Source: a virus | Reading direction: 5' to 3' (one strand) | IMG/VR virus record: IMGVR_UViG_3300046796_000431 | Span: 1-43,430 of that record | DNA: 43,430 nucleotides | Shown here: positions 1 to 43,430 of the stretch, one piece after another | Layout of the letters: every line of letters starts with the position of its first letter | How positions within the stretch are numbered: the stretch's first letter is position 1 | The notes under the pieces: generated by a model | Told to the model about the DNA's origin: nothing | The model's database searches: none | The model's input: only the letters and a program-made list of their open reading frames with translations | Program-made: the position numbers and the translations under genes

Positions 1-77
1 GTCGTTTGGCTCTCTCTCTCCCGGCAAATTGAGGGGCCTGACACTAGTCACATGACAATCCTCGAGGAAGGCTCGCC
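1..77. other. Left genome end, non-coding
   Basis: The first 77 bases hold no gene. A short CT-rich run (positions 9-22) is followed by a ribosome binding site (cgaggaag, 63-70) for the first gene. Since packaging genes follow at once and the other end of the window is also non-coding within 50 bases of a gene, I infer that this is a physical genome end (cos or terminal type). The overhang cannot be read from one strand of assembled sequence. Confidence 0.5.
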
Positions 78-440
78 ATGAACTACCACAGGGTGCGCTC
101 GTCGGTGCCGGAGCAGGCCGCCGGATTCGCTCCGGTCGTCTTGGAGGCTGCCGAACGCCATCGAGACGGCGTTAGCTGTCAAACGACTGCTGCGTACACG
201 TACGACGCCAACGGACACAAACGCTGGTGCATCGACTGCAAGACCGAACTCGGCGAGGAGGCTTCTTGGCACCCGGACGGACGCGACGTGCCGGAATGGC
301 TGATCGGGGCGTTCATCGTCCTCGCGGCGTTGCTGGCGGCCTGCCTCGTTGTCTTGTTCACCCTTGGACCTTCGGATGACGATCCTGGACCCGTCCACAC
401 CCCCACGACGTACGGACCGCCGACCCAGGGTGTACGCTGA
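78..440 (+). CDS. Hypothetical membrane protein with N-terminal Cys motif
   Basis: 120 aa, not recognised. A CxxC pair (WCIDC, about residues 51-55) and a further Cys near residue 34 precede one strong transmembrane segment at about residues 74-96. The short C-terminal tail is Pro/Thr-rich. The layout suggests a small metal-binding or redox-type domain on one side of the membrane. It is the first gene of the packaging operon, and its stop overlaps the next ATG (TGATG). Position next to the terminase genes says nothing firm about its job. The ATG at 78 is preceded by a usable Shine-Dalgarno sequence. Confidence 0.6.
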   Translation: MNYHRVRSSVPEQAAGFAPVVLEAAERHRDGVSCQTTAAYTYDANGHKRWCIDCKTELGEEASWHPDGRDVPEWLIGAFIVLAALLAACLVVLFTLGPSDDDPGPVHTPTTYGPPTQGVR

Positions 441-820
441 TGTCCATGGACGAGCTGGGACCGACCGGGCAGGCCATCTGCAAGGCGTACGCCTACGATA
501 AGCTCGACGCTCCGGCCGCAGCGCTCGTGCTCGAACTCGCCCGGTGCGCCGACACGTGCGACCGACTGAACGCCCTGGTGATCGGCAAGGTCGAGGTCTG
601 GGCGACGATGGTGTTCGACGACATGGGGGAGGTCCATCTCGCGATTGACAAACTGCTCGACCAGCGACGAAACCAGCAGCTTGCTCTGAAACAACTGGTG
701 GCGGAGGTCCGGGCAGCGAAAATCAAAATCGACCACGGGATGATCCAGACCCAAACGGTAGAGGATCCGCTGGCCAAGCGGCGACGCGAAAGGGAGGAAC
801 GTGAGCGTAAACTCGGGTGA
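440..820 (+). CDS. terS: Terminase small subunit (candidate)
   Basis: 126 aa, highly charged and mostly helical in appearance, ending in a basic Arg/Lys/Glu-rich tail (RRREREERERKLG). It lies directly upstream of the large terminase and overlaps it by 20 bases, the classic place for the DNA-recognition subunit of the packaging motor. The central part (about residues 25-100) looks like the helical oligomerisation region common in actinophage small terminases. No single diagnostic motif is visible, so the call rests on position, size and composition. Confidence 0.6.
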   Translation: MSMDELGPTGQAICKAYAYDKLDAPAAALVLELARCADTCDRLNALVIGKVEVWATMVFDDMGEVHLAIDKLLDQRRNQQLALKQLVAEVRAAKIKIDHGMIQTQTVEDPLAKRRREREERERKLG

Positions 821-2327
821 GCTGATCCTCCCCCGGGTCGCGAACTACCCAAAGTACCTGACCAGCGCGGGGGGCGAGGTCATTGACCTCATGTCCGATC
901 TGGGTCGGCCTCTCGACGGCTGGCAGGCGTGGATCATCGAGCGGGGGCTCGGGCAGGTCAAGGACGAAGAGACGCACGATCTGGTGATGGCGGCCGACAC
1001 CTGCGGCTGCTGGGTGCCACGCCAGAACGGCAAGGGCGACATCATCATGGCGCTTGAACTCGGCTGGTTGTTCCTGTTCGGTGTTCCGCTGATCGGGCAC
1101 AGCGCGCATCTGTACGCAACCGCAGCCGAGGGTTTCCAGCGGATCAAGGTGCTGATCGAGGAGAACGAGCCCATCCTCGGGTCGGCTGTGCAGCACATCT
1201 GGAGCGCAAACGGCAAACAGGGGATTGAGCTTACACCGAAGTACAAACGAGCGCGGCTGCTGTTCACGGCACGCGAGGGTGGGCAGGGCCTGGGGTTCTC
1301 GTTCCCCAAGCTGATCATGGACGAGGCGCAGGCGCTGACAGCCGAGCTGATGCAAACGCTCGCTCCCACTCAGTCGGCGATGTGGGACCCGCAGGTCTGG
1401 TTCTTCGGAACACCTCCCCGCAATGACAAGGCGTGGATCTACAAGATCAAGCAGGCGGGCGAGGCGTGTGACCCGACGACAGCTTGGTTCGATTACGGGA
1501 TCGACTACATCAATCCGGTGACCGAGGCCGACGAGTTCCGCCGTACGGTCGGCAACGACGAGACGAACAGGGTGACCAACCCGAGCATGGGCGTCCGGCG
1601 TGACAACCGGACCGGTATCCGGCAGCGAACCATCGACTCGGAGATCAAGAAGCTGGGCAAGTCGACGATGGCGTTTGCGATGGAGCGCAACGGGATGTGG
1701 CTCCCCCGTGCCCGCGTGGCAGGCGACAACGCAATCGACCCGTCCGTCTGGTCTTTGCTCGCTGCCGCCCGCCCGGAGGTACCCGGCGACATCGCCGTGG
1801 CGTTCCATATCAATGCAAAGCGCACCCACGGCACGATCATGTGGGCGGGCAAGATAGGTGGCATCTGGCGGATCGGCATCGCCGAGCATCGGCCCGGTGT
1901 CGATTGGATCATCCCCCGGATATCCGACATGAAGGCGAAGTACGGGCCGGTTGCGTTTGCGGTGGACGCACGAGGCGAGTCGGTCGTCAAGGATCTGAAG
2001 GAGATCGGGATCGAGGTGCCAAAGGATCCCGACCGCCCCAGGCGTGGAGATTTGTTCATCCCAGGTATCGACGGTACGGCGCAGGCGTTCGGTCTGTTGG
2101 TTGACTCGGCAACCGCCCAGATCCCGATGGTCGCCCACCACAACGAACCACCGTTGAACTCGGCGGTCACCGTTCCGGCGCGGCCCCTCGGCGGGGGGTC
2201 GACGTTCGACCACAAGGCTGGGGTGGAGGTCGGCCCGGCGTGCGCTGGCGGCCTGGCGATGTTGGCTTATCGCGAACGCATCGACAAGGTCATGGTCGAG
2301 TATGATCCGCTCGCCTTCATCCACTAA
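801..2327 (+). CDS. terL: Terminase large subunit
   Basis: 508 aa ATPase/nuclease of the head packaging motor. Walker A is PRQNGKGD (residues 73-80) and Walker B is LIMDEAQ (about 171-177, acidic pair 174-175), followed by the coupling segment WFFGTPP. The C-terminal half is the RNase H-like nuclease, with FAVDARGE and a late FDHKAG segment. An oddity is that where related terminases normally have the first nuclease Asp (pattern hAFDh), this protein reads VAFHIN with His at 336. The GTG start at 801 has a good ribosome binding site (gggagg) inside the small subunit gene. Confidence 0.95.
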   Translation: MSVNSGELILPRVANYPKYLTSAGGEVIDLMSDLGRPLDGWQAWIIERGLGQVKDEETHDLVMAADTCGCWVPRQNGKGDIIMALELGWLFLFGVPLIGHSAHLYATAAEGFQRIKVLIEENEPILGSAVQHIWSANGKQGIELTPKYKRARLLFTAREGGQGLGFSFPKLIMDEAQALTAELMQTLAPTQSAMWDPQVWFFGTPPRNDKAWIYKIKQAGEACDPTTAWFDYGIDYINPVTEADEFRRTVGNDETNRVTNPSMGVRRDNRTGIRQRTIDSEIKKLGKSTMAFAMERNGMWLPRARVAGDNAIDPSVWSLLAAARPEVPGDIAVAFHINAKRTHGTIMWAGKIGGIWRIGIAEHRPGVDWIIPRISDMKAKYGPVAFAVDARGESVVKDLKEIGIEVPKDPDRPRRGDLFIPGIDGTAQAFGLLVDSATAQIPMVAHHNEPPLNSAVTVPARPLGGGSTFDHKAGVEVGPACAGGLAMLAYRERIDKVMVEYDPLAFIH

Positions 2328-2375
2328 CGGCTGCCCCGTTGGCCGCTGGCTGTACACTGTCGTGGGACGGGAGGG

Positions 2376-2594
2376 GTGAGCGTGAACGAAGCGATCGGCG
2401 GTGTGGCTGCCGTGACCGGCCATGCCCTACGCGTCCTGCTGTATCTGCTGGGGTGGGTACCGGTCGCGGCGGGGCCGCTCCTGGTTCTGTGGGGGACCTG
2501 GCAGATCTACCCCCCGTCCGCGTGCATCCTGGCAGGTCTGACGATTTCCGTCCTGACCTTGTGGCGGGCGAATCCGAGGAGCGTGCGTAAGTGA
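2376..2594 (+). CDS. Small two-TM membrane protein
   Basis: 72 aa, GTG start preceded by gggaggg. Two hydrophobic segments (about residues 17-40 and 45-62) predict a hairpin membrane protein with a basic C-terminus. It sits between terL and portal and its stop overlaps the portal GTG (GTGA), so it is translationally coupled to the portal gene. The function is unknown. A -10-like TACACT lies at 2352-2357 in the 48-base gap upstream, a possible internal promoter. Confidence 0.65.
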   Translation: MSVNEAIGGVAAVTGHALRVLLYLLGWVPVAAGPLLVLWGTWQIYPPSACILAGLTISVLTLWRANPRSVRK

Positions 2595-3850
2595 GGCTGC
2601 CTCGCATCCGGCGCAAGGCCGACGAGCCTGCCAAGCGGCAGGAGTTCATTGGTCCATGGCCAGCCGTCCCGCTGTCCTCGCTCAACTGGTCGAGTGGCTC
2701 GTCATACCAGGAGGTCGACCCGTACGCGGGGACGAACAGCCTGCAGTCGGTTGCGTTCCACGCTGCGGTGGACATGATGGCCTCGCTGGTCTCCGAGATG
2801 CATTTCGACTGCTACAGATCGCCAGACGGCGGGTTGACCGGACGCAAGAAGATCCGGACACCGACCAACCTGATCGACCCGAGTGGCGACGGTTACGGAG
2901 TTGAGGACTGGGTCTACATGCTGACCCAGTGCTGGTTCCTGCGGGGCAACGTCTTCGGGAACATCATCGACGCCGGGCCGACCGGGATGTTGCGCCAGGT
3001 GGACCTGTTCAACCCCGATCTGGTCACGCCGACCCTTCTCGACGGCAACGTGAAGTGGACGGTGCAGGGTCAGGACATCCCCGCAGCCCGGATGTTCCAT
3101 CGGCGCGCCTATCCTGTCGCGGGCAACCTGCTCGGTCTGTCTCCGGTCGCTGCCCACGCCGACGAACTCGGCTTGTCGATCGCAGCCACACGTTTCGGCA
3201 AGACGTGGTTCCAGGACGGTGGGCACCCGTCCGGCATCCTGTCGAACTCCGAAGCCGACATGTCGGACGAGACAGTGGTCCGCACAGCCAAAGACCGCTT
3301 CCTTGGAGCGTTGTTCGGGAACCGTGAGCCGATCGTGCTGGGTCGCGGATGGTCGTTTAGCCAGATCCAGGTCAACCCGGAGGAGTCGCAGTTCTTGGAG
3401 ACTCGCGGGTACACCGAGGCGCAATGTGCTCGCATTCTCGGTCCCGGAGTCGCAGAGGTGCTGGGGTACTCTACCGGATCGACCCTGACCTACGCCAACA
3501 TCGTCGACCGAGACGTCGAGATGCTTAAGTACAGCGCGAACCGGTGGCTTAAGCGTGTCGAGCGCATCTTGTCGGCGTTCCTGCCCCGACCGCAGTTCGT
3601 TCTGTTCGATCGAGACTCCTTCCTGGAGACGTCGACCGCACAGAGGTGGACTGTCAACAAGATCAAGCTCGACACTGGCGCTCGGACGATCGACGAGCTG
3701 CGAGGCGAGGACAACCTGGAGCCTGTCGCCTGGGGTGCGCAGCCGATGGCGCTCACCCTGGCAGCGAACAAGACACCACCAGCCGACCCGGGTCTGAACA
3801 CCGACCCGGGCGATCCGGCACCCGACCCGGCTGACGGAGGTGCGGCGTGA
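2591..3850 (+). CDS. Portal protein
   Basis: 419 aa, HK97-type portal that forms the dodecameric ring at the head vertex through which DNA is packaged and ejected. Recognisable elements are the N-terminal helical entry (SLQSVAFHAAVDMMASLVSE, about residues 50-70), the central GLSPVAAHADELGLSIA stretch and a C-terminal region ending in a Pro/Asp-rich disordered tail. Length matches the family. It starts at GTG overlapping the preceding stop and ends in a GTGA overlap with the next gene. Confidence 0.93.
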   Translation: MRLPRIRRKADEPAKRQEFIGPWPAVPLSSLNWSSGSSYQEVDPYAGTNSLQSVAFHAAVDMMASLVSEMHFDCYRSPDGGLTGRKKIRTPTNLIDPSGDGYGVEDWVYMLTQCWFLRGNVFGNIIDAGPTGMLRQVDLFNPDLVTPTLLDGNVKWTVQGQDIPAARMFHRRAYPVAGNLLGLSPVAAHADELGLSIAATRFGKTWFQDGGHPSGILSNSEADMSDETVVRTAKDRFLGALFGNREPIVLGRGWSFSQIQVNPEESQFLETRGYTEAQCARILGPGVAEVLGYSTGSTLTYANIVDRDVEMLKYSANRWLKRVERILSAFLPRPQFVLFDRDSFLETSTAQRWTVNKIKLDTGARTIDELRGEDNLEPVAWGAQPMALTLAANKTPPADPGLNTDPGDPAPDPADGGAA

Positions 3851-4713
3851 CCCTACCAGCGCTTATCACGGTCAATGCGGTGGTCCGGGACGCGGACGGG
3901 CCGATAGCTGGGCGCATCGGGTTCATTCGGTCGTCGGTCTTGTTCCCTGCGGAGTCGGCAGACCAGAATCTGCTGATCCCCGAAGAAGTCGTCGTGGTTG
4001 TCGGTGCTGACGGCGTGTTGGCCCAGCCGTTGTATGCCAGCAACGATCCGGCCGCGTCGCCCACCGGCTGGACCTGGGAAGTCCGCCCGTACTTCCCACA
4101 CTGGAAGACCTCGTTTAGTATCGTGGTCCCGTACGATGCTCCGGGGGGCGAGGTCAACCTCAACACCCTTGCTCCGGTGCCAGCCGATGGAACAGGACAG
4201 CTCTATGCGCTCGCCAACCACACTCATCCGGGTGGAGGTTCGGTCACGTACGGATCTGTCACAGCGGAGACGACTTACGGGGCATCCTCCAACTCGGGCG
4301 CGGCAGATTCGGTCAGCCGGGCGGACCATCGGCATGGTAACCCTGCGCTCCCGACTCCGGCCGCAATCGGGGCATCGGCGACATCTCACAATCACAGTGG
4401 GACTTACGACCCGGTCGGCACGGCGTCTGCGGCGGTTGCTGCACACGAAGCTGCCTCCGACCCGCACCCGCAATACCTCACGGCGGCCGAGGGTAACAGC
4501 GCTTATCAGCCGCTCGATTCTGACCTCACGGCGATAGCGGGACTCACTGCGACGTCAGGCAACACCATCATGGCGCAGGGGTCGGCGTGGGCGAGTCGCA
4601 CCCCAGCGCAAGTGCGGGTTTCTAACCTCACTAACGCTCTTATCCTGCTTGGTCCGGTCGACGCGGTCCCGGGCGGCACTCCGGCAGGCACCATCATCGT
4701 CAGGACAACCTGA
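3847..4713 (+). CDS. Fibre-like protein with His-motif repeats
   Basis: 288 aa. Residues 1-115 form a beta-rich N-terminal domain. The remainder has features of phage fibres: HTHPGGG, DHRHGNP, SHNHSGTY and DPHPQYL motifs (HxH pairs of the kind that bind metal ions along trimeric fibres) and the segment YQPLDSDLTAIAGL typical of tail fibre shafts. Gene order is unusual: it lies between portal and prohead protease rather than after the tape measure. It could be a head fibre or decoration, or a displaced receptor-binding protein. GTG start with GTGA overlap. Confidence 0.75.
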   Translation: MTLPALITVNAVVRDADGPIAGRIGFIRSSVLFPAESADQNLLIPEEVVVVVGADGVLAQPLYASNDPAASPTGWTWEVRPYFPHWKTSFSIVVPYDAPGGEVNLNTLAPVPADGTGQLYALANHTHPGGGSVTYGSVTAETTYGASSNSGAADSVSRADHRHGNPALPTPAAIGASATSHNHSGTYDPVGTASAAVAAHEAASDPHPQYLTAAEGNSAYQPLDSDLTAIAGLTATSGNTIMAQGSAWASRTPAQVRVSNLTNALILLGPVDAVPGGTPAGTIIVRTT

Positions 4714-4714
4714 G

Positions 4715-5371
4715 TTGACCGTCCGCCATAACGCGATGACCAACCCAGCGGCTGGGGTGGACCTTACCGGCTGGACTGGTAGTACGGTGACCCCCGTCCG
4801 CGCGACCGGGCTTGCTGGCCTACCCCGAACCACGGGGGTTAAGTCGACGGGCGGCGGGTTCTTCAGGACGCCGACTATTCCGTGTTCCCCAGGCGAGCAG
4901 TTCGCTGCCTCCTTCTACATGCTCAACAACTCCGGTTTCTCGCAGTCCCCGCACACGGTTTACATCTCGTATACGACGTCGGGGCACGGCGAGCAGTTCC
5001 CGGAGACCTTCGCGACCACGACGGTTGCTGACGGCTCGTCCATTCGGGCATCGGCGGTTGCTGACGTGTCGAAGGTGCCTGCCGACGCGACTGGTATCTT
5101 CCTGATTATCGACTCGATGCCAGCCAACATCACTATCACTGCGGTGTTGATGGAGCGTGCCGCGTCGGTTGGTTCATATTTTGATGGGTCGTTCGCGGAT
5201 TGCACGTGGGACGGAGCGACCGACTTGTCGGCGTCAACGTTCGATGATACACCTGTGGGACCGACCGGTCCCGCTCTGTCGGTCTGGAACGGGTCGAGTG
5301 AGGTGGGCGCTACCCTTTCAGTATGGACCGGCAGCGCGGAGGTGCCTGCCGTGCTAGACTCTGTCGTCTGA
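4715..5371 (+). CDS. Carbohydrate-binding-like structural protein
   Basis: 218 aa if the TTG at 4715, one base after the preceding stop, is the start; ATG at 4736 would give 211 aa. The body is beta-rich and resembles a jelly-roll module (NPAAGVDLTGW near the start, YFDGSFADCTWDG near residue 172), as found in phage minor tail proteins. The C-terminus carries two repeats of the form LSVW(N/T)GS(S/A)EV. It follows the fibre-like gene and probably belongs to the same appendage. No catalytic motif is visible. Confidence 0.65.
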   Translation: MTVRHNAMTNPAAGVDLTGWTGSTVTPVRATGLAGLPRTTGVKSTGGGFFRTPTIPCSPGEQFAASFYMLNNSGFSQSPHTVYISYTTSGHGEQFPETFATTTVADGSSIRASAVADVSKVPADATGIFLIIDSMPANITITAVLMERAASVGSYFDGSFADCTWDGATDLSASTFDDTPVGPTGPALSVWNGSSEVGATLSVWTGSAEVPAVLDSVV

Positions 5372-5387
5372 CCCGGTTGGAGGTAGG

Positions 5388-6194
5388 ATGAGGATCAAGG
5401 GACTTCCGATCGTCCGATCGGGTGGGCCGCTGATGCGCGCGGACGGTGGAGATGGGCTGGGCACGTTGAGTGTCCGTTTCTCGCCGTTTGACACCTGGTA
5501 CGAGATCAACTCGTTCTGGGAGGGGCGTTTCCTTGAGCGCACGATGCCCGGAGCGTTCAAGAAGACGGCTTCGGACTCGCAGCGTGCGGATGGCACCTTC
5601 TCGACTAAGGTGCTGTTCAACCACGGCATGGACATGAACATCGGCGACAAGCTGCTGACCGTGCCGACCCGGTTCGAGGAGACCAACGCCGACGGATACC
5701 ACGGGCCGATCCTCGAAGGACCGCTGCACGACACGTCCTTCAACCGAGATCTGCTGCCCGGTCTGCAGGCCAACGGGTACGGTTCGAGTTTCATGTTCAA
5801 CGTCATCCGTGAGGAATGGGCGAACGAACCCGGTGTCAGCGACCACAACCCGGAAGGCATCCCCGAGCGAACCGTCTCGGAGGTGCGCACCTTCGAGGCA
5901 GGGCCAGTGACCTGGCCAGCCTCGCCTACCGCGACCGCAGGAATGCGCTCGCGTTGCGGCACCGATGCATGGATGGAGCGACTTGCCATCCGGTCGTCAT
6001 CCCGCTACGACGAGCTGGTACGATCCTACGAAGCAACGCGGACTTTCTACCGAACCGCGCAGTACACGCCCGGTATCCCGACACCCGCCGAACCCGATTC
6101 GGCGCGCCGTCAGATCGACGAGGCAGCGATCGCACAGCAGCTGAGGCTGCGTGCCCACCGACTCGATGCAATGAAAAAGGGGTACCTGACATGA
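5388..6194 (+). CDS. Prohead protease
   Basis: 268 aa, HK97-family (S78 type) serine protease that cleaves scaffold during head maturation. Signs are LSVRFSPFDTWYEINSFWEGRFLERTMPGAF split over residues 25-55, the LFNHGMD segment containing the likely catalytic His (about residue 83) and the GSSFMFNV stretch around residue 130, where the catalytic Ser is expected. The C-terminal 70 residues are helical and charged and could contribute scaffold function. It overlaps the capsid start by 4 bases (ATGA). Confidence 0.9.
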   Translation: MRIKGLPIVRSGGPLMRADGGDGLGTLSVRFSPFDTWYEINSFWEGRFLERTMPGAFKKTASDSQRADGTFSTKVLFNHGMDMNIGDKLLTVPTRFEETNADGYHGPILEGPLHDTSFNRDLLPGLQANGYGSSFMFNVIREEWANEPGVSDHNPEGIPERTVSEVRTFEAGPVTWPASPTATAGMRSRCGTDAWMERLAIRSSSRYDELVRSYEATRTFYRTAQYTPGIPTPAEPDSARRQIDEAAIAQQLRLRAHRLDAMKKGYLT

Positions 6195-7771
6195 TGCTGG
6201 GGCACCTGGCCAAGGGCGGCCAGATCCGAAGCAAGACGATCATCGGCCAGCGCAAGAACGGCGAGCCGATCTACCTGGCGATGGGTGGCGCGCCGGACGA
6301 GATCGAGGTCCTCGAAGCTCGGAACCGCGAGCTGATCGACCTGATGGAGGCCGCGAACAAGGACGCCGGTGACGAGACCCGCTCCGTCGACCAGCGCAAG
6401 GACGACGGCGCGACCTTCGAGAAGTACGAGGCCGAGTTCAAGGACAACGAGAAGACGCTCGGCAGTCTGCGGTCGGTCATCGACGAGCGCGAGAAGCGGG
6501 AGCAGCGCGTCAAGGACGCCCGCGCCCGCTACGGTGACCTGAACGTCAAGCCCGCCGACAAGGACGGACTGGAGCGTTTCAATGTCGACTATCGGCGGAT
6601 GGGCACGGAGGACACCCGCGAGGTGTGGTACTCGCGCGCCTCGAACCTGCTCGACGACAAGAAGGTCCAGCGTCATCTGACCGACTACCAGCGCAACCGG
6701 ATCGACACCCTTCTGCGGCGTTCGGACGACGACACCGACGGCGAGCTGATCGCCGCGTTCCTGGTGGCGACCTCCAACCCGCACTACCGGTCGGCGTTCC
6801 AGAAGGCCGCCACCGGTATGAGCCCGGTGTTCTCGCCCGAAGAGGCGCGGGCCGTGCAGGAGGTGAACTACCTCAAGCGGGCGATGTCGATCGGCACCCC
6901 GGCTGCTGGCGGTTTCGCCGTCCCGGTGATCATCGACCCGACGATCATCCTGACGGCGCAGGGTTCCGACAACCCGGTGCTCAACCGGTGCCGGATCGAG
7001 ACGATCACCAACGACCAGTGGAAGGGCCTGGCGTCGGCGGGTGTTTCCTGGAAGTACGACCAGGAGGCGGCGGCTTCGACCGACAACAGCCCGTCGCTGG
7101 CGCAGCCGACCGTCCCGACCCACCGCGCCGACGGCTTCATCCCGTTCTCGATCGAGGTCGGCCAGGACTGGCCCGGTTTCGCCGAGCGGATGTCCGAGAT
7201 GCTGGGTTCCGGCTACGACGAGCTGCTCGCCGACAAGCTGACCACCGGCACGGGGGCGAACCTCCCGACCGGTATCATCCCGGCCCTGACCGGCCAGACC
7301 AACCCGGTCGTCTCGACGCCGGTCGGCACGGCTGGCACCATCGCGCCGTCCGACATCTACAACATCTGGGCTCGCCTGCCGCAGCGTCACCGCCGTCGGC
7401 AGTCGGTCGCCTGGATGTCGTCGACCAAGACCCAGAACGCGGTCCGGCAGCTCGGCACGCTCGACCCGAACTTCACGGTCGCGCTTTCCGCTGAGGGTAT
7501 CGGTCAGGTGTTCGGTCGCGACTACGACCAGAACGACTACATCACGGACATCGTCGCCGGTACCGGCATCCAGCCGTGGCTCGTGGTCGGCAACTGGCAG
7601 GGCTACCTGTTCGCCCAGCGTGCGGGCATGAACATCGAGTTCGTGCCGATGCTGTTCGACGTGACCAACAACCGGCCCACCGGTCAGCGCGGTTGGTTCG
7701 CCTGGGCGCGCAACGGCGCGAACGTGATCGACCCCACGGCGTTCCAGATGCTCTCCAACAAGAGCAGCTAA
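6191..7771 (+). CDS. Major capsid protein (HK97 fold)
   Basis: 527 aa starting at the ATG that overlaps the protease stop. Residues 30-130 are strongly charged and coiled-coil-like (delta/scaffold domain, likely removed by the protease). The capsid core begins near residue 230 (SIGTPAAGGFAVPV) and contains QPTVPTHRADGFIPFSIEVGQ split over the E-loop/P-domain region, GSGYDELLADKLTTGTG and the C-terminal MLFDVTNNRP...GWFAWARNGA. Codon use is the most strongly GC3-biased of the window, as expected for the most abundant virion protein. Confidence 0.95.
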   Translation: MMLGHLAKGGQIRSKTIIGQRKNGEPIYLAMGGAPDEIEVLEARNRELIDLMEAANKDAGDETRSVDQRKDDGATFEKYEAEFKDNEKTLGSLRSVIDEREKREQRVKDARARYGDLNVKPADKDGLERFNVDYRRMGTEDTREVWYSRASNLLDDKKVQRHLTDYQRNRIDTLLRRSDDDTDGELIAAFLVATSNPHYRSAFQKAATGMSPVFSPEEARAVQEVNYLKRAMSIGTPAAGGFAVPVIIDPTIILTAQGSDNPVLNRCRIETITNDQWKGLASAGVSWKYDQEAAASTDNSPSLAQPTVPTHRADGFIPFSIEVGQDWPGFAERMSEMLGSGYDELLADKLTTGTGANLPTGIIPALTGQTNPVVSTPVGTAGTIAPSDIYNIWARLPQRHRRRQSVAWMSSTKTQNAVRQLGTLDPNFTVALSAEGIGQVFGRDYDQNDYITDIVAGTGIQPWLVVGNWQGYLFAQRAGMNIEFVPMLFDVTNNRPTGQRGWFAWARNGANVIDPTAFQMLSNKSS

Positions 7772-8051
7772 CCAGACGTGGGGGACCCCGATGGCGTCGC
7801 CTCCATCGGAGAAACGGGAATGCCGCAAGTATCCCGGTCCATTGCCTCAGGTTCGCCTCGGGCTAGAGACTCGGATCAACGCAAAGACCCGGGTTCCCCG
7901 CCCAACGTCGGCTACCGGCTCCGATTCCACGGCCTCGTCCCCGTGGGTCGGGGCCGGTAGTCTAGGATAGGATGATGGTGGGGGGCGCACGCCCGGCCTG
8001 GCTCGGATCCCGACGCCCCCGCACCACCACAACACCTCAGGAGGTAGTGTC
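7772..8051 (+). promoter_or_regulatory. Leader region after capsid gene
   Basis: No convincing gene in these 280 bases; a 59-codon open frame from ATG 7791 to 7970 exists but resembles nothing. A 7-bp hairpin directly after the capsid stop (7788-7794 with 7803-7809) may weaken read-through. A -10-like TAGGAT lies at 7963-7968, followed by an imperfect G/C hairpin (about 7976-8029) and a strong Shine-Dalgarno (caggagg, 8038-8044) for the GTG at 8052. The arrangement of promoter, leader hairpin and ribosome binding site resembles the blocks at 27.3-29.2 kb. Confidence 0.45.
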
Positions 8052-8288
8052 GTGAAGTACTCCAGTTTCGAGGGCATCGTGCTCTGGTCGGGCGGCCAGC
8101 AGATGCTGCGCAACGGTCAGTCGATCGACGAGGAGCACCCGCTGTACAAGGAGCGCCCCGACCTGTTCCGGGGTATGGCTCCGGTCAGTGCCGATCTCTC
8201 CACCAACCCAAGCCCCGGCACGGTGGTCGAGTCGACCATGCAGACCGGTCCGGGCGGCGGTCGGGTCAGGAAGACGGCGGATCAGTGA
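8052..8288 (+). CDS. Small conserved-type head-region protein
   Basis: 78 aa from a GTG with an excellent ribosome binding site. The N-terminal part (residues 8-45: GIVLWSGGQQMLRNGQSID and HPLYKERPDLF) looks like a compact beta-hairpin domain, followed by a flexible Gly/Pro-rich tail. Its place directly after the major capsid gene fits a head accessory or head-completion protein, but I cannot name a family. Its stop overlaps the next GTG (GTGA). Confidence 0.6.
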   Translation: MKYSSFEGIVLWSGGQQMLRNGQSIDEEHPLYKERPDLFRGMAPVSADLSTNPSPGTVVESTMQTGPGGGRVRKTADQ

Positions 8289-9211
8289 CGGGAGTGGCTC
8301 CGGGGGACGAGACGGCGGCCACCCCCACCGATGTACCGGCCGATGCACCCGAGTTCGCGGGAGAAATCCCGAGAGGTATCGGCGGGGGCGCGGTGCAGCT
8401 GGCCTACCTGCACCCGGGGCAGGTGTCGCACTCGTGGCACATGTCCATGATGAACGCCATCGCCTACGACAAGTCCGTCGGCCTGAACATGATCGAGCGT
8501 GCGCCGCTGGCAGTCAGCTGCTCGGGACCGAACTCGCTGGTCGAGGGGCGCAACTTCGCAGCCAAGCATTTCCTCGACGAGACCGACGCCGGGTGGCTCA
8601 TGTTCATCGACACGGACATGGGGTTCGAGGCCGATGCGGTCGAGCGGGTGCGGCTCGCTGCCGACGCCGATTCCCGCCCGGTCGTCGGTGGTCTGTGCTT
8701 CGCACTCAAGCACATGGGTCCCGATGGCAAGGGCGGTTTCGTCGTCCGGCCGCTGCCGACGCTGTTCATGTGGGGGCAGACCCGCGACCAGGGCTTCGGT
8801 TTCGTCAACCGGTTCCGGTACCCGCCGGAGACGCTGGTTCAGGTTGCCGGTACTGGCGGGGCGTTCCTGCTGATCCACCGGAAGGTGCTGGAGAAGATCC
8901 GAGCCGACCAGGGCGACACCTGGTTTAACTTCATCCAGTACAAGGACGGATTGCAGGTTAGCGAGGACCTGTCATTCTGCTACCGGGTCGGCCAGCTCGG
9001 ATTCCCGATCTTCGTGCACTCCGGAGTCAAGGTGTCGCACCACAAGGAGTTCTGGCTCTCGGAGGACGACTACCGGATGCCGGACGAGGAGCCGATGGCC
9101 AAGCTTGCCGTTCCGGGGCCGCCCGTGGTAGACATGCAGACGGCGTGCGGGGAATGTGGCAACGTCTCGTGTGACGGCGGCTGGGGGTGCCTGCCCAGTG
9201 CAACCGATTGA
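8285..9211 (+). CDS. GT-A family glycosyltransferase
   Basis: 308 aa. After a disordered acidic N-terminus (1-35), the GT-A core shows NSLVEGRNFAAKHFL, the nucleotide-sugar/metal motif FIDTDMGFE (DTD, about residues 109-117), GTGGAFLLIH and the acceptor-side SEDLSFCYR (about residues 219-227). It should transfer a sugar from an activated donor to a protein or glycan. Its place between capsid and connector genes suggests glycosylation of virion proteins. It is coupled by overlap to genes on both sides and forms a unit with the next two genes. Confidence 0.85.
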   Translation: MTGVAPGDETAATPTDVPADAPEFAGEIPRGIGGGAVQLAYLHPGQVSHSWHMSMMNAIAYDKSVGLNMIERAPLAVSCSGPNSLVEGRNFAAKHFLDETDAGWLMFIDTDMGFEADAVERVRLAADADSRPVVGGLCFALKHMGPDGKGGFVVRPLPTLFMWGQTRDQGFGFVNRFRYPPETLVQVAGTGGAFLLIHRKVLEKIRADQGDTWFNFIQYKDGLQVSEDLSFCYRVGQLGFPIFVHSGVKVSHHKEFWLSEDDYRMPDEEPMAKLAVPGPPVVDMQTACGECGNVSCDGGWGCLPSATD

Positions 9212-9881
9212 ACTGGCACCCCTGCCTTCGTGGGACGGCGAGGCGACCTGGCGGACGTTTGAGGATGGCTCCTTCCATCAGTACGTGCACGGGGTCGAGC
9301 TTCAGAAAAGTACCGACGACCTCGCACGGTACGCCGATTTAATCGAGGCCAGCCAGCCGGATGTCGTGATCGAGACGGGTACACGGCGCGGCGGCTCGGC
9401 CCTGTGGTTTGCCCAGCAGGGACTGCAGGTCATCACGATCGACCGCGAACCCGGGGCGGGCACCGACGGCCGTAAGGTCGACGTGCACGAACAGAAGCAT
9501 ATCACCTGGTGGTCTGGACATGACTCGCTCGACGTCCAGGTGGCGGCAGCGATCCAGCGCCAGATCAAAGACGGCCAGCGGGTGATGGTCAGCCTCGACT
9601 CGGATCACCACATGGCGCATGTCATCGGCGAGATCTCGATGTGGGCTCCGTTTGTTACCCGGGGCTGCTACCTGGTGATCGAGGACGCGTGCTTTGACAT
9701 GTGGCCAGCCGAGCGGGCGCAGGTCGGTGGTTACAGCATCCCGAAGATCGGTGGGCCGTTGGGGGCGATCCGGCGGTGCCTGCCGTATCTGGAGCGCGGG
9801 GGTTTCTGGCGCGATACGGCCATCGAGGGTTTGTCGTCTGTCTCGCACTCGCCGGTTGGGTGGTGGCGGAACGGTGACTGA
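9198..9881 (+). CDS. Class I methyltransferase / CmcI-like protein
   Basis: 227 aa from GTG 9198 (ggggg upstream, 14-base overlap). The Rossmann-type SAM site is DVVIETGTRRGGSALWFA (about residues 55-72), then VITIDREPG, with VSLDSDHH and LVIEDACFD downstream. This matches the cephalosporin-hydroxylase/rhamnosyl O-methyltransferase-like branch, whose members often methylate sugars. Flanked by two glycosyltransferases, it may O-methylate the sugar they attach. The substrate cannot be read from sequence. Confidence 0.78.
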   Translation: MQPIELAPLPSWDGEATWRTFEDGSFHQYVHGVELQKSTDDLARYADLIEASQPDVVIETGTRRGGSALWFAQQGLQVITIDREPGAGTDGRKVDVHEQKHITWWSGHDSLDVQVAAAIQRQIKDGQRVMVSLDSDHHMAHVIGEISMWAPFVTRGCYLVIEDACFDMWPAERAQVGGYSIPKIGGPLGAIRRCLPYLERGGFWRDTAIEGLSSVSHSPVGWWRNGD

Positions 9882-10563
9882 CCTCGCGGTGATCGTGCCG
9901 ACCCGCAGTCGGCCCAACAATATCGACCCGATCATCAAGGCTTGGTGGGAGACTGGGGCGTTCGGTGCGGCCGATCTGTGGTTTGTTGTCGACTCGGACG
10001 ACATGCAGATCGACGCGTACTCGCGGGTCATCCACGGACACCCCGAGCCGCGCCAGCTGGTGATGCCGGAGTGGATGCCTCTGGTTCCGAAGCTCAACTT
10101 CGTGGCCACCGAGTTCGCCAACCAGCGGGAGTACCGGTACCTCGCCTTCATGGGCGACGATCACCTGCCCCGTACTCGCAACTGGGCAAGTAATCTGATC
10201 GTCGATCATGGGCGGAACCCGAACTGGATCTGGTATGGTAGGGACGGCTTCCAGGACCAGAACAAGCCGACCTGGTGGTCGATGGACGCTCGGATCGTCC
10301 GCAGGCTCGGCCGGATGGTCCCGGCACCCGTCCAGCACCTCTACTGCGACGACGCGGTCAAGGCACTGGGCATGAAGGCGGGTTGTCTCGGGTACGACGA
10401 GACGCTGATGGTCGAGCACATGCACCCGCTGGTCGGCAAGGCCAAGATGGACGACCAGTACGCGCGGGTCAACCGTGCGCAGCAGTATCAGCGCGACGGC
10501 GAGCTGTTCCATTCCTGGGTGCAAGACGGCCTGGAACGGGATGCTAAGCTACTGCGGACGTAG
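9874..10563 (+). CDS. Second GT-A/GT2-like glycosyltransferase
   Basis: 229 aa from GTG 9874, overlapping the preceding gene by 8 bases. Family signs are LAVIVPTRSRPNNI at the N-terminus, VVDSDD (about residues 38-43), the metal-binding FMGDDHLPRT (about 92-101) and a later CDDAVKALG. It lacks membrane segments, so it acts in the cytoplasm. With the first transferase and the methyltransferase it likely builds a modified glycan on the virion. Only weak ribosome binding sequence precedes it, so translation is probably coupled. Confidence 0.8.
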   Translation: MTDLAVIVPTRSRPNNIDPIIKAWWETGAFGAADLWFVVDSDDMQIDAYSRVIHGHPEPRQLVMPEWMPLVPKLNFVATEFANQREYRYLAFMGDDHLPRTRNWASNLIVDHGRNPNWIWYGRDGFQDQNKPTWWSMDARIVRRLGRMVPAPVQHLYCDDAVKALGMKAGCLGYDETLMVEHMHPLVGKAKMDDQYARVNRAQQYQRDGELFHSWVQDGLERDAKLLRT

Positions 10564-10580
10564 CCGGGGGAGGTGACAGG

Positions 10581-11177
10581 ATGGCGATCGGGGACCCCTA
10601 CAACAGCCGTGAGCAGTTCAAGTCGGTGCTTGAGATCACGAGCAACGACGAGGACGATTGGATCGACCGTTGTCTGCGGGGGGCGCGGGCAGCGATCGAA
10701 CGACGCTCCGGCTGGCCGACGTTCTGGAAATCCGAGGCTGCTGAGACTCGGTCGATCGACGTCAGCAACAAAGTGGTTCCCGTTCGCCGTTCTGGCTACG
10801 CGTACATCAAGGTCCTACTTCGGGACGGCATCGCGTCGTCAGTTGGATTCTCGGTGGCGGGTTACTCCGGCGCTGGGCTGCTCCCGGCTGACGCGCCGAC
10901 CGATGGGCGCCCATACGACTCGATCAAACTGCCGTGGGGCACAACGTTCGGCAACGACGGGATGATGGACGTCACGGGGGTGTTCGGCTGGCCCGTCGTC
11001 CCCGACGACATCATCTGGGCGCACCAGATGCAGACCCACCGGCTGTACCGGCGCAAGGGAAGCCCGGAGGGTATCGCCGGGTCGGCTGAGTGGGGCCTGA
11101 CCCGAATCCCGGCGCTCGACCCCGACGTGCTGTCCATCCTGAAGGGCGGCGGCTACATGAGGGCGGGCATCGGCTGA
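10581..11177 (+). CDS. Head-tail connector protein
   Basis: 198 aa with a strong ribosome binding site (gggggagg). The N-terminal half is helical (YNSREQFKSVLEI, DDWIDRCLRGARAAIERRSG), the typical start of gp6-like head-tail adaptors that dock below the portal. The C-terminal part has GVFGWPVVPDDIIWAHQMQTHR, also common in this family. It ends with a TGATG overlap to the next gene. Confidence 0.8.
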   Translation: MAIGDPYNSREQFKSVLEITSNDEDDWIDRCLRGARAAIERRSGWPTFWKSEAAETRSIDVSNKVVPVRRSGYAYIKVLLRDGIASSVGFSVAGYSGAGLLPADAPTDGRPYDSIKLPWGTTFGNDGMMDVTGVFGWPVVPDDIIWAHQMQTHRLYRRKGSPEGIAGSAEWGLTRIPALDPDVLSILKGGGYMRAGIG

Positions 11178-11611
11178 TGGACTGGAATGTGGCAGCGACG
11201 AAGATCGAGGAGATCGCCAGGAGCGTCGGCCTGAACGCGTTGGATTACGTGCCGGACGACATGCCCAACACAGCGTTCTACGTTGGTGAGATGGATGTCG
11301 AGCCCAACCAGAGCTTCAACAAGACGCTGCCGGACGGGACCCGCGCGGGCATCGACAAGGCGGACATCACTTGCCGCGTCCTGGTCGCCCGGTCGTCGGA
11401 TAAAGGCGCGATCCGCAAACTCCGCCAGTATGGCAACGGCTCCGGCGACAAATCGCTGATCGAAGCCATTCAGAAGACCAACGGTCAACCCGACGCATAC
11501 CCTTGGTCGGGCATCGTCGTAAGGTCCGTCCGTACCAACCGGTTGTTCGTCGTGGGTGAGTCCAAGTTCTACGGTACAGAGTTCGAGCTTAGCGTGATAG
11601 GAGCCGCTTGA
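11177..11611 (+). CDS. Tail terminator-like protein
   Basis: 144 aa. An N-terminal helix (MDWNVAATKIEEIARSVGLNAL), a central beta strand ADITCRVLVAR and a C-terminal FYGTEFELSVIGAA correspond to the alpha/beta layout of tail terminator (gpU-like) proteins that cap the tail tube. Placement between the connector and the tail-tube gene supports this. It overlaps its neighbours by 1 base on each side. Sequence similarity is not diagnostic by eye. Confidence 0.65.
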   Translation: MDWNVAATKIEEIARSVGLNALDYVPDDMPNTAFYVGEMDVEPNQSFNKTLPDGTRAGIDKADITCRVLVARSSDKGAIRKLRQYGNGSGDKSLIEAIQKTNGQPDAYPWSGIVVRSVRTNRLFVVGESKFYGTEFELSVIGAA

Positions 11612-12366
11612 TGGCAACACCGATCATCCTCCTAGACGCGCGGACCTTCGTGGCAGGAGCTGACCTGTCCGGCAACGGCAACACCATCGAGCTGATGGAA
11701 GAGGCCGAGGTCAAGAAGGTCACGAACTGGCGCTCGGGTGGTGCTGAGGAGAACGTCGCCGGTATTCACGGCTGCGACATCAAAGCAGGCGGTCAGTGGG
11801 AAGCCGGAGCGCTGGGCAAGCCCGACGACGCGTTCTGGGCGATGCGCCGGACCAAGGACCCTTGGTCGGTTGCCCCCCAGAGCGACTCGGACCTCGCGGC
11901 TGGCGGGTTGATGTGGGTGCTCGGCCGTGCCGTCCGATCGAAGTTCCAGTTCTGGGACGCGGTCGGCGAGGTGGCTCCCTGGTCAGCCGAGGCTCGTTCG
12001 GCCTGGCCGCTGGTCCGTGGCAAGTGCGCCCACCCGTCTGGGACGCCGAGGACCACAACCGGGACCGGGACCGCCGTCCAGCTCGGCGCGGTCGCGGCAG
12101 GCAAGTACCTGTACGCGAACCTGCACGTCTTGTCGATCGCTGGCACGTCCTCCCCGACTATCACGGTCAAGCTGCAGTCTGACGACAATTCGGGGTTCAC
12201 GACTCCGACCGATGTGGCTGCTGGTTCGTTCGCTGCCGCCAGCGCCATCGGTGGGCAGGCCATCCGGGTTGCTGGTGCGCTCGCCGACACGTACTACCGG
12301 GTCGCCTGGACCATCACCGGAAGCTCGCCGAGCTTCCTGTTTCTCGCCTCATTTGGCATCGAGTAG
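11611..12366 (+). CDS. Tail tube paralogue with extra C-terminal domain
   Basis: 251 aa from ATG 11611 (ttg at 11608 would add one residue). Residues 1-110 parallel the next gene: MATPIILLDA, a VKKVTNWRSGGAEEN segment and WAMRR. Residues 125-251 form an added beta-rich domain (repeated AVAAGKYLYANL, TITVKLQSDD, DTYYRVAWTITG) like the carbohydrate- or cell-binding modules that decorate tail tubes. It is probably a tail-tube or tube-associated decorated subunit. Confidence 0.7.
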   Translation: MATPIILLDARTFVAGADLSGNGNTIELMEEAEVKKVTNWRSGGAEENVAGIHGCDIKAGGQWEAGALGKPDDAFWAMRRTKDPWSVAPQSDSDLAAGGLMWVLGRAVRSKFQFWDAVGEVAPWSAEARSAWPLVRGKCAHPSGTPRTTTGTGTAVQLGAVAAGKYLYANLHVLSIAGTSSPTITVKLQSDDNSGFTTPTDVAAGSFAAASAIGGQAIRVAGALADTYYRVAWTITGSSPSFLFLASFGIE

Positions 12367-12380
12367 GAAGGTAACACAGC

Positions 12381-12803
12381 ATGGCCACTCCAATCGTTCT
12401 GCTCGATGCGACCATGACGATCGGTCCCGCGACCTTCGACATCTCGCCCTGGCTGAAGAAGCTGGAGCTGTCTGACGAGTTCGAGGTCAAGAAGACCACG
12501 AACTACCGGTCGGGTGGGGCGGAGGAGAACCAGGGCGGTCTTGAGTCGTTCGAGGCGGCTCTGACCCTCAACCAGGATTACACCGCTGCGGCTCTCGACG
12601 AGGTGATGTGGGCACTCCGGCGCGGGGTGGTCACGTTCGCCGCTCGTGCCCAGCAGTCGGCGGTCACGTCGTCTAACCCCCAGTACTCCGGTAAGCTGGT
12701 GATCGAGAAGTGGGTCCCGATCGCCGGTAACGTCGGCGACGTCGGCGAGGTCGACGTCAAGTTCACCGGCTCGGGTCCGCTGGTCCGGGCCACTTCCACC
12801 TAG
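12381..12803 (+). CDS. Major tail protein (tail tube)
   Basis: 140 aa, compact beta-rich protein (MATPIVLLDATMTI, DISPWLKKLELSDEFEVKK, YRSGGAEEN, WVPIAGNVGDVGEVDVKF). It is placed just upstream of the chaperone/tape-measure block and has the size expected for a tail-tube subunit. It shares its N-terminal half with the preceding gene, indicating duplication. Strong purine-rich ribosome binding sequence and abundant-protein codon use. Confidence 0.75.
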   Translation: MATPIVLLDATMTIGPATFDISPWLKKLELSDEFEVKKTTNYRSGGAEENQGGLESFEAALTLNQDYTAAALDEVMWALRRGVVTFAARAQQSAVTSSNPQYSGKLVIEKWVPIAGNVGDVGEVDVKFTGSGPLVRATST

Positions 12804-12814
12804 GAGCAGGCAAC

Positions 12815-13051
12815 ATGGTGCGTGGCAAGTTCCGTTGCAACATGGTCTCGTTTTTCGGCGATCCGGCCGACGAGAAGACCGGGCGGCAGTTCACGTTCAC
12901 GGCAGTCTACGACACCAGCACGCCGGAGAACAAGCGGTTTGCTACCGCAACCCCGTACGGTGAGGTCAAGATGAACGTCAGCAACCCTGGCGTCACGTTC
13001 GAGGTTGGCAAGGACTACTACCTGGACTTGACGCCCGTCGAGGCCCAGTAA
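12815..13051 (+). CDS. Small conserved-type tail-module protein
   Basis: 78 aa, starting MVRGKFRCNMVSFFG and containing ATPYGEVKMNVSNPG and FEVGKDYYLDLTP. This pattern (short protein beginning M-x-G-K-F, with ATPxGxxxM and GKxYYxDLTP) is one I associate with actinophage structural or early regions, without a known role. Good ribosome binding site (taggag). Likely part of the tail transcript. Confidence 0.6.
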   Translation: MVRGKFRCNMVSFFGDPADEKTGRQFTFTAVYDTSTPENKRFATATPYGEVKMNVSNPGVTFEVGKDYYLDLTPVEAQ

Positions 13052-13068
13052 TCCCACTTGGAGGAACG

Positions 13069-14151
13069 TTGCACAGGACTAAGCTGGTCAGTTCGCTGGC
13101 TGCGCTGGCGCTGGCTCTCGGCGCAGCCGTCGGCATGTCGGCGAGCGCGGTGCAGGCTGCCCCGAAGGTCGCGTTCGTCGCGGCCCCGGATTCGGCCGAC
13201 CCGGCAGCGAACGCGAGCAAGGCGCTGGCCCCATCGAGCAAGCTCGGGACTCCGCCGGTCCTCAGCAAGCCGACCGCCCCGAAGGGCGTCTATTCCCTGA
13301 AGGGCGCGCCCGCCAAGCGGGTCGGTGCCAGCCCGCGTTCGGGCGTCGGGTGCCCGTGCTTCTACTACAACGTCGGTAGCCAGGGCTTCCCAGTCGCGGG
13401 CATCACCCCGACCGGTACCTTCTCCAACGTAAGCCTGATCTCGCCGACGCTGGACACGGCGGATGGTCACTCGCTCGCCGAGGTGGCCGCGCAGAAGACG
13501 ACTTCGACCGGTCTCCAGCAGACTGTCGAGGTCGGCGTTACGGTCGACCGTGTGGTCAACCCCGACGCGCAGCCCCGTCTGTTCGTCTACCACTGGGTCA
13601 ACAACAACGGCACCTGCTACAACGGGTGCGGCTACGTCGACAACGGTGCCGTCACGACGAACGTCGGTGACGTTATCTCGTCCTCGAAGTACCTCGGCAT
13701 CGAGTACTTCGCCAGCGGTTCGGGCGCGTCGCCCGGCTGGTGGTACTGGATCAGCGCCAACAACGGTGTCTGCAACGCGGGCGACAACACCTGCGGCTGG
13801 TTCGGTTACGTTCCCGACTCGGTCTACACCGGCGCCACTCCGGCCGTCACCAACTTCAACAACGAGGACCTCTCGCAGGTGTTCGGTGAGGGTGCCTTCC
13901 ACGACAACGTCGCGGGCGCCAACTGCTCGGACATCGGCAGCCCGGTGCTGGCGACGTCGACCGCTGGTGCCAGTTTCGGCAGCGTCCAGCACGTCGGCCT
14001 GACGGTCGCGCAGGTCAACATGTTCGCGCGGGTCAACCCGTCCGGCATCGGCGCGTACTGGAACGTGGTACCGCTGGGCACGGTCGGCAACACCCGGTCG
14101 TGGCGTTACGGTGGCCCGGGTGGCGTGACGTCGCCCTGCCCCAACCCGTAG
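13069..14151 (+). CDS. Secreted neprosin-like protein
   Basis: 360 aa from TTG 13069, preceded by ggagg. A clear Sec signal peptide occupies residues 1 to about 31 (basic MHRTK, hydrophobic core, ASAVQAAP). A Pro/Ala-rich linker follows. The C-terminal domain (about 95-360) looks like the neprosin fold, a glutamic prolyl endopeptidase family: QTVEVGVTVD with one candidate Glu, LFVYHWVNNNGTCYN, GYVDNG, a long SPGWWYWISANN and FGEGAFHDN with a second candidate Glu. No membrane anchor is seen. It lies between tail genes and ends at a strong terminator. Confidence 0.7.
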   Translation: MHRTKLVSSLAALALALGAAVGMSASAVQAAPKVAFVAAPDSADPAANASKALAPSSKLGTPPVLSKPTAPKGVYSLKGAPAKRVGASPRSGVGCPCFYYNVGSQGFPVAGITPTGTFSNVSLISPTLDTADGHSLAEVAAQKTTSTGLQQTVEVGVTVDRVVNPDAQPRLFVYHWVNNNGTCYNGCGYVDNGAVTTNVGDVISSSKYLGIEYFASGSGASPGWWYWISANNGVCNAGDNTCGWFGYVPDSVYTGATPAVTNFNNEDLSQVFGEGAFHDNVAGANCSDIGSPVLATSTAGASFGSVQHVGLTVAQVNMFARVNPSGIGAYWNVVPLGTVGNTRSWRYGGPGGVTSPCPNP

Positions 14152-14166
14152 AGAAGTTCGCGCTCT

Positions 14167-14205
14167 CCGTGCCCCCGGACGAACTCCTGACGGCCGGGGG
14201 CACGG
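14167..14205 (+). terminator. Strong hairpin after neprosin-like gene
   Basis: A perfect 12-bp stem (14167-14178 with 14194-14205) and 15-base loop, 16 bases after the stop. There is no clear T-run, as usual in high-GC actinobacterial genomes. It may reduce read-through from the abundant tail-tube transcript into the later tail genes. Confidence 0.7.
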
Positions 14206-14248
14206 CCATACCCACGAGGCGCTACGAGTTCGCGGGAGAAGGTCCCAG

Positions 14249-14386
14249 ATGAGTCGTGTGGCGGTACGGATCGTCCGGCGGGGGGCGGTGTACTGGGTGA
14301 TCGGCCGGAAGACCCGGGTCGAATGCCGGACGTTCGATGAGGCCTGGGCTGCAAGTATCCCCTACTTTGGTGGGAGAATCCGATGA
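14249..14386 (+). CDS. Small basic protein, 45 aa
   Basis: 45 aa from ATG 14249 with a good ribosome binding site (ggagaagg). Rich in Arg/Val (SRVAVRIVRRGAVYWVIGRK), ending TFDEAWAASIPYFGGRIR. Its stop overlaps the next ATG (ATGA), which supports it as a real, coupled gene. The sequence reads as a compact beta-hairpin plus helix. Function unknown. Confidence 0.6.
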   Translation: MSRVAVRIVRRGAVYWVIGRKTRVECRTFDEAWAASIPYFGGRIR

Positions 14387-14871
14387 TCGAGATGGACACC
14401 GATCTCAAAGAGAAGATGGGCAAGCTCAAGCGAGCGATGGCGGCAGCCGAAAACGGTAAAGACATCAAGCGTGAGATCGCCAAGGAGCTGCGTGCTCTAA
14501 TGAACCCGCTGGTTGCGGAGCAACGCGCCCGCGTCTTGCGGTTGCCGTCCAAGGGCGGGCACACCCAGTCGATGCGGCAGGCCGTTGCCCGGCAGACCAA
14601 GGCAGCCACCCGGTGGGGCGGCAACAACATGGGCGTGTCGGTGATCCAACGCGCCAGGGCGATGCCTCGCAACTTCCAGATGGCCGGACGGATGTTCAAC
14701 CGTGAAGAGGGTTGGAACCCGCAGACGCTTGGGGGCGAGACGGTACATCAGCAGGTCCGCCCAACCCAATGGTTCGACCAGCCGACAACTGGTGTACGCG
14801 GGGAGGCGAGTCACAAGATGCACCAAGCTCTCGATCGTGCTGCTGATAAGATCGCCTCGTCAGCGCACTAA
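14383..14871 (+). CDS. Tail or neck protein (HK97 gp10-like candidate)
   Basis: 162 aa. Residues 1-50 are helical and charged; the middle contains RQAVARQTKAATRWGG and MFNREEGW; the C-terminus has HQALDRAADKIA. The overall layout (long N-terminal helix, beta core, C-terminal helix with D-x-A-x-D-K-I) resembles HK97 gp10-type neck/tail completion proteins. Its place immediately before the tail chaperones fits a tail assembly role. The assignment is tentative. Confidence 0.55.
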   Translation: MIEMDTDLKEKMGKLKRAMAAAENGKDIKREIAKELRALMNPLVAEQRARVLRLPSKGGHTQSMRQAVARQTKAATRWGGNNMGVSVIQRARAMPRNFQMAGRMFNREEGWNPQTLGGETVHQQVRPTQWFDQPTTGVRGEASHKMHQALDRAADKIASSAH

Positions 14872-14888
14872 TCAGGAGGACGAGACTG

Positions 14889-15365
14889 ATGTTGGTTATC
14901 TGGGACCCGGAGGACGGGTCTGACAAGCAGACATGGCACTTCGATGCCGACGACGTCCCACGCAAGCGGGCAGCCGAGATCGAGAAGCTCTACCGCGACG
15001 GAGGCGGCTCGAACTGGGACGGGTGGAAGCTCGGACTCCAGGCGGGGGAGATTCTGCCGCGAACGATCTTGCTGTGGTACATGCTGACCGGCGTACACCC
15101 GAAGTTGCAGTTCCGAGACCTGCCTGACTTCCGCGTTCGTCAGCTGAAGGTCGAGCAGACTGTTGCCGAGCTGAAGGCCCTGTGGAAGCAGGTCCAGCGG
15201 ATGGGGCTCGACGAGGACAAGGCCGCCGACATGGAGAAGGCCTTCCGGATCTCGCTCGAAGACGCGGCCGAGCGGGAGGGTCTCGACATCGACATCACCT
15301 TCGACGAGGGTCAGCTCGCCATCGAGGGCGAGGTCGTCTCGACCACCGACCCAAAAGGACTTTAA
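14889..15365 (+). CDS. Tail assembly chaperone G
   Basis: 158 aa, acidic and helical, in the fixed position before the tape measure. It starts with VIWDPEDGSDKQTWHFDADD and ends EVVSTTDPKGL. It coats the tape measure protein during tail assembly. Near its end the zero-frame codons GAC CCA AAA contain the slippery heptamer CCCAAAA (15350-15356), used to make the longer GT product. Ribosome binding site aggagg. Confidence 0.88.
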   Translation: MLVIWDPEDGSDKQTWHFDADDVPRKRAAEIEKLYRDGGGSNWDGWKLGLQAGEILPRTILLWYMLTGVHPKLQFRDLPDFRVRQLKVEQTVAELKALWKQVQRMGLDEDKAADMEKAFRISLEDAAEREGLDIDITFDEGQLAIEGEVVSTTDPKGL

Positions 15366-15502
15366 CGGCGCGGTACGAGGAGGTGTGGTTGGACATGGCT
15401 TACCACCTGCACATACCGCCTCGCGATGCCGACGACCTGCCTGTTTGGATGATCGAACAGGCCATACGCGCGGTGCACGACATTCGGGCTGAGAGCAAGT
15501 GA
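14889..15502 (+). CDS. Tail assembly chaperone GT (-1 frameshift product)
   Basis: Expected 204-aa fusion made when ribosomes slip back one base on CCCAAAA (15350-15356). Frame 0 is read to 15356, then the -1 frame from 15356 to the TGA at 15502. The added 48 residues run RTLTARYEEVWLDMAYH and on to AVHDIRAESK, a plausible helical T domain that recruits tail tube subunits. The -1 frame is open exactly across the site and has no good independent start, which supports programmed frameshifting. Confidence 0.85.
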
Positions 15503-15519
15503 GGTAGGGGGAGGTTGAG

Positions 15520-17433
15520 TTGGCGGATACAAGCTTGATCTTCAACATCATTGCCCGCGACAACACCTCCTCCACCTTCAGCAAGATCAAAGCGGGTGCG
15601 GCGATTGCTGGGGCTGCAGTCGGTGCCGTGCTCATGGATGGCCTGCATCAAGCCATCGAGAAGAGCAAAATCGACAACCTGCTGGCAGCCCAGCTGGGGG
15701 CGAACCCGGCACAGGCCAAGGCGCTGGGCAAGCTGTCCGGCAAGGTCTACGCGCAGGGCTTCGGTGAGGACCTCCCGGCCGTTAACGAGGCGATCAAAGC
15801 CGCCGCGCAAAACGGCCTGATCGACATGAAGAACGCTTCGTCCGACACGGCGCAGGCAGTGACCAAGAACCTGCTGACGGTTGGCCAGGTCGTTGGTGAA
15901 GACTCCGACCGGGTCAGCTCGGCGGTGTCGCAGATGCTGCGCACCGGGATGGCTGGGTCGGCGCAAGAAGCAATGGACGTCATCGTCAAGGCGACGCAGA
16001 ACGGTGTCAACAAGAGCCAGGACCTGCTCGACACCCTGAACGAATATCCCACCCAGTTCAGGAAGCTCGGACTCCAGGGGCCGCAGGCGATGGGTCTGTT
16101 GAGCCAGGCGATCAAGGCGGGCGCACGCGACTCCGACACCGCTGCCGACGCCCTGAAGGAGTTCTCGATTCGGGCGATCGACGGGAGCAAGACCACAGCC
16201 AAGGGCTTCCAGATGCTCGGCCTCGACGGGAAGGCGATGGGCGCGCAGATCGCCAAGGGCGGGACGTCTGCAACCGCAGGCCTGTCCACCACCCTTGCCA
16301 AGCTGCGCGCTATCAAGGACCCGGTCAAGCAGGCCCAAGCAGCAACCGCACTGTTCGGCACCAAGGCTGAGGACCTGGGCAAGGCGTTGTACGCGATGGA
16401 CCCCAGCTCGGCAGCGAAAGAAATGTCCGGTCTGAAGGGGGCAACCGACCAGGCATCGAATACCGCCAGTGCCGGAGCCGCATCGTGGGGCAACCTCGGT
16501 CGGCAGTTCCAGATGGCGTTGATCGACAAGATGAACGCCGCGCTGCCCGCGATCAACGCCGTGTTCGGCTTCATCCAGCGCAACCAGGCTTGGATTACAC
16601 CTCTGGCGACCGCGCTCGGTGTGTTCGCTGTCGCCATCGGTGTGGTCACCGCAGCGCAATGGGCATGGAACGCGGCCCTTGCGATTTCGCCGATCACGTG
16701 GATCATCGCCGGGATTGTGCTCCTGGTTGCGATCATCGTCGTGGTCGCAACGAAGACGCGGTTCTTCCAGACGATCTGGGCCGCCGTCTGGGGGTTCATG
16801 AAAGGCGTGGGTGCCTGGTTCGCCGGGCCGTTCGCCAACTTCTTCAAGGTTGTGTGGGACAAGATCGTCGCGTTCGCCAAGGGTGTGTGGAACGCGATCA
16901 AGATGTACTTCGGGTTCTGGGCTGGGGTGTACAAGCAGATCGGCACCTGGGCGTGGGACGCGATCAAGTTCATCACCGCCAAGTTCACGACATTCGTCAA
17001 CTGGATCAAGGCCGTCCCGAGTAAGGTCGGCGGGGCGTTGAAAAACCTCTTCTCGCCGTTGTGGGCTGGCTTCAAGGGCTTCGTCAACAAGATCATCGGC
17101 GGGTGGAACAGCCTGCACTTCGGGATCCCCGGCTTCTCGTTTGCGGGCATCAGCGTGCCGGGTATCAACGTCGGAGTGCCGCGCCTGCCGTACCTGGCCA
17201 AGGGCGCCGGGAGCGTCTTGGAGTCCGGGCTTGCGGTGATCCACCGAGGCGAGCGGATCACCCCGGCTGCTCGGGTCACGCCGTACCGTTCCGGGTCGGA
17301 AGGTGGGGGTGGTACGCTCACCATCAAGGGCGACGGATCTCGCATCGCGAACTTCCTGCTTGAAATCCTGCGGGAGGCAATCCGCGACAAGGGGGGCGAC
17401 CCGGTCCAGGTCCTGGCACCAAGGGGGGCGTAA
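15520..17433 (+). CDS. Tape measure protein
   Basis: 637 aa from TTG 15520 (gggggagg upstream). The N-terminal half is helical with phage tail tape-measure features (FSKIKAGAAIAGAAVGAVL, repeated QAMGLLSQAIKAGARDSD-type helices). Hydrophobic segments lie at about residues 362-385 and 393-410, then an aromatic Trp/Phe-rich region (MKGVGAWFAGPFANFFKVVW) that may help membrane penetration. It sets tail length; 637 aa is short for a siphovirus, suggesting a tail of roughly 95 nm at 0.15 nm per residue. Confidence 0.9.
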   Translation: MADTSLIFNIIARDNTSSTFSKIKAGAAIAGAAVGAVLMDGLHQAIEKSKIDNLLAAQLGANPAQAKALGKLSGKVYAQGFGEDLPAVNEAIKAAAQNGLIDMKNASSDTAQAVTKNLLTVGQVVGEDSDRVSSAVSQMLRTGMAGSAQEAMDVIVKATQNGVNKSQDLLDTLNEYPTQFRKLGLQGPQAMGLLSQAIKAGARDSDTAADALKEFSIRAIDGSKTTAKGFQMLGLDGKAMGAQIAKGGTSATAGLSTTLAKLRAIKDPVKQAQAATALFGTKAEDLGKALYAMDPSSAAKEMSGLKGATDQASNTASAGAASWGNLGRQFQMALIDKMNAALPAINAVFGFIQRNQAWITPLATALGVFAVAIGVVTAAQWAWNAALAISPITWIIAGIVLLVAIIVVVATKTRFFQTIWAAVWGFMKGVGAWFAGPFANFFKVVWDKIVAFAKGVWNAIKMYFGFWAGVYKQIGTWAWDAIKFITAKFTTFVNWIKAVPSKVGGALKNLFSPLWAGFKGFVNKIIGGWNSLHFGIPGFSFAGISVPGINVGVPRLPYLAKGAGSVLESGLAVIHRGERITPAARVTPYRSGSEGGGGTLTIKGDGSRIANFLLEILREAIRDKGGDPVQVLAPRGA

Positions 17434-20400
17434 GTGGGCGTTACACCAATCAGCCCGGTCATGGAGATGTTGATCGGCGGAGTCTGGACCGACATTACCG
17501 ACGACGTCCGGTTGGGAACGGCGCACTCCGGCGGGTCGGTCAAGATCTCCCGGGGGATGCCGAACGAGGGCAACTCGGTCGAGCCCACCCAGCTCGACTT
17601 CGTCCTCAACAACAAGCTCGGCAAGTACAGCCCCCGCAACGAGGCCAGCGTCAACTACGGTCTGCTTGGGCAGAATACCCCTGTGCGGTTCGCTGTCATC
17701 CGGCGCAACGCCACGTTCGGGAGCACGCTAACCGACGGATGGGGGCGGCTCGACACCTGGACCGACCGGGAGAACGTAAGCCACCTCGGGGACTACTGGC
17801 GGATTAACGGCGTGGCGAGCAACTTCGATGTCGGCTCCGGGGTCGGTACGGTGGTGGGGGCGTCCGGCACGCAGATGGCGCTGTTCGGGACGTTCGGCGA
17901 TTGTGAGGTTCTGACTCGGGTCAAGGTGTCTGCGCTGACGTCGGAGTTTGGTGTCGTGTTGCGTATGCGCGACCCGATGGTCATCTCTGCCGATTTCGAG
18001 CAGGGGCCAGGCGACTGGGTGCCGTTCGGCGGGACGATCGCCGGATCGACGGCGCAGTTCCACTCCGGCACGGCGTCAGCGCTGTTGACCGTGTCTGGCT
18101 CGCCGTCTGTCGCCAGCGCTCGGCAGACCGAATATGCGGTTCAGCCTGGTCGCAGGTACCGTGGTCGGATGTGGGTTCGATGCTCGGTCACGACCAACGT
18201 GTCGTGCGTGCTGAACTGGCACAAAGCACCGAACACCTCGTCCACGATCAAATCAAGCTCGACCACGGTGGTTGCGGTAACAGCCAACACATGGACGCTG
18301 TGCGAGGTCGAGGACTCCTGCCCCGATGACGGTGTGCTCGGCCAGTTCGGTCCGTCGATTCTCGGATCGCCAGCGAACGGAACCTTGCTGTTCATCGATG
18401 ACGTCGAGGTCATGGAGTCGGACAACTTCGACTACTACACAGCTGGGCTGCTGCCGGGGTCGCCCGACCGGGAGTTCTTCCGCAAGACGGCAATCGGCAA
18501 CGGCTCCAGTTCGATCAGCCACAGCCAGCCGAGCAACATCGTCATCAACCAGTACTATTGGATCAAGGCGCAGATCACCGGGATCAGGCGACGGATCCGG
18601 ATCTGGCAGGACGGCACGACCGAGCCGAGCAGCTGGGACTATGGCGCCTCCGAGACGCAGGCTGCGACACAGGGCGGCAACCCACCCAAAGCGGGCATGG
18701 TCGGCGTCTACGTCAAAGACGGGTCGGCGACTGTCACCTTCGACTCGGTCCAGGTGAATGTCTGGCGCGCACACGCCGAGATCACGAAACTCCCCCCGAA
18801 ATGGGACCTGTCGCGGACCGACCAGTGGGTGTCGATCCAGGCCCGGGGGCCGCTGCGTCGGCTCGGGCAGGGCCGCAAGACAGCACTGTCGAGCACGACC
18901 CTGTACTTCAAGTCGTATTCCGCGTCGATGCGTGCCTGGTGTCCGCTTGACTCGTTTACGGCGGCTGGGCGCACCGTTCCGAACTTGATCGACAACGGGG
19001 CGGCACCGGTCGCCCGTGACCTGACTGTCGGCACCCCCGACGCGACCGGCCCGTTTGCAGCCCCAGGGATCTCCGGGTTTGCAGACTTCTCCGAGGATGA
19101 CTCGTACCTGGCCGTCCGCAACAAACCAGGCGCAACCGCAGGGATCTGGTCCTACTTCAACTTCGTTCGACTGGAGAACGCTCCGGCGTCGGACGTGTTG
19201 TTGTATCAGGTCCGCTCGTCTGGCACGGCCACCCTGTGGAAGATCTGGTTGCAGACCGACAAGGCCGTCCGGGTGGAGGCGTACAACAGCGTCGGCACCC
19301 TGCTCGGTTCCAGCTCCGCAGCCTTCTACAACGGCACAACCGAGCTGCCGAACGGCGCGTGGATGGCAGCGAACCTCTACGTGTTCGATACTGCTGGCAC
19401 CGTCACGTGGGCGTTCAACTACCACTGCCCGAGTGCGGTTGGCTTCTACACCGCACACGGCACGTTCGCCGGTATTGCGGGGACCTGCGGCGGCGCAGAC
19501 TACCAGAGCACCTCGGTTATGACCGCAGCCGGGAACCTACAGGTCGCGCAGGCGTTGATCTACCCGGGCGACCTCCCGTTCGTGACGGCTGCGTTCGCCC
19601 GTTCGGCGGCGGCCTACGACGGTGAAGATGCGATTACCCGCTGGCTGCGGCTCGCTGCCAACGACAACATCAAGGCCGACATCACGGCGGTGTTTGCTCC
19701 GGCTGGCAAGATCCTCGGTGTGCAGCCGTCCGGCAAGACGTTGGAGTTGATGACCGCTGCGGCTGAGATGGACGGCTCGATTCACATGGAACAGCGCGAC
19801 GACCTGGCGCTGAACCTGCGGACGCGCGATTCGTTGTGGAATCAGACGGCCGTCCCGCTCTACCTCGATCTGGGCCATCTGACGGAGCCGCTCGAACCGA
19901 CCGACGACGACCAGACGATCGTCAACGACGTGACGGCCAAGCGGACGAACGGCGGGTCGGCCCGGTCGATCCAGACCTCCGGACCGAACAACACCAACGA
20001 CCCGGAAGACGACTTGCAGGGGGTCGGCACCTACCCGGCAACGCCGGAGTTGCCCTACAGTACGGACGATCAGATGCAGTCGGTCGCAGACTGGCGCAGG
20101 TCGGTCGGCACGATCGACGAGCTGCGGTTCACCAGCATCAACGCGCAGTTTCATTCGGATCCGTACAACGACGACCAGGACCTGTTGTGGGCGCTGGCTT
20201 CGTGTGACACCGGAGACGTCGTGCTGATCTTCAACCCGGAGATCAGCAAAGAGCCGACGCTCCAGATGATCCAGAAGTACGAAGAGACCATCGACCAGTA
20301 CTCGTGGGACTGGGGTGCTGTCACCCAGCCAGCCAGCATCTACAACGTCGGTGTAGTCGGCGTTACGACTCGGCTGGCAACCGACGACGCGTCGGTTCAG

Positions 20401-21153
20401 ACCTCGTTCTCGTCCGGCACCGACACCGACCTGAAGTCGACGATCACGGCCGGAGCGCCGTTGTGGGTCACCCCCCTCGACGATGCCGCGTCCTTCCCGT
20501 TTGATGTGAAGGCCAGCGGCTGCCGTCTCCGGGTGCGTTCGGTGGGCAAGGTGCTCAACGCCAATCCGTACTTCGACGCGGGCATCACCGGCTATGATCC
20601 GGTCGGCACGACCACGGTTTATTGGGACAACCGGATCGGATTCGGCCGGACGCTGTCCAATCCGGCGGGCGTGTTGACCAACAACCCGTGCATCAGGTGC
20701 ACGAGCGTGTCGGCGGCGGCAGACACTGGTATCACCTCGTCGGCAGCGAGCCAGGCAGCAGTTTCAGTTGGTGAGACCCTGCGGATCAGCGCGTGGATCA
20801 AGGCCGATGTCGCGACCAACGTGGTCTGCCAGGGCATCTTCTTCGACGCGGGGTCGGTCTTCTCTGGCGCGGTCACCCCAGCTCTGATGGCGGTGCAGGC
20901 GAACACCTGGACGCACTACTCGGCAGACATCGTGGTCCCGGCCTCGTCGGTGTTCGGTCGGGTGCGGGCAATCGCACAGCTCGACTCCACCCACAACTGC
21001 TGGATCGACGACATCCGGATGATGAAACCCGCGACCTACCTGGCCTCACCTCAGACCCTGCAGGTTGATCAGGCACCGGTCTATGGTGTGATTAAGACCC
21101 TGGGCGTTGGTCAGAAGATCGAAGTTGCCGATCCGTGGCGGACGGCCTGGTAA
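17434..21153 (+). CDS. Large minor tail protein (tail tip)
   Basis: 1239 aa, GTG start immediately after the tape measure stop. The N-terminal 100 residues (VMEMLIGGVWTDITDDV, LDFVLNNKLGKYSPRN) resemble distal-tail/tip proteins. Two jelly-roll, carbohydrate-binding-like modules can be seen (about residues 180-330 and 1030-1190, each with NP/W...DDVEV-type or DDIRM endings), and a LamG-like concanavalin fold around 480-700. It probably forms the tail tip and contacts host surface glycans. Confidence 0.85.
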   Translation: MGVTPISPVMEMLIGGVWTDITDDVRLGTAHSGGSVKISRGMPNEGNSVEPTQLDFVLNNKLGKYSPRNEASVNYGLLGQNTPVRFAVIRRNATFGSTLTDGWGRLDTWTDRENVSHLGDYWRINGVASNFDVGSGVGTVVGASGTQMALFGTFGDCEVLTRVKVSALTSEFGVVLRMRDPMVISADFEQGPGDWVPFGGTIAGSTAQFHSGTASALLTVSGSPSVASARQTEYAVQPGRRYRGRMWVRCSVTTNVSCVLNWHKAPNTSSTIKSSSTTVVAVTANTWTLCEVEDSCPDDGVLGQFGPSILGSPANGTLLFIDDVEVMESDNFDYYTAGLLPGSPDREFFRKTAIGNGSSSISHSQPSNIVINQYYWIKAQITGIRRRIRIWQDGTTEPSSWDYGASETQAATQGGNPPKAGMVGVYVKDGSATVTFDSVQVNVWRAHAEITKLPPKWDLSRTDQWVSIQARGPLRRLGQGRKTALSSTTLYFKSYSASMRAWCPLDSFTAAGRTVPNLIDNGAAPVARDLTVGTPDATGPFAAPGISGFADFSEDDSYLAVRNKPGATAGIWSYFNFVRLENAPASDVLLYQVRSSGTATLWKIWLQTDKAVRVEAYNSVGTLLGSSSAAFYNGTTELPNGAWMAANLYVFDTAGTVTWAFNYHCPSAVGFYTAHGTFAGIAGTCGGADYQSTSVMTAAGNLQVAQALIYPGDLPFVTAAFARSAAAYDGEDAITRWLRLAANDNIKADITAVFAPAGKILGVQPSGKTLELMTAAAEMDGSIHMEQRDDLALNLRTRDSLWNQTAVPLYLDLGHLTEPLEPTDDDQTIVNDVTAKRTNGGSARSIQTSGPNNTNDPEDDLQGVGTYPATPELPYSTDDQMQSVADWRRSVGTIDELRFTSINAQFHSDPYNDDQDLLWALASCDTGDVVLIFNPEISKEPTLQMIQKYEETIDQYSWDWGAVTQPASIYNVGVVGVTTRLATDDASVQTSFSSGTDTDLKSTITAGAPLWVTPLDDAASFPFDVKASGCRLRVRSVGKVLNANPYFDAGITGYDPVGTTTVYWDNRIGFGRTLSNPAGVLTNNPCIRCTSVSAAADTGITSSAASQAAVSVGETLRISAWIKADVATNVVCQGIFFDAGSVFSGAVTPALMAVQANTWTHYSADIVVPASSVFGRVRAIAQLDSTHNCWIDDIRMMKPATYLASPQTLQVDQAPVYGVIKTLGVGQKIEVADPWRTAW

Positions 21154-21162
21154 GGGGGAGAC

Positions 21163-21684
21163 ATGGGTCTGGGTGCTGGTCAGATTGTCTACGCCGATGA
21201 CCTGTCAGGGCTGCGGCCTGGGTTGTACTACAAGGGCGCGCAGACGATCCGGAACAACACGGCTGCGCTTGCCGACGACCCGGACCTGAGCAACATCCAT
21301 CTTGATCCTGGGTACTACTCGGTGCTCATGGTCATCTACACCACCAACGCCACAGCAACGGCCAAGCTCAAGACCCAGTGGGCGTTCACCGGGTCGTGGA
21401 CCTCGCCGCTGCGGGCGCTGCAAGGTCCTGGCAACACCAACACGTCGACCGACCCGGGGGCGATCACACCGGTCAACATGAGTGGTGCTGGCGCCAATGC
21501 AAACGCCGTTTACGAGTACGGTGCAAGCGCGGCGTGGCCAGTCATCGAAGAGCGATGCGACCGGGTGGAAATCCTGGGTGCGGGCAACCTCTCGCTCCAG
21601 TGGGCGCAGAACGTCGCGACGGTGGCGAACACCATCATCCAGGGTGGCAGCTACGTCAAGATCACCAAGGTGGACGACCTGTAA
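21163..21684 (+). CDS. Minor tail protein
   Basis: 173 aa, beta-rich: MGLGAGQIVYADDLSGLRPG, then ATATAKLKTQWAFTGSW and a C-terminal NTIIQGGSYVKITKVDDL. The arrangement (short N-terminal anchor and single beta-sandwich domain) is typical of small receptor-binding or tip-accessory proteins located between the large tip protein and lysin. No enzymatic motif. Good ribosome binding site (aagggggag). Confidence 0.7.
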   Translation: MGLGAGQIVYADDLSGLRPGLYYKGAQTIRNNTAALADDPDLSNIHLDPGYYSVLMVIYTTNATATAKLKTQWAFTGSWTSPLRALQGPGNTNTSTDPGAITPVNMSGAGANANAVYEYGASAAWPVIEERCDRVEILGAGNLSLQWAQNVATVANTIIQGGSYVKITKVDDL

Positions 21685-21699
21685 GGAGGAGGTGGGGCA

Positions 21700-22437
21700 A
21701 TGGCAGCGTGGGTTTTAATCCCCTGTTTGAAGCGGCTGTTCGCTGAGTTCGACCGGATCGCACCGAGCCGGGACCATGCGTCGGACGGCAGCGTCGGCGA
21801 TCCGGCACACCAGAAGGAAGTCTCGGACCACAACCCGGACGAGACCGGGTCGGTGCCGATCCACGACGAGGACCACATCAACGAGGTTCACGCGATCGAC
21901 GTGGACAACACCCTACGCGAGTCGGACTTGACGATGGAGAAGGTCGTCCAGTTCCTCCTGGTTCGCTGCCGCTCGGGGGCCGAGAAGCGGCTCCGGTACA
22001 TCATCTACAACCGGCGGATCTGGTCGGCTTCGTCCGGTTGGGTTCAGAAGACCTACACCGGTGCGTCGGCTCACACCGAGCACGCGCACTTCTCCGCTTC
22101 GTACACAACCGCCTACGAAGCCTCGACGGCTTCCTGGCACTTGGAGGACATTCCCGTGTCGATGACAGCAGCTGACAAGGCCTGGGTTCAGGAGCAGAAC
22201 ACGGCGCTCTTGGCGTCGGTCAAGGCAGCGATCGTGGCGGCGGTAGACGACCACTTGAAGGTCTCCGGCTGGTCGGAAGGATACCCGGGCCGGACCGAGG
22301 CGATGCACAAGAACGACATGCAGATCGCCCGTAACTTCGCGGTCGGCAGCCCGGACAAGCTGGGCGCGCAGATCAAGGACGACTCGCCGATGGCCCGTTG
22401 GACCAGGGCCGCAGACAAGATCCTCGCCCAGGCGTAA
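21700..22437 (+). CDS. Endolysin, M15-type peptidase
   Basis: 245 aa. The N-terminal 150 residues carry the zinc-peptidase pattern of the D-Ala-D-Ala carboxypeptidase (M15) family: SDHNPD (His44), HAIDVDN (His64, Asp67) and AHTEHAHFS (His125, His128, His130). It should cut peptide cross-links in the cell wall at lysis. The C-terminal part (about 155-245) is helical with QIARNFAVGSPDKLGAQI, perhaps a wall-binding region. No signal peptide, so release depends on the holin. Strong ribosome binding site aaggaggagg. Confidence 0.87.
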   Translation: MAAWVLIPCLKRLFAEFDRIAPSRDHASDGSVGDPAHQKEVSDHNPDETGSVPIHDEDHINEVHAIDVDNTLRESDLTMEKVVQFLLVRCRSGAEKRLRYIIYNRRIWSASSGWVQKTYTGASAHTEHAHFSASYTTAYEASTASWHLEDIPVSMTAADKAWVQEQNTALLASVKAAIVAAVDDHLKVSGWSEGYPGRTEAMHKNDMQIARNFAVGSPDKLGAQIKDDSPMARWTRAADKILAQA

Positions 22438-22457
22438 GCCGCAGTTCACGGCCGAAT

Positions 22458-22494
22458 GCGGCGGCTGGTACGCTGGTGTGATACCAGCCGCCGC
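22458..22494 (+). terminator. Hairpin terminator after endolysin
   Basis: A perfect 13-bp stem (22458-22470 with 22482-22494) and 11-base loop, 21 bases after the lysin stop. No T-run. It separates the lysin from the membrane-protein genes, which have their own -10 element just downstream. Confidence 0.75.
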
Positions 22495-22511
22495 TATTCG
22501 ACGATCACCCC

Positions 22512-22517
22512 TAGGAT
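22512..22517 (+). promoter_or_regulatory. TAGGAT -10 element for the lysis membrane genes
   Basis: TAGGAT lies 8 bases before the GTG at 22526. A transcript starting about 7 bases downstream of the -10 would begin at or next to this GTG, so the mRNA would be nearly leaderless. No good ribosome binding site precedes the GTG. It directly follows the lysin terminator. Confidence 0.45.
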
Positions 22518-22525
22518 GGCTATGA

Positions 22526-22804
22526 GTGAGCAGGCACGCGACTTCTCGACAGGCCCGGCTGCCTGGCCCTTGGGTCTTGCTCCGGGACATCCTGTCGTTT
22601 CTGGGCGGGTGGGCGCTCATCTTCATGGAGGTGTCCAGGCCGGAGATCCGCGAGTCGGTGCTGGTGCTGGCTGGCTCGGTGATCGGAGTGCCGGGTTTGG
22701 CAGTGGGAGCAACGTCGATAGCCGAGGCAATCAGCCGACGCCGGAGTGGTACCGACGACTCGCCGTCACAGCCAGCGGAGCAAGCCTCGTCGTCATCTTC
22801 GTGA
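22526..22804 (+). CDS. Membrane protein, holin candidate 1
   Basis: 92 aa from GTG 22526. Two hydrophobic segments (ILSFLGGWALIFMEVS at about 22-37 and VLVLAGSVIGVPGLAVGA at about 46-63) and a polar Ser-rich tail match small actinophage membrane proteins next to the lysin. Of two overlapping open frames here this one has the better membrane topology. An alternative frame (open to 22827) ends in another hydrophobic stretch (SLVVIFVIFLVVAR) and may be reached by frameshifting. Confidence 0.6.
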   Translation: MSRHATSRQARLPGPWVLLRDILSFLGGWALIFMEVSRPEIRESVLVLAGSVIGVPGLAVGATSIAEAISRRRSGTDDSPSQPAEQASSSSS

Positions 22805-22823
22805 TCTTTCTGGTGGTGGCTAG

Positions 22824-23138
22824 GTGACGGGGGCTGGTGGTGGCGAACCGCTGCGCAAGGAGATCCGGATCCCGATCTACTGGTTGATCGTCGGTTTGTG
22901 TGTGATGGTGGTTTCCCCCCTCGCATCGATCTACGCCTCGGTCAAAATCAATCAGAAGACGATTGCTCAGTCCGAGCATGCGCAAGATGCAGCTCGGGTT
23001 CAGGCCCTGGCGGTGTACTGCCGCTTGCTGGGCACCCAGGTGGACGTATACTCGGAGGCGACCACCGACGTCGGCAAGAGAGCCTACGGCACGTGGTTGG
23101 CCGAGTATCGACGGACGGGCTGTCAGCCCGGGAAGTAG
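22824..23138 (+). CDS. Membrane protein, lysis cassette
   Basis: 104 aa from GTG 22824. One transmembrane segment (IYWLIVGLCVMVVSPLASIYA, about residues 18-38) is followed by a helical domain with two Cys (YCRLLG and RTGCQPG). The N-in/C-out or reverse topology cannot be decided. Genes like this are common between lysin and holin in actinophages; a role in lysis timing is an inference from position. Confidence 0.6.
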   Translation: MTGAGGGEPLRKEIRIPIYWLIVGLCVMVVSPLASIYASVKINQKTIAQSEHAQDAARVQALAVYCRLLGTQVDVYSEATTDVGKRAYGTWLAEYRRTGCQPGK

Positions 23139-23145
23139 GGACGAG

Positions 23146-23331
23146 ATGGGCAAGCTTAGCAAGGCGTGGGCTGGCGGGATCGCCGGAGCGGTCGCAGGGG
23201 CTTCGGCCTACGCGTGGGGCAGCGGCAAGCCGATCAGTCGGGAGGTCGGTGAGTTCGTCGGCGCTGCGGTGACTGGCTTCATCGTCGGCTTCATTGCGAC
23301 CTACGTCGCACCCGCGAACAAGACCAACTAG
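23146..23331 (+). CDS. Holin candidate 2 (two TM)
   Basis: 61 aa from ATG 23146. Small protein with a basic N-terminus, a Gly/Ala-rich transmembrane segment (AGGIAGAVAGASAYAWG) and a second one (FVGAAVTGFIVGFIATYVA), ending in a basic tail (PANKTN). Size, topology and placement in the lysis cassette make it the best holin candidate. The Gly-zipper-like pattern in the first segment suits pore formation. Confidence 0.65.
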   Translation: MGKLSKAWAGGIAGAVAGASAYAWGSGKPISREVGEFVGAAVTGFIVGFIATYVAPANKTN

Positions 23332-23338
23332 TTCAGAG

Positions 23339-23399
23339 CACGGCTGCCCCGCCGTCGCGCCGGATACGCCCCCCGTCCGCGCGCACCGGGGCAGCCGTG
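23339..23399 (+). terminator. Late-transcript terminator
   Basis: A perfect 12-bp stem (23339-23350 with 23388-23399) encloses a 37-base GC-rich loop that can fold further. It ends the rightward structural and lysis transcript before the convergent minus-strand genes. Confidence 0.65.
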
Positions 23400-23442
23400 C
23401 CGATTCGTCCCGTGACCTCCGAGCGGGGCGGACGGCACAGGA

Positions 23443-23474
23443 CGGCCCCCCATCCACTGCCGGATGGGGGGCCG
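23443..23474 (-). terminator. Terminator of the leftward early operon
   Basis: A perfect 13-bp stem (23443-23455 with 23462-23474) and 6-base loop, 11 bases past the stop of the minus-strand gene at 23486. Together with the hairpin at 23339-23399 it makes a back-to-back termination zone between converging transcripts. Confidence 0.75.
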
Positions 23475-23485
23475 CTCCGTGTTGG

Positions 23486-23680
23486 TCAGCGGACGGTGTA
23501 GTCCCGGTGCCACTGGCTGGTCAGCAGCGACGAGCGGATTTCGATGGTCTCGTCCTTGCCAGCCTCGCGGAAGCTGACGCGGGTGTAGTCGCCGTCAACC
23601 CCCATCACTCGGCCGTGGGTTCCGTCGTTGTGGGTGACAGCGTAGGAGCGGAACGGGCGGGGGGCCTGGTTCGTCGTCAT
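23486..23680 (-). CDS. Small hypothetical protein, 64 aa
   Basis: 64 aa with a beta-rich middle (YAVTHNDGTHGRVMGVDGDYTRVSF), resembling a small SH3-like barrel. Not recognised. The ATG has no ribosome binding site but lies 7 bases after a -10 TAAAAT (23687-23692, minus strand), so the mRNA is probably leaderless. It is the last gene of the leftward early group and has its own promoter after a hairpin. Confidence 0.65.
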   Translation of the reverse strand: MTTNQAPRPFRSYAVTHNDGTHGRVMGVDGDYTRVSFREAGKDETIEIRSSLLTSQWHRDYTVR

Positions 23681-23686
23681 GCCCCA

Positions 23687-23729
23687 ATTTTACCACATGG
23701 AGCGGCCCCGGGGGAATCCCCCGGGGGCC
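23687..23729 (-). promoter_or_regulatory. Hairpin plus TAAAAT leaderless promoter
   Basis: On the minus strand, a G/C hairpin (23704-23729, one bulge, AAT loop) is followed by the extended element ATGTGG-TAAAAT (-10 at 23687-23692) and, six bases on, the ATG at 23680. This is one member of the repeated block family seen at 24.2, 24.8, 27.3, 27.9, 28.6, 28.9 and 29.2 kb. The hairpin also terminates the upstream gene that stops at 23736. Confidence 0.65.
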
Positions 23730-23735
23730 GGTGAA

Positions 23736-24170
23736 TCAGCTGCGCTTCATGTTCACCCGGGTGCGGTCCCAGCCGAGCGCGGCTGCGCAGGTCGCCAAGC
23801 GCCGGAGGGAGAACGGGACCTCTGGGGCAAAGAAGTCGGCATCGTCGCGGGCGAGCAGGGCCTGCAGGTGAACCCCCGACTGCCAGTTCGGGTCGATCAT
23901 CCGGTCGATTACCGAGCCCAGGTGGCGGTCGGCCGAGCGATACATCGCCGACCGGTACTTCAGTTGGAGCGCGGTGGTCGGCAGGGCCTTGATGGCGGCT
24001 TGCCACGCCTGGCCCGTCTCCCAGGGGGACTTGCACGACTGCTCGATCGTGTGCCGGACCAGCTTGCTGACGTGCTTGGAGTCGTGGCCCGGACGGTAGT
24101 TGTTCCAGGTCGCCTCGCCGCAGCCGCACATGCAACCGGTGTACCGCTTCGACTTCATGTTCTCGCCCAT
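23736..24170 (-). CDS. Putative Zn-finger protein with CxCGC...GHD motif
   Basis: 144 aa. The N-terminus has CMCGCGEATWNNYRPGHDSKH (Cys at 13, 15 and 17 with His nearby; residue block shown is split by function), a mini-motif of the form CxCGC-x8-10-GHD, then a helical region (HVSKLVRHTIEQS). I have met this motif in small actinophage proteins but know no function. Related CxC and GHDA(K/R)LV elements recur in the proteins at 26040 and 27330. The ATG appears leaderless: -10 TAGAAT at 24177-24182 ends six bases upstream. Confidence 0.65.
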   Translation of the reverse strand: MGENMKSKRYTGCMCGCGEATWNNYRPGHDSKHVSKLVRHTIEQSCKSPWETGQAWQAAIKALPTTALQLKYRSAMYRSADRHLGSVIDRMIDPNWQSGVHLQALLARDDADFFAPEVPFSLRRLATCAAALGWDRTRVNMKRS

Positions 24171-24176
24171 GCGTCC

Positions 24177-24219
24177 ATTCTAACACGGCAAACCCCCCGA
24201 ATGGAAGGCATCCGGGGGG
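24177..24219 (-). promoter_or_regulatory. Hairpin plus TAGAAT leaderless promoter
   Basis: Minus strand: a 7-bp hairpin (24193-24199 with 24213-24219) precedes -10 TAGAAT (24177-24182), and the ATG at 24170 follows after six bases. It has the same layout as the element at 23687-23729. Confidence 0.6.
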
Positions 24220-24232
24220 CTCTCTTTGCCAA

Positions 24233-24298
24233 CTACCAAACCCGAATCCGGAAGCGGACCGGGCCGATCCTGATCGTCCAGTAGACGGCGACTCGCAT
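24233..24298 (-). CDS. Possible 21-aa microprotein
   Basis: A 21-codon frame (MRVAVYWTIRIGPVRFRIRVW) whose ATG overlaps the stop of the upstream gene (TGATG). It is very basic and aromatic with alternating hydrophobic residues, as in a beta-hairpin. Start-stop coupling is the only support, so it may be chance. Confidence 0.3.
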   Translation of the reverse strand: MRVAVYWTIRIGPVRFRIRVW

Positions 24299-24516
24299 CA
24301 CGGCCTCCAGGTAGTGGCACGCCGCTGGGCGTCGGCGGCGCGGGGATAAGCCGCCGTGACCTGCTCGCCTTCGACGAACAGCGCCCACCCCCAACTGCGC
24401 TTCTTGCCGAACCCCGGGGGTGTCCAGCGGACCTTGCGGACCACGAACTTGCCGGAGGTGAAGACCGCTCCGTCGTCGCCCATCGTGCGGGTCCAGGCCA
24501 ACTCGACGGCGGTCAT
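24298..24516 (-). CDS. Small hypothetical protein, 72 aa
   Basis: 72 aa, beta-rich with many Trp (AWTRTMGDDGAVFTSGKFVVRKV, RWTPPGFGKKRSWGWALFVE), likely a small barrel. Not recognised. Its start overlaps the stop of the upstream gene (24513) by 4 bases, so it is the second gene of a two-gene unit. Confidence 0.6.
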   Translation of the reverse strand: MTAVELAWTRTMGDDGAVFTSGKFVVRKVRWTPPGFGKKRSWGWALFVEGEQVTAAYPRAADAQRRATTWRP

Positions 24517-24725
24517 CGCGCGGTCCGGGGGGTGTTGCTGACCTCGCGGACCTCGCCGCTGACGTACGCGCCGGACTGCATCGCCTTGTCGACCCGGGCC
24601 TGTGCGTCCTCGCGGGTCAGGCTCGCCGGGCCAAACAGCGGCAGGGCAACGGGCATTCCCTCGCGGAGCATGAACGGGACGTAGGTCGTGCGTCGCGTCC
24701 GGGTGTTGACCTTGCTGCCTGTCAT
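24513..24725 (-). CDS. Small hypothetical protein, 70 aa
   Basis: 70 aa from ATG at 24725, which has a strong ribosome binding site (aaggagg). The sequence has TRTRRTTYVPFML and a helical SLTREDAQARVDKAMQSG ending in VREVSNT. Not recognised. It is expressed from the promoter block at 24741-24795 and coupled to the downstream gene by a 4-base overlap. Confidence 0.65.
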   Translation of the reverse strand: MTGSKVNTRTRRTTYVPFMLREGMPVALPLFGPASLTREDAQARVDKAMQSGAYVSGEVREVSNTPRTAR

Positions 24726-24744
24726 TTTGGCCTCCTTGCGTCGG

Positions 24745-24782
24745 TGGGCGGTCCCCCCGCCCTTCAATACAATTCTACCATA
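24745..24782 (-). promoter_or_regulatory. TATGG-TAGAAT promoter with leader hairpin
   Basis: Minus strand: TATGG (24778-24782) directly followed by TAGAAT (24772-24777), then a leader with a GGGCGG/CCGCCC hairpin (about 24745-24762) and aaggagg before the ATG at 24725. It has the same order of elements as the plus-strand blocks at 27.3-29.2 kb. Confidence 0.65.
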
Positions 24783-24811
24783 CGATTCCCCCCGCCAGGA
24801 ACCCCCCTCCC

Positions 24812-25015
24812 TCAGGTCAGCACGCGGATCGAACGGTGGCCAGCGGGGGCGACCTCGCCGTCAGGGAAGGCGATCCAGACGCGGTTGTTCTTCACCCGGA
24901 CCACAGTTCCCGTCTGCTTCTTGCGGTGATGGTTGTTGCGGATCACCATGACGTGGGTGCCACGCTTGACCAGGCCGTAGCCGGTCGAGTCGTAGGTGCG
25001 GTCCGGGTGGGTCAT
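24812..25015 (-). CDS. Small KOW/SH3-like basic protein
   Basis: 67 aa from ATG at 25015, preceded by ggagggg. It contains LVKRGTHVMVIRNNHHRKKQTGTVVRVKNN and RVWIAFPDG, the pattern of a KOW-like beta barrel (G-x-x-V/T-x-G-TVVRVKNNRVWI) often used for RNA or ribosome contact. Very basic. A role in RNA binding is an inference. Coupled to the upstream gene (TGATG). Confidence 0.6.
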   Translation of the reverse strand: MTHPDRTYDSTGYGLVKRGTHVMVIRNNHHRKKQTGTVVRVKNNRVWIAFPDGEVAPAGHRSIRVLT

Positions 25016-25344
25016 CACCCCTCCTTGAAGGCGCTGGCGGCAGCGAGCAGAGCAGTAAGCGCGTTGGCCCGACTGGACACCTCGCCGCGCCACCACTGGA
25101 CGTCGCCGATCGCCAGCTTGTACGGACGCTCGTTGTCCAGGAAGTCGATGTTCCTGTCGCCGTACTCGGCCTGAACCCGCGCCAGCTTGGCCCAGCTGGT
25201 TCGCTGCCGATGCAGTGCCCACACCAGCTCCAGCGCGGCACGCTTGGCCTCGTTTGCCATGACCTCCGGCGTCGGCATTCCGATGAAGGTCCAGTCCTCA
25301 GGCAGCGGGGGGGACGACCTCATCGGGTTGGTCCGGCGGGTCAT
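25015..25344 (-). CDS. Hypothetical helical protein, 109 aa
   Basis: 109 aa from ATG at 25344. Mostly helical (NEAKRAALELVWALHRQRTSWAKLARVQAEYG) with an acidic/aromatic middle (DVQWWRGEVSSRANALTALLAAASAF). It is in an early operon with WhiB and overlaps the 31-aa gene upstream by 4 bases (ATGA). Not recognised. Confidence 0.6.
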   Translation of the reverse strand: MTRRTNPMRSSPPLPEDWTFIGMPTPEVMANEAKRAALELVWALHRQRTSWAKLARVQAEYGDRNIDFLDNERPYKLAIGDVQWWRGEVSSRANALTALLAAASAFKEG

Positions 25345-25436
25345 CGCTGCCCCTTGCGGATCTGCACCACCACGAGCCCGATCAGCACGGAGATGCTCGC
25401 GAGCTGAACGATGATGATGTCGAGCAGGGTGTTCAC
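25341..25436 (-). CDS. Single-TM microprotein, 31 aa
   Basis: 31 aa from GTG at 25436: a helix of about 21 hydrophobic residues (LLDIIIVQLASISVLIGLVVV) then QIRKGQR. Both ends are coupled by 4-base overlaps (GTGA and ATGA) to neighbouring genes. Together with the clean membrane helix and positive tail, this makes it a likely real gene. Confidence 0.6.
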   Translation of the reverse strand: MNTLLDIIIVQLASISVLIGLVVVQIRKGQR

Positions 25437-25609
25437 GGGAGCACGCCCTTCTTGGGGAGGCTGGCGCGGCGGTTGTTCTGCTCAATCATGACGCGGAGCA
25501 GGTCGGTGTCTGACTGGGTGGCTTCCCACGCGGATCGGTGCTTGTCCGAACCGTAGCGGTAGGGGTTACGCTGACGCCAGTTCCGCCACCATCGGCGCAC
25601 GGTCTGCAT
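25433..25609 (-). CDS. Small basic protein, 58 aa
   Basis: 58 aa from ATG at 25609 (gaggagg upstream). N-terminus is Arg/Trp-rich (VRRWWRNWRQRNPYRYG), followed by a helical SAWEATQSDTDLLRVMIEQNN. It overlaps the 3' end of whiB by 44 bases and is in the same operon. Not recognised; possibly nucleic-acid or membrane interacting. Confidence 0.6.
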   Translation of the reverse strand: MQTVRRWWRNWRQRNPYRYGSDKHRSAWEATQSDTDLLRVMIEQNNRRASLPKKGVLP

Positions 25610-25859
25610 CGGTCCTCCTCGGCTTGTGCCCGTAGGAACGGCGACGGGTTGCCGCGCGCTCTTGTTCGGTGGTACCACCCCATACGCCGAACTCGACGCC
25701 AGTGTCGAGTGCCCAGTCGAGGCATTCCTGCTCGACTGGGCAGCGGTGGCAAAACGACTTGGCTAGCTCGGCCTGGGCGATCGCCGGGCCGGTGTAGCCG
25801 ACCGGGAAGAAGATGTCGGGGTCGACGGTCCGGCAGGGCAGTCGGTTCTTCAGCGGCAC
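25566..25859 (-). CDS. whiB: WhiB-family regulator
   Basis: 97 aa from GTG at 25859, chosen because aggagg lies six bases upstream; an earlier in-frame start would add an unrelated 24 residues. Four Cys expected to hold an iron-sulphur cluster are C9, C37, C40 and C46 (CX2CX5C), with GVWGGTT at 58-64 and a basic C-terminal tail (RRRSYGHKPRR). WhiB proteins bind sigma factors and occur in actinobacteria and their phages only. It heads the leftward early operon and shares a symmetric divergent promoter with the gene at 26040. Confidence 0.9.
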   Translation of the reverse strand: MPLKNRLPCRTVDPDIFFPVGYTGPAIAQAELAKSFCHRCPVEQECLDWALDTGVEFGVWGGTTEQERAATRRRSYGHKPRRTDADRAPMVAELASA

Positions 25860-25903
25860 GGTGGGCCTCCTCTCGTCTGTGGGCAGGGTGCCCCGATACC
25901 CAC

Positions 25904-26000
25904 ATCGTATCCCATCCCTCGCCGACGGCACAATCCCCCGGCTGGTGTTGGCTTATCGCGCGACCAGGCGTTGCGGCGTCGGCGAGGGATGTGGTACGAT
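25904..26000. promoter_or_regulatory. Symmetric divergent promoter with 15-bp inverted repeat
   Basis: A perfect 15-bp inverted repeat (25913-25927 and 25977-25991) lies within two back-to-back promoters. Each arm is followed after three bases by TACGAT (-10 at 25904-25909 on minus, 25995-26000 on plus) and preceded by a -35-like TTG hexamer (minus TTGTGC at 25928-25933, plus TTGCGG at 25971-25976). Thus the repeat arm is the promoter spacer itself. It drives whiB leftward and the gene at 26040 rightward, probably under one regulator. Confidence 0.7.
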
Positions 26001-26039
26001 CGTGCCTTCGCTGCACCACCCCGATTCAGGAGGAATCCC

Positions 26040-26771
26040 ATGACCGACGTCGCGACGCAGGAGCAGAGCGTAGCCGACCCCGAGGGCACCAACGCCCCCG
26101 CTGAGGCCCAGGCCGAGAAGACCCCCAAGCCCGCCCCCGCCAAGCACGCCTGCGCCTGCCAGTTCTACGAGGTCTACAAGCCCGGCGACGAGGACCAGGT
26201 GTTCACGACCGGCTGCACCCAGGACACCGGTTCGGTGTTCGCCCAGGGCCACGACGCCCGACTCGTGTCGTTCCTGGTCGACGGCAAGGCCGACGGCTAC
26301 GAGATCCGCCACGTCAAGGACGGCGTGTCGACGTCGTACGCCACACCCGCCGAGTCCGTCGCCGACATCAGCAACGCCCTGCAGGGCAAGGCCGAGAAGG
26401 CGTGGGAGAACCGCCAGGCCCGGCTGTCGGGTGCGGCCGAGCGCAAGGCCGCCCGTGACGCGCTGAAGGCCAAGAAGGCCGCCGACCGGGAGGCCGCCAA
26501 GCAGGCCAAGGCTGCGGCTGCGGAGGCCAAGAAGGCCGAGGCCAAGAGCACGCCCAAGGCGGTCGGCGTGGAGGTCGTCGCCGGGTCGTCCGAGGGTGAC
26601 CAGACCGAGCTGCAGCCGGGCCAGGCCATCATCAAGGTCGGCAAGTTCGAGTACCTGGCGGACGTCGATGCCGACGGCAACGCGGCGTACACCGACGGTT
26701 CGGGCGCCGAGCAGGCTCGCGAGCGCGACGGTTACCAGCTGCTGCGGGCGTACGAGGCTCCGGCGGTCTGA
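26040..26771 (+). CDS. CxC/GHDA-motif protein with Ala/Lys-rich helix
   Basis: 243 aa. After a disordered acidic N-terminus, residues 39-85 hold HACACQFYEVY, TGCTQDTGSVFAQGHDARLVSFLV (Cys triplet with GHDA). Then comes a long Ala/Lys/Arg/Glu helix (about 125-185), like a histone-tail or coiled coil. A C-terminal module (IIKVGKFEYLADVDADGNAAY) is shared with the protein at 27330. I infer nucleic-acid binding or a nucleoid-like role. Transcribed from the divergent promoter with whiB; ribosome binding site caggagg. Confidence 0.65.
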   Translation: MTDVATQEQSVADPEGTNAPAEAQAEKTPKPAPAKHACACQFYEVYKPGDEDQVFTTGCTQDTGSVFAQGHDARLVSFLVDGKADGYEIRHVKDGVSTSYATPAESVADISNALQGKAEKAWENRQARLSGAAERKAARDALKAKKAADREAAKQAKAAAAEAKKAEAKSTPKAVGVEVVAGSSEGDQTELQPGQAIIKVGKFEYLADVDADGNAAYTDGSGAEQARERDGYQLLRAYEAPAV

Positions 26772-26785
26772 CCCCGAACACACAG

Positions 26786-26815
26786 CGGCCCCCGTTTCAC
26801 GTGAAACGGGGGCCG
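26786..26815. repeat. parS-like site in a perfect 30-bp palindrome
   Basis: The 14-bp core GTTTCACGTGAAAC (26794-26807) is identical to the ParB-binding parS consensus of actinobacteria. It is embedded in a perfect 30-bp palindrome with GC-rich outer arms, between converging genes. The palindrome can also act as a transcription terminator on either strand. A second 30-bp palindrome with the same core lies at 30982 and a one-mismatch core at 28171. Confidence 0.75.
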
Positions 26816-26830
26816 ACCTGTGGGTTGGGG

Positions 26831-27085
26831 TCAGCGGCCCTGGCGCTCGGGCCAGTCGTTGGCGACGATTCGGTGCGGCTCGACCGGGGTCTCGTCCGTC
26901 GAGTCGACGAAGCGGCCGTCGGCGGTGACCGGACGGCCAGAGATCGAATCGTGGTAACCGGCGTCCTCGACGTCGGCGGGGGCGTCGACCGGCTGCGGCT
27001 CCTGGGTCGGCTCGGCGGCGGGCGGGTCGACGGGCGGTGTTGCAGCCGGGTCGTTGCCGGGGGCGTCTTTCTTGATCACGGGCAT
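26831..27085 (-). CDS. Pro/Asp-rich small protein, 84 aa
   Basis: 84 aa, highly acidic and Pro/Ala-rich (residues 8-40), then GYHDSISGRPVTADGRFVDS and VEPHRIVANDWPERQGR. Low-complexity N-terminus suggests disorder. The ATG has a good ribosome binding site (caggagg). Minus-strand -10-like TATGAT lies around 27123-27128. Not recognised. It converges on the 26040 gene across the parS palindrome. Confidence 0.6.
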   Translation of the reverse strand: MPVIKKDAPGNDPAATPPVDPPAAEPTQEPQPVDAPADVEDAGYHDSISGRPVTADGRFVDSTDETPVEPHRIVANDWPERQGR

Positions 27086-27329
27086 GGTTCAGTCCTCCTG
27101 GTCTGGTGGTTCGCTGCCGCCCGATCATACCACGGGCGCTGTCAGCCTGCACGGCGGGGAAAACGCTTGCCCGGACCCGTCGAGGAAAACGCTTGCCTGT
27201 GGGCGACCGACAGTGTGATGAAGATCACATCCTCGAGGTGTGCATCAGTAAATTCCTGTTTGGGCGGGGATACGGTAGAATTGAATTCAGAAGGGCGGGG
27301 GAGCCGCCCACCAAGCAAAGGAGACCAAA
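27086..27329. promoter_or_regulatory. Divergent control region with CRP-like dyad and direct repeats
   Basis: 244 bases without a gene between divergent genes. It holds a 14-bp direct repeat GGAAAACGCTTGCC (27158-27171 and 27184-27197), a perfect TGTGA-N6-TCACA dyad (27214-27229), TAGAAT (27276-27281) and a GGGCGG/CCGCCC leader hairpin (27293-27309) before a ribosome binding site (aaggag). The dyad is centred about 66 bases upstream of the expected start site, a usual activator distance. Confidence 0.6.
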
Positions 27330-27854
27330 ATGTCGAAGACCGTCGCTTGCGCCTGCCGCTCCTTCGAGTTCGGCTCGTACGACCCGGACACCGAGCAGGA
27401 CGACACGTACACCACCGAGTGCGCCCAGACCACGACCCGGGTGTTCGCCCAGGGCCACGACGCCAAGCTGGTCGGCTTCCTGGTCCGGGCCGAGCTGGCG
27501 GGCGAGGAGATCTCGTTGATCGACGGCGGGATGCGGACGAGCTTCGGCGCGGTCACGGCAGCGCGGGCCATCAGCGAGGCGCTGGCGGCCAAGGCGCAGG
27601 CGCAGCTCGACGCGGCAAAGGCCCGGCTCGCCAAGGCGGCGGCCCGGGAGGCCAGCAAGACCGCCCGCAAGTCGGCCAAGGCAGCGGCCCCCAAGCCCGA
27701 GGCCAAGCCCGAGCCGACGACCCGCGACGCCAAGATCAAGGTCGGCCGCTGGACCTACGACGCGACGATCGACACGGCCACCGGCGAGGCGACCTACTCC
27801 AAGAAGCTGGGCGGGGCGGTCACAGTCGAGCAGGGCGGCTACCAGGAGGTCTGA
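27330..27854 (+). CDS. CxC/GHDA-motif protein, paralogue of 26040
   Basis: 174 aa. CACRSFEFGSY at residues 7-17, TECAQTTTRVFAQGHDAKLVGFLV (about 29-52), a GGMRTSFG turn, an Ala/Lys-rich helix (about 75-125) and a C-terminal KVGRWTYDATIDTATGEATY. The order of modules matches the 26040 protein without its disordered N-terminus, so these are diverged duplicates. The Cys and His positions suggest metal binding. It is under the CRP-like dyad and the TAGAAT promoter. Confidence 0.65.
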   Translation: MSKTVACACRSFEFGSYDPDTEQDDTYTTECAQTTTRVFAQGHDAKLVGFLVRAELAGEEISLIDGGMRTSFGAVTAARAISEALAAKAQAQLDAAKARLAKAAAREASKTARKSAKAAAPKPEAKPEPTTRDAKIKVGRWTYDATIDTATGEATYSKKLGGAVTVEQGGYQEV

Positions 27855-27863
27855 GGAAGCCAA

Positions 27864-27932
27864 CCGCCCCGGGGGATTCCCCCGGGGCGGGTCCGTATGG
27901 TACAATAGAATTGGAGGGCGGGAGGACCGCCC
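27864..27932 (+). promoter_or_regulatory. Cassette: terminator hairpin, TATGG-TACAAT, leader hairpin
   Basis: A 12-bp stem with ATT loop (27864-27890) ends the upstream gene. It is followed by TATGG-TACAAT (27896-27906), a leader hairpin GGGCGG/CCGCCC (27916-27932) and gaggagg before the ATG at 27952. This is the most complete copy of the repeated regulatory block. Confidence 0.75.
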
Positions 27933-27951
27933 CAGGACGCGAGGAGGAACC

Positions 27952-28137
27952 ATGGACTTCCTGGTCATTCACGCCGCTGGCGAGTTCATCGCGCGCAGCG
28001 CCACCAAGACCGCTGGCGAGGTCGCTGAGGTCATCGCCGACCGCTGGGGGCTGGACATCGAGTCGATCGGCAAGGCGACCACCGACGACATCGCGGCCAA
28101 CCTGGGGCAGATCACGGAGATCGACCAGGACGTCTGA
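27952..28137 (+). CDS. Small acidic protein, 61 aa
   Basis: 61 aa: MDFLVIHAAGEFIARS then AGEVAEVIADRWGLDIESIGKAT and a helical tail, an alpha/beta mini-fold. Acidic throughout. Not recognised. It has its own promoter and a perfect hairpin terminator (28143-28168), so it is a single-gene unit. Confidence 0.6.
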   Translation: MDFLVIHAAGEFIARSATKTAGEVAEVIADRWGLDIESIGKATTDDIAANLGQITEIDQDV

Positions 28138-28142
28138 CAACC

Positions 28143-28168
28143 GGCGGGGGGCCGACCGGCCCCCCGCC
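28143..28168 (+). terminator. Terminator hairpin
   Basis: A GC-only 12-bp inverted repeat (28143-28154 with 28157-28168) five bases after the stop at 28137. Given its very short centre, about 10 bp would pair with a 6-base loop. A parS-like core begins three bases further on. Confidence 0.7.
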
Positions 28169-28170
28169 CC

Positions 28171-28184
28171 GTTCCACGTGAAAC
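28171..28184. repeat. parS-like site, one mismatch
   Basis: GTTCCACGTGAAAC differs from the parS core at one position in the left half (T to C). It lies in the short leader of the gene starting at 28199, next to a terminator hairpin. Third member of the parS-like group. Confidence 0.6.
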
Positions 28185-28198
28185 AGGGAAGGGGAGCC

Positions 28199-28363
28199 AT
28201 GGACGACGAGCAGTTCTTCAACGACGTGGCGGTTCTGACCGAGGCGAGCCGGGTAAGCTCTTCGTTCGCTGCCAAGGTGATGGACGGCGGCACCGACGAG
28301 CAGCTCGACGCGCTGGTCATCGAGGCGCGGGCGATCGTGGATGAGGCAGCGAACGAAGCATGA
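28199..28363 (+). CDS. Small acidic helical protein, 54 aa
   Basis: 54 aa, all helical in appearance (EQFFNDVAVLTEASRV, FAAKVMDGGTDEQLDALVIEA), acidic. Ribosome binding site ggaagggg. Not recognised. Overlaps the next gene's alternative start. No promoter of the TATGG type precedes it, so it is probably read from upstream or from an unseen start. Confidence 0.55.
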   Translation: MDDEQFFNDVAVLTEASRVSSSFAAKVMDGGTDEQLDALVIEARAIVDEAANEA

Positions 28364-28383
28364 CAACCAAGCAGGAGGACCGA

Positions 28384-28560
28384 ATGGGCAACGACCCGAA
28401 GAACGTGAAGAAGCTGGTCACCGACCACACCAAGCCGAAGAAGCCACCCAAGGCCGAGCGGATCAAGGCAGCCAAGACGATGCGGACCCGCAAGCCGACG
28501 AAGAAGGGGCCGCCGGAGAACGTGCTGGCGCTGATCGTCAAGCACCTGCGAGGTCAGTGA
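28384..28560 (+). CDS. Small very basic protein, 58 aa
   Basis: 58 aa from ATG 28384, chosen because caggagg ends six bases upstream; ATG 28360 (66 aa, overlapping the previous stop) is possible. It is very rich in Lys/Arg (KNVKKLVTDHTKPKKPPKAERIK) with a C-terminal hydrophobic helix. A DNA- or RNA-binding role is an inference from charge only. Confidence 0.6.
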   Translation: MGNDPKNVKKLVTDHTKPKKPPKAERIKAAKTMRTRKPTKKGPPENVLALIVKHLRGQ

Positions 28561-28566
28561 GGACAC

Positions 28567-28633
28567 CCGCCCGGGGGATTCCCCCGGGCGGTACCATATG
28601 GTAGAATAGAGTTGATGGGGCGAGCAGCGCCCC
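28567..28633 (+). promoter_or_regulatory. Cassette: terminator hairpin, TATGG-TAGAAT, leader hairpin
   Basis: An 11-bp stem with ATT loop (28567-28591), TATGG-TAGAAT (28597-28607), a GGGGCG/CGCCCC leader hairpin (28617-28633) and caggagg before the ATG at 28655. It has the same order and spacing as the block at 27864. Confidence 0.75.
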
Positions 28634-28654
28634 ACGCGCGAACAGGAGGAGCCA

Positions 28655-28903
28655 ATGGCCAAGATCCCGGGCGAGGGTGGGGGCCGACGCAAGATCGGCA
28701 CCGACAAGGGGACGCCGACCGCTGGCACCAAGGGCGGCACCCGAGGCCGCCCGAACGCAAACAACAGCCATACCAACTCGAACGACCTGTCGTCTGGGTC
28801 GGCCCGGCAGGGCCAGGGTCGCCAGGCCAGTGGCCGTGAGGGACGCGGCCGGATCGCCGGTTACGTCGCCGACCTGATCACCGGCAAGCATCGCAAGGGC
28901 TGA
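28655..28903 (+). CDS. Gly/Arg-rich small protein, 82 aa
   Basis: 82 aa, low-complexity: IPGEGGGRRKIGTDKGTPT, TRGRPNANNSH and SGREGRGRIAGYVADLITGK. It is basic, Gly/Arg/Asn/Ser-rich, likely disordered except for the last 18 residues. This composition is seen in RNA- or DNA-binding tails. Not recognised. Single-gene unit between two regulatory blocks. Confidence 0.55.
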   Translation: MAKIPGEGGGRRKIGTDKGTPTAGTKGGTRGRPNANNSHTNSNDLSSGSARQGQGRQASGREGRGRIAGYVADLITGKHRKG

Positions 28904-28912
28904 TCAAGCCGA

Positions 28913-28956
28913 CCGCCCCGGGGGGATTCCCTCGGGGCGGTTCCGTATGGTAAAAT
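28913..28956 (+). promoter_or_regulatory. Cassette: terminator hairpin plus leaderless TATGG-TAAAAT
   Basis: A hairpin (28913-28940; 8 bp plus inner G/C with a bulge) followed by TATGG-TAAAAT (28946-28956). The ATG at 28963 lies six bases after the -10, so transcription would begin at the A of ATG. This copy lacks the leader hairpin and ribosome binding site, unlike its near-identical twin at 29134. Confidence 0.7.
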
Positions 28957-28962
28957 AAAAAT

Positions 28963-29124
28963 ATGGAAGAGATCAAGATCACCGCTCACACAGTCAAGAT
29001 CGCGCGGCGCGCGGGGATCGGTGCGGACCGCGACCTGACCCAATGTGAACTTGACCAGATCGAAACCCGTAAGACCGAGCAAGCCGCACGTCTGGCGCGC
29101 ATTGCGGCCCGTCGCCAGGGCTGA
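28963..29124 (+). CDS. Small basic helical protein, 53 aa
   Basis: 53 aa from ATG 28963, probably a leaderless message (see the preceding promoter). Sequence: an N-terminal EEIKITAHTVKIARRAG, then a coiled-coil-like helix DLTQCELDQIETRKTEQAAR and a basic end. The first half could be a degenerate helix-turn-helix. Not recognised. Confidence 0.55.
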   Translation: MEEIKITAHTVKIARRAGIGADRDLTQCELDQIETRKTEQAARLARIAARRQG

Positions 29125-29178
29125 TCAAGCCGACCGCCCCGGGGGGATTCCCTCGGGGCGGTTCCATATGGTAAAATA
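29117..29178 (+). repeat. Second copy of a 62-bp direct repeat (promoter block)
   Basis: Positions 29117-29178 repeat 28896-28957 with one mismatch (A29166 against G28945). The repeat covers the end of the upstream gene, its stop, the terminator hairpin (29134-29161) and TATGG-TAAAAT (-10 at 29172-29177). It points to recent duplication of the whole regulatory unit. Downstream the copies differ: this one drives a gene with a normal leader and ribosome binding site. Confidence 0.75.
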
Positions 29179-29226
29179 GAACTAGCGCGGGGGGCCTGCC
29201 CCCGCCCCGCCCGACAGGAGCCCAAG

Positions 29227-29391
29227 ATGCGCCGCAACCGCCCGCTCGCCGTTTTCCTCGCCTTTGACGCCGTGGCGCTGGTCCTGCTGGCGATGTTCGC
29301 CGGGATCAGCCACCCCGACCTGACGGCAGCGCTCGCCGGGGTGCTCGGCGCGGTGGCCTACGTGCAGTGGCGCGGCCCCCGGAAGGGCTGA
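29227..29391 (+). CDS. Two-TM membrane protein, 54 aa
   Basis: 54 aa from ATG 29227 with a ribosome binding site (acaggag). Two hydrophobic helices (LAVFLAFDAVALVLLAMFAG and LTAALAGVLGAVAYVQW) flanked by basic ends (MRRNR, RGPRKG). Not recognised; such topology would suit a holin-like or superinfection-related protein. Followed by a strong hairpin (29408-29443). Confidence 0.6.
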   Translation: MRRNRPLAVFLAFDAVALVLLAMFAGISHPDLTAALAGVLGAVAYVQWRGPRKG

Positions 29392-29407
29392 CGCCGGACG
29401 GGCCAGC

Positions 29408-29443
29408 AGCGGCCCCCATCCGCCATACCGGCGGGGGGCCGCT
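29408..29443. terminator. Hairpin between converging genes
   Basis: A 10-bp stem (29408-29417 with 29434-29443) with extra G/C pairing inside. It lies between the end of the plus-strand 54-aa gene and the end of the minus-strand 33-aa gene, so it can end both transcripts. Confidence 0.65.
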
Positions 29444-29458
29444 GATTTGTCCCGTGAG

Positions 29459-29560
29459 TCAGGAGACGGCAAGGACGGACGCCGCGACGGACAGGGCGAC
29501 GTACCCGGCACCGACGACCACCGCAAGAGCCCCGAGGTGACGATCGATCCAAGCAAGCAT
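29459..29560 (-). CDS. Single-TM microprotein, 33 aa
   Basis: 33 aa from ATG at 29560 (gaggaaa and ggagg upstream): MLAWIDRHLG then a 20-residue hydrophobic, Ala/Val-rich helix. Last gene of the leftward nucleotide-metabolism operon. It has a clean topology and ribosome binding site but no other support. Confidence 0.5.
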   Translation of the reverse strand: MLAWIDRHLGALAVVVGAGYVALSVAASVLAVS

Positions 29561-29575
29561 TTTCCTCGAACCTCC

Positions 29576-29866
29576 CTACCAGCTGGCGATTGATGGGCCG
29601 GGCGGGAACCCGCAAATATGGTTGCCGCCGGAGTCATCGCAGGACGCACGATGAAGGTGTTGCTCCGGCTGTGTGCTGGGGGCGACCAGCTTCCCTTGCG
29701 GCTCGGGTACCATCAGGAAGTCGGCGAGCTGGACCACCGACACTGTCCGTTCGCCCAGCGTCGGGGGTTTCCATCCGTCGGCGTAGCCGCGTGCGTTGGT
29801 CGGCGGGTTGGAGACCCACGCCGACACGATCTCGTTGGCGAGCTTCATCGCCTCCTCGCGGGTCAC
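29576..29866 (-). CDS. Hypothetical protein, 96 aa
   Basis: 96 aa from GTG at 29866, overlapping the upstream stop (GTGA); ATG at 29848 would give 90 aa. It contains an N-terminal helix (MKLANEIVSAWVSN), GYADGWKPPTLGERTVSV and VQLADFLMVPEPQG, with a Ser/His/Cys-rich end (ASCDDSGGNHICGFPPG). Not recognised. It is in the dUTPase operon. Confidence 0.55.
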   Translation of the reverse strand: MTREEAMKLANEIVSAWVSNPPTNARGYADGWKPPTLGERTVSVVQLADFLMVPEPQGKLVAPSTQPEQHLHRASCDDSGGNHICGFPPGPSIASW

Positions 29867-30048
29867 GCGACGAACCGCAGGTAGAGGGTGAGGGTGATCG
29901 GGGCGACCACCACCGTGACCGACAGGCCGACGTACGCGACCGACAGGCCGACGGTGGTGCCGTTGCCCTGGCCCGAGCCGCCCGATTTCTTGACCTTCTT
30001 TTTGCGGGGGCGCATCCCCGGCATGTCGTTGGTCCACTCGTTCGGCAT
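29863..30048 (-). CDS. Small membrane protein, 61 aa
   Basis: 61 aa from ATG at 30048. N-terminal 30 residues are basic and Gly/Lys-rich (RPRKKKVKKSGGSGQGNG), followed by a long hydrophobic stretch (VGLSVAYVGLSVTVVVAPIT). Coupled to dUTPase upstream (TGATG) and to the next gene downstream. Function unknown. Confidence 0.6.
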   Translation of the reverse strand: MPNEWTNDMPGMRPRKKKVKKSGGSGQGNGTTVGLSVAYVGLSVTVVVAPITLTLYLRFVA

Positions 30049-30962
30049 CAGCGACCACTGCTTCCGTAGCCGTTGTGACCGCGCTCCGCCGGAGGCAGGT
30101 CGTCGACGTGTTCGAGCTGGCCGGTCCAGGCGGGCAGCAGCACGAACTGGGCGAGCCGGTCGCCAGCCTCGAACTGGACCGGGGTGTTGCTGCGGTTCTC
30201 GATCCCGACCATCAGCTCACCTCGATAACCGTGGTCGATGACCGCCTGCCGGACGTCACACCGATAGTTCGCCCAGGTCGACGAGCGTCCGGTGATCAGC
30301 CCGAACATGCCGTCGGGGATGGCGACGTGGACACCGGTGCTGACCAGGCTGTACTGCCCCGGCTCGATGTACGCCGGTTCGGAGATGCGCAGGTCGAGTC
30401 CGGCGTCGCCTTGGTACTTGCCGGGTTGCAGGTTCGCTGCCGCCCCTGCGACCAACAGCGGTCCCGGCTGGATCAGCTCCAGTTTTGCCGTCGGCTCTTC
30501 GGGGAAGTAGAGCGGCATCGGCACGACCGGGGGGCGTCCGTTCGGGGACAGCCGCGCCAGCAGCTCCGTCGGCTCGGGGAAGTTGAAATCGTCGTCGATG
30601 GTGTAGACCGTCGCACCGAGTTCGGCCCAGGCAGCGAGCTGGACGGAGCCAGCGATGTCGGTAAAGATCACGACGGGCTTACCGGCACGGAGAGCGAATG
30701 CGATCTCGGTGGGGGTGCCCAGGGTCGCGACGTGGCGGGGCAGGACCGCGACCAGGCTGTCAGCCAGGTAGATCGCCGTGTTGTTCAGGTTGTTGATGTA
30801 CCGGGCGTGCCCGGCGTCGTTGGTGTTGGCGACGTAAGCCATCCCGGGGCGGAACCCGCCGATCCCAGCCCTGACCAGCAGGGCGTTGAGGTCACCCAGG
30901 AACGAGCCGAGCCAACTGGACTCGCCAGCCTGGTCGATCGGGTGAGCGATGTAAGCGAACAA
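30048..30962 (-). CDS. dut: dUTPase fused to deoxyribosyltransferase-like domain
   Basis: 304 aa from TTG at 30962 (aaggag upstream). Residues 1-125 resemble the nucleoside 2-deoxyribosyltransferase fold: FAYIAHPID at the N-terminus, ADSLVAVLP and TLGTPTEIAFALRAGKPVVIF with a candidate nucleophile Glu. Residues 165-304 are a trimeric dUTPase with all five motifs: GDAGLDLRI, TGRSSTW, AVIDHGYRGEL, GDRLAQFVL and RGHNGYGSSGR. It lowers dUTP and supplies dUMP; the first domain may exchange deoxyribose between bases. Same operon as PurZ. Confidence 0.85.
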   Translation of the reverse strand: MFAYIAHPIDQAGESSWLGSFLGDLNALLVRAGIGGFRPGMAYVANTNDAGHARYINNLNNTAIYLADSLVAVLPRHVATLGTPTEIAFALRAGKPVVIFTDIAGSVQLAAWAELGATVYTIDDDFNFPEPTELLARLSPNGRPPVVPMPLYFPEEPTAKLELIQPGPLLVAGAAANLQPGKYQGDAGLDLRISEPAYIEPGQYSLVSTGVHVAIPDGMFGLITGRSSTWANYRCDVRQAVIDHGYRGELMVGIENRSNTPVQFEAGDRLAQFVLLPAWTGQLEHVDDLPPAERGHNGYGSSGR

Positions 30963-30981
30963 TGGTGCTCCTTGGGTTGGA

Positions 30982-31011
30982 GGCCGCCCGTTTCACGTGA
31001 AACGGGCGGCC
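30982..31011. repeat. parS-like site in a second perfect 30-bp palindrome
   Basis: Core GTTTCACGTGAAAC at 30990-31003, inside a perfect 30-bp palindrome whose outer arms differ in sequence from those at 26786. It lies between the 152-aa gene and dUTPase on the minus strand. As RNA it would form a strong hairpin within the operon. Confidence 0.75.
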
Positions 31012-31017
31012 GGTTGG

Positions 31018-31476
31018 TCAGGCTTGCGGGTTGTCGCGGATCGGTCGGGTGAGGTCGACGATCTTGCTCGGGTCGAGCAGCACCTCGATGTGGGGCGCAG
31101 GGGTGTTCACGTGGATGACCAGCGGGGCATCCTTGGCCAGGTCATCCTGCGGCTGGACTCGCGGCGGGGCGAACGGGTCGGTATAACCGAAGAACGGGTC
31201 GAGGTACTCGAACGCCGTGCCCAGCCATCCATCGCGGAAGGTGATGTCCGCGTAGTCGACCCACTGCCGGTTGCGCTCACCGCCGTGCTGGCGGATCCGC
31301 ACCGACCCGTGCAGGTAGCCGAAACTGATGACCAGGTCGCCCCCGTTCAGCTGCAGTTCTTCCGGCCGACCCGGCACGGTGTGTAGCTTGTACCGGGCGA
31401 TGCACTTCCCCTTGAGCATGGCCATCAGTCCGGCAGGGGAGCGCTTCACGGTCACGGTCATGAGAGTGTCGGTCAT
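31018..31476 (-). CDS. Hypothetical protein in the PurZ operon, 152 aa
   Basis: 152 aa, beta-rich (LMTVTVKRSPAGLMAML, ARYKLHTVPGRPEELQLNGG, DLVISFGYLHGSVRIRQHGG) followed by acidic and Pro-rich segments (DPFFGYTDPFAPPRVQPQDD, LVIHVNTPAPHIEVLLDP). Not recognised. Placement between the MazG-like gene and dUTPase suggests a role linked to nucleotide or DNA modification, but no catalytic motif is visible. Confidence 0.6.
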   Translation of the reverse strand: MTDTLMTVTVKRSPAGLMAMLKGKCIARYKLHTVPGRPEELQLNGGDLVISFGYLHGSVRIRQHGGERNRQWVDYADITFRDGWLGTAFEYLDPFFGYTDPFAPPRVQPQDDLAKDAPLVIHVNTPAPHIEVLLDPSKIVDLTRPIRDNPQA

Positions 31477-31482
31477 GGGTGT

Positions 31483-32166
31483 CTACTCCGTTCCAGGCCA
31501 GGAGCCGAACTCCCGGACTCGTTGCGCCATTCGCACGTAAACGCCGATGTCGAGAAGCGTGTCCTTCGAGACGGGCCGACCCTCCATGATCGCCGACCGC
31601 CAGCGGGCAAACTTGCCTTCGAGGTAGAAGAAGATGCCGAGTTCGGCTGCCTCCTGGTCGTCGACCTCGCGACCGGCCAGCCGGGCGATGTTGCGGCCGA
31701 TGTCGATCAGGTCGGTTGCCCCGTACTCCACAGCCTTGTCGACGGTCTGGTCGATCTCGGCCTCGGCGGTGGTGCGCCACCACTCGGCGAGTTCGATCCG
31801 GCGCGGGTCGGTTGCTCGTTCGGCCTCGTCCATAGACTCGAAGTTCGCCCCGATTTCGGCGAGCAGGCTTTCACCCATTGCCGCCATGCCTGCTGTTCCC
31901 CGCGCCAGATCGGCCTGCTTCGGGCAGTTCGCCCCTGGCGTCTGGTCGCAGGTCCCGTCGCAGAACTGGGCGTGTGCTCCCTTGGGGTTGGTCTCCCACG
32001 GCAGTCGGTTGGCTCGTTCGACTGCCAGCGCTGTGTCGAGTGGCATGCGACCGCCGAACAGGGCCTTGCCGGTGGTCGGGAAGATGACGATCTTGTCGAT
32101 CATCCGGTGGAACGGCAGCCCGGCGAGGGTGCCGGACAGGGGCGAGTGGATGGTGCGCTCGTCCAT
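31483..32166 (-). CDS. MazG/DUF1599-like protein (MazZ candidate)
   Basis: 227 aa. Residues 1-80 are of unclear fold with a Cys cluster (CDGTCDQTPGANC). The C-terminal 110 residues are helical with YGATDLIDIGRNIARL, DDQEAAELGIFFYLEGKFARW and KDTLLDIGVYVRMAQR. This ExxE...DxxD-like acidic pattern fits the all-alpha NTP pyrophosphatase (MazG) superfamily, specifically DUF1599. In Z-phages a MazG-type enzyme (MazZ) turns dGTP into dGMP for PurZ. Directly downstream of and coupled to purZ (TGATG). Confidence 0.6.
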   Translation of the reverse strand: MDERTIHSPLSGTLAGLPFHRMIDKIVIFPTTGKALFGGRMPLDTALAVERANRLPWETNPKGAHAQFCDGTCDQTPGANCPKQADLARGTAGMAAMGESLLAEIGANFESMDEAERATDPRRIELAEWWRTTAEAEIDQTVDKAVEYGATDLIDIGRNIARLAGREVDDQEAAELGIFFYLEGKFARWRSAIMEGRPVSKDTLLDIGVYVRMAQRVREFGSWPGTE

Positions 32167-33194
32167 CAGACCTCCGTGACAGTGTTGGGACCGGTGCCGA
32201 CCAGCTCGATGTCGGCACCGATGATACCCTCGACCTCGTCCAGGTACTTCAGGACCTCGTCGTCGAGATCGGTCCGGTCGCGCTGGTTCGGATAGAGCTG
32301 GTCGACCATGGTGACGGCGACGCGGACGTTCGGGTGATACGAGCCCCCGCCGTTGGCCCGAACCGCAGCGGCGACGAGGTCCCAGTCGGGCTCGCCGACC
32401 CTGCGGATCTTCTTGGTGACGGTGGTGTATTCCAGGGGAAGGCCCAGATCCTCCCAGGTCGTCTCGCCCCTAAGCGGCCCCGAGTTGCCCGCGACCCGGA
32501 TCGGATAGACCCGCGCCACGACGATCACGCTGAACTCGGTGATCCACTCGTCCCACGGCGAGATACCCGCCATCGCCAGGAAGTCGACCGCCCGGCAGTC
32601 GGACGAGGTCACCTGCGGGTAGAATCCGGTGTGGAGGCCGAGCCCGTAGCCCTGGGTCCCCTCGATCACGACGTGGCGGGTGTCGTCCAGCTCGAACTGC
32701 CCCGGAGGGGACATCAGGTCAGAGAGGGCACCAACTGCGCTGATCGTGTCGGCGCGGCGCATGATCCGATCGGCCCGAGCACCCCCGACGCCCTTGCACG
32801 TCGACCCGATCGTGTTGACGAGACCGAGCAGGTTCTCGGCCTCCTTGTGGCGCTGGGTGAGGATCGTTGCGGACGGGTGGATCGTCAGCCGCCCGTAGAT
32901 CTGGTGCCCGTGCGACTCGGCGAGCAAGATCTCTTCGAGCAGCACGTCGATGTCGATCTCGGAACCGGCCGCGATGTGCAGCTGGCAGACGTCCGACACC
33001 ACGGCAGCGACCGGCAGAGCACGCAGCTTGAACTCGACCCCGTTCGAGTCGTAGGCGGTGTGTCCCGCGTTCGGCCCGGCAACGCGGATCGCGACGTCGC
33101 GTTCGCTGGTCTGGGATCGACCGAGGTGGGCGCAGATCGCGCCCTTTCCTTCGCTGCCGAACTGGCCCCCCACGACCACGGTCAATTTCGCCAT
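32166..33194 (-). CDS. purZ: PurZ, 2-aminoadenine pathway synthetase
   Basis: 342 aa from ATG at 33194 (aggagg upstream). PurA-family GTP/ATP-dependent ligase: VVGGQFGSEGKGA (residues 7-19), RVAGPNAGHTAY, EGTQGYGLGLHTGFYPQVTSSD and EYTTVTKKIRRVGE. In PurA the loop reads GDEGKG with the catalytic Asp; here it is Ser14 (GSEGKG), the change that defines PurZ, which joins aspartate to dGMP. It is shorter than PurA (about 430 aa), as usual for PurZ. Transcribed divergently from purB. Confidence 0.9.
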   Translation of the reverse strand: MAKLTVVVGGQFGSEGKGAICAHLGRSQTSERDVAIRVAGPNAGHTAYDSNGVEFKLRALPVAAVVSDVCQLHIAAGSEIDIDVLLEEILLAESHGHQIYGRLTIHPSATILTQRHKEAENLLGLVNTIGSTCKGVGGARADRIMRRADTISAVGALSDLMSPPGQFELDDTRHVVIEGTQGYGLGLHTGFYPQVTSSDCRAVDFLAMAGISPWDEWITEFSVIVVARVYPIRVAGNSGPLRGETTWEDLGLPLEYTTVTKKIRRVGEPDWDLVAAAVRANGGGSYHPNVRVAVTMVDQLYPNQRDRTDLDDEVLKYLDEVEGIIGADIELVGTGPNTVTEV

Positions 33195-33239
33195 GCAATT
33201 CCCTCCTCGGTGGACGGCCGGACAACCCGGGCCGCTGAG

Positions 33240-33312
33240 ACAATACCATACCAGGCCGCTTGGTGTGGCGTCAAGAGCGGTCTTGACTACGGGGCAAGCC
33301 GTGTGGTCCAAT
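33240..33312. promoter_or_regulatory. Divergent purZ/purB promoters with dyads
   Basis: Back-to-back -35 boxes form the perfect inverted repeat GTCAAGA-gcgg-TCTTGAC (33270-33287). Leftward: TTGACG (33269-33274), 18 bp, TATGGT (33245-33250). Rightward: TTGACT (33283-33288), 17-18 bp, a weak TCCAAT (33307-33312). Each side also has CTTG-N9-CAAG (33259-33275 minus; 33282-33298 plus). purB has no ribosome binding site and its ATG lies 8 bases after TCCAAT, so it may be leaderless. Confidence 0.7.
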
Positions 33313-33319
33313 CTACGCT

Positions 33320-34534
33320 ATGATCCCACGGTATAGGCATCCTACGGTCGAGTCGGAGTTCTCCGACCTCGGCACGTATCTGAACTGGCTGGAGGTCGAG
33401 CGGGTCACCCTCGCCGTCCAGATGCAACACGGTGTCGTGCCGACCAACGACCTGACCCGGGCGTTGGAGACGGCGTTGGCTCGGGTGGCGCTCTACTCGG
33501 ACGAGCACATCGCCGAGATCAAGACGTTGGAGCTGCAAACCGGTCATGACGTCGCGGCGTTCCTCGGCTGGCTGCGGGCACGCGTACCGCACGGTCAGTG
33601 GGTGCACTTCGGCCTGACCTCGTCTGACGTCGTGGACACCGGGCAGGCCATGCACTTCCGAGCGCTCGGTAAGCCGCTACACGACGAGCTGATCAAACTG
33701 GCGGGCCTGCTGTCCAAGTCGATCAAAAACGACCTGCCCGTGCTGGGCAAGACCCACGGACAGGCGGCCGAGCCAACGTCGATGCGTGTCCGGTCGTGGC
33801 ACTGGCTGTCGACCATCGAGACACCGCTGCTGGTCCTGTCCGACATGACCAAACGGATGTGCGTCTGCAAGCTGTCCGGGCCGGTCGGCACGTTCGCCCA
33901 CAACCCGCCGGAGGTCGAGCGGGAGGTGGCCCGTCGACTCGGCCTAATCCCGCAAGGAGCGGGGGCAAGCCAGATCGTACCGCGCACCCCGCTTGCGTTG
34001 TGGGCAGCCGCTGCCAGCACCCTGCTCGGTGCGTACGCCAAGATCGCGATGGACCTGCGGCTCATGAACCTCGACGGCGAGGTCTATTGGCCACGCAAAC
34101 CCAGTCACGTCGCCTCGTCGGCGATGGCGCACAAGAACAACCCGATCGAGGCCGAGCAGATGTCGGGTTTCTACCGGATCTCGCAGGGCTACGCGACGAT
34201 GTTGCAGCCGATGGAGCTGTGGCTTGAGCGGGACATCTCGCACTCGTCGGTCGAGCGGGTCGCCGTGCCGGACCTGTGGCACATCCTGATGACCGCGACC
34301 CAGCGGATGTACCGGATCTTGGAGTCGATGAGCGTCCGGCCGCTGATCACCTCGTACAACCTCGCCGAGAACAGCAACGCTGCCTGGTGCCACAAGGTCA
34401 CGCTTGAAGCGATTCGGGGCGGCATGTCGTGGCTGGGTGCGCGCGAGTACGCCCGAGAGTACGACACCGAGCCGTATGACGTCGACGGCGACGCCAAGCG
34501 GTTCTCGGCCAACTTCCCGAAGGGCAAGGAATGA
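33320..34534 (+). CDS. purB: Adenylosuccinate lyase (PurB)
   Basis: 404 aa, fumarase/aspartase superfamily. Active-site features are TGHDVAAF (His76), WVHFGLTSSDVVDT (His96, Ser101-Asp103), GKTHGQAAEPTS (His146, the general acid) and the signature loop SSAMAHKNNP (Ser266/267) with catalytic Ser. The enzyme removes fumarate from succinyl-aminopurine nucleotides, the step after PurZ (or PurA). Complete and of near-usual length (host enzymes about 430-475 aa). No ribosome binding site before the ATG. Confidence 0.92.
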   Translation: MIPRYRHPTVESEFSDLGTYLNWLEVERVTLAVQMQHGVVPTNDLTRALETALARVALYSDEHIAEIKTLELQTGHDVAAFLGWLRARVPHGQWVHFGLTSSDVVDTGQAMHFRALGKPLHDELIKLAGLLSKSIKNDLPVLGKTHGQAAEPTSMRVRSWHWLSTIETPLLVLSDMTKRMCVCKLSGPVGTFAHNPPEVEREVARRLGLIPQGAGASQIVPRTPLALWAAAASTLLGAYAKIAMDLRLMNLDGEVYWPRKPSHVASSAMAHKNNPIEAEQMSGFYRISQGYATMLQPMELWLERDISHSSVERVAVPDLWHILMTATQRMYRILESMSVRPLITSYNLAENSNAAWCHKVTLEAIRGGMSWLGAREYAREYDTEPYDVDGDAKRFSANFPKGKE

Positions 34535-34887
34535 ACCACATCGAATTCCGCAGGCAGGTCCTCGGCGGGCAGCTCGACACCGATGACGGCGGTAAGCGGT
34601 CCGCTGCCCGGTACGCCGCGCGATCGGCCATGCAGCAGTTCTTGGATCTAAGTGCGCCCAGCCTGCGGCGGTGGGCCGACGCGTGGCAACACGCCAGCTT
34701 TGTTAACGCCTACACGCTAGAGGATATGGCTGTAGTCGGTGAAGTGTCGGCTTCCCTCTGTCATGCTGCGTACAACCTTCCTAACATGGGACGGATCGTG
34801 TCTACCCGCCTACAGCAGAGCGAGTCGTGGCGGACGGAGCACGGTATCGTGACGCCTGGACCTCGGCGGGTGCGGGTGGAGCGGTGA
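34531..34887 (+). CDS. Hypothetical protein, 118 aa
   Basis: 118 aa, helical (EFRRQVLGGQLDTDDGG, RYAARSAMQQFLDLSAPSLRRW), basic at the C-terminus (PGPRRVRVER). The ATG overlaps the purB stop (ATGA) and it ends in a GTGA overlap with the HTH gene, so all three genes are translationally coupled. Not recognised. Confidence 0.6.
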   Translation: MNHIEFRRQVLGGQLDTDDGGKRSAARYAARSAMQQFLDLSAPSLRRWADAWQHASFVNAYTLEDMAVVGEVSASLCHAAYNLPNMGRIVSTRLQQSESWRTEHGIVTPGPRRVRVER

Positions 34888-35123
34888 ACGGCGCTGAGAT
34901 GGCCGAGATCGTCGGCTGTTCCGAGGCGACCATCAGTCGGCTACGGTCGGGCGATCGGACGCCGAGTGTTAGGCTGATGCAGGAGATCCGGCGGGTGCTG
35001 TCGTGGTCGCTTGACGAGCAGGCGGCAGCGATCGAGCGAGGCGACTTCGGCGCGCTGTTCACCGGTAAGATGGACCGACGGCGGGTGCGACGTCGGCATC
35101 GCCGGGGGCGGGTGCTGGGGTGA
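34884..35123 (+). CDS. Small XRE-type HTH protein
   Basis: 79 aa from GTG at 34884, ggtggag upstream. Helix-turn-helix at about residues 4-32: MAEIVGCSEATISRLRSGDRTPS, the Cro/C1-type pattern, then VRLMQEIRRVLSW and a very basic tail (DRRRVRRRHRRGRVLG). It likely binds a DNA operator; the CTTG-N9-CAAG dyads at the four right-arm promoters are candidate targets. It is in the purB operon. Confidence 0.78.
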   Translation: MNGAEMAEIVGCSEATISRLRSGDRTPSVRLMQEIRRVLSWSLDEQAAAIERGDFGALFTGKMDRRRVRRRHRRGRVLG

Positions 35124-35308
35124 GGGACGCTGAAGGCCTGCCCGTCGATTTCCAGCCGTATGCGCCTTGCGGGGCGTGTGGTGCGCTGGTCCCGGCGTCG
35201 ACAGGTTGCCAGCATTGGCCACGTGGCGAGCAGACCAAGGTGGGCAAACCCGGTCGGGTGCCTGGCCGCTCGCCTGGGGCCTTGACGCCAGAGCAAACGG
35301 TAGGATAG
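35120..35308 (+). CDS. Small zinc-ribbon-like protein, 62 aa
   Basis: 62 aa from GTG 35120 overlapping the HTH stop. CGACGALV (CxxC) with CQHWPRG downstream may bind zinc. The C-terminus is Pro/Gly/Arg-rich. Function unknown. It ends 40 bases before the helicase gene, its 3' end overlapping that gene's promoter. Confidence 0.5.
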   Translation: MRDAEGLPVDFQPYAPCGACGALVPASTGCQHWPRGEQTKVGKPGRVPGRSPGALTPEQTVG

Positions 35309-35311
35309 AAT
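35281..35311 (+). promoter_or_regulatory. Promoter for the helicase operon
   Basis: TTGACG (35282-35287), 18 bp, TAGAAT (35306-35311), a well-formed primary-sigma promoter. The -35 is overlapped by CTTG-N9-CAAA (35281-35297), a member of the dyad shared with the purZ, purB and SSB promoters. The ribosome binding site is weak (ttggaga) before the ATG at 35348. Confidence 0.75.
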
Positions 35312-35347
35312 GATCCTGTCCCGCCCGATCGTGATTGGAGACCCGCA

Positions 35348-36832
35348 ATGCCGTTGACCGCCCCCGGCGCAGTTGCCGCCCCGAAGTTCGCTCTCACCGG
35401 TGAACAGCAGGCCATTTTGGACGCGAGCCATGACGGACACGAGAAGATCGTGGTCGAGGCCCTGGCTGGCACCGGCAAGACCTCGACCCTCAAGGCGCTC
35501 GCTGCCTCGTACGCCCGCCGACCCGGCGTCTACCTGGCGTTCAACAGCTCCGTCAAACTGGAGGCGGCGGGAGAGTTCCCCGAGTGGGTGCACGTCACCA
35601 CGGCGCACGGGCTCGCCTACCAGGCTATCGGCAAGCAGTATGGGCACCGGCTGCCGGGTAATCACGCGGCAAGCCGGATGGGCGCGCAGGCGATGGCGTC
35701 AAGGATGAAGGTCCGCGCAGCACAGCTCGACTCCGGTACCATCAACCCGGTCGCCCTGACCCGGATGGCGCAAGCGACAGTCAACCAATTCATGAAGACC
35801 GCCGACCCGGAGATCCTGCCAACTCACATCCCCGATCGGGTGCTGGCACACCACTCACCGGCGCAGGTCTCAGCTGCGATCGTTCCTGTCGCCGACAAGA
35901 TCTGGGCGGATCTGCAGTCCAAAACCGGCGCCTTCCGGTTCACGCACGATGCCTACCTGAAAATGTGGCAGCTCGGTTCGCCTCGCCTCCCGTGGGACTA
36001 CATCATGTTCGACGAGGCGCAGGACGCGGACCCGGTGATCAGCGCGGTGGTCGCGGCGCAGGGCGTCCAGAAACACTGGGTCGGTGACCGCAACCAGGCG
36101 ATCTACGGCTGGCGCGGGGCGGTCGACGCAATGAGCAAAGTTGCGGGGGCGGTCCGGCTGCCGCTGACCCAGAGTTGGCGGTTCGGGCAGGGGATCGCCG
36201 ACCTGGCGAACGATTGGCTCAAGATGCTCGGCTCGCAGTATATGTTGCAGGGCAACCCGAACAAGGTGAGCGGGGCGGGCGAGGTCGTCGAGCCGCACGC
36301 GGTCTTGTGTCGGGGCAACGGCACGGCGCTCGGCTGGGTGCTCATGTTCCACGCGGTCGGCATGCCGTGCGCGATCGCTCCTGGGGACAAGAACGCGGGC
36401 AAGGACATCGAGCGGTTCGCGTGGGCAGCGAAAGACCTGATGACGGGACAGGGCACCGACCACCCCGACCTGTGCGGCTTCCAGACCTGGAGCGAGCTGG
36501 TTAAGTACGTCGAGGAAGAGGAAGACACCGACGACTTGAAGCGGCTGGTCGGGATCATCAACCGGGTCGGGATCTCGGCTGTTATCGACGCGGTCCGGGG
36601 GTGCGTCACCAAGGACAAGGCGCGGGTGACGGTGTCGACCAGCCACAAGGCCAAGGGTCTGCAGTGGCCGACGGTCCGGATCGCCGACGACTTCGCCCCG
36701 CCGCTGGACGAGGACGACACCGACAAGGGGCCGGACCGCGAGGCGTGGATGCTTAACTACGTGGCAGTGACCCGAGCTGAGGACACCATCCAGCTCGGCG
36801 GACTCGAAGACCCGAGCCTGTGGGACCGATGA
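35348..36832 (+). CDS. UvrD/Rep-like SF1 helicase
   Basis: 494 aa, superfamily 1 DNA helicase. Walker A is EALAGTGKTS (about residues 37-46), Walker B is MFDEAQDADP (Asp222-Glu223), then VGDRNQAIYGWRGA (motif III), LTQSWRFGQ (motif IV) and STSHKAKGLQWP (motif V) with VTRAED (motif VI). Lacks the long 2B insertions of full UvrD and is rather short, like other phage relatives. It should unwind DNA 3' to 5' and may aid replication together with the primase-polymerase. Confidence 0.9.
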   Translation: MPLTAPGAVAAPKFALTGEQQAILDASHDGHEKIVVEALAGTGKTSTLKALAASYARRPGVYLAFNSSVKLEAAGEFPEWVHVTTAHGLAYQAIGKQYGHRLPGNHAASRMGAQAMASRMKVRAAQLDSGTINPVALTRMAQATVNQFMKTADPEILPTHIPDRVLAHHSPAQVSAAIVPVADKIWADLQSKTGAFRFTHDAYLKMWQLGSPRLPWDYIMFDEAQDADPVISAVVAAQGVQKHWVGDRNQAIYGWRGAVDAMSKVAGAVRLPLTQSWRFGQGIADLANDWLKMLGSQYMLQGNPNKVSGAGEVVEPHAVLCRGNGTALGWVLMFHAVGMPCAIAPGDKNAGKDIERFAWAAKDLMTGQGTDHPDLCGFQTWSELVKYVEEEEDTDDLKRLVGIINRVGISAVIDAVRGCVTKDKARVTVSTSHKAKGLQWPTVRIADDFAPPLDEDDTDKGPDREAWMLNYVAVTRAEDTIQLGGLEDPSLWDR

Positions 36833-36936
36833 GCAAGACCAAACCCAGCTGGTGGGAGCTTCCCGCGTGGATGCTCCCCAGCTGGACCTTCGTTGCATTT
36901 GTTGTTTATACGGCCTGGTGTGCGCGGTGGATCTGA
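36829..36936 (+). CDS. Single-TM microprotein, 35 aa
   Basis: 35 aa from an ATG overlapping the helicase stop. Aromatic-rich: SWWELPAWMLPSWTFVAFVVY then TAWCARWI, a single membrane helix with many Trp. Coupling to the helicase stop supports it. Function unknown. Confidence 0.5.
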   Translation: MSKTKPSWWELPAWMLPSWTFVAFVVYTAWCARWI

Positions 36937-36948
36937 TGGGAGCGCGTT

Positions 36949-37047
36949 ATGGTGTACGATTGGATCGAGCAGAGGTTCGTCATGTTGGGCGCGATCTTCA
37001 TCGTTGGGCAGGCGGTGGTCTTCAGCCTCATCCCTATCTGGATCTGA
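36949..37047 (+). CDS. Single-TM microprotein, 32 aa
   Basis: 32 aa from ATG 36949, gggag upstream. MVYDWIEQRFVMLGAIFIVG then QAVVFSLIPIWI, one membrane helix with an aromatic end. It is the second of two adjacent membrane microproteins after the helicase. Weakly supported by itself, but the pair of ribosome binding site and helix is consistent. Confidence 0.45.
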   Translation: MVYDWIEQRFVMLGAIFIVGQAVVFSLIPIWI

Positions 37048-37131
37048 CGCAGCGTCGGCCCTGGCCGGTAACTCCGGCGGTCGACCCGTGGGAAGGCCAC
37101 CCGCTGTTCCCGAGGTACGAGGAGTACGTAA

Positions 37132-37527
37132 ATGGCAGTGACTGGCGTTGGCAGACCCAACATCCAGGAGCCTACCGACTTGGAGATCGGCCAAGTCGTC
37201 CACCTGCACCCGAACACCCAACAGGCCAGCCGGAATGTGCACCGGATGCTCGCCGTCCGCGTCATGAAAGACCCGAAGCGGCACTGGCCGATGGTTATGG
37301 TCGAGTGGGAGGAGGATGGAAAGAGCTACTACGAGCTGGTGCATCGACAGAACCTGCGGCGCAGGCCGTGGACGGGGGCCTCGGCGGCAACCGTCGAGAA
37401 GAAGCGGGGGGACACCGTCGGCGACGGTGGTGGCGGCATGAGTAAATGGAAGCCGCGCCTGATGCCGAAGCGCCAGTCGACCGAACTGGAACTGCCCGAC
37501 GATATGGAACAGGGGACATTGTTTTGA
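37132..37527 (+). CDS. Hypothetical protein, 131 aa
   Basis: 131 aa. The first 75 residues are a beta-rich domain (VGRPNIQEPTDLEIGQVVHL, LAVRVMKDPKRHWPMVMVEWEEDGKSYYEL) followed by a basic Gly/Lys linker and an acidic end (ELPDDMEQGTLF). This C-terminal tail with an aromatic last residue resembles the tails of single-strand binding or clamp-binding proteins. That is an inference from composition. Not recognised. Confidence 0.55.
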   Translation: MAVTGVGRPNIQEPTDLEIGQVVHLHPNTQQASRNVHRMLAVRVMKDPKRHWPMVMVEWEEDGKSYYELVHRQNLRRRPWTGASAATVEKKRGDTVGDGGGGMSKWKPRLMPKRQSTELELPDDMEQGTLF

Positions 37528-37715
37528 GTGACGCCGAACTTCCGTTCAACGTGACGGACATGCAGACCGAGCCGACCGCGACGCCGATCGTGGTCGAGTG
37601 CGAGACGTGCCACGAGGTACTGCTCAACCAGGTGACCCGCTGGACACACCGGCGGCTCGGTCACCACTACGACCACGCGCCGATACCGGTGCCCAGGACG
37701 GAGACGACGCCGTGA
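37524..37715 (+). CDS. Small Cys/His protein, 63 aa
   Basis: 63 aa from TTG 37524 overlapping the upstream stop. It has CETCHEVLL and a His cluster (HRRLGHHYDH), a possible metal-binding finger of CxxC...HH type. Function unknown. Confidence 0.5.
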   Translation: MSDAELPFNVTDMQTEPTATPIVVECETCHEVLLNQVTRWTHRRLGHHYDHAPIPVPRTETTP

Positions 37716-38008
37716 AGAAACGGCAGATGCAGGAGCGACTCGACACGCTCGCGGCCCAGGTCGCTCGGATGAACAAGGAACGGGAGCTGCACGTACACGA
37801 ACGCGACGTGGCGTTCAACGCTGCGGTCGCGGACCTCCAGGACGCGACGGTGTTGATCGTGACACCGAGCGGCAAGCTGTTGTGGGGTGAGGTGAGTCGA
37901 CTCCAGGTCGAGGTCGAACAGGTCGACGTCTCGGTGGGCAAGGGCTGGGCTCAGTTCCTGCCCGGTCGCAAGCACACGACTGCCGCGCTCACGCTCAAAC
38001 CACTGTAG
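37712..38008 (+). CDS. Coiled-coil protein, 98 aa
   Basis: 98 aa from GTG 37712 (GTGA overlap). N-terminal 45 residues are a heptad-like coiled coil (KKRQMQERLDTLAAQVARMN), the C-terminal half a beta domain (TVLIVTPSGKLLWGEVSRL, VEVEQVDVSVGKGW). Not recognised; may oligomerise. Confidence 0.55.
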   Translation: MKKRQMQERLDTLAAQVARMNKERELHVHERDVAFNAAVADLQDATVLIVTPSGKLLWGEVSRLQVEVEQVDVSVGKGWAQFLPGRKHTTAALTLKPL

Positions 38009-38025
38009 CTGTCGTACCCTACGTG

Positions 38026-38031
38026 TAGGAT
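38026..38031 (+). promoter_or_regulatory. TAGGAT leaderless promoter for nuclease
   Basis: TAGGAT is followed after seven bases by the ATG at 38039. No ribosome binding site is present. Transcription from this -10 would start at or next to the ATG, giving a leaderless mRNA. Confidence 0.5.
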
Positions 38032-38038
38032 GGGTCCC

Positions 38039-38815
38039 ATGCCACTTACCGCGCCAGTCCTCAGCCAGCACCCGTTCGCTCGGGAGATCATCAACATGGT
38101 CCGGGAGTACGACGCAAGCCGACCCCGGTCGATGCAGAAACACCTCGGTCCGTCGGAGATCGGCTCGCCGTGCGACAGGCAGCTCGCGATGAAACTGGCG
38201 GGTGTGCCCGAGATCAACCAGGTCGCCGACCCGTGGTTCCCGATCGTCGGGTCCGCCATCCACGAGTGGATGGCCCGAATGGCGGAATGGTACAACGACG
38301 TCTACCTCGGACGGGCACACAACCCGAGGTTTATCGTCGAGAACCGGGTTAAGGTGGAGGCGCGTAACGCCGGGTACGACACGGCTGGATCGACCGACCT
38401 GTACGACGTCGACTATCAGCGGGTCGTCGACTGGAAGGTCGTCGGCGTGACCACGATGCGCAAGGTCGAGAGGGGGGCGACACCGCAGGAGCAGGTCGGC
38501 CCCCAATACCACGTGCAGGGCATGACGTACGGCAAAGGCTGGGTGCAGGCTGGTTTCCCGGTCAAATCGGTGCTGATCGCCTTCCTGCCCCGGTCGAACT
38601 TCCTCAACAAGATGAAGCTCGTCGAGATGCCCTTCGACCCGACAGTCGCAGATGTGGCGCAGACGAGGGTGGCAGCGATCGACCAGCTTCGGCAGGTGTT
38701 GCCGCCGCACGAGTTCCCGGCTGGGGGCTGCACCGTCTGGTGTCCGTTCTACCGGCCGTCTTATCCGCTCGGGGAGACCTCGTGCCCCGGGCATGGGGAG
38801 GTGAAGGACGAATGA
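38039..38815 (+). CDS. PD-(D/E)XK (Cas4/RecB-like) nuclease
   Basis: 258 aa from ATG 38039 (ATG 38030 is an alternative). Signs are GPSEIGSPCDRQLAMKLAGV (about residues 39-58, the Cas4-like entry motif), STDLYDVDYQRVVDWKVVG (Asp...Asp-x-Lys active site, about 120-138) and a downstream Q-motif GPQYHVQGMTYG. Cys residues at both ends (C47 and the C-terminal CTVWCPFYRP...SCPGH) could bind an iron-sulphur cluster as in Cas4. It likely processes DNA ends during replication or recombination. Confidence 0.85.
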   Translation: MPLTAPVLSQHPFAREIINMVREYDASRPRSMQKHLGPSEIGSPCDRQLAMKLAGVPEINQVADPWFPIVGSAIHEWMARMAEWYNDVYLGRAHNPRFIVENRVKVEARNAGYDTAGSTDLYDVDYQRVVDWKVVGVTTMRKVERGATPQEQVGPQYHVQGMTYGKGWVQAGFPVKSVLIAFLPRSNFLNKMKLVEMPFDPTVADVAQTRVAAIDQLRQVLPPHEFPAGGCTVWCPFYRPSYPLGETSCPGHGEVKDE

Positions 38816-39171
38816 CGCAGCCGGGGATTCACTGGCCGCACTGCATCGACGGAAGCTGCCCCGGGTGCATGCCCGAGTTCGACCAGCCCACAGGCTGGGT
38901 GATTGAGGATGAGGCATGGCGTTTCGACACGGTCACCAGCCAGAACTACCATGAGATCCACCACGTCCGCAAGCTCCCACACGCCCCCAGCATCTCGATC
39001 GGCAATGTCGACGTGACGGACTACGTGACCAAGCTGGAGATGGTCCAGAGCAACATCGAGTGGACTTTCTCCCGGCGCACCGGGCACCAGCGCTTGGAGG
39101 TCGTCGACGGCCAGATCGTCATCGCAAGTACAGGAGAGGAGTGGACACCGCGTGACCACGAGCTGGATTGA
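38812..39171 (+). CDS. Hypothetical protein, 119 aa
   Basis: 119 aa, coupled to the nuclease (ATGA). N-terminus has HCIDGSCPGCMPEF (Cys cluster), then an aromatic-rich alpha/beta region (IEDEAWRFDTVTSQNYHEIHHV, IGNVDVTDYVTKLEM). Not recognised. It could be a zinc-binding partner of the nuclease. Confidence 0.55.
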   Translation: MTQPGIHWPHCIDGSCPGCMPEFDQPTGWVIEDEAWRFDTVTSQNYHEIHHVRKLPHAPSISIGNVDVTDYVTKLEMVQSNIEWTFSRRTGHQRLEVVDGQIVIASTGEEWTPRDHELD

Positions 39172-39382
39172 GGCTGCTGACGGGTCGCTGGTCAGGCCAC
39201 CGAAGCCGGGGGCGTACCCGGACGCCGAGCTGACCGGACCATATAGCGACCAGACCGTTCAGGTCAGCTTCGAGGTGGACTCGTGCGGGTGTGTCGGTCA
39301 GGTCACTGTCGATCTGACTGTGGAGGACCGCCGGGCGTGGATCGCCTGGTTAATGAAACGAACGACTTGGGGGGACGCATGA
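39152..39382 (+). CDS. Small protein, 76 aa
   Basis: 76 aa from GTG 39152, overlapping the upstream gene by 20 bases. DSCGCVGQVTVDLTVEDRRAW and beta-rich repeats VQVSFEVD suggest a small beta barrel. Not recognised. Overlaps the next gene by 4 bases (ATGA). Confidence 0.55.
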   Translation: MTTSWIEAADGSLVRPPKPGAYPDAELTGPYSDQTVQVSFEVDSCGCVGQVTVDLTVEDRRAWIAWLMKRTTWGDA

Positions 39383-39540
39383 GTAACATTCAGCGTCGCC
39401 TAGAGGCGATGCGGCGTGACCTGCACGACATGAAACGGCTGGCCCGGTTGTCGACGCACGACCTGCCGCCGGAGAAGGTGGCCGAGATGATCGACATCGT
39501 CTTGATCAATGACAAGCAGAGGATCGGCACCCAGCTGTGA
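39379..39540 (+). CDS. Small helical protein, 53 aa
   Basis: 53 aa, all helical (IQRRLEAMRRDLHDMKRLARL, PPEKVAEMIDIVLINDKQ), coiled-coil-like and basic. Coupled on both sides by 4-base overlaps. Not recognised. Confidence 0.55.
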   Translation: MSNIQRRLEAMRRDLHDMKRLARLSTHDLPPEKVAEMIDIVLINDKQRIGTQL

Positions 39541-39725
39541 TCAAGGTTCTGCTCTACGCGGAGATCGAGCCCGAGTTGGAGAACCCGTCATTCCTGGCGA
39601 TTCTCGACATCGCGGCTCACGGGGTGGCCTCGACTCACAACCTGACCATCGAGGGACGAGAAGTGACGAACGCGGATTCCGGTACCAACCGCGTCGTCGT
39701 GTGGCATGCCGAGGGGGTGAAATGA
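39537..39725 (+). CDS. Small alpha/beta protein, 62 aa
   Basis: 62 aa from GTG 39537. IKVLLYAEIEPELENPSFLA and NLTIEGREVTNADSGTNRVV suggest a ferredoxin-like alpha/beta fold. Not recognised; overlaps the next ATG (ATGA). Confidence 0.55.
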   Translation: MIKVLLYAEIEPELENPSFLAILDIAAHGVASTHNLTIEGREVTNADSGTNRVVVWHAEGVK

Positions 39726-39988
39726 GGAAGACGCTGAACATCCTGCTCGCCGCTGCGCTGACGCTGGGGGCGATTGGGGCGTGGGAATGCGCGGGGGCAC
39801 CGAAGTCTGAATGCTCGACCGGCTCCAGGAAGGCAAGCCACTCGGGGGGCAAGACCAAACTGTACGAGTGCCACAACCAGTCCTGGGTCGGGGTGACCTG
39901 TTTCGATGGGACCAAGAAGTACGTGACGAGGGGGGGACGGACGACGGCCTACATCTGCAGGTCGAACGAGTGGGTCAGGGGCGGTTAA
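39722..39988 (+). CDS. Secreted Cys-rich protein, 88 aa
   Basis: 88 aa with a Sec-type signal peptide (MRKTLNILLAAALTLGAIGAW, about 1-21; no lipobox) and a mature domain with five Cys (ECAGAP, SECSTG, YECHNQ, VTCFDG, YICRSN). It could export a disulfide-bonded beta module. A role in superinfection exclusion or host-surface change is a guess. End of the operon that begins at the nuclease gene. Confidence 0.6.
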   Translation: MRKTLNILLAAALTLGAIGAWECAGAPKSECSTGSRKASHSGGKTKLYECHNQSWVGVTCFDGTKKYVTRGGRTTAYICRSNEWVRGG

Positions 39989-39996
39989 CACCCGGT

Positions 39997-40027
39997 CTTG
40001 ACAGCCGGGCAAGACGCATGATGGGAT
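39997..40027 (+). promoter_or_regulatory. Promoter for SSB/primase-polymerase operon
   Basis: TTGACA (39998-40003), 18 bp, TGGGAT (40022-40027). CTTG-N9-CAAG (39997-40013) overlaps the -35, and longer pairing GTCTT/AAGAC flanks it. The SSB ATG at 40069 has a ribosome binding site (gaaggag). It belongs to the same dyad-bearing class as the purZ, purB and helicase promoters. Confidence 0.7.
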
Positions 40028-40068
40028 ACCAATACCCCGTCCCGGGGTAGGACGAAGGAGCACACCGA

Positions 40069-40791
40069 ATGCCATTGCAAGCACCTCAGACGATGGGCGA
40101 CATGCTGCCGCAGGCAGACGTCCTGGGTCACACGATGATCGTCGCACCGACCGAGTACATCGACCACCTGCCTACCGTCAACACCAAGCCGGGCCAGAAG
40201 TCCCCGGCGATCCGCTGCCACATCGTCGACTTTGCGGTCGACCCGCACAACCCGACGGTCTACCGGGGAGTGTTGTGGTTCGGAGTGATCACCAACTCGA
40301 TGCGTCGGGACGTCGGCAAGCTGCTGGCATGTCGGATGGGGCAGGGCCAGGCAACCCAGGGCAACAACCCGCCGTGGCAGCTGGTCGACGTGACCCAGGA
40401 GGCCGAGTGGATGGCCTTTATGAACAACTGGCTCGACAACACGCCTGAGGGCAGGGCGTTCCAGGCCGACGCCGAGGCGGAGGTGCGGTCGCTCGCTGCC
40501 AGTCCGACGATGGCTCCGGCGGCTGATGCCCCGGCTGCCCCCGCTGGTACGGCTGCACCGTCTGCCCGTCCGGCGGCTCCGCCCGTGACCGCTCCGCCCG
40601 CTGCTGTGGCTGCACCCCCTACCGCCCCTCCGGCCGCTCCCGCTGCCCCTCCGGCGGCAACCCCTGCACCGGTGGCTGCCGTTCCGGCGCAGGCTCCGGC
40701 GAACATCGAGGCGCTGCTGGCTGCGATGCCCGCCGACCAGCAGGCTGCCGCACGGGCGATCCTGGCGAACCAGGCCCAGGCCGCTCACTGA
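40069..40791 (+). CDS. Single-strand DNA-binding protein candidate
   Basis: 240 aa. Residues 1-130 form a beta-rich OB-like domain (VLGHTMIVAPTEYIDHLPTV, SPAIRCHIVDFAVD, YRGVLWFGVITNSMRRDV, WQLVDVTQEAEW). Residues 145-215 are a Pro/Ala linker, then a short C-terminal helix (ALLAAMPADQQAAARAIL) replaces the acidic SSB tip. Similar proteins precede primase-polymerases in actinophages. It probably coats single-stranded DNA for the primase-polymerase. Confidence 0.6.
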   Translation: MPLQAPQTMGDMLPQADVLGHTMIVAPTEYIDHLPTVNTKPGQKSPAIRCHIVDFAVDPHNPTVYRGVLWFGVITNSMRRDVGKLLACRMGQGQATQGNNPPWQLVDVTQEAEWMAFMNNWLDNTPEGRAFQADAEAEVRSLAASPTMAPAADAPAAPAGTAAPSARPAAPPVTAPPAAVAAPPTAPPAAPAAPPAATPAPVAAVPAQAPANIEALLAAMPADQQAAARAILANQAQAAH

Positions 40792-40805
40792 TCCTTCCTC
40801 CTCGG

Positions 40806-40864
40806 GACGGCTCGGCCCCTGGACACTGAACCCGGAAAGGGCGAGGTCTGGGGGCCGAGTCGTC
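40806..40864 (+). promoter_or_regulatory. Long hairpin in primase-polymerase leader
   Basis: A 14-bp stem (40806-40819 with 40851-40864, one G-T pair) and 31-base loop between SSB stop and the primase-polymerase ATG (40894). It could be an attenuator, a partial terminator that lowers polymerase relative to SSB, or an RNA-stability element. Confidence 0.5.
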
Positions 40865-40893
40865 TGCAAGGCACAACTGGATACGAGGGGGAT

Positions 40894-43380
40894 ATGACAC
40901 TCATTCTCGCCCTAGAATGGGCGGCACAGGGGCAGCGGGTGCTGCCGGTCAATGGCAACACCAAGCGCCCCTTGATAAAGGCGTGGCAGGATCACTGCAC
41001 GGATGACACCGATGTAATCCGTGAGTGGTGGGCGCGCTACCCGCAAGCCCGTGTCGGGATGGCTACTGGCGAGCCCGGATACGACGTGCTCGATTTCGAC
41101 GTGGCGGACGGCAAGCCTGGCCTTGCCCAGTTGGAGAGGCTGATCGATGCAGGCATTCTCGTCCCTGGCACGTTCAGGGTGGTCGCCACCCCCTCCGGCG
41201 GGCGACACATCTGGCTGCGTGGGACAGACCAGAGGAATAAGCAGAATGACAAGTCCGTACCTGGCGTTGACTTTCGAGGCGTCGGGGGGATGGTCCTGGT
41301 TCCGGGTAACCCCGGCTATCGTTGGGTGGCTGGCTCGTCCCTCCAACTCATCGAACTCAAACGAGTTGACTGGGATACAGTTGCTGCCACTCTCAGCCCC
41401 GTACCAGTGGATGTGGTTCTACATCACCCCGCCCCGGTCAGCCGCCCTGATGTCGCTGTTCCGCAACATTCCTCTCGCCTAGTAGCGCCCAATAGAGTCG
41501 GCTACGATAACCCGATTGGGGAGGAGTCGCCGCTCGACTGGTTCTGCCGCAACAACGACATGGCGTATTGGCTGCGTGTCGACGGCTGGCGGTACGCTTA
41601 CGAACACGGGGGCCGCGCCTACTGGGTAAGACCGGGCAAAGACCCGAAAGACGGCGTGTCAGCAAACGTCATGGTCAACCCGGACGGGCGACAGACGCTG
41701 ATGAACTTCAGCTCGTCTGTGGACCTGCCAACCGACCGGGGGCTGAGTGTTGCGCAGTATTGGGCGCACACCCGGCACAGAGGCGACATGCGGGCTGCTG
41801 CGGGGGAGATACGGAAGACTCTCATGCCACGCCGGATGCCCCCCGCTGGTCCTCCGGCGACACAGGCGGCCCCGGCCGGTACGGACGCACCCCCAGCCGC
41901 TCCGGTGGCTCCCGCTGGCTCTCAGACGGCAAGCCTGGTGCTAGCGGCGGACGGTATACCTGACATGGTGCGCGACTTCTGGAAGGCCAGGCCCGAGCTG
42001 GCGGAGGTGTGGTGGCAAGCCCAGGTCAGCGACACCTCGCCGTGGGCCGTGTTGGGGACCGTCTTGGCGTGCGTCGCGGGTCGGATCGGTCCGCACGTGC
42101 GGATCCCACCGAAAGGAGGTGTAGGGGCGGCAGCGAGCCTGAACATCCTGGTAGCCATCAGCGGCGACTCGGGGGAAGGCAAGGGTGTTTCGGGGCAAGT
42201 GGCTCGAGGTTTCGTTGGAGCACCGTATCCGCCGTGGCGCAAGCCAGGCACCGGGCAGGGGATCGCCGCGATCTACACTGAACAGACCAAGGAGGGGCCG
42301 GTACAGTCGAATGACACTGCGATACTCAACGTCACGGAGATCACCCAACTCGGGGCGCACATGGAACAGAGGGGGGCCACGATCACCTCGACCCTACTCG
42401 AAGTCTACATGGGAGAGGAACTGGGCGAGCACTACGCCAACAAGGAACTCCGTCGTCCAGTTCGAGAGGGTACATACCGTCTTGCGCTGGTGGCTGGAGT
42501 ACAGCCAGACAATGCAAGCATCGTGTTCGATCATGCGGCGTCGGGCCTTCCCCAGAGGTTTGTATGGCTACCGGCGTACTGGCGTGAGGCCGTGCTGCCG
42601 GAAGGCCTTCTCGAACCACCTGCACCGGCCGGACCGCTACGCAAATGGCATGGATGGCCGCAGGTTCATCCGGGCACTCTCGACGAGACGCTACAGGTTG
42701 CGGACGAATGGACCCCGACTTCCGGACTCACCGCGCCTGACAAGGGCAAGAAGAAGGCCGAACCCGAGGCGGTCAGTGCTCCAAGCAAAGACGAGCTGCT
42801 GGTTACATACTCGCCGGGGGTTGCTCGGGCGATCCAGGGTGATCAGCGGAGACGGCGCAACGAGATCAAGCGCCGGAAGGATGCTGGGGAGATCTCGGCC
42901 GACCCGGACTCGCACATCATGCTCACCAAGATCAAAGCCGCCACCCTCTTGGCCGCTTGGCTAGACCACACCATTCACATCAGCGATGAGATGTGGATGC
43001 TGGCTGGCTGCTTGATCTGGATCAGCAACCAGACCCGGATCGAGGCCCAGGGTCGGATCTCCAAGCAGGCCGCCAACAAAACCGCCCAGAGGGCACGTGC
43101 CGTTATCGCCCAGAAGGCCATCGTCGACGAGGACCAGGAGCGCAAGCACAACGCGACCTACATCAAGGCCCTGGACCGCGTACTACACCTGGTGGCGGCA
43201 GCCGGACCGATGACGGTGGGTCAGATGCTCAAGAAGATGGCCTCGAAGGAGCGCAGCGCGTACAAGACGGCAGGCGTAGAGCTTGCCGACGTGCTGGCCG
43301 ATCTGGAGCTGGCGGGCAAGCTCCGGAGCCACGAGACGGACCGGTCGGGCAACCCCGCGACGGAGTGGATAGTCGCATGA
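40894..43380 (+). CDS. Primase-polymerase with helicase domain
   Basis: 828 aa. N-terminal AEP (prim-pol) catalytic domain: DVLDFDVADG (Asp67, Asp69), TPSGGRHIW (101-107) and GVDFRGVGGMVLVPG (Asp126). Residues 410-650 form a DUF3987-like ATPase: Walker A SGDSGEGKG (423-431), AILNVTEITQL with acidic Walker B, and LVAGVQPDNASIVFDHAA. The C-terminal third is helical with a basic region (RRRRNEIKRRKDAGE). It is the only polymerase visible; cyanophage S-2L, a 2-aminoadenine phage, also uses a PrimPol-family enzyme. Confidence 0.88.
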   Translation: MTLILALEWAAQGQRVLPVNGNTKRPLIKAWQDHCTDDTDVIREWWARYPQARVGMATGEPGYDVLDFDVADGKPGLAQLERLIDAGILVPGTFRVVATPSGGRHIWLRGTDQRNKQNDKSVPGVDFRGVGGMVLVPGNPGYRWVAGSSLQLIELKRVDWDTVAATLSPVPVDVVLHHPAPVSRPDVAVPQHSSRLVAPNRVGYDNPIGEESPLDWFCRNNDMAYWLRVDGWRYAYEHGGRAYWVRPGKDPKDGVSANVMVNPDGRQTLMNFSSSVDLPTDRGLSVAQYWAHTRHRGDMRAAAGEIRKTLMPRRMPPAGPPATQAAPAGTDAPPAAPVAPAGSQTASLVLAADGIPDMVRDFWKARPELAEVWWQAQVSDTSPWAVLGTVLACVAGRIGPHVRIPPKGGVGAAASLNILVAISGDSGEGKGVSGQVARGFVGAPYPPWRKPGTGQGIAAIYTEQTKEGPVQSNDTAILNVTEITQLGAHMEQRGATITSTLLEVYMGEELGEHYANKELRRPVREGTYRLALVAGVQPDNASIVFDHAASGLPQRFVWLPAYWREAVLPEGLLEPPAPAGPLRKWHGWPQVHPGTLDETLQVADEWTPTSGLTAPDKGKKKAEPEAVSAPSKDELLVTYSPGVARAIQGDQRRRRNEIKRRKDAGEISADPDSHIMLTKIKAATLLAAWLDHTIHISDEMWMLAGCLIWISNQTRIEAQGRISKQAANKTAQRARAVIAQKAIVDEDQERKHNATYIKALDRVLHLVAAAGPMTVGQMLKKMASKERSAYKTAGVELADVLADLELAGKLRSHETDRSGNPATEWIVA

Positions 43381-43430
43381 CAACAATAGGGGTGGTGGAG
43401 GTGGGGGTGGGGGGCGCCACCCCCCGCGGG
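43381..43430. other. Right genome end, G/C-rich
   Basis: The last 50 bases are non-coding and G-rich, with a GGGTGG/CCACCC hairpin (about 43407-43424) that can terminate the primase-polymerase transcript. The last bases (ccccccgcggg) are typical of high-GC phage ends, consistent with a cos-type terminus. Confidence 0.5.

Follow-up and report, generated by a model that had tools for sequence, protein, structure and literature searches.

A divergent purZ0-purB pair in a tailed phage and its predicted two-step contribution to Z-genome synthesis

The purZ0-purB locus and its surroundings

The window, by which the whole stretch of 43,430 bases analysed here is meant, is a linear IMG/VR record, and its genes for terminase, portal protein, protease, capsid and tape measure assign it to a tailed phage; like its close relatives, it is a metagenomic sequence. 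At the locus under study, a minus-strand ORF and a plus-strand lyase gene diverge from each other, both at the positions given in the first-pass annotation (Table 1). By homology, purZ starts at the ATG at 33194 rather than at TTG 33311, where the listed ORF began, and the corresponding N-terminus reads MAKLTVVVGGQFGSEGKG.

Table 1. Features of the purZ0-purB locus and its surroundings (window coordinates)
Feature	Coordinates	Strand	Basis or remark
DmtZ-DutZ-like fusion: N-terminal nucleoside deoxyribosyltransferase-like and C-terminal dUTPase domain	30048..30962	-	PF00692, weak PF05014
152-aa protein, no assigned function	31018..31476	-	tblastn matches only in L006-L011 (window clade); between helper gene and dmtZ-dutZ
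227-aa protein, uncharacterised C-terminal family (~100 aa, 31486-31797, helical)	31483..32166	-	after purZ
purZ0, predicted dSMP (2-amino-dAMP-succinate) synthetase, 342 aa	32166..33194	-	NF038379, PDB match, tree
Divergent promoter region, 125 bp, between purZ and purB	33195..33319	.	promoter scan; function inferred
TTGACN-18-TAnnnT element toward purZ	33274 to 33245	-	promoter scan; inferred promoter
purB, 404 aa, member of the adenylosuccinate lyase family, predicted to cleave dSMP into dZMP and fumarate	33320..34534	+	TIGR00928, model, residues, lineage
PrimPol (primase-polymerase), sole DNA polymerase recognised in the window	40894..43380	+	PF09250 3e-27

The synthetase belongs to the PurA superfamily (PF00709) and carries Ser14 in the loop GGQFGSEGKG, at the position which alignments equate with Asp13 of PurA, the GDEGKG motif being changed to GSEGKG. 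It reaches 332.9 bits with the NCBIfam PurZ model NF038379 (cut-off 300), whereas the PurA equivalog models remain far under their own cut-offs. Its best relative in the PDB is 7vf6, the PurZ0 of Gordonia phage Archimedes (275 bits, compared with 124 bits for PurZ of phiVC8). In the PurZ tree, the window falls within the PurZ0 clade (support 99), and a branch with support 100 parts all Ser-bearing enzymes from PurA. The identification of the GSEGKG protein as PurZ in the first-pass annotation thus holds, also by the phylogenetic comparison with PurA, and is narrowed to the subfamily PurZ0. As to the nucleotide requirement of these enzymes, PurZ0 prefers GTP, whereas PurZ uses ATP. In PMC12884076, this preference is stated in the opposite sense.

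The product of purB matches TIGR00928 with E = 4e-66 and 223.5 bits, which lies under the equivalog cut-off of 326 and therefore marks a divergent family member rather than a standard PurB equivalog. Its AlphaFold model (pLDDT 89.8, pTM 0.89) adopts the fumarase-superfamily fold and finds bacterial adenylosuccinate lyases as top PDB matches, with TM values up to 0.84, while the best viral match is the PurB of Archimedes. The lyase-invariant residues H76, T100-S101, D103, H146, Q218, R222, S266, K272, N274, E279, R304, S309 and R313 are present, including the catalytic His, Ser, Lys, Asn and Glu (H76, H146, S266/S267, K272, N274 and E279). Of the earlier description as a complete lyase with all active-site motifs, full length and invariant residues are borne out, but the signature loop is altered, reading SSAMAHKNNP in place of the usual SSAMPHKRNP. 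Of the 122 cellular homologues sampled, 121 have Arg or Lys after the catalytic Lys of this loop, whereas just 19 of 36 PurZ0-linked PurB proteins have Arg there, and the change of the preceding Pro to Ala occurs in 7/36 of the latter versus 0/122 of the former; this contrast is suggestive only, because PurB of the Mycobacterium type likewise varies at the Arg/Lys position. Loss of both the Pro and the Arg/Lys from the window loop could change activity. The nearest bacterial PurB shares just ~36% identity with the window protein, and hence no recent capture from a host is visible.

The promoter-like element between both genes is conserved in the 7 aligned purZ-purB intergenic regions of the window clade. 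The 227-aa protein encoded after purZ gave no Pfam or PHROG match, yet its C-terminal family recurs in 108 of the 123 PurZ0 loci examined, in 98 of them directly after purZ on the same strand. Arthrobacter phages constitute the exception, as Wayne carries DUF5664 (PF18909) at this place; an assignment of the window gene to DUF5664 was dropped, since Pfam gives PF18909 in Wayne and not in the window gene. A fold search with a model of this helper family returned weak, non-significant matches to the MazG-like DR2231, and the protein is possibly a MazG-like dNTP hydrolase. In the DmtZ-DutZ-like fusion, whose counterpart has been functionally described (PMC12884076), the DmtZ catalytic residues Tyr6, Asp12, Asn77 and Glu103 are all conserved, and it is predicted by analogy to take part in dATP/dGTP hydrolysis and dAMP/Z chemistry.

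Genes for a helicase, a Cas4-type exonuclease and PrimPol lie downstream of purB. A family-A polymerase (PF00476; DpoZ) was found neither in the whole window record nor in its six relatives (L006-L011), whereas every other PurZ0 isolate tested possesses one; S-2L is devoid of it as well, and DpoZ is a common rather than universal trait of Z-genome phages.

Elsewhere in the window, the GC-rich palindrome CCGCCCCGGGGGATTCCCCCGGGGCGG is repeated at 23702, 27863, 28565, 28912 and 29133 across a region of small genes, three copies being followed by the promoter-like sequence TATGGTAnAATA in an arrangement that resembles operator-promoter repeats. In addition, a CmcI/rhamnosyl O-methyltransferase-like gene (9156-9881, plus strand) is situated amid structural genes.

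Occurrence and lineage of phage PurB

The head-to-head arrangement of purZ and purB is kept in seven further metagenomic contigs, eight with the window, and the pair is therefore not due to chance. In the lineage of contigs L051 and L072, purZ, the helper family gene, purB and dmtZ/dutZ overlap end to end in a single operon. Among 50,697 phage records, 11 contain a convincing PurB, six from Gordonia and five from Streptomyces phages, a count which leaves out unannotated matches labelled as Listeria or Staphylococcus phage and which equals the PurZ records of Gordonia and Streptomyces phages in number and organism. Adenylosuccinate lyase is annotated in the Gordonia phages Ghobes (gp36, AOE44413.1), Archimedes, Sapo and Frizzle as well as in the Streptomyces phages Hiyaa, Keanu, Galactica and Spocter. 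Hence, the pairing of PurZ with PurB is not unique to the window phage, as isolated Gordonia and Streptomyces phages have both. The PurB of Microcystis phage MaAM05 (L093, MW495066) was not counted as a phage protein, because its neighbours metG, mtaB, glgX and ftsH look bacterial-chromosomal; this record may not represent a phage.

By whole-record scan, all six closest relatives of the window encode PurB, as do the tested phages of Gordonia and Streptomyces and several PurZ0 contigs from metagenomes. The same scan found it in none of the tested PurZ0 phages of Arthrobacter, Microbacterium, Micrococcus and Curtobacterium and in none of the six PurZ-type phages tested. PurB is thus not essential for Z phages, given its absence from Arthrobacter and Microbacterium PurZ0 phages and from these PurZ-type phages. 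A scan of viral contigs with the window PurB alone gave no match, while an alignment query did find matches. Among 80 PurB-bearing IMG/VR contigs, many of them fragments, 35 encode a PurZ above cut-off, and some large viral contigs hold PurB without a curated PurZ; since the phages are related, such co-occurrence counts are not independent samples.

Separately, PurA-like synthetases that are divergent, score under the PurZ cut-off and bear Ser in place of Asp13 were observed on PurB-bearing viral contigs (L274-L280 and L282-L284) of 13-427 kb, some of them very large. Their loops read GGQWGSEGKG, GQWGSCGKG, GGQAGSEGKG or AWGSSGKGK, and it is possible that they constitute further PurZ-like groups paired with PurB.

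The ancestry of the phage lyase is distinct. In a careful PurB tree, the 47 cellular and other viral sequences form one clade (100/100), outside of which all 28 PurZ0-linked PurB proteins are placed, so that the phylogenetic check proposed for the lyase sets the latter apart from cellular PurB. In a tree rooted on paralogs and built by a quick method, the 22 PurZ0-linked PurB sampled form one clade (SH-aLRT 94). Long branches occur in the PurB tree for the Gordonia and 'small' lineages, and archaeal PurB is thinly sampled, the intended archaeal draw (the phylum of G093) having yielded large genomes that are unlikely to be archaeal. Moreover, PurZ and PurB distances among the same 29 phages are correlated with r = 0.90, a value reached in 0 of 9999 permutations, with r at 0.87 for comparisons across groups and at 0.70 inside the window clade. 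Family assignment, catalytic residues, conserved adjacency and a PurB lineage that stands apart from the cellular proteins and is congruent with PurZ0 are all direct observations. At the level of sequence comparison, they show that PurB is usual in this PurZ0 branch and has travelled with PurZ0 as one phage lineage, being retained across very divergent PurZ0 lineages.

Mapped on the PurZ0 tree, the presence of PurB requires two changes, namely one clade without it (Arthrobacter, Microbacterium and kin) and one 30-kb fragment, although the PurB-positive set was partly collected by PurB search and presence is consequently over-sampled. This pattern suggests that dependence on host PurB is a derived state among PurZ0 phages, most of the studied members of which come from the Arthrobacter/Microbacterium lineage. 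An ancestral presence followed by one loss goes beyond the counts themselves in assigning a direction to the change. Even chances are given to the wider proposal that a dedicated PurB lineage, specialised for dSMP, was already present in the ancestor of PurZ0 phages, which would make their version of the Z pathway a phage-owned two-step route, while the host-PurB model would describe a derived condition that arose by one loss in the Arthrobacter/Microbacterium lineage.

Predicted pathway and competing explanations

The window harbours both PurZ0 and a predicted dATP-removing enzyme, the DmtZ-DutZ-like fusion with conserved residues, a combination that serves as criterion for Z-genome phages. 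In the proposed scheme, the reactions of which follow those of the respective families (PMC12884076, PMC8342488, PMC8065100), DmtZ-DutZ and probably the helper protein would hydrolyse dATP and dGTP, thereby clearing dATP and supplying PurZ0 with dGMP; the step from dGTP to dGMP would fall to DutZ and perhaps also to the helper. PurZ0 would then join dGMP and aspartate to dSMP at the expense of a nucleoside triphosphate, whereupon the phage PurB would cleave dSMP to dZMP and fumarate, the step usually credited to the host enzyme. Host kinases would convert dZMP to dZTP, and PrimPol would probably replicate the genome on a dATP-poor pool in the manner of S-2L, DpoZ being absent from the clade. 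Substrates, expression and Z in the DNA are inferred parts of this scheme, as is the reason for keeping PurB, which may lie in independence from the host PurB level or in specificity.

Judged by its gene content, the window very probably represents a tailed 2-aminoadenine phage from the PurZ0 branch which encodes two successive steps of dZTP formation, PurZ0 followed by its own PurB, for a Z genome. Because PurZ0 and PurB are surrounded by the DmtZ-DutZ fusion, PrimPol and the PurZ0-linked helper gene, the predicted replacement of A by 2-aminoadenine in this genome is likely but unproven. The idea that PurB is tuned for the succino-aminodeoxy-nucleotide is supported indirectly, in that the PurZ0-linked PurB proteins constitute a lineage of their own which evolves together with PurZ0.

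Other explanations account for parts of these data. That PurB merely duplicates the host enzyme as a redundant back-up, raising dosage with the same, unspecialised chemistry, is only slightly less than an even prospect: the catalytic core of the window protein is conventional and related PurZ0 phages manage without the gene, although the gene is kept rather than lost across very divergent lineages, and the changes in the signature loop are hardly seen in the 122 cellular homologues sampled, even if Mycobacterium-type PurB varies there too. A role as general auxiliary metabolic gene, which boosts host purine synthesis at the steps from SAICAR to AICAR and from SAMP to AMP and neighbours purZ by coincidence, is improbable. 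Cellular PurB is indeed bifunctional and some large viral contigs encode PurB without a curated PurZ, as such a role would allow; on the other hand, convincing PurB proteins of isolated phages occur solely alongside PurZ0, they form an own lineage congruent with it, the two genes are operonic or head to head, and the scan of window ORFs brought up no further gene of purine synthesis.

The notion that the synthetase itself is a viral PurA which acts on IMP, in a phage with ordinary A-containing DNA, can draw on membership in the PurA superfamily and is nevertheless highly improbable in view of Ser14, the PurZ score above and the PurA scores far under their cut-offs, the placement within PurZ0 and the adjacent DmtZ-DutZ. 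The window locus is best described, on the predicted functions of its genes, as a true two-step Z module and a variant of the known PurZ0 system.

Relation to known Z phages and implications

The conversion of dSMP to dZMP is credited to the host in PMC12884076 and PMC12783734, in keeping with the first-pass annotation, according to which the host supplies PurB in the described pathway. The words PurB and lyase are absent from the main text of PMC12884076, though Ghobes is its model phage. A discussion of phage PurB in the Z pathway was not found in the open literature searched, where the link between PurZ0 and a phage PurB lineage dedicated to it seems to have gone unremarked. New here are the conserved head-to-head arrangement, the overlapping operon, the separate PurB lineage, the congruence of PurZ and PurB, the PurB-lacking clade and the DpoZ-less clade.

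The Gordonia phages Ghobes, Sapo, Frizzle and Archimedes share with the window PurZ0, a purB gene oriented divergently to purZ, genes of the DmtZ and DutZ type and the order of helicase, Cas4 and PrimPol. They differ by a purB gene ~6-7 kb away from purZ, by separate DmtZ and DutZ, by the presence of DNA polymerase I and by a PurB of just ~25-29% identity to that of the window. The Streptomyces phages Hiyaa, Keanu, Galactica and Spocter also encode both PurZ0 and PurB, but their genomes measure ~82 kb, purB follows downstream of purZ at a distance of ~4-5 kb and on the same strand, and the two tested have a family-A polymerase. Arthrobacter phage Wayne, a model PurZ0 phage, resembles the window in PurZ0, the DmtZ-DutZ fusion and PrimPol, yet its whole record is devoid of PurB and it features DUF5664 after purZ as well as DpoZ. 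Cyanophage S-2L combines a PurZ-type pathway with PrimPol and likewise has no family-A polymerase (PMC8065100), whereas its synthetase is PurZ instead of PurZ0, DatZ and MazZ take the place of DmtZ-DutZ, and PurB is absent.

Phage isolates already available for Gordonia, Streptomyces and Arthrobacter allow a direct test of where PurZ0 phages have lost or retained PurB and of the missing DpoZ in the window clade. Should a phage-encoded lyase be common among Z phages, host PurB may restrict them less, a matched pair of PurZ and PurB enzymes could serve in engineered Z-DNA production, and the Z pathway would have to be seen as originating with PurZ0 together with PurB, not with PurZ alone.
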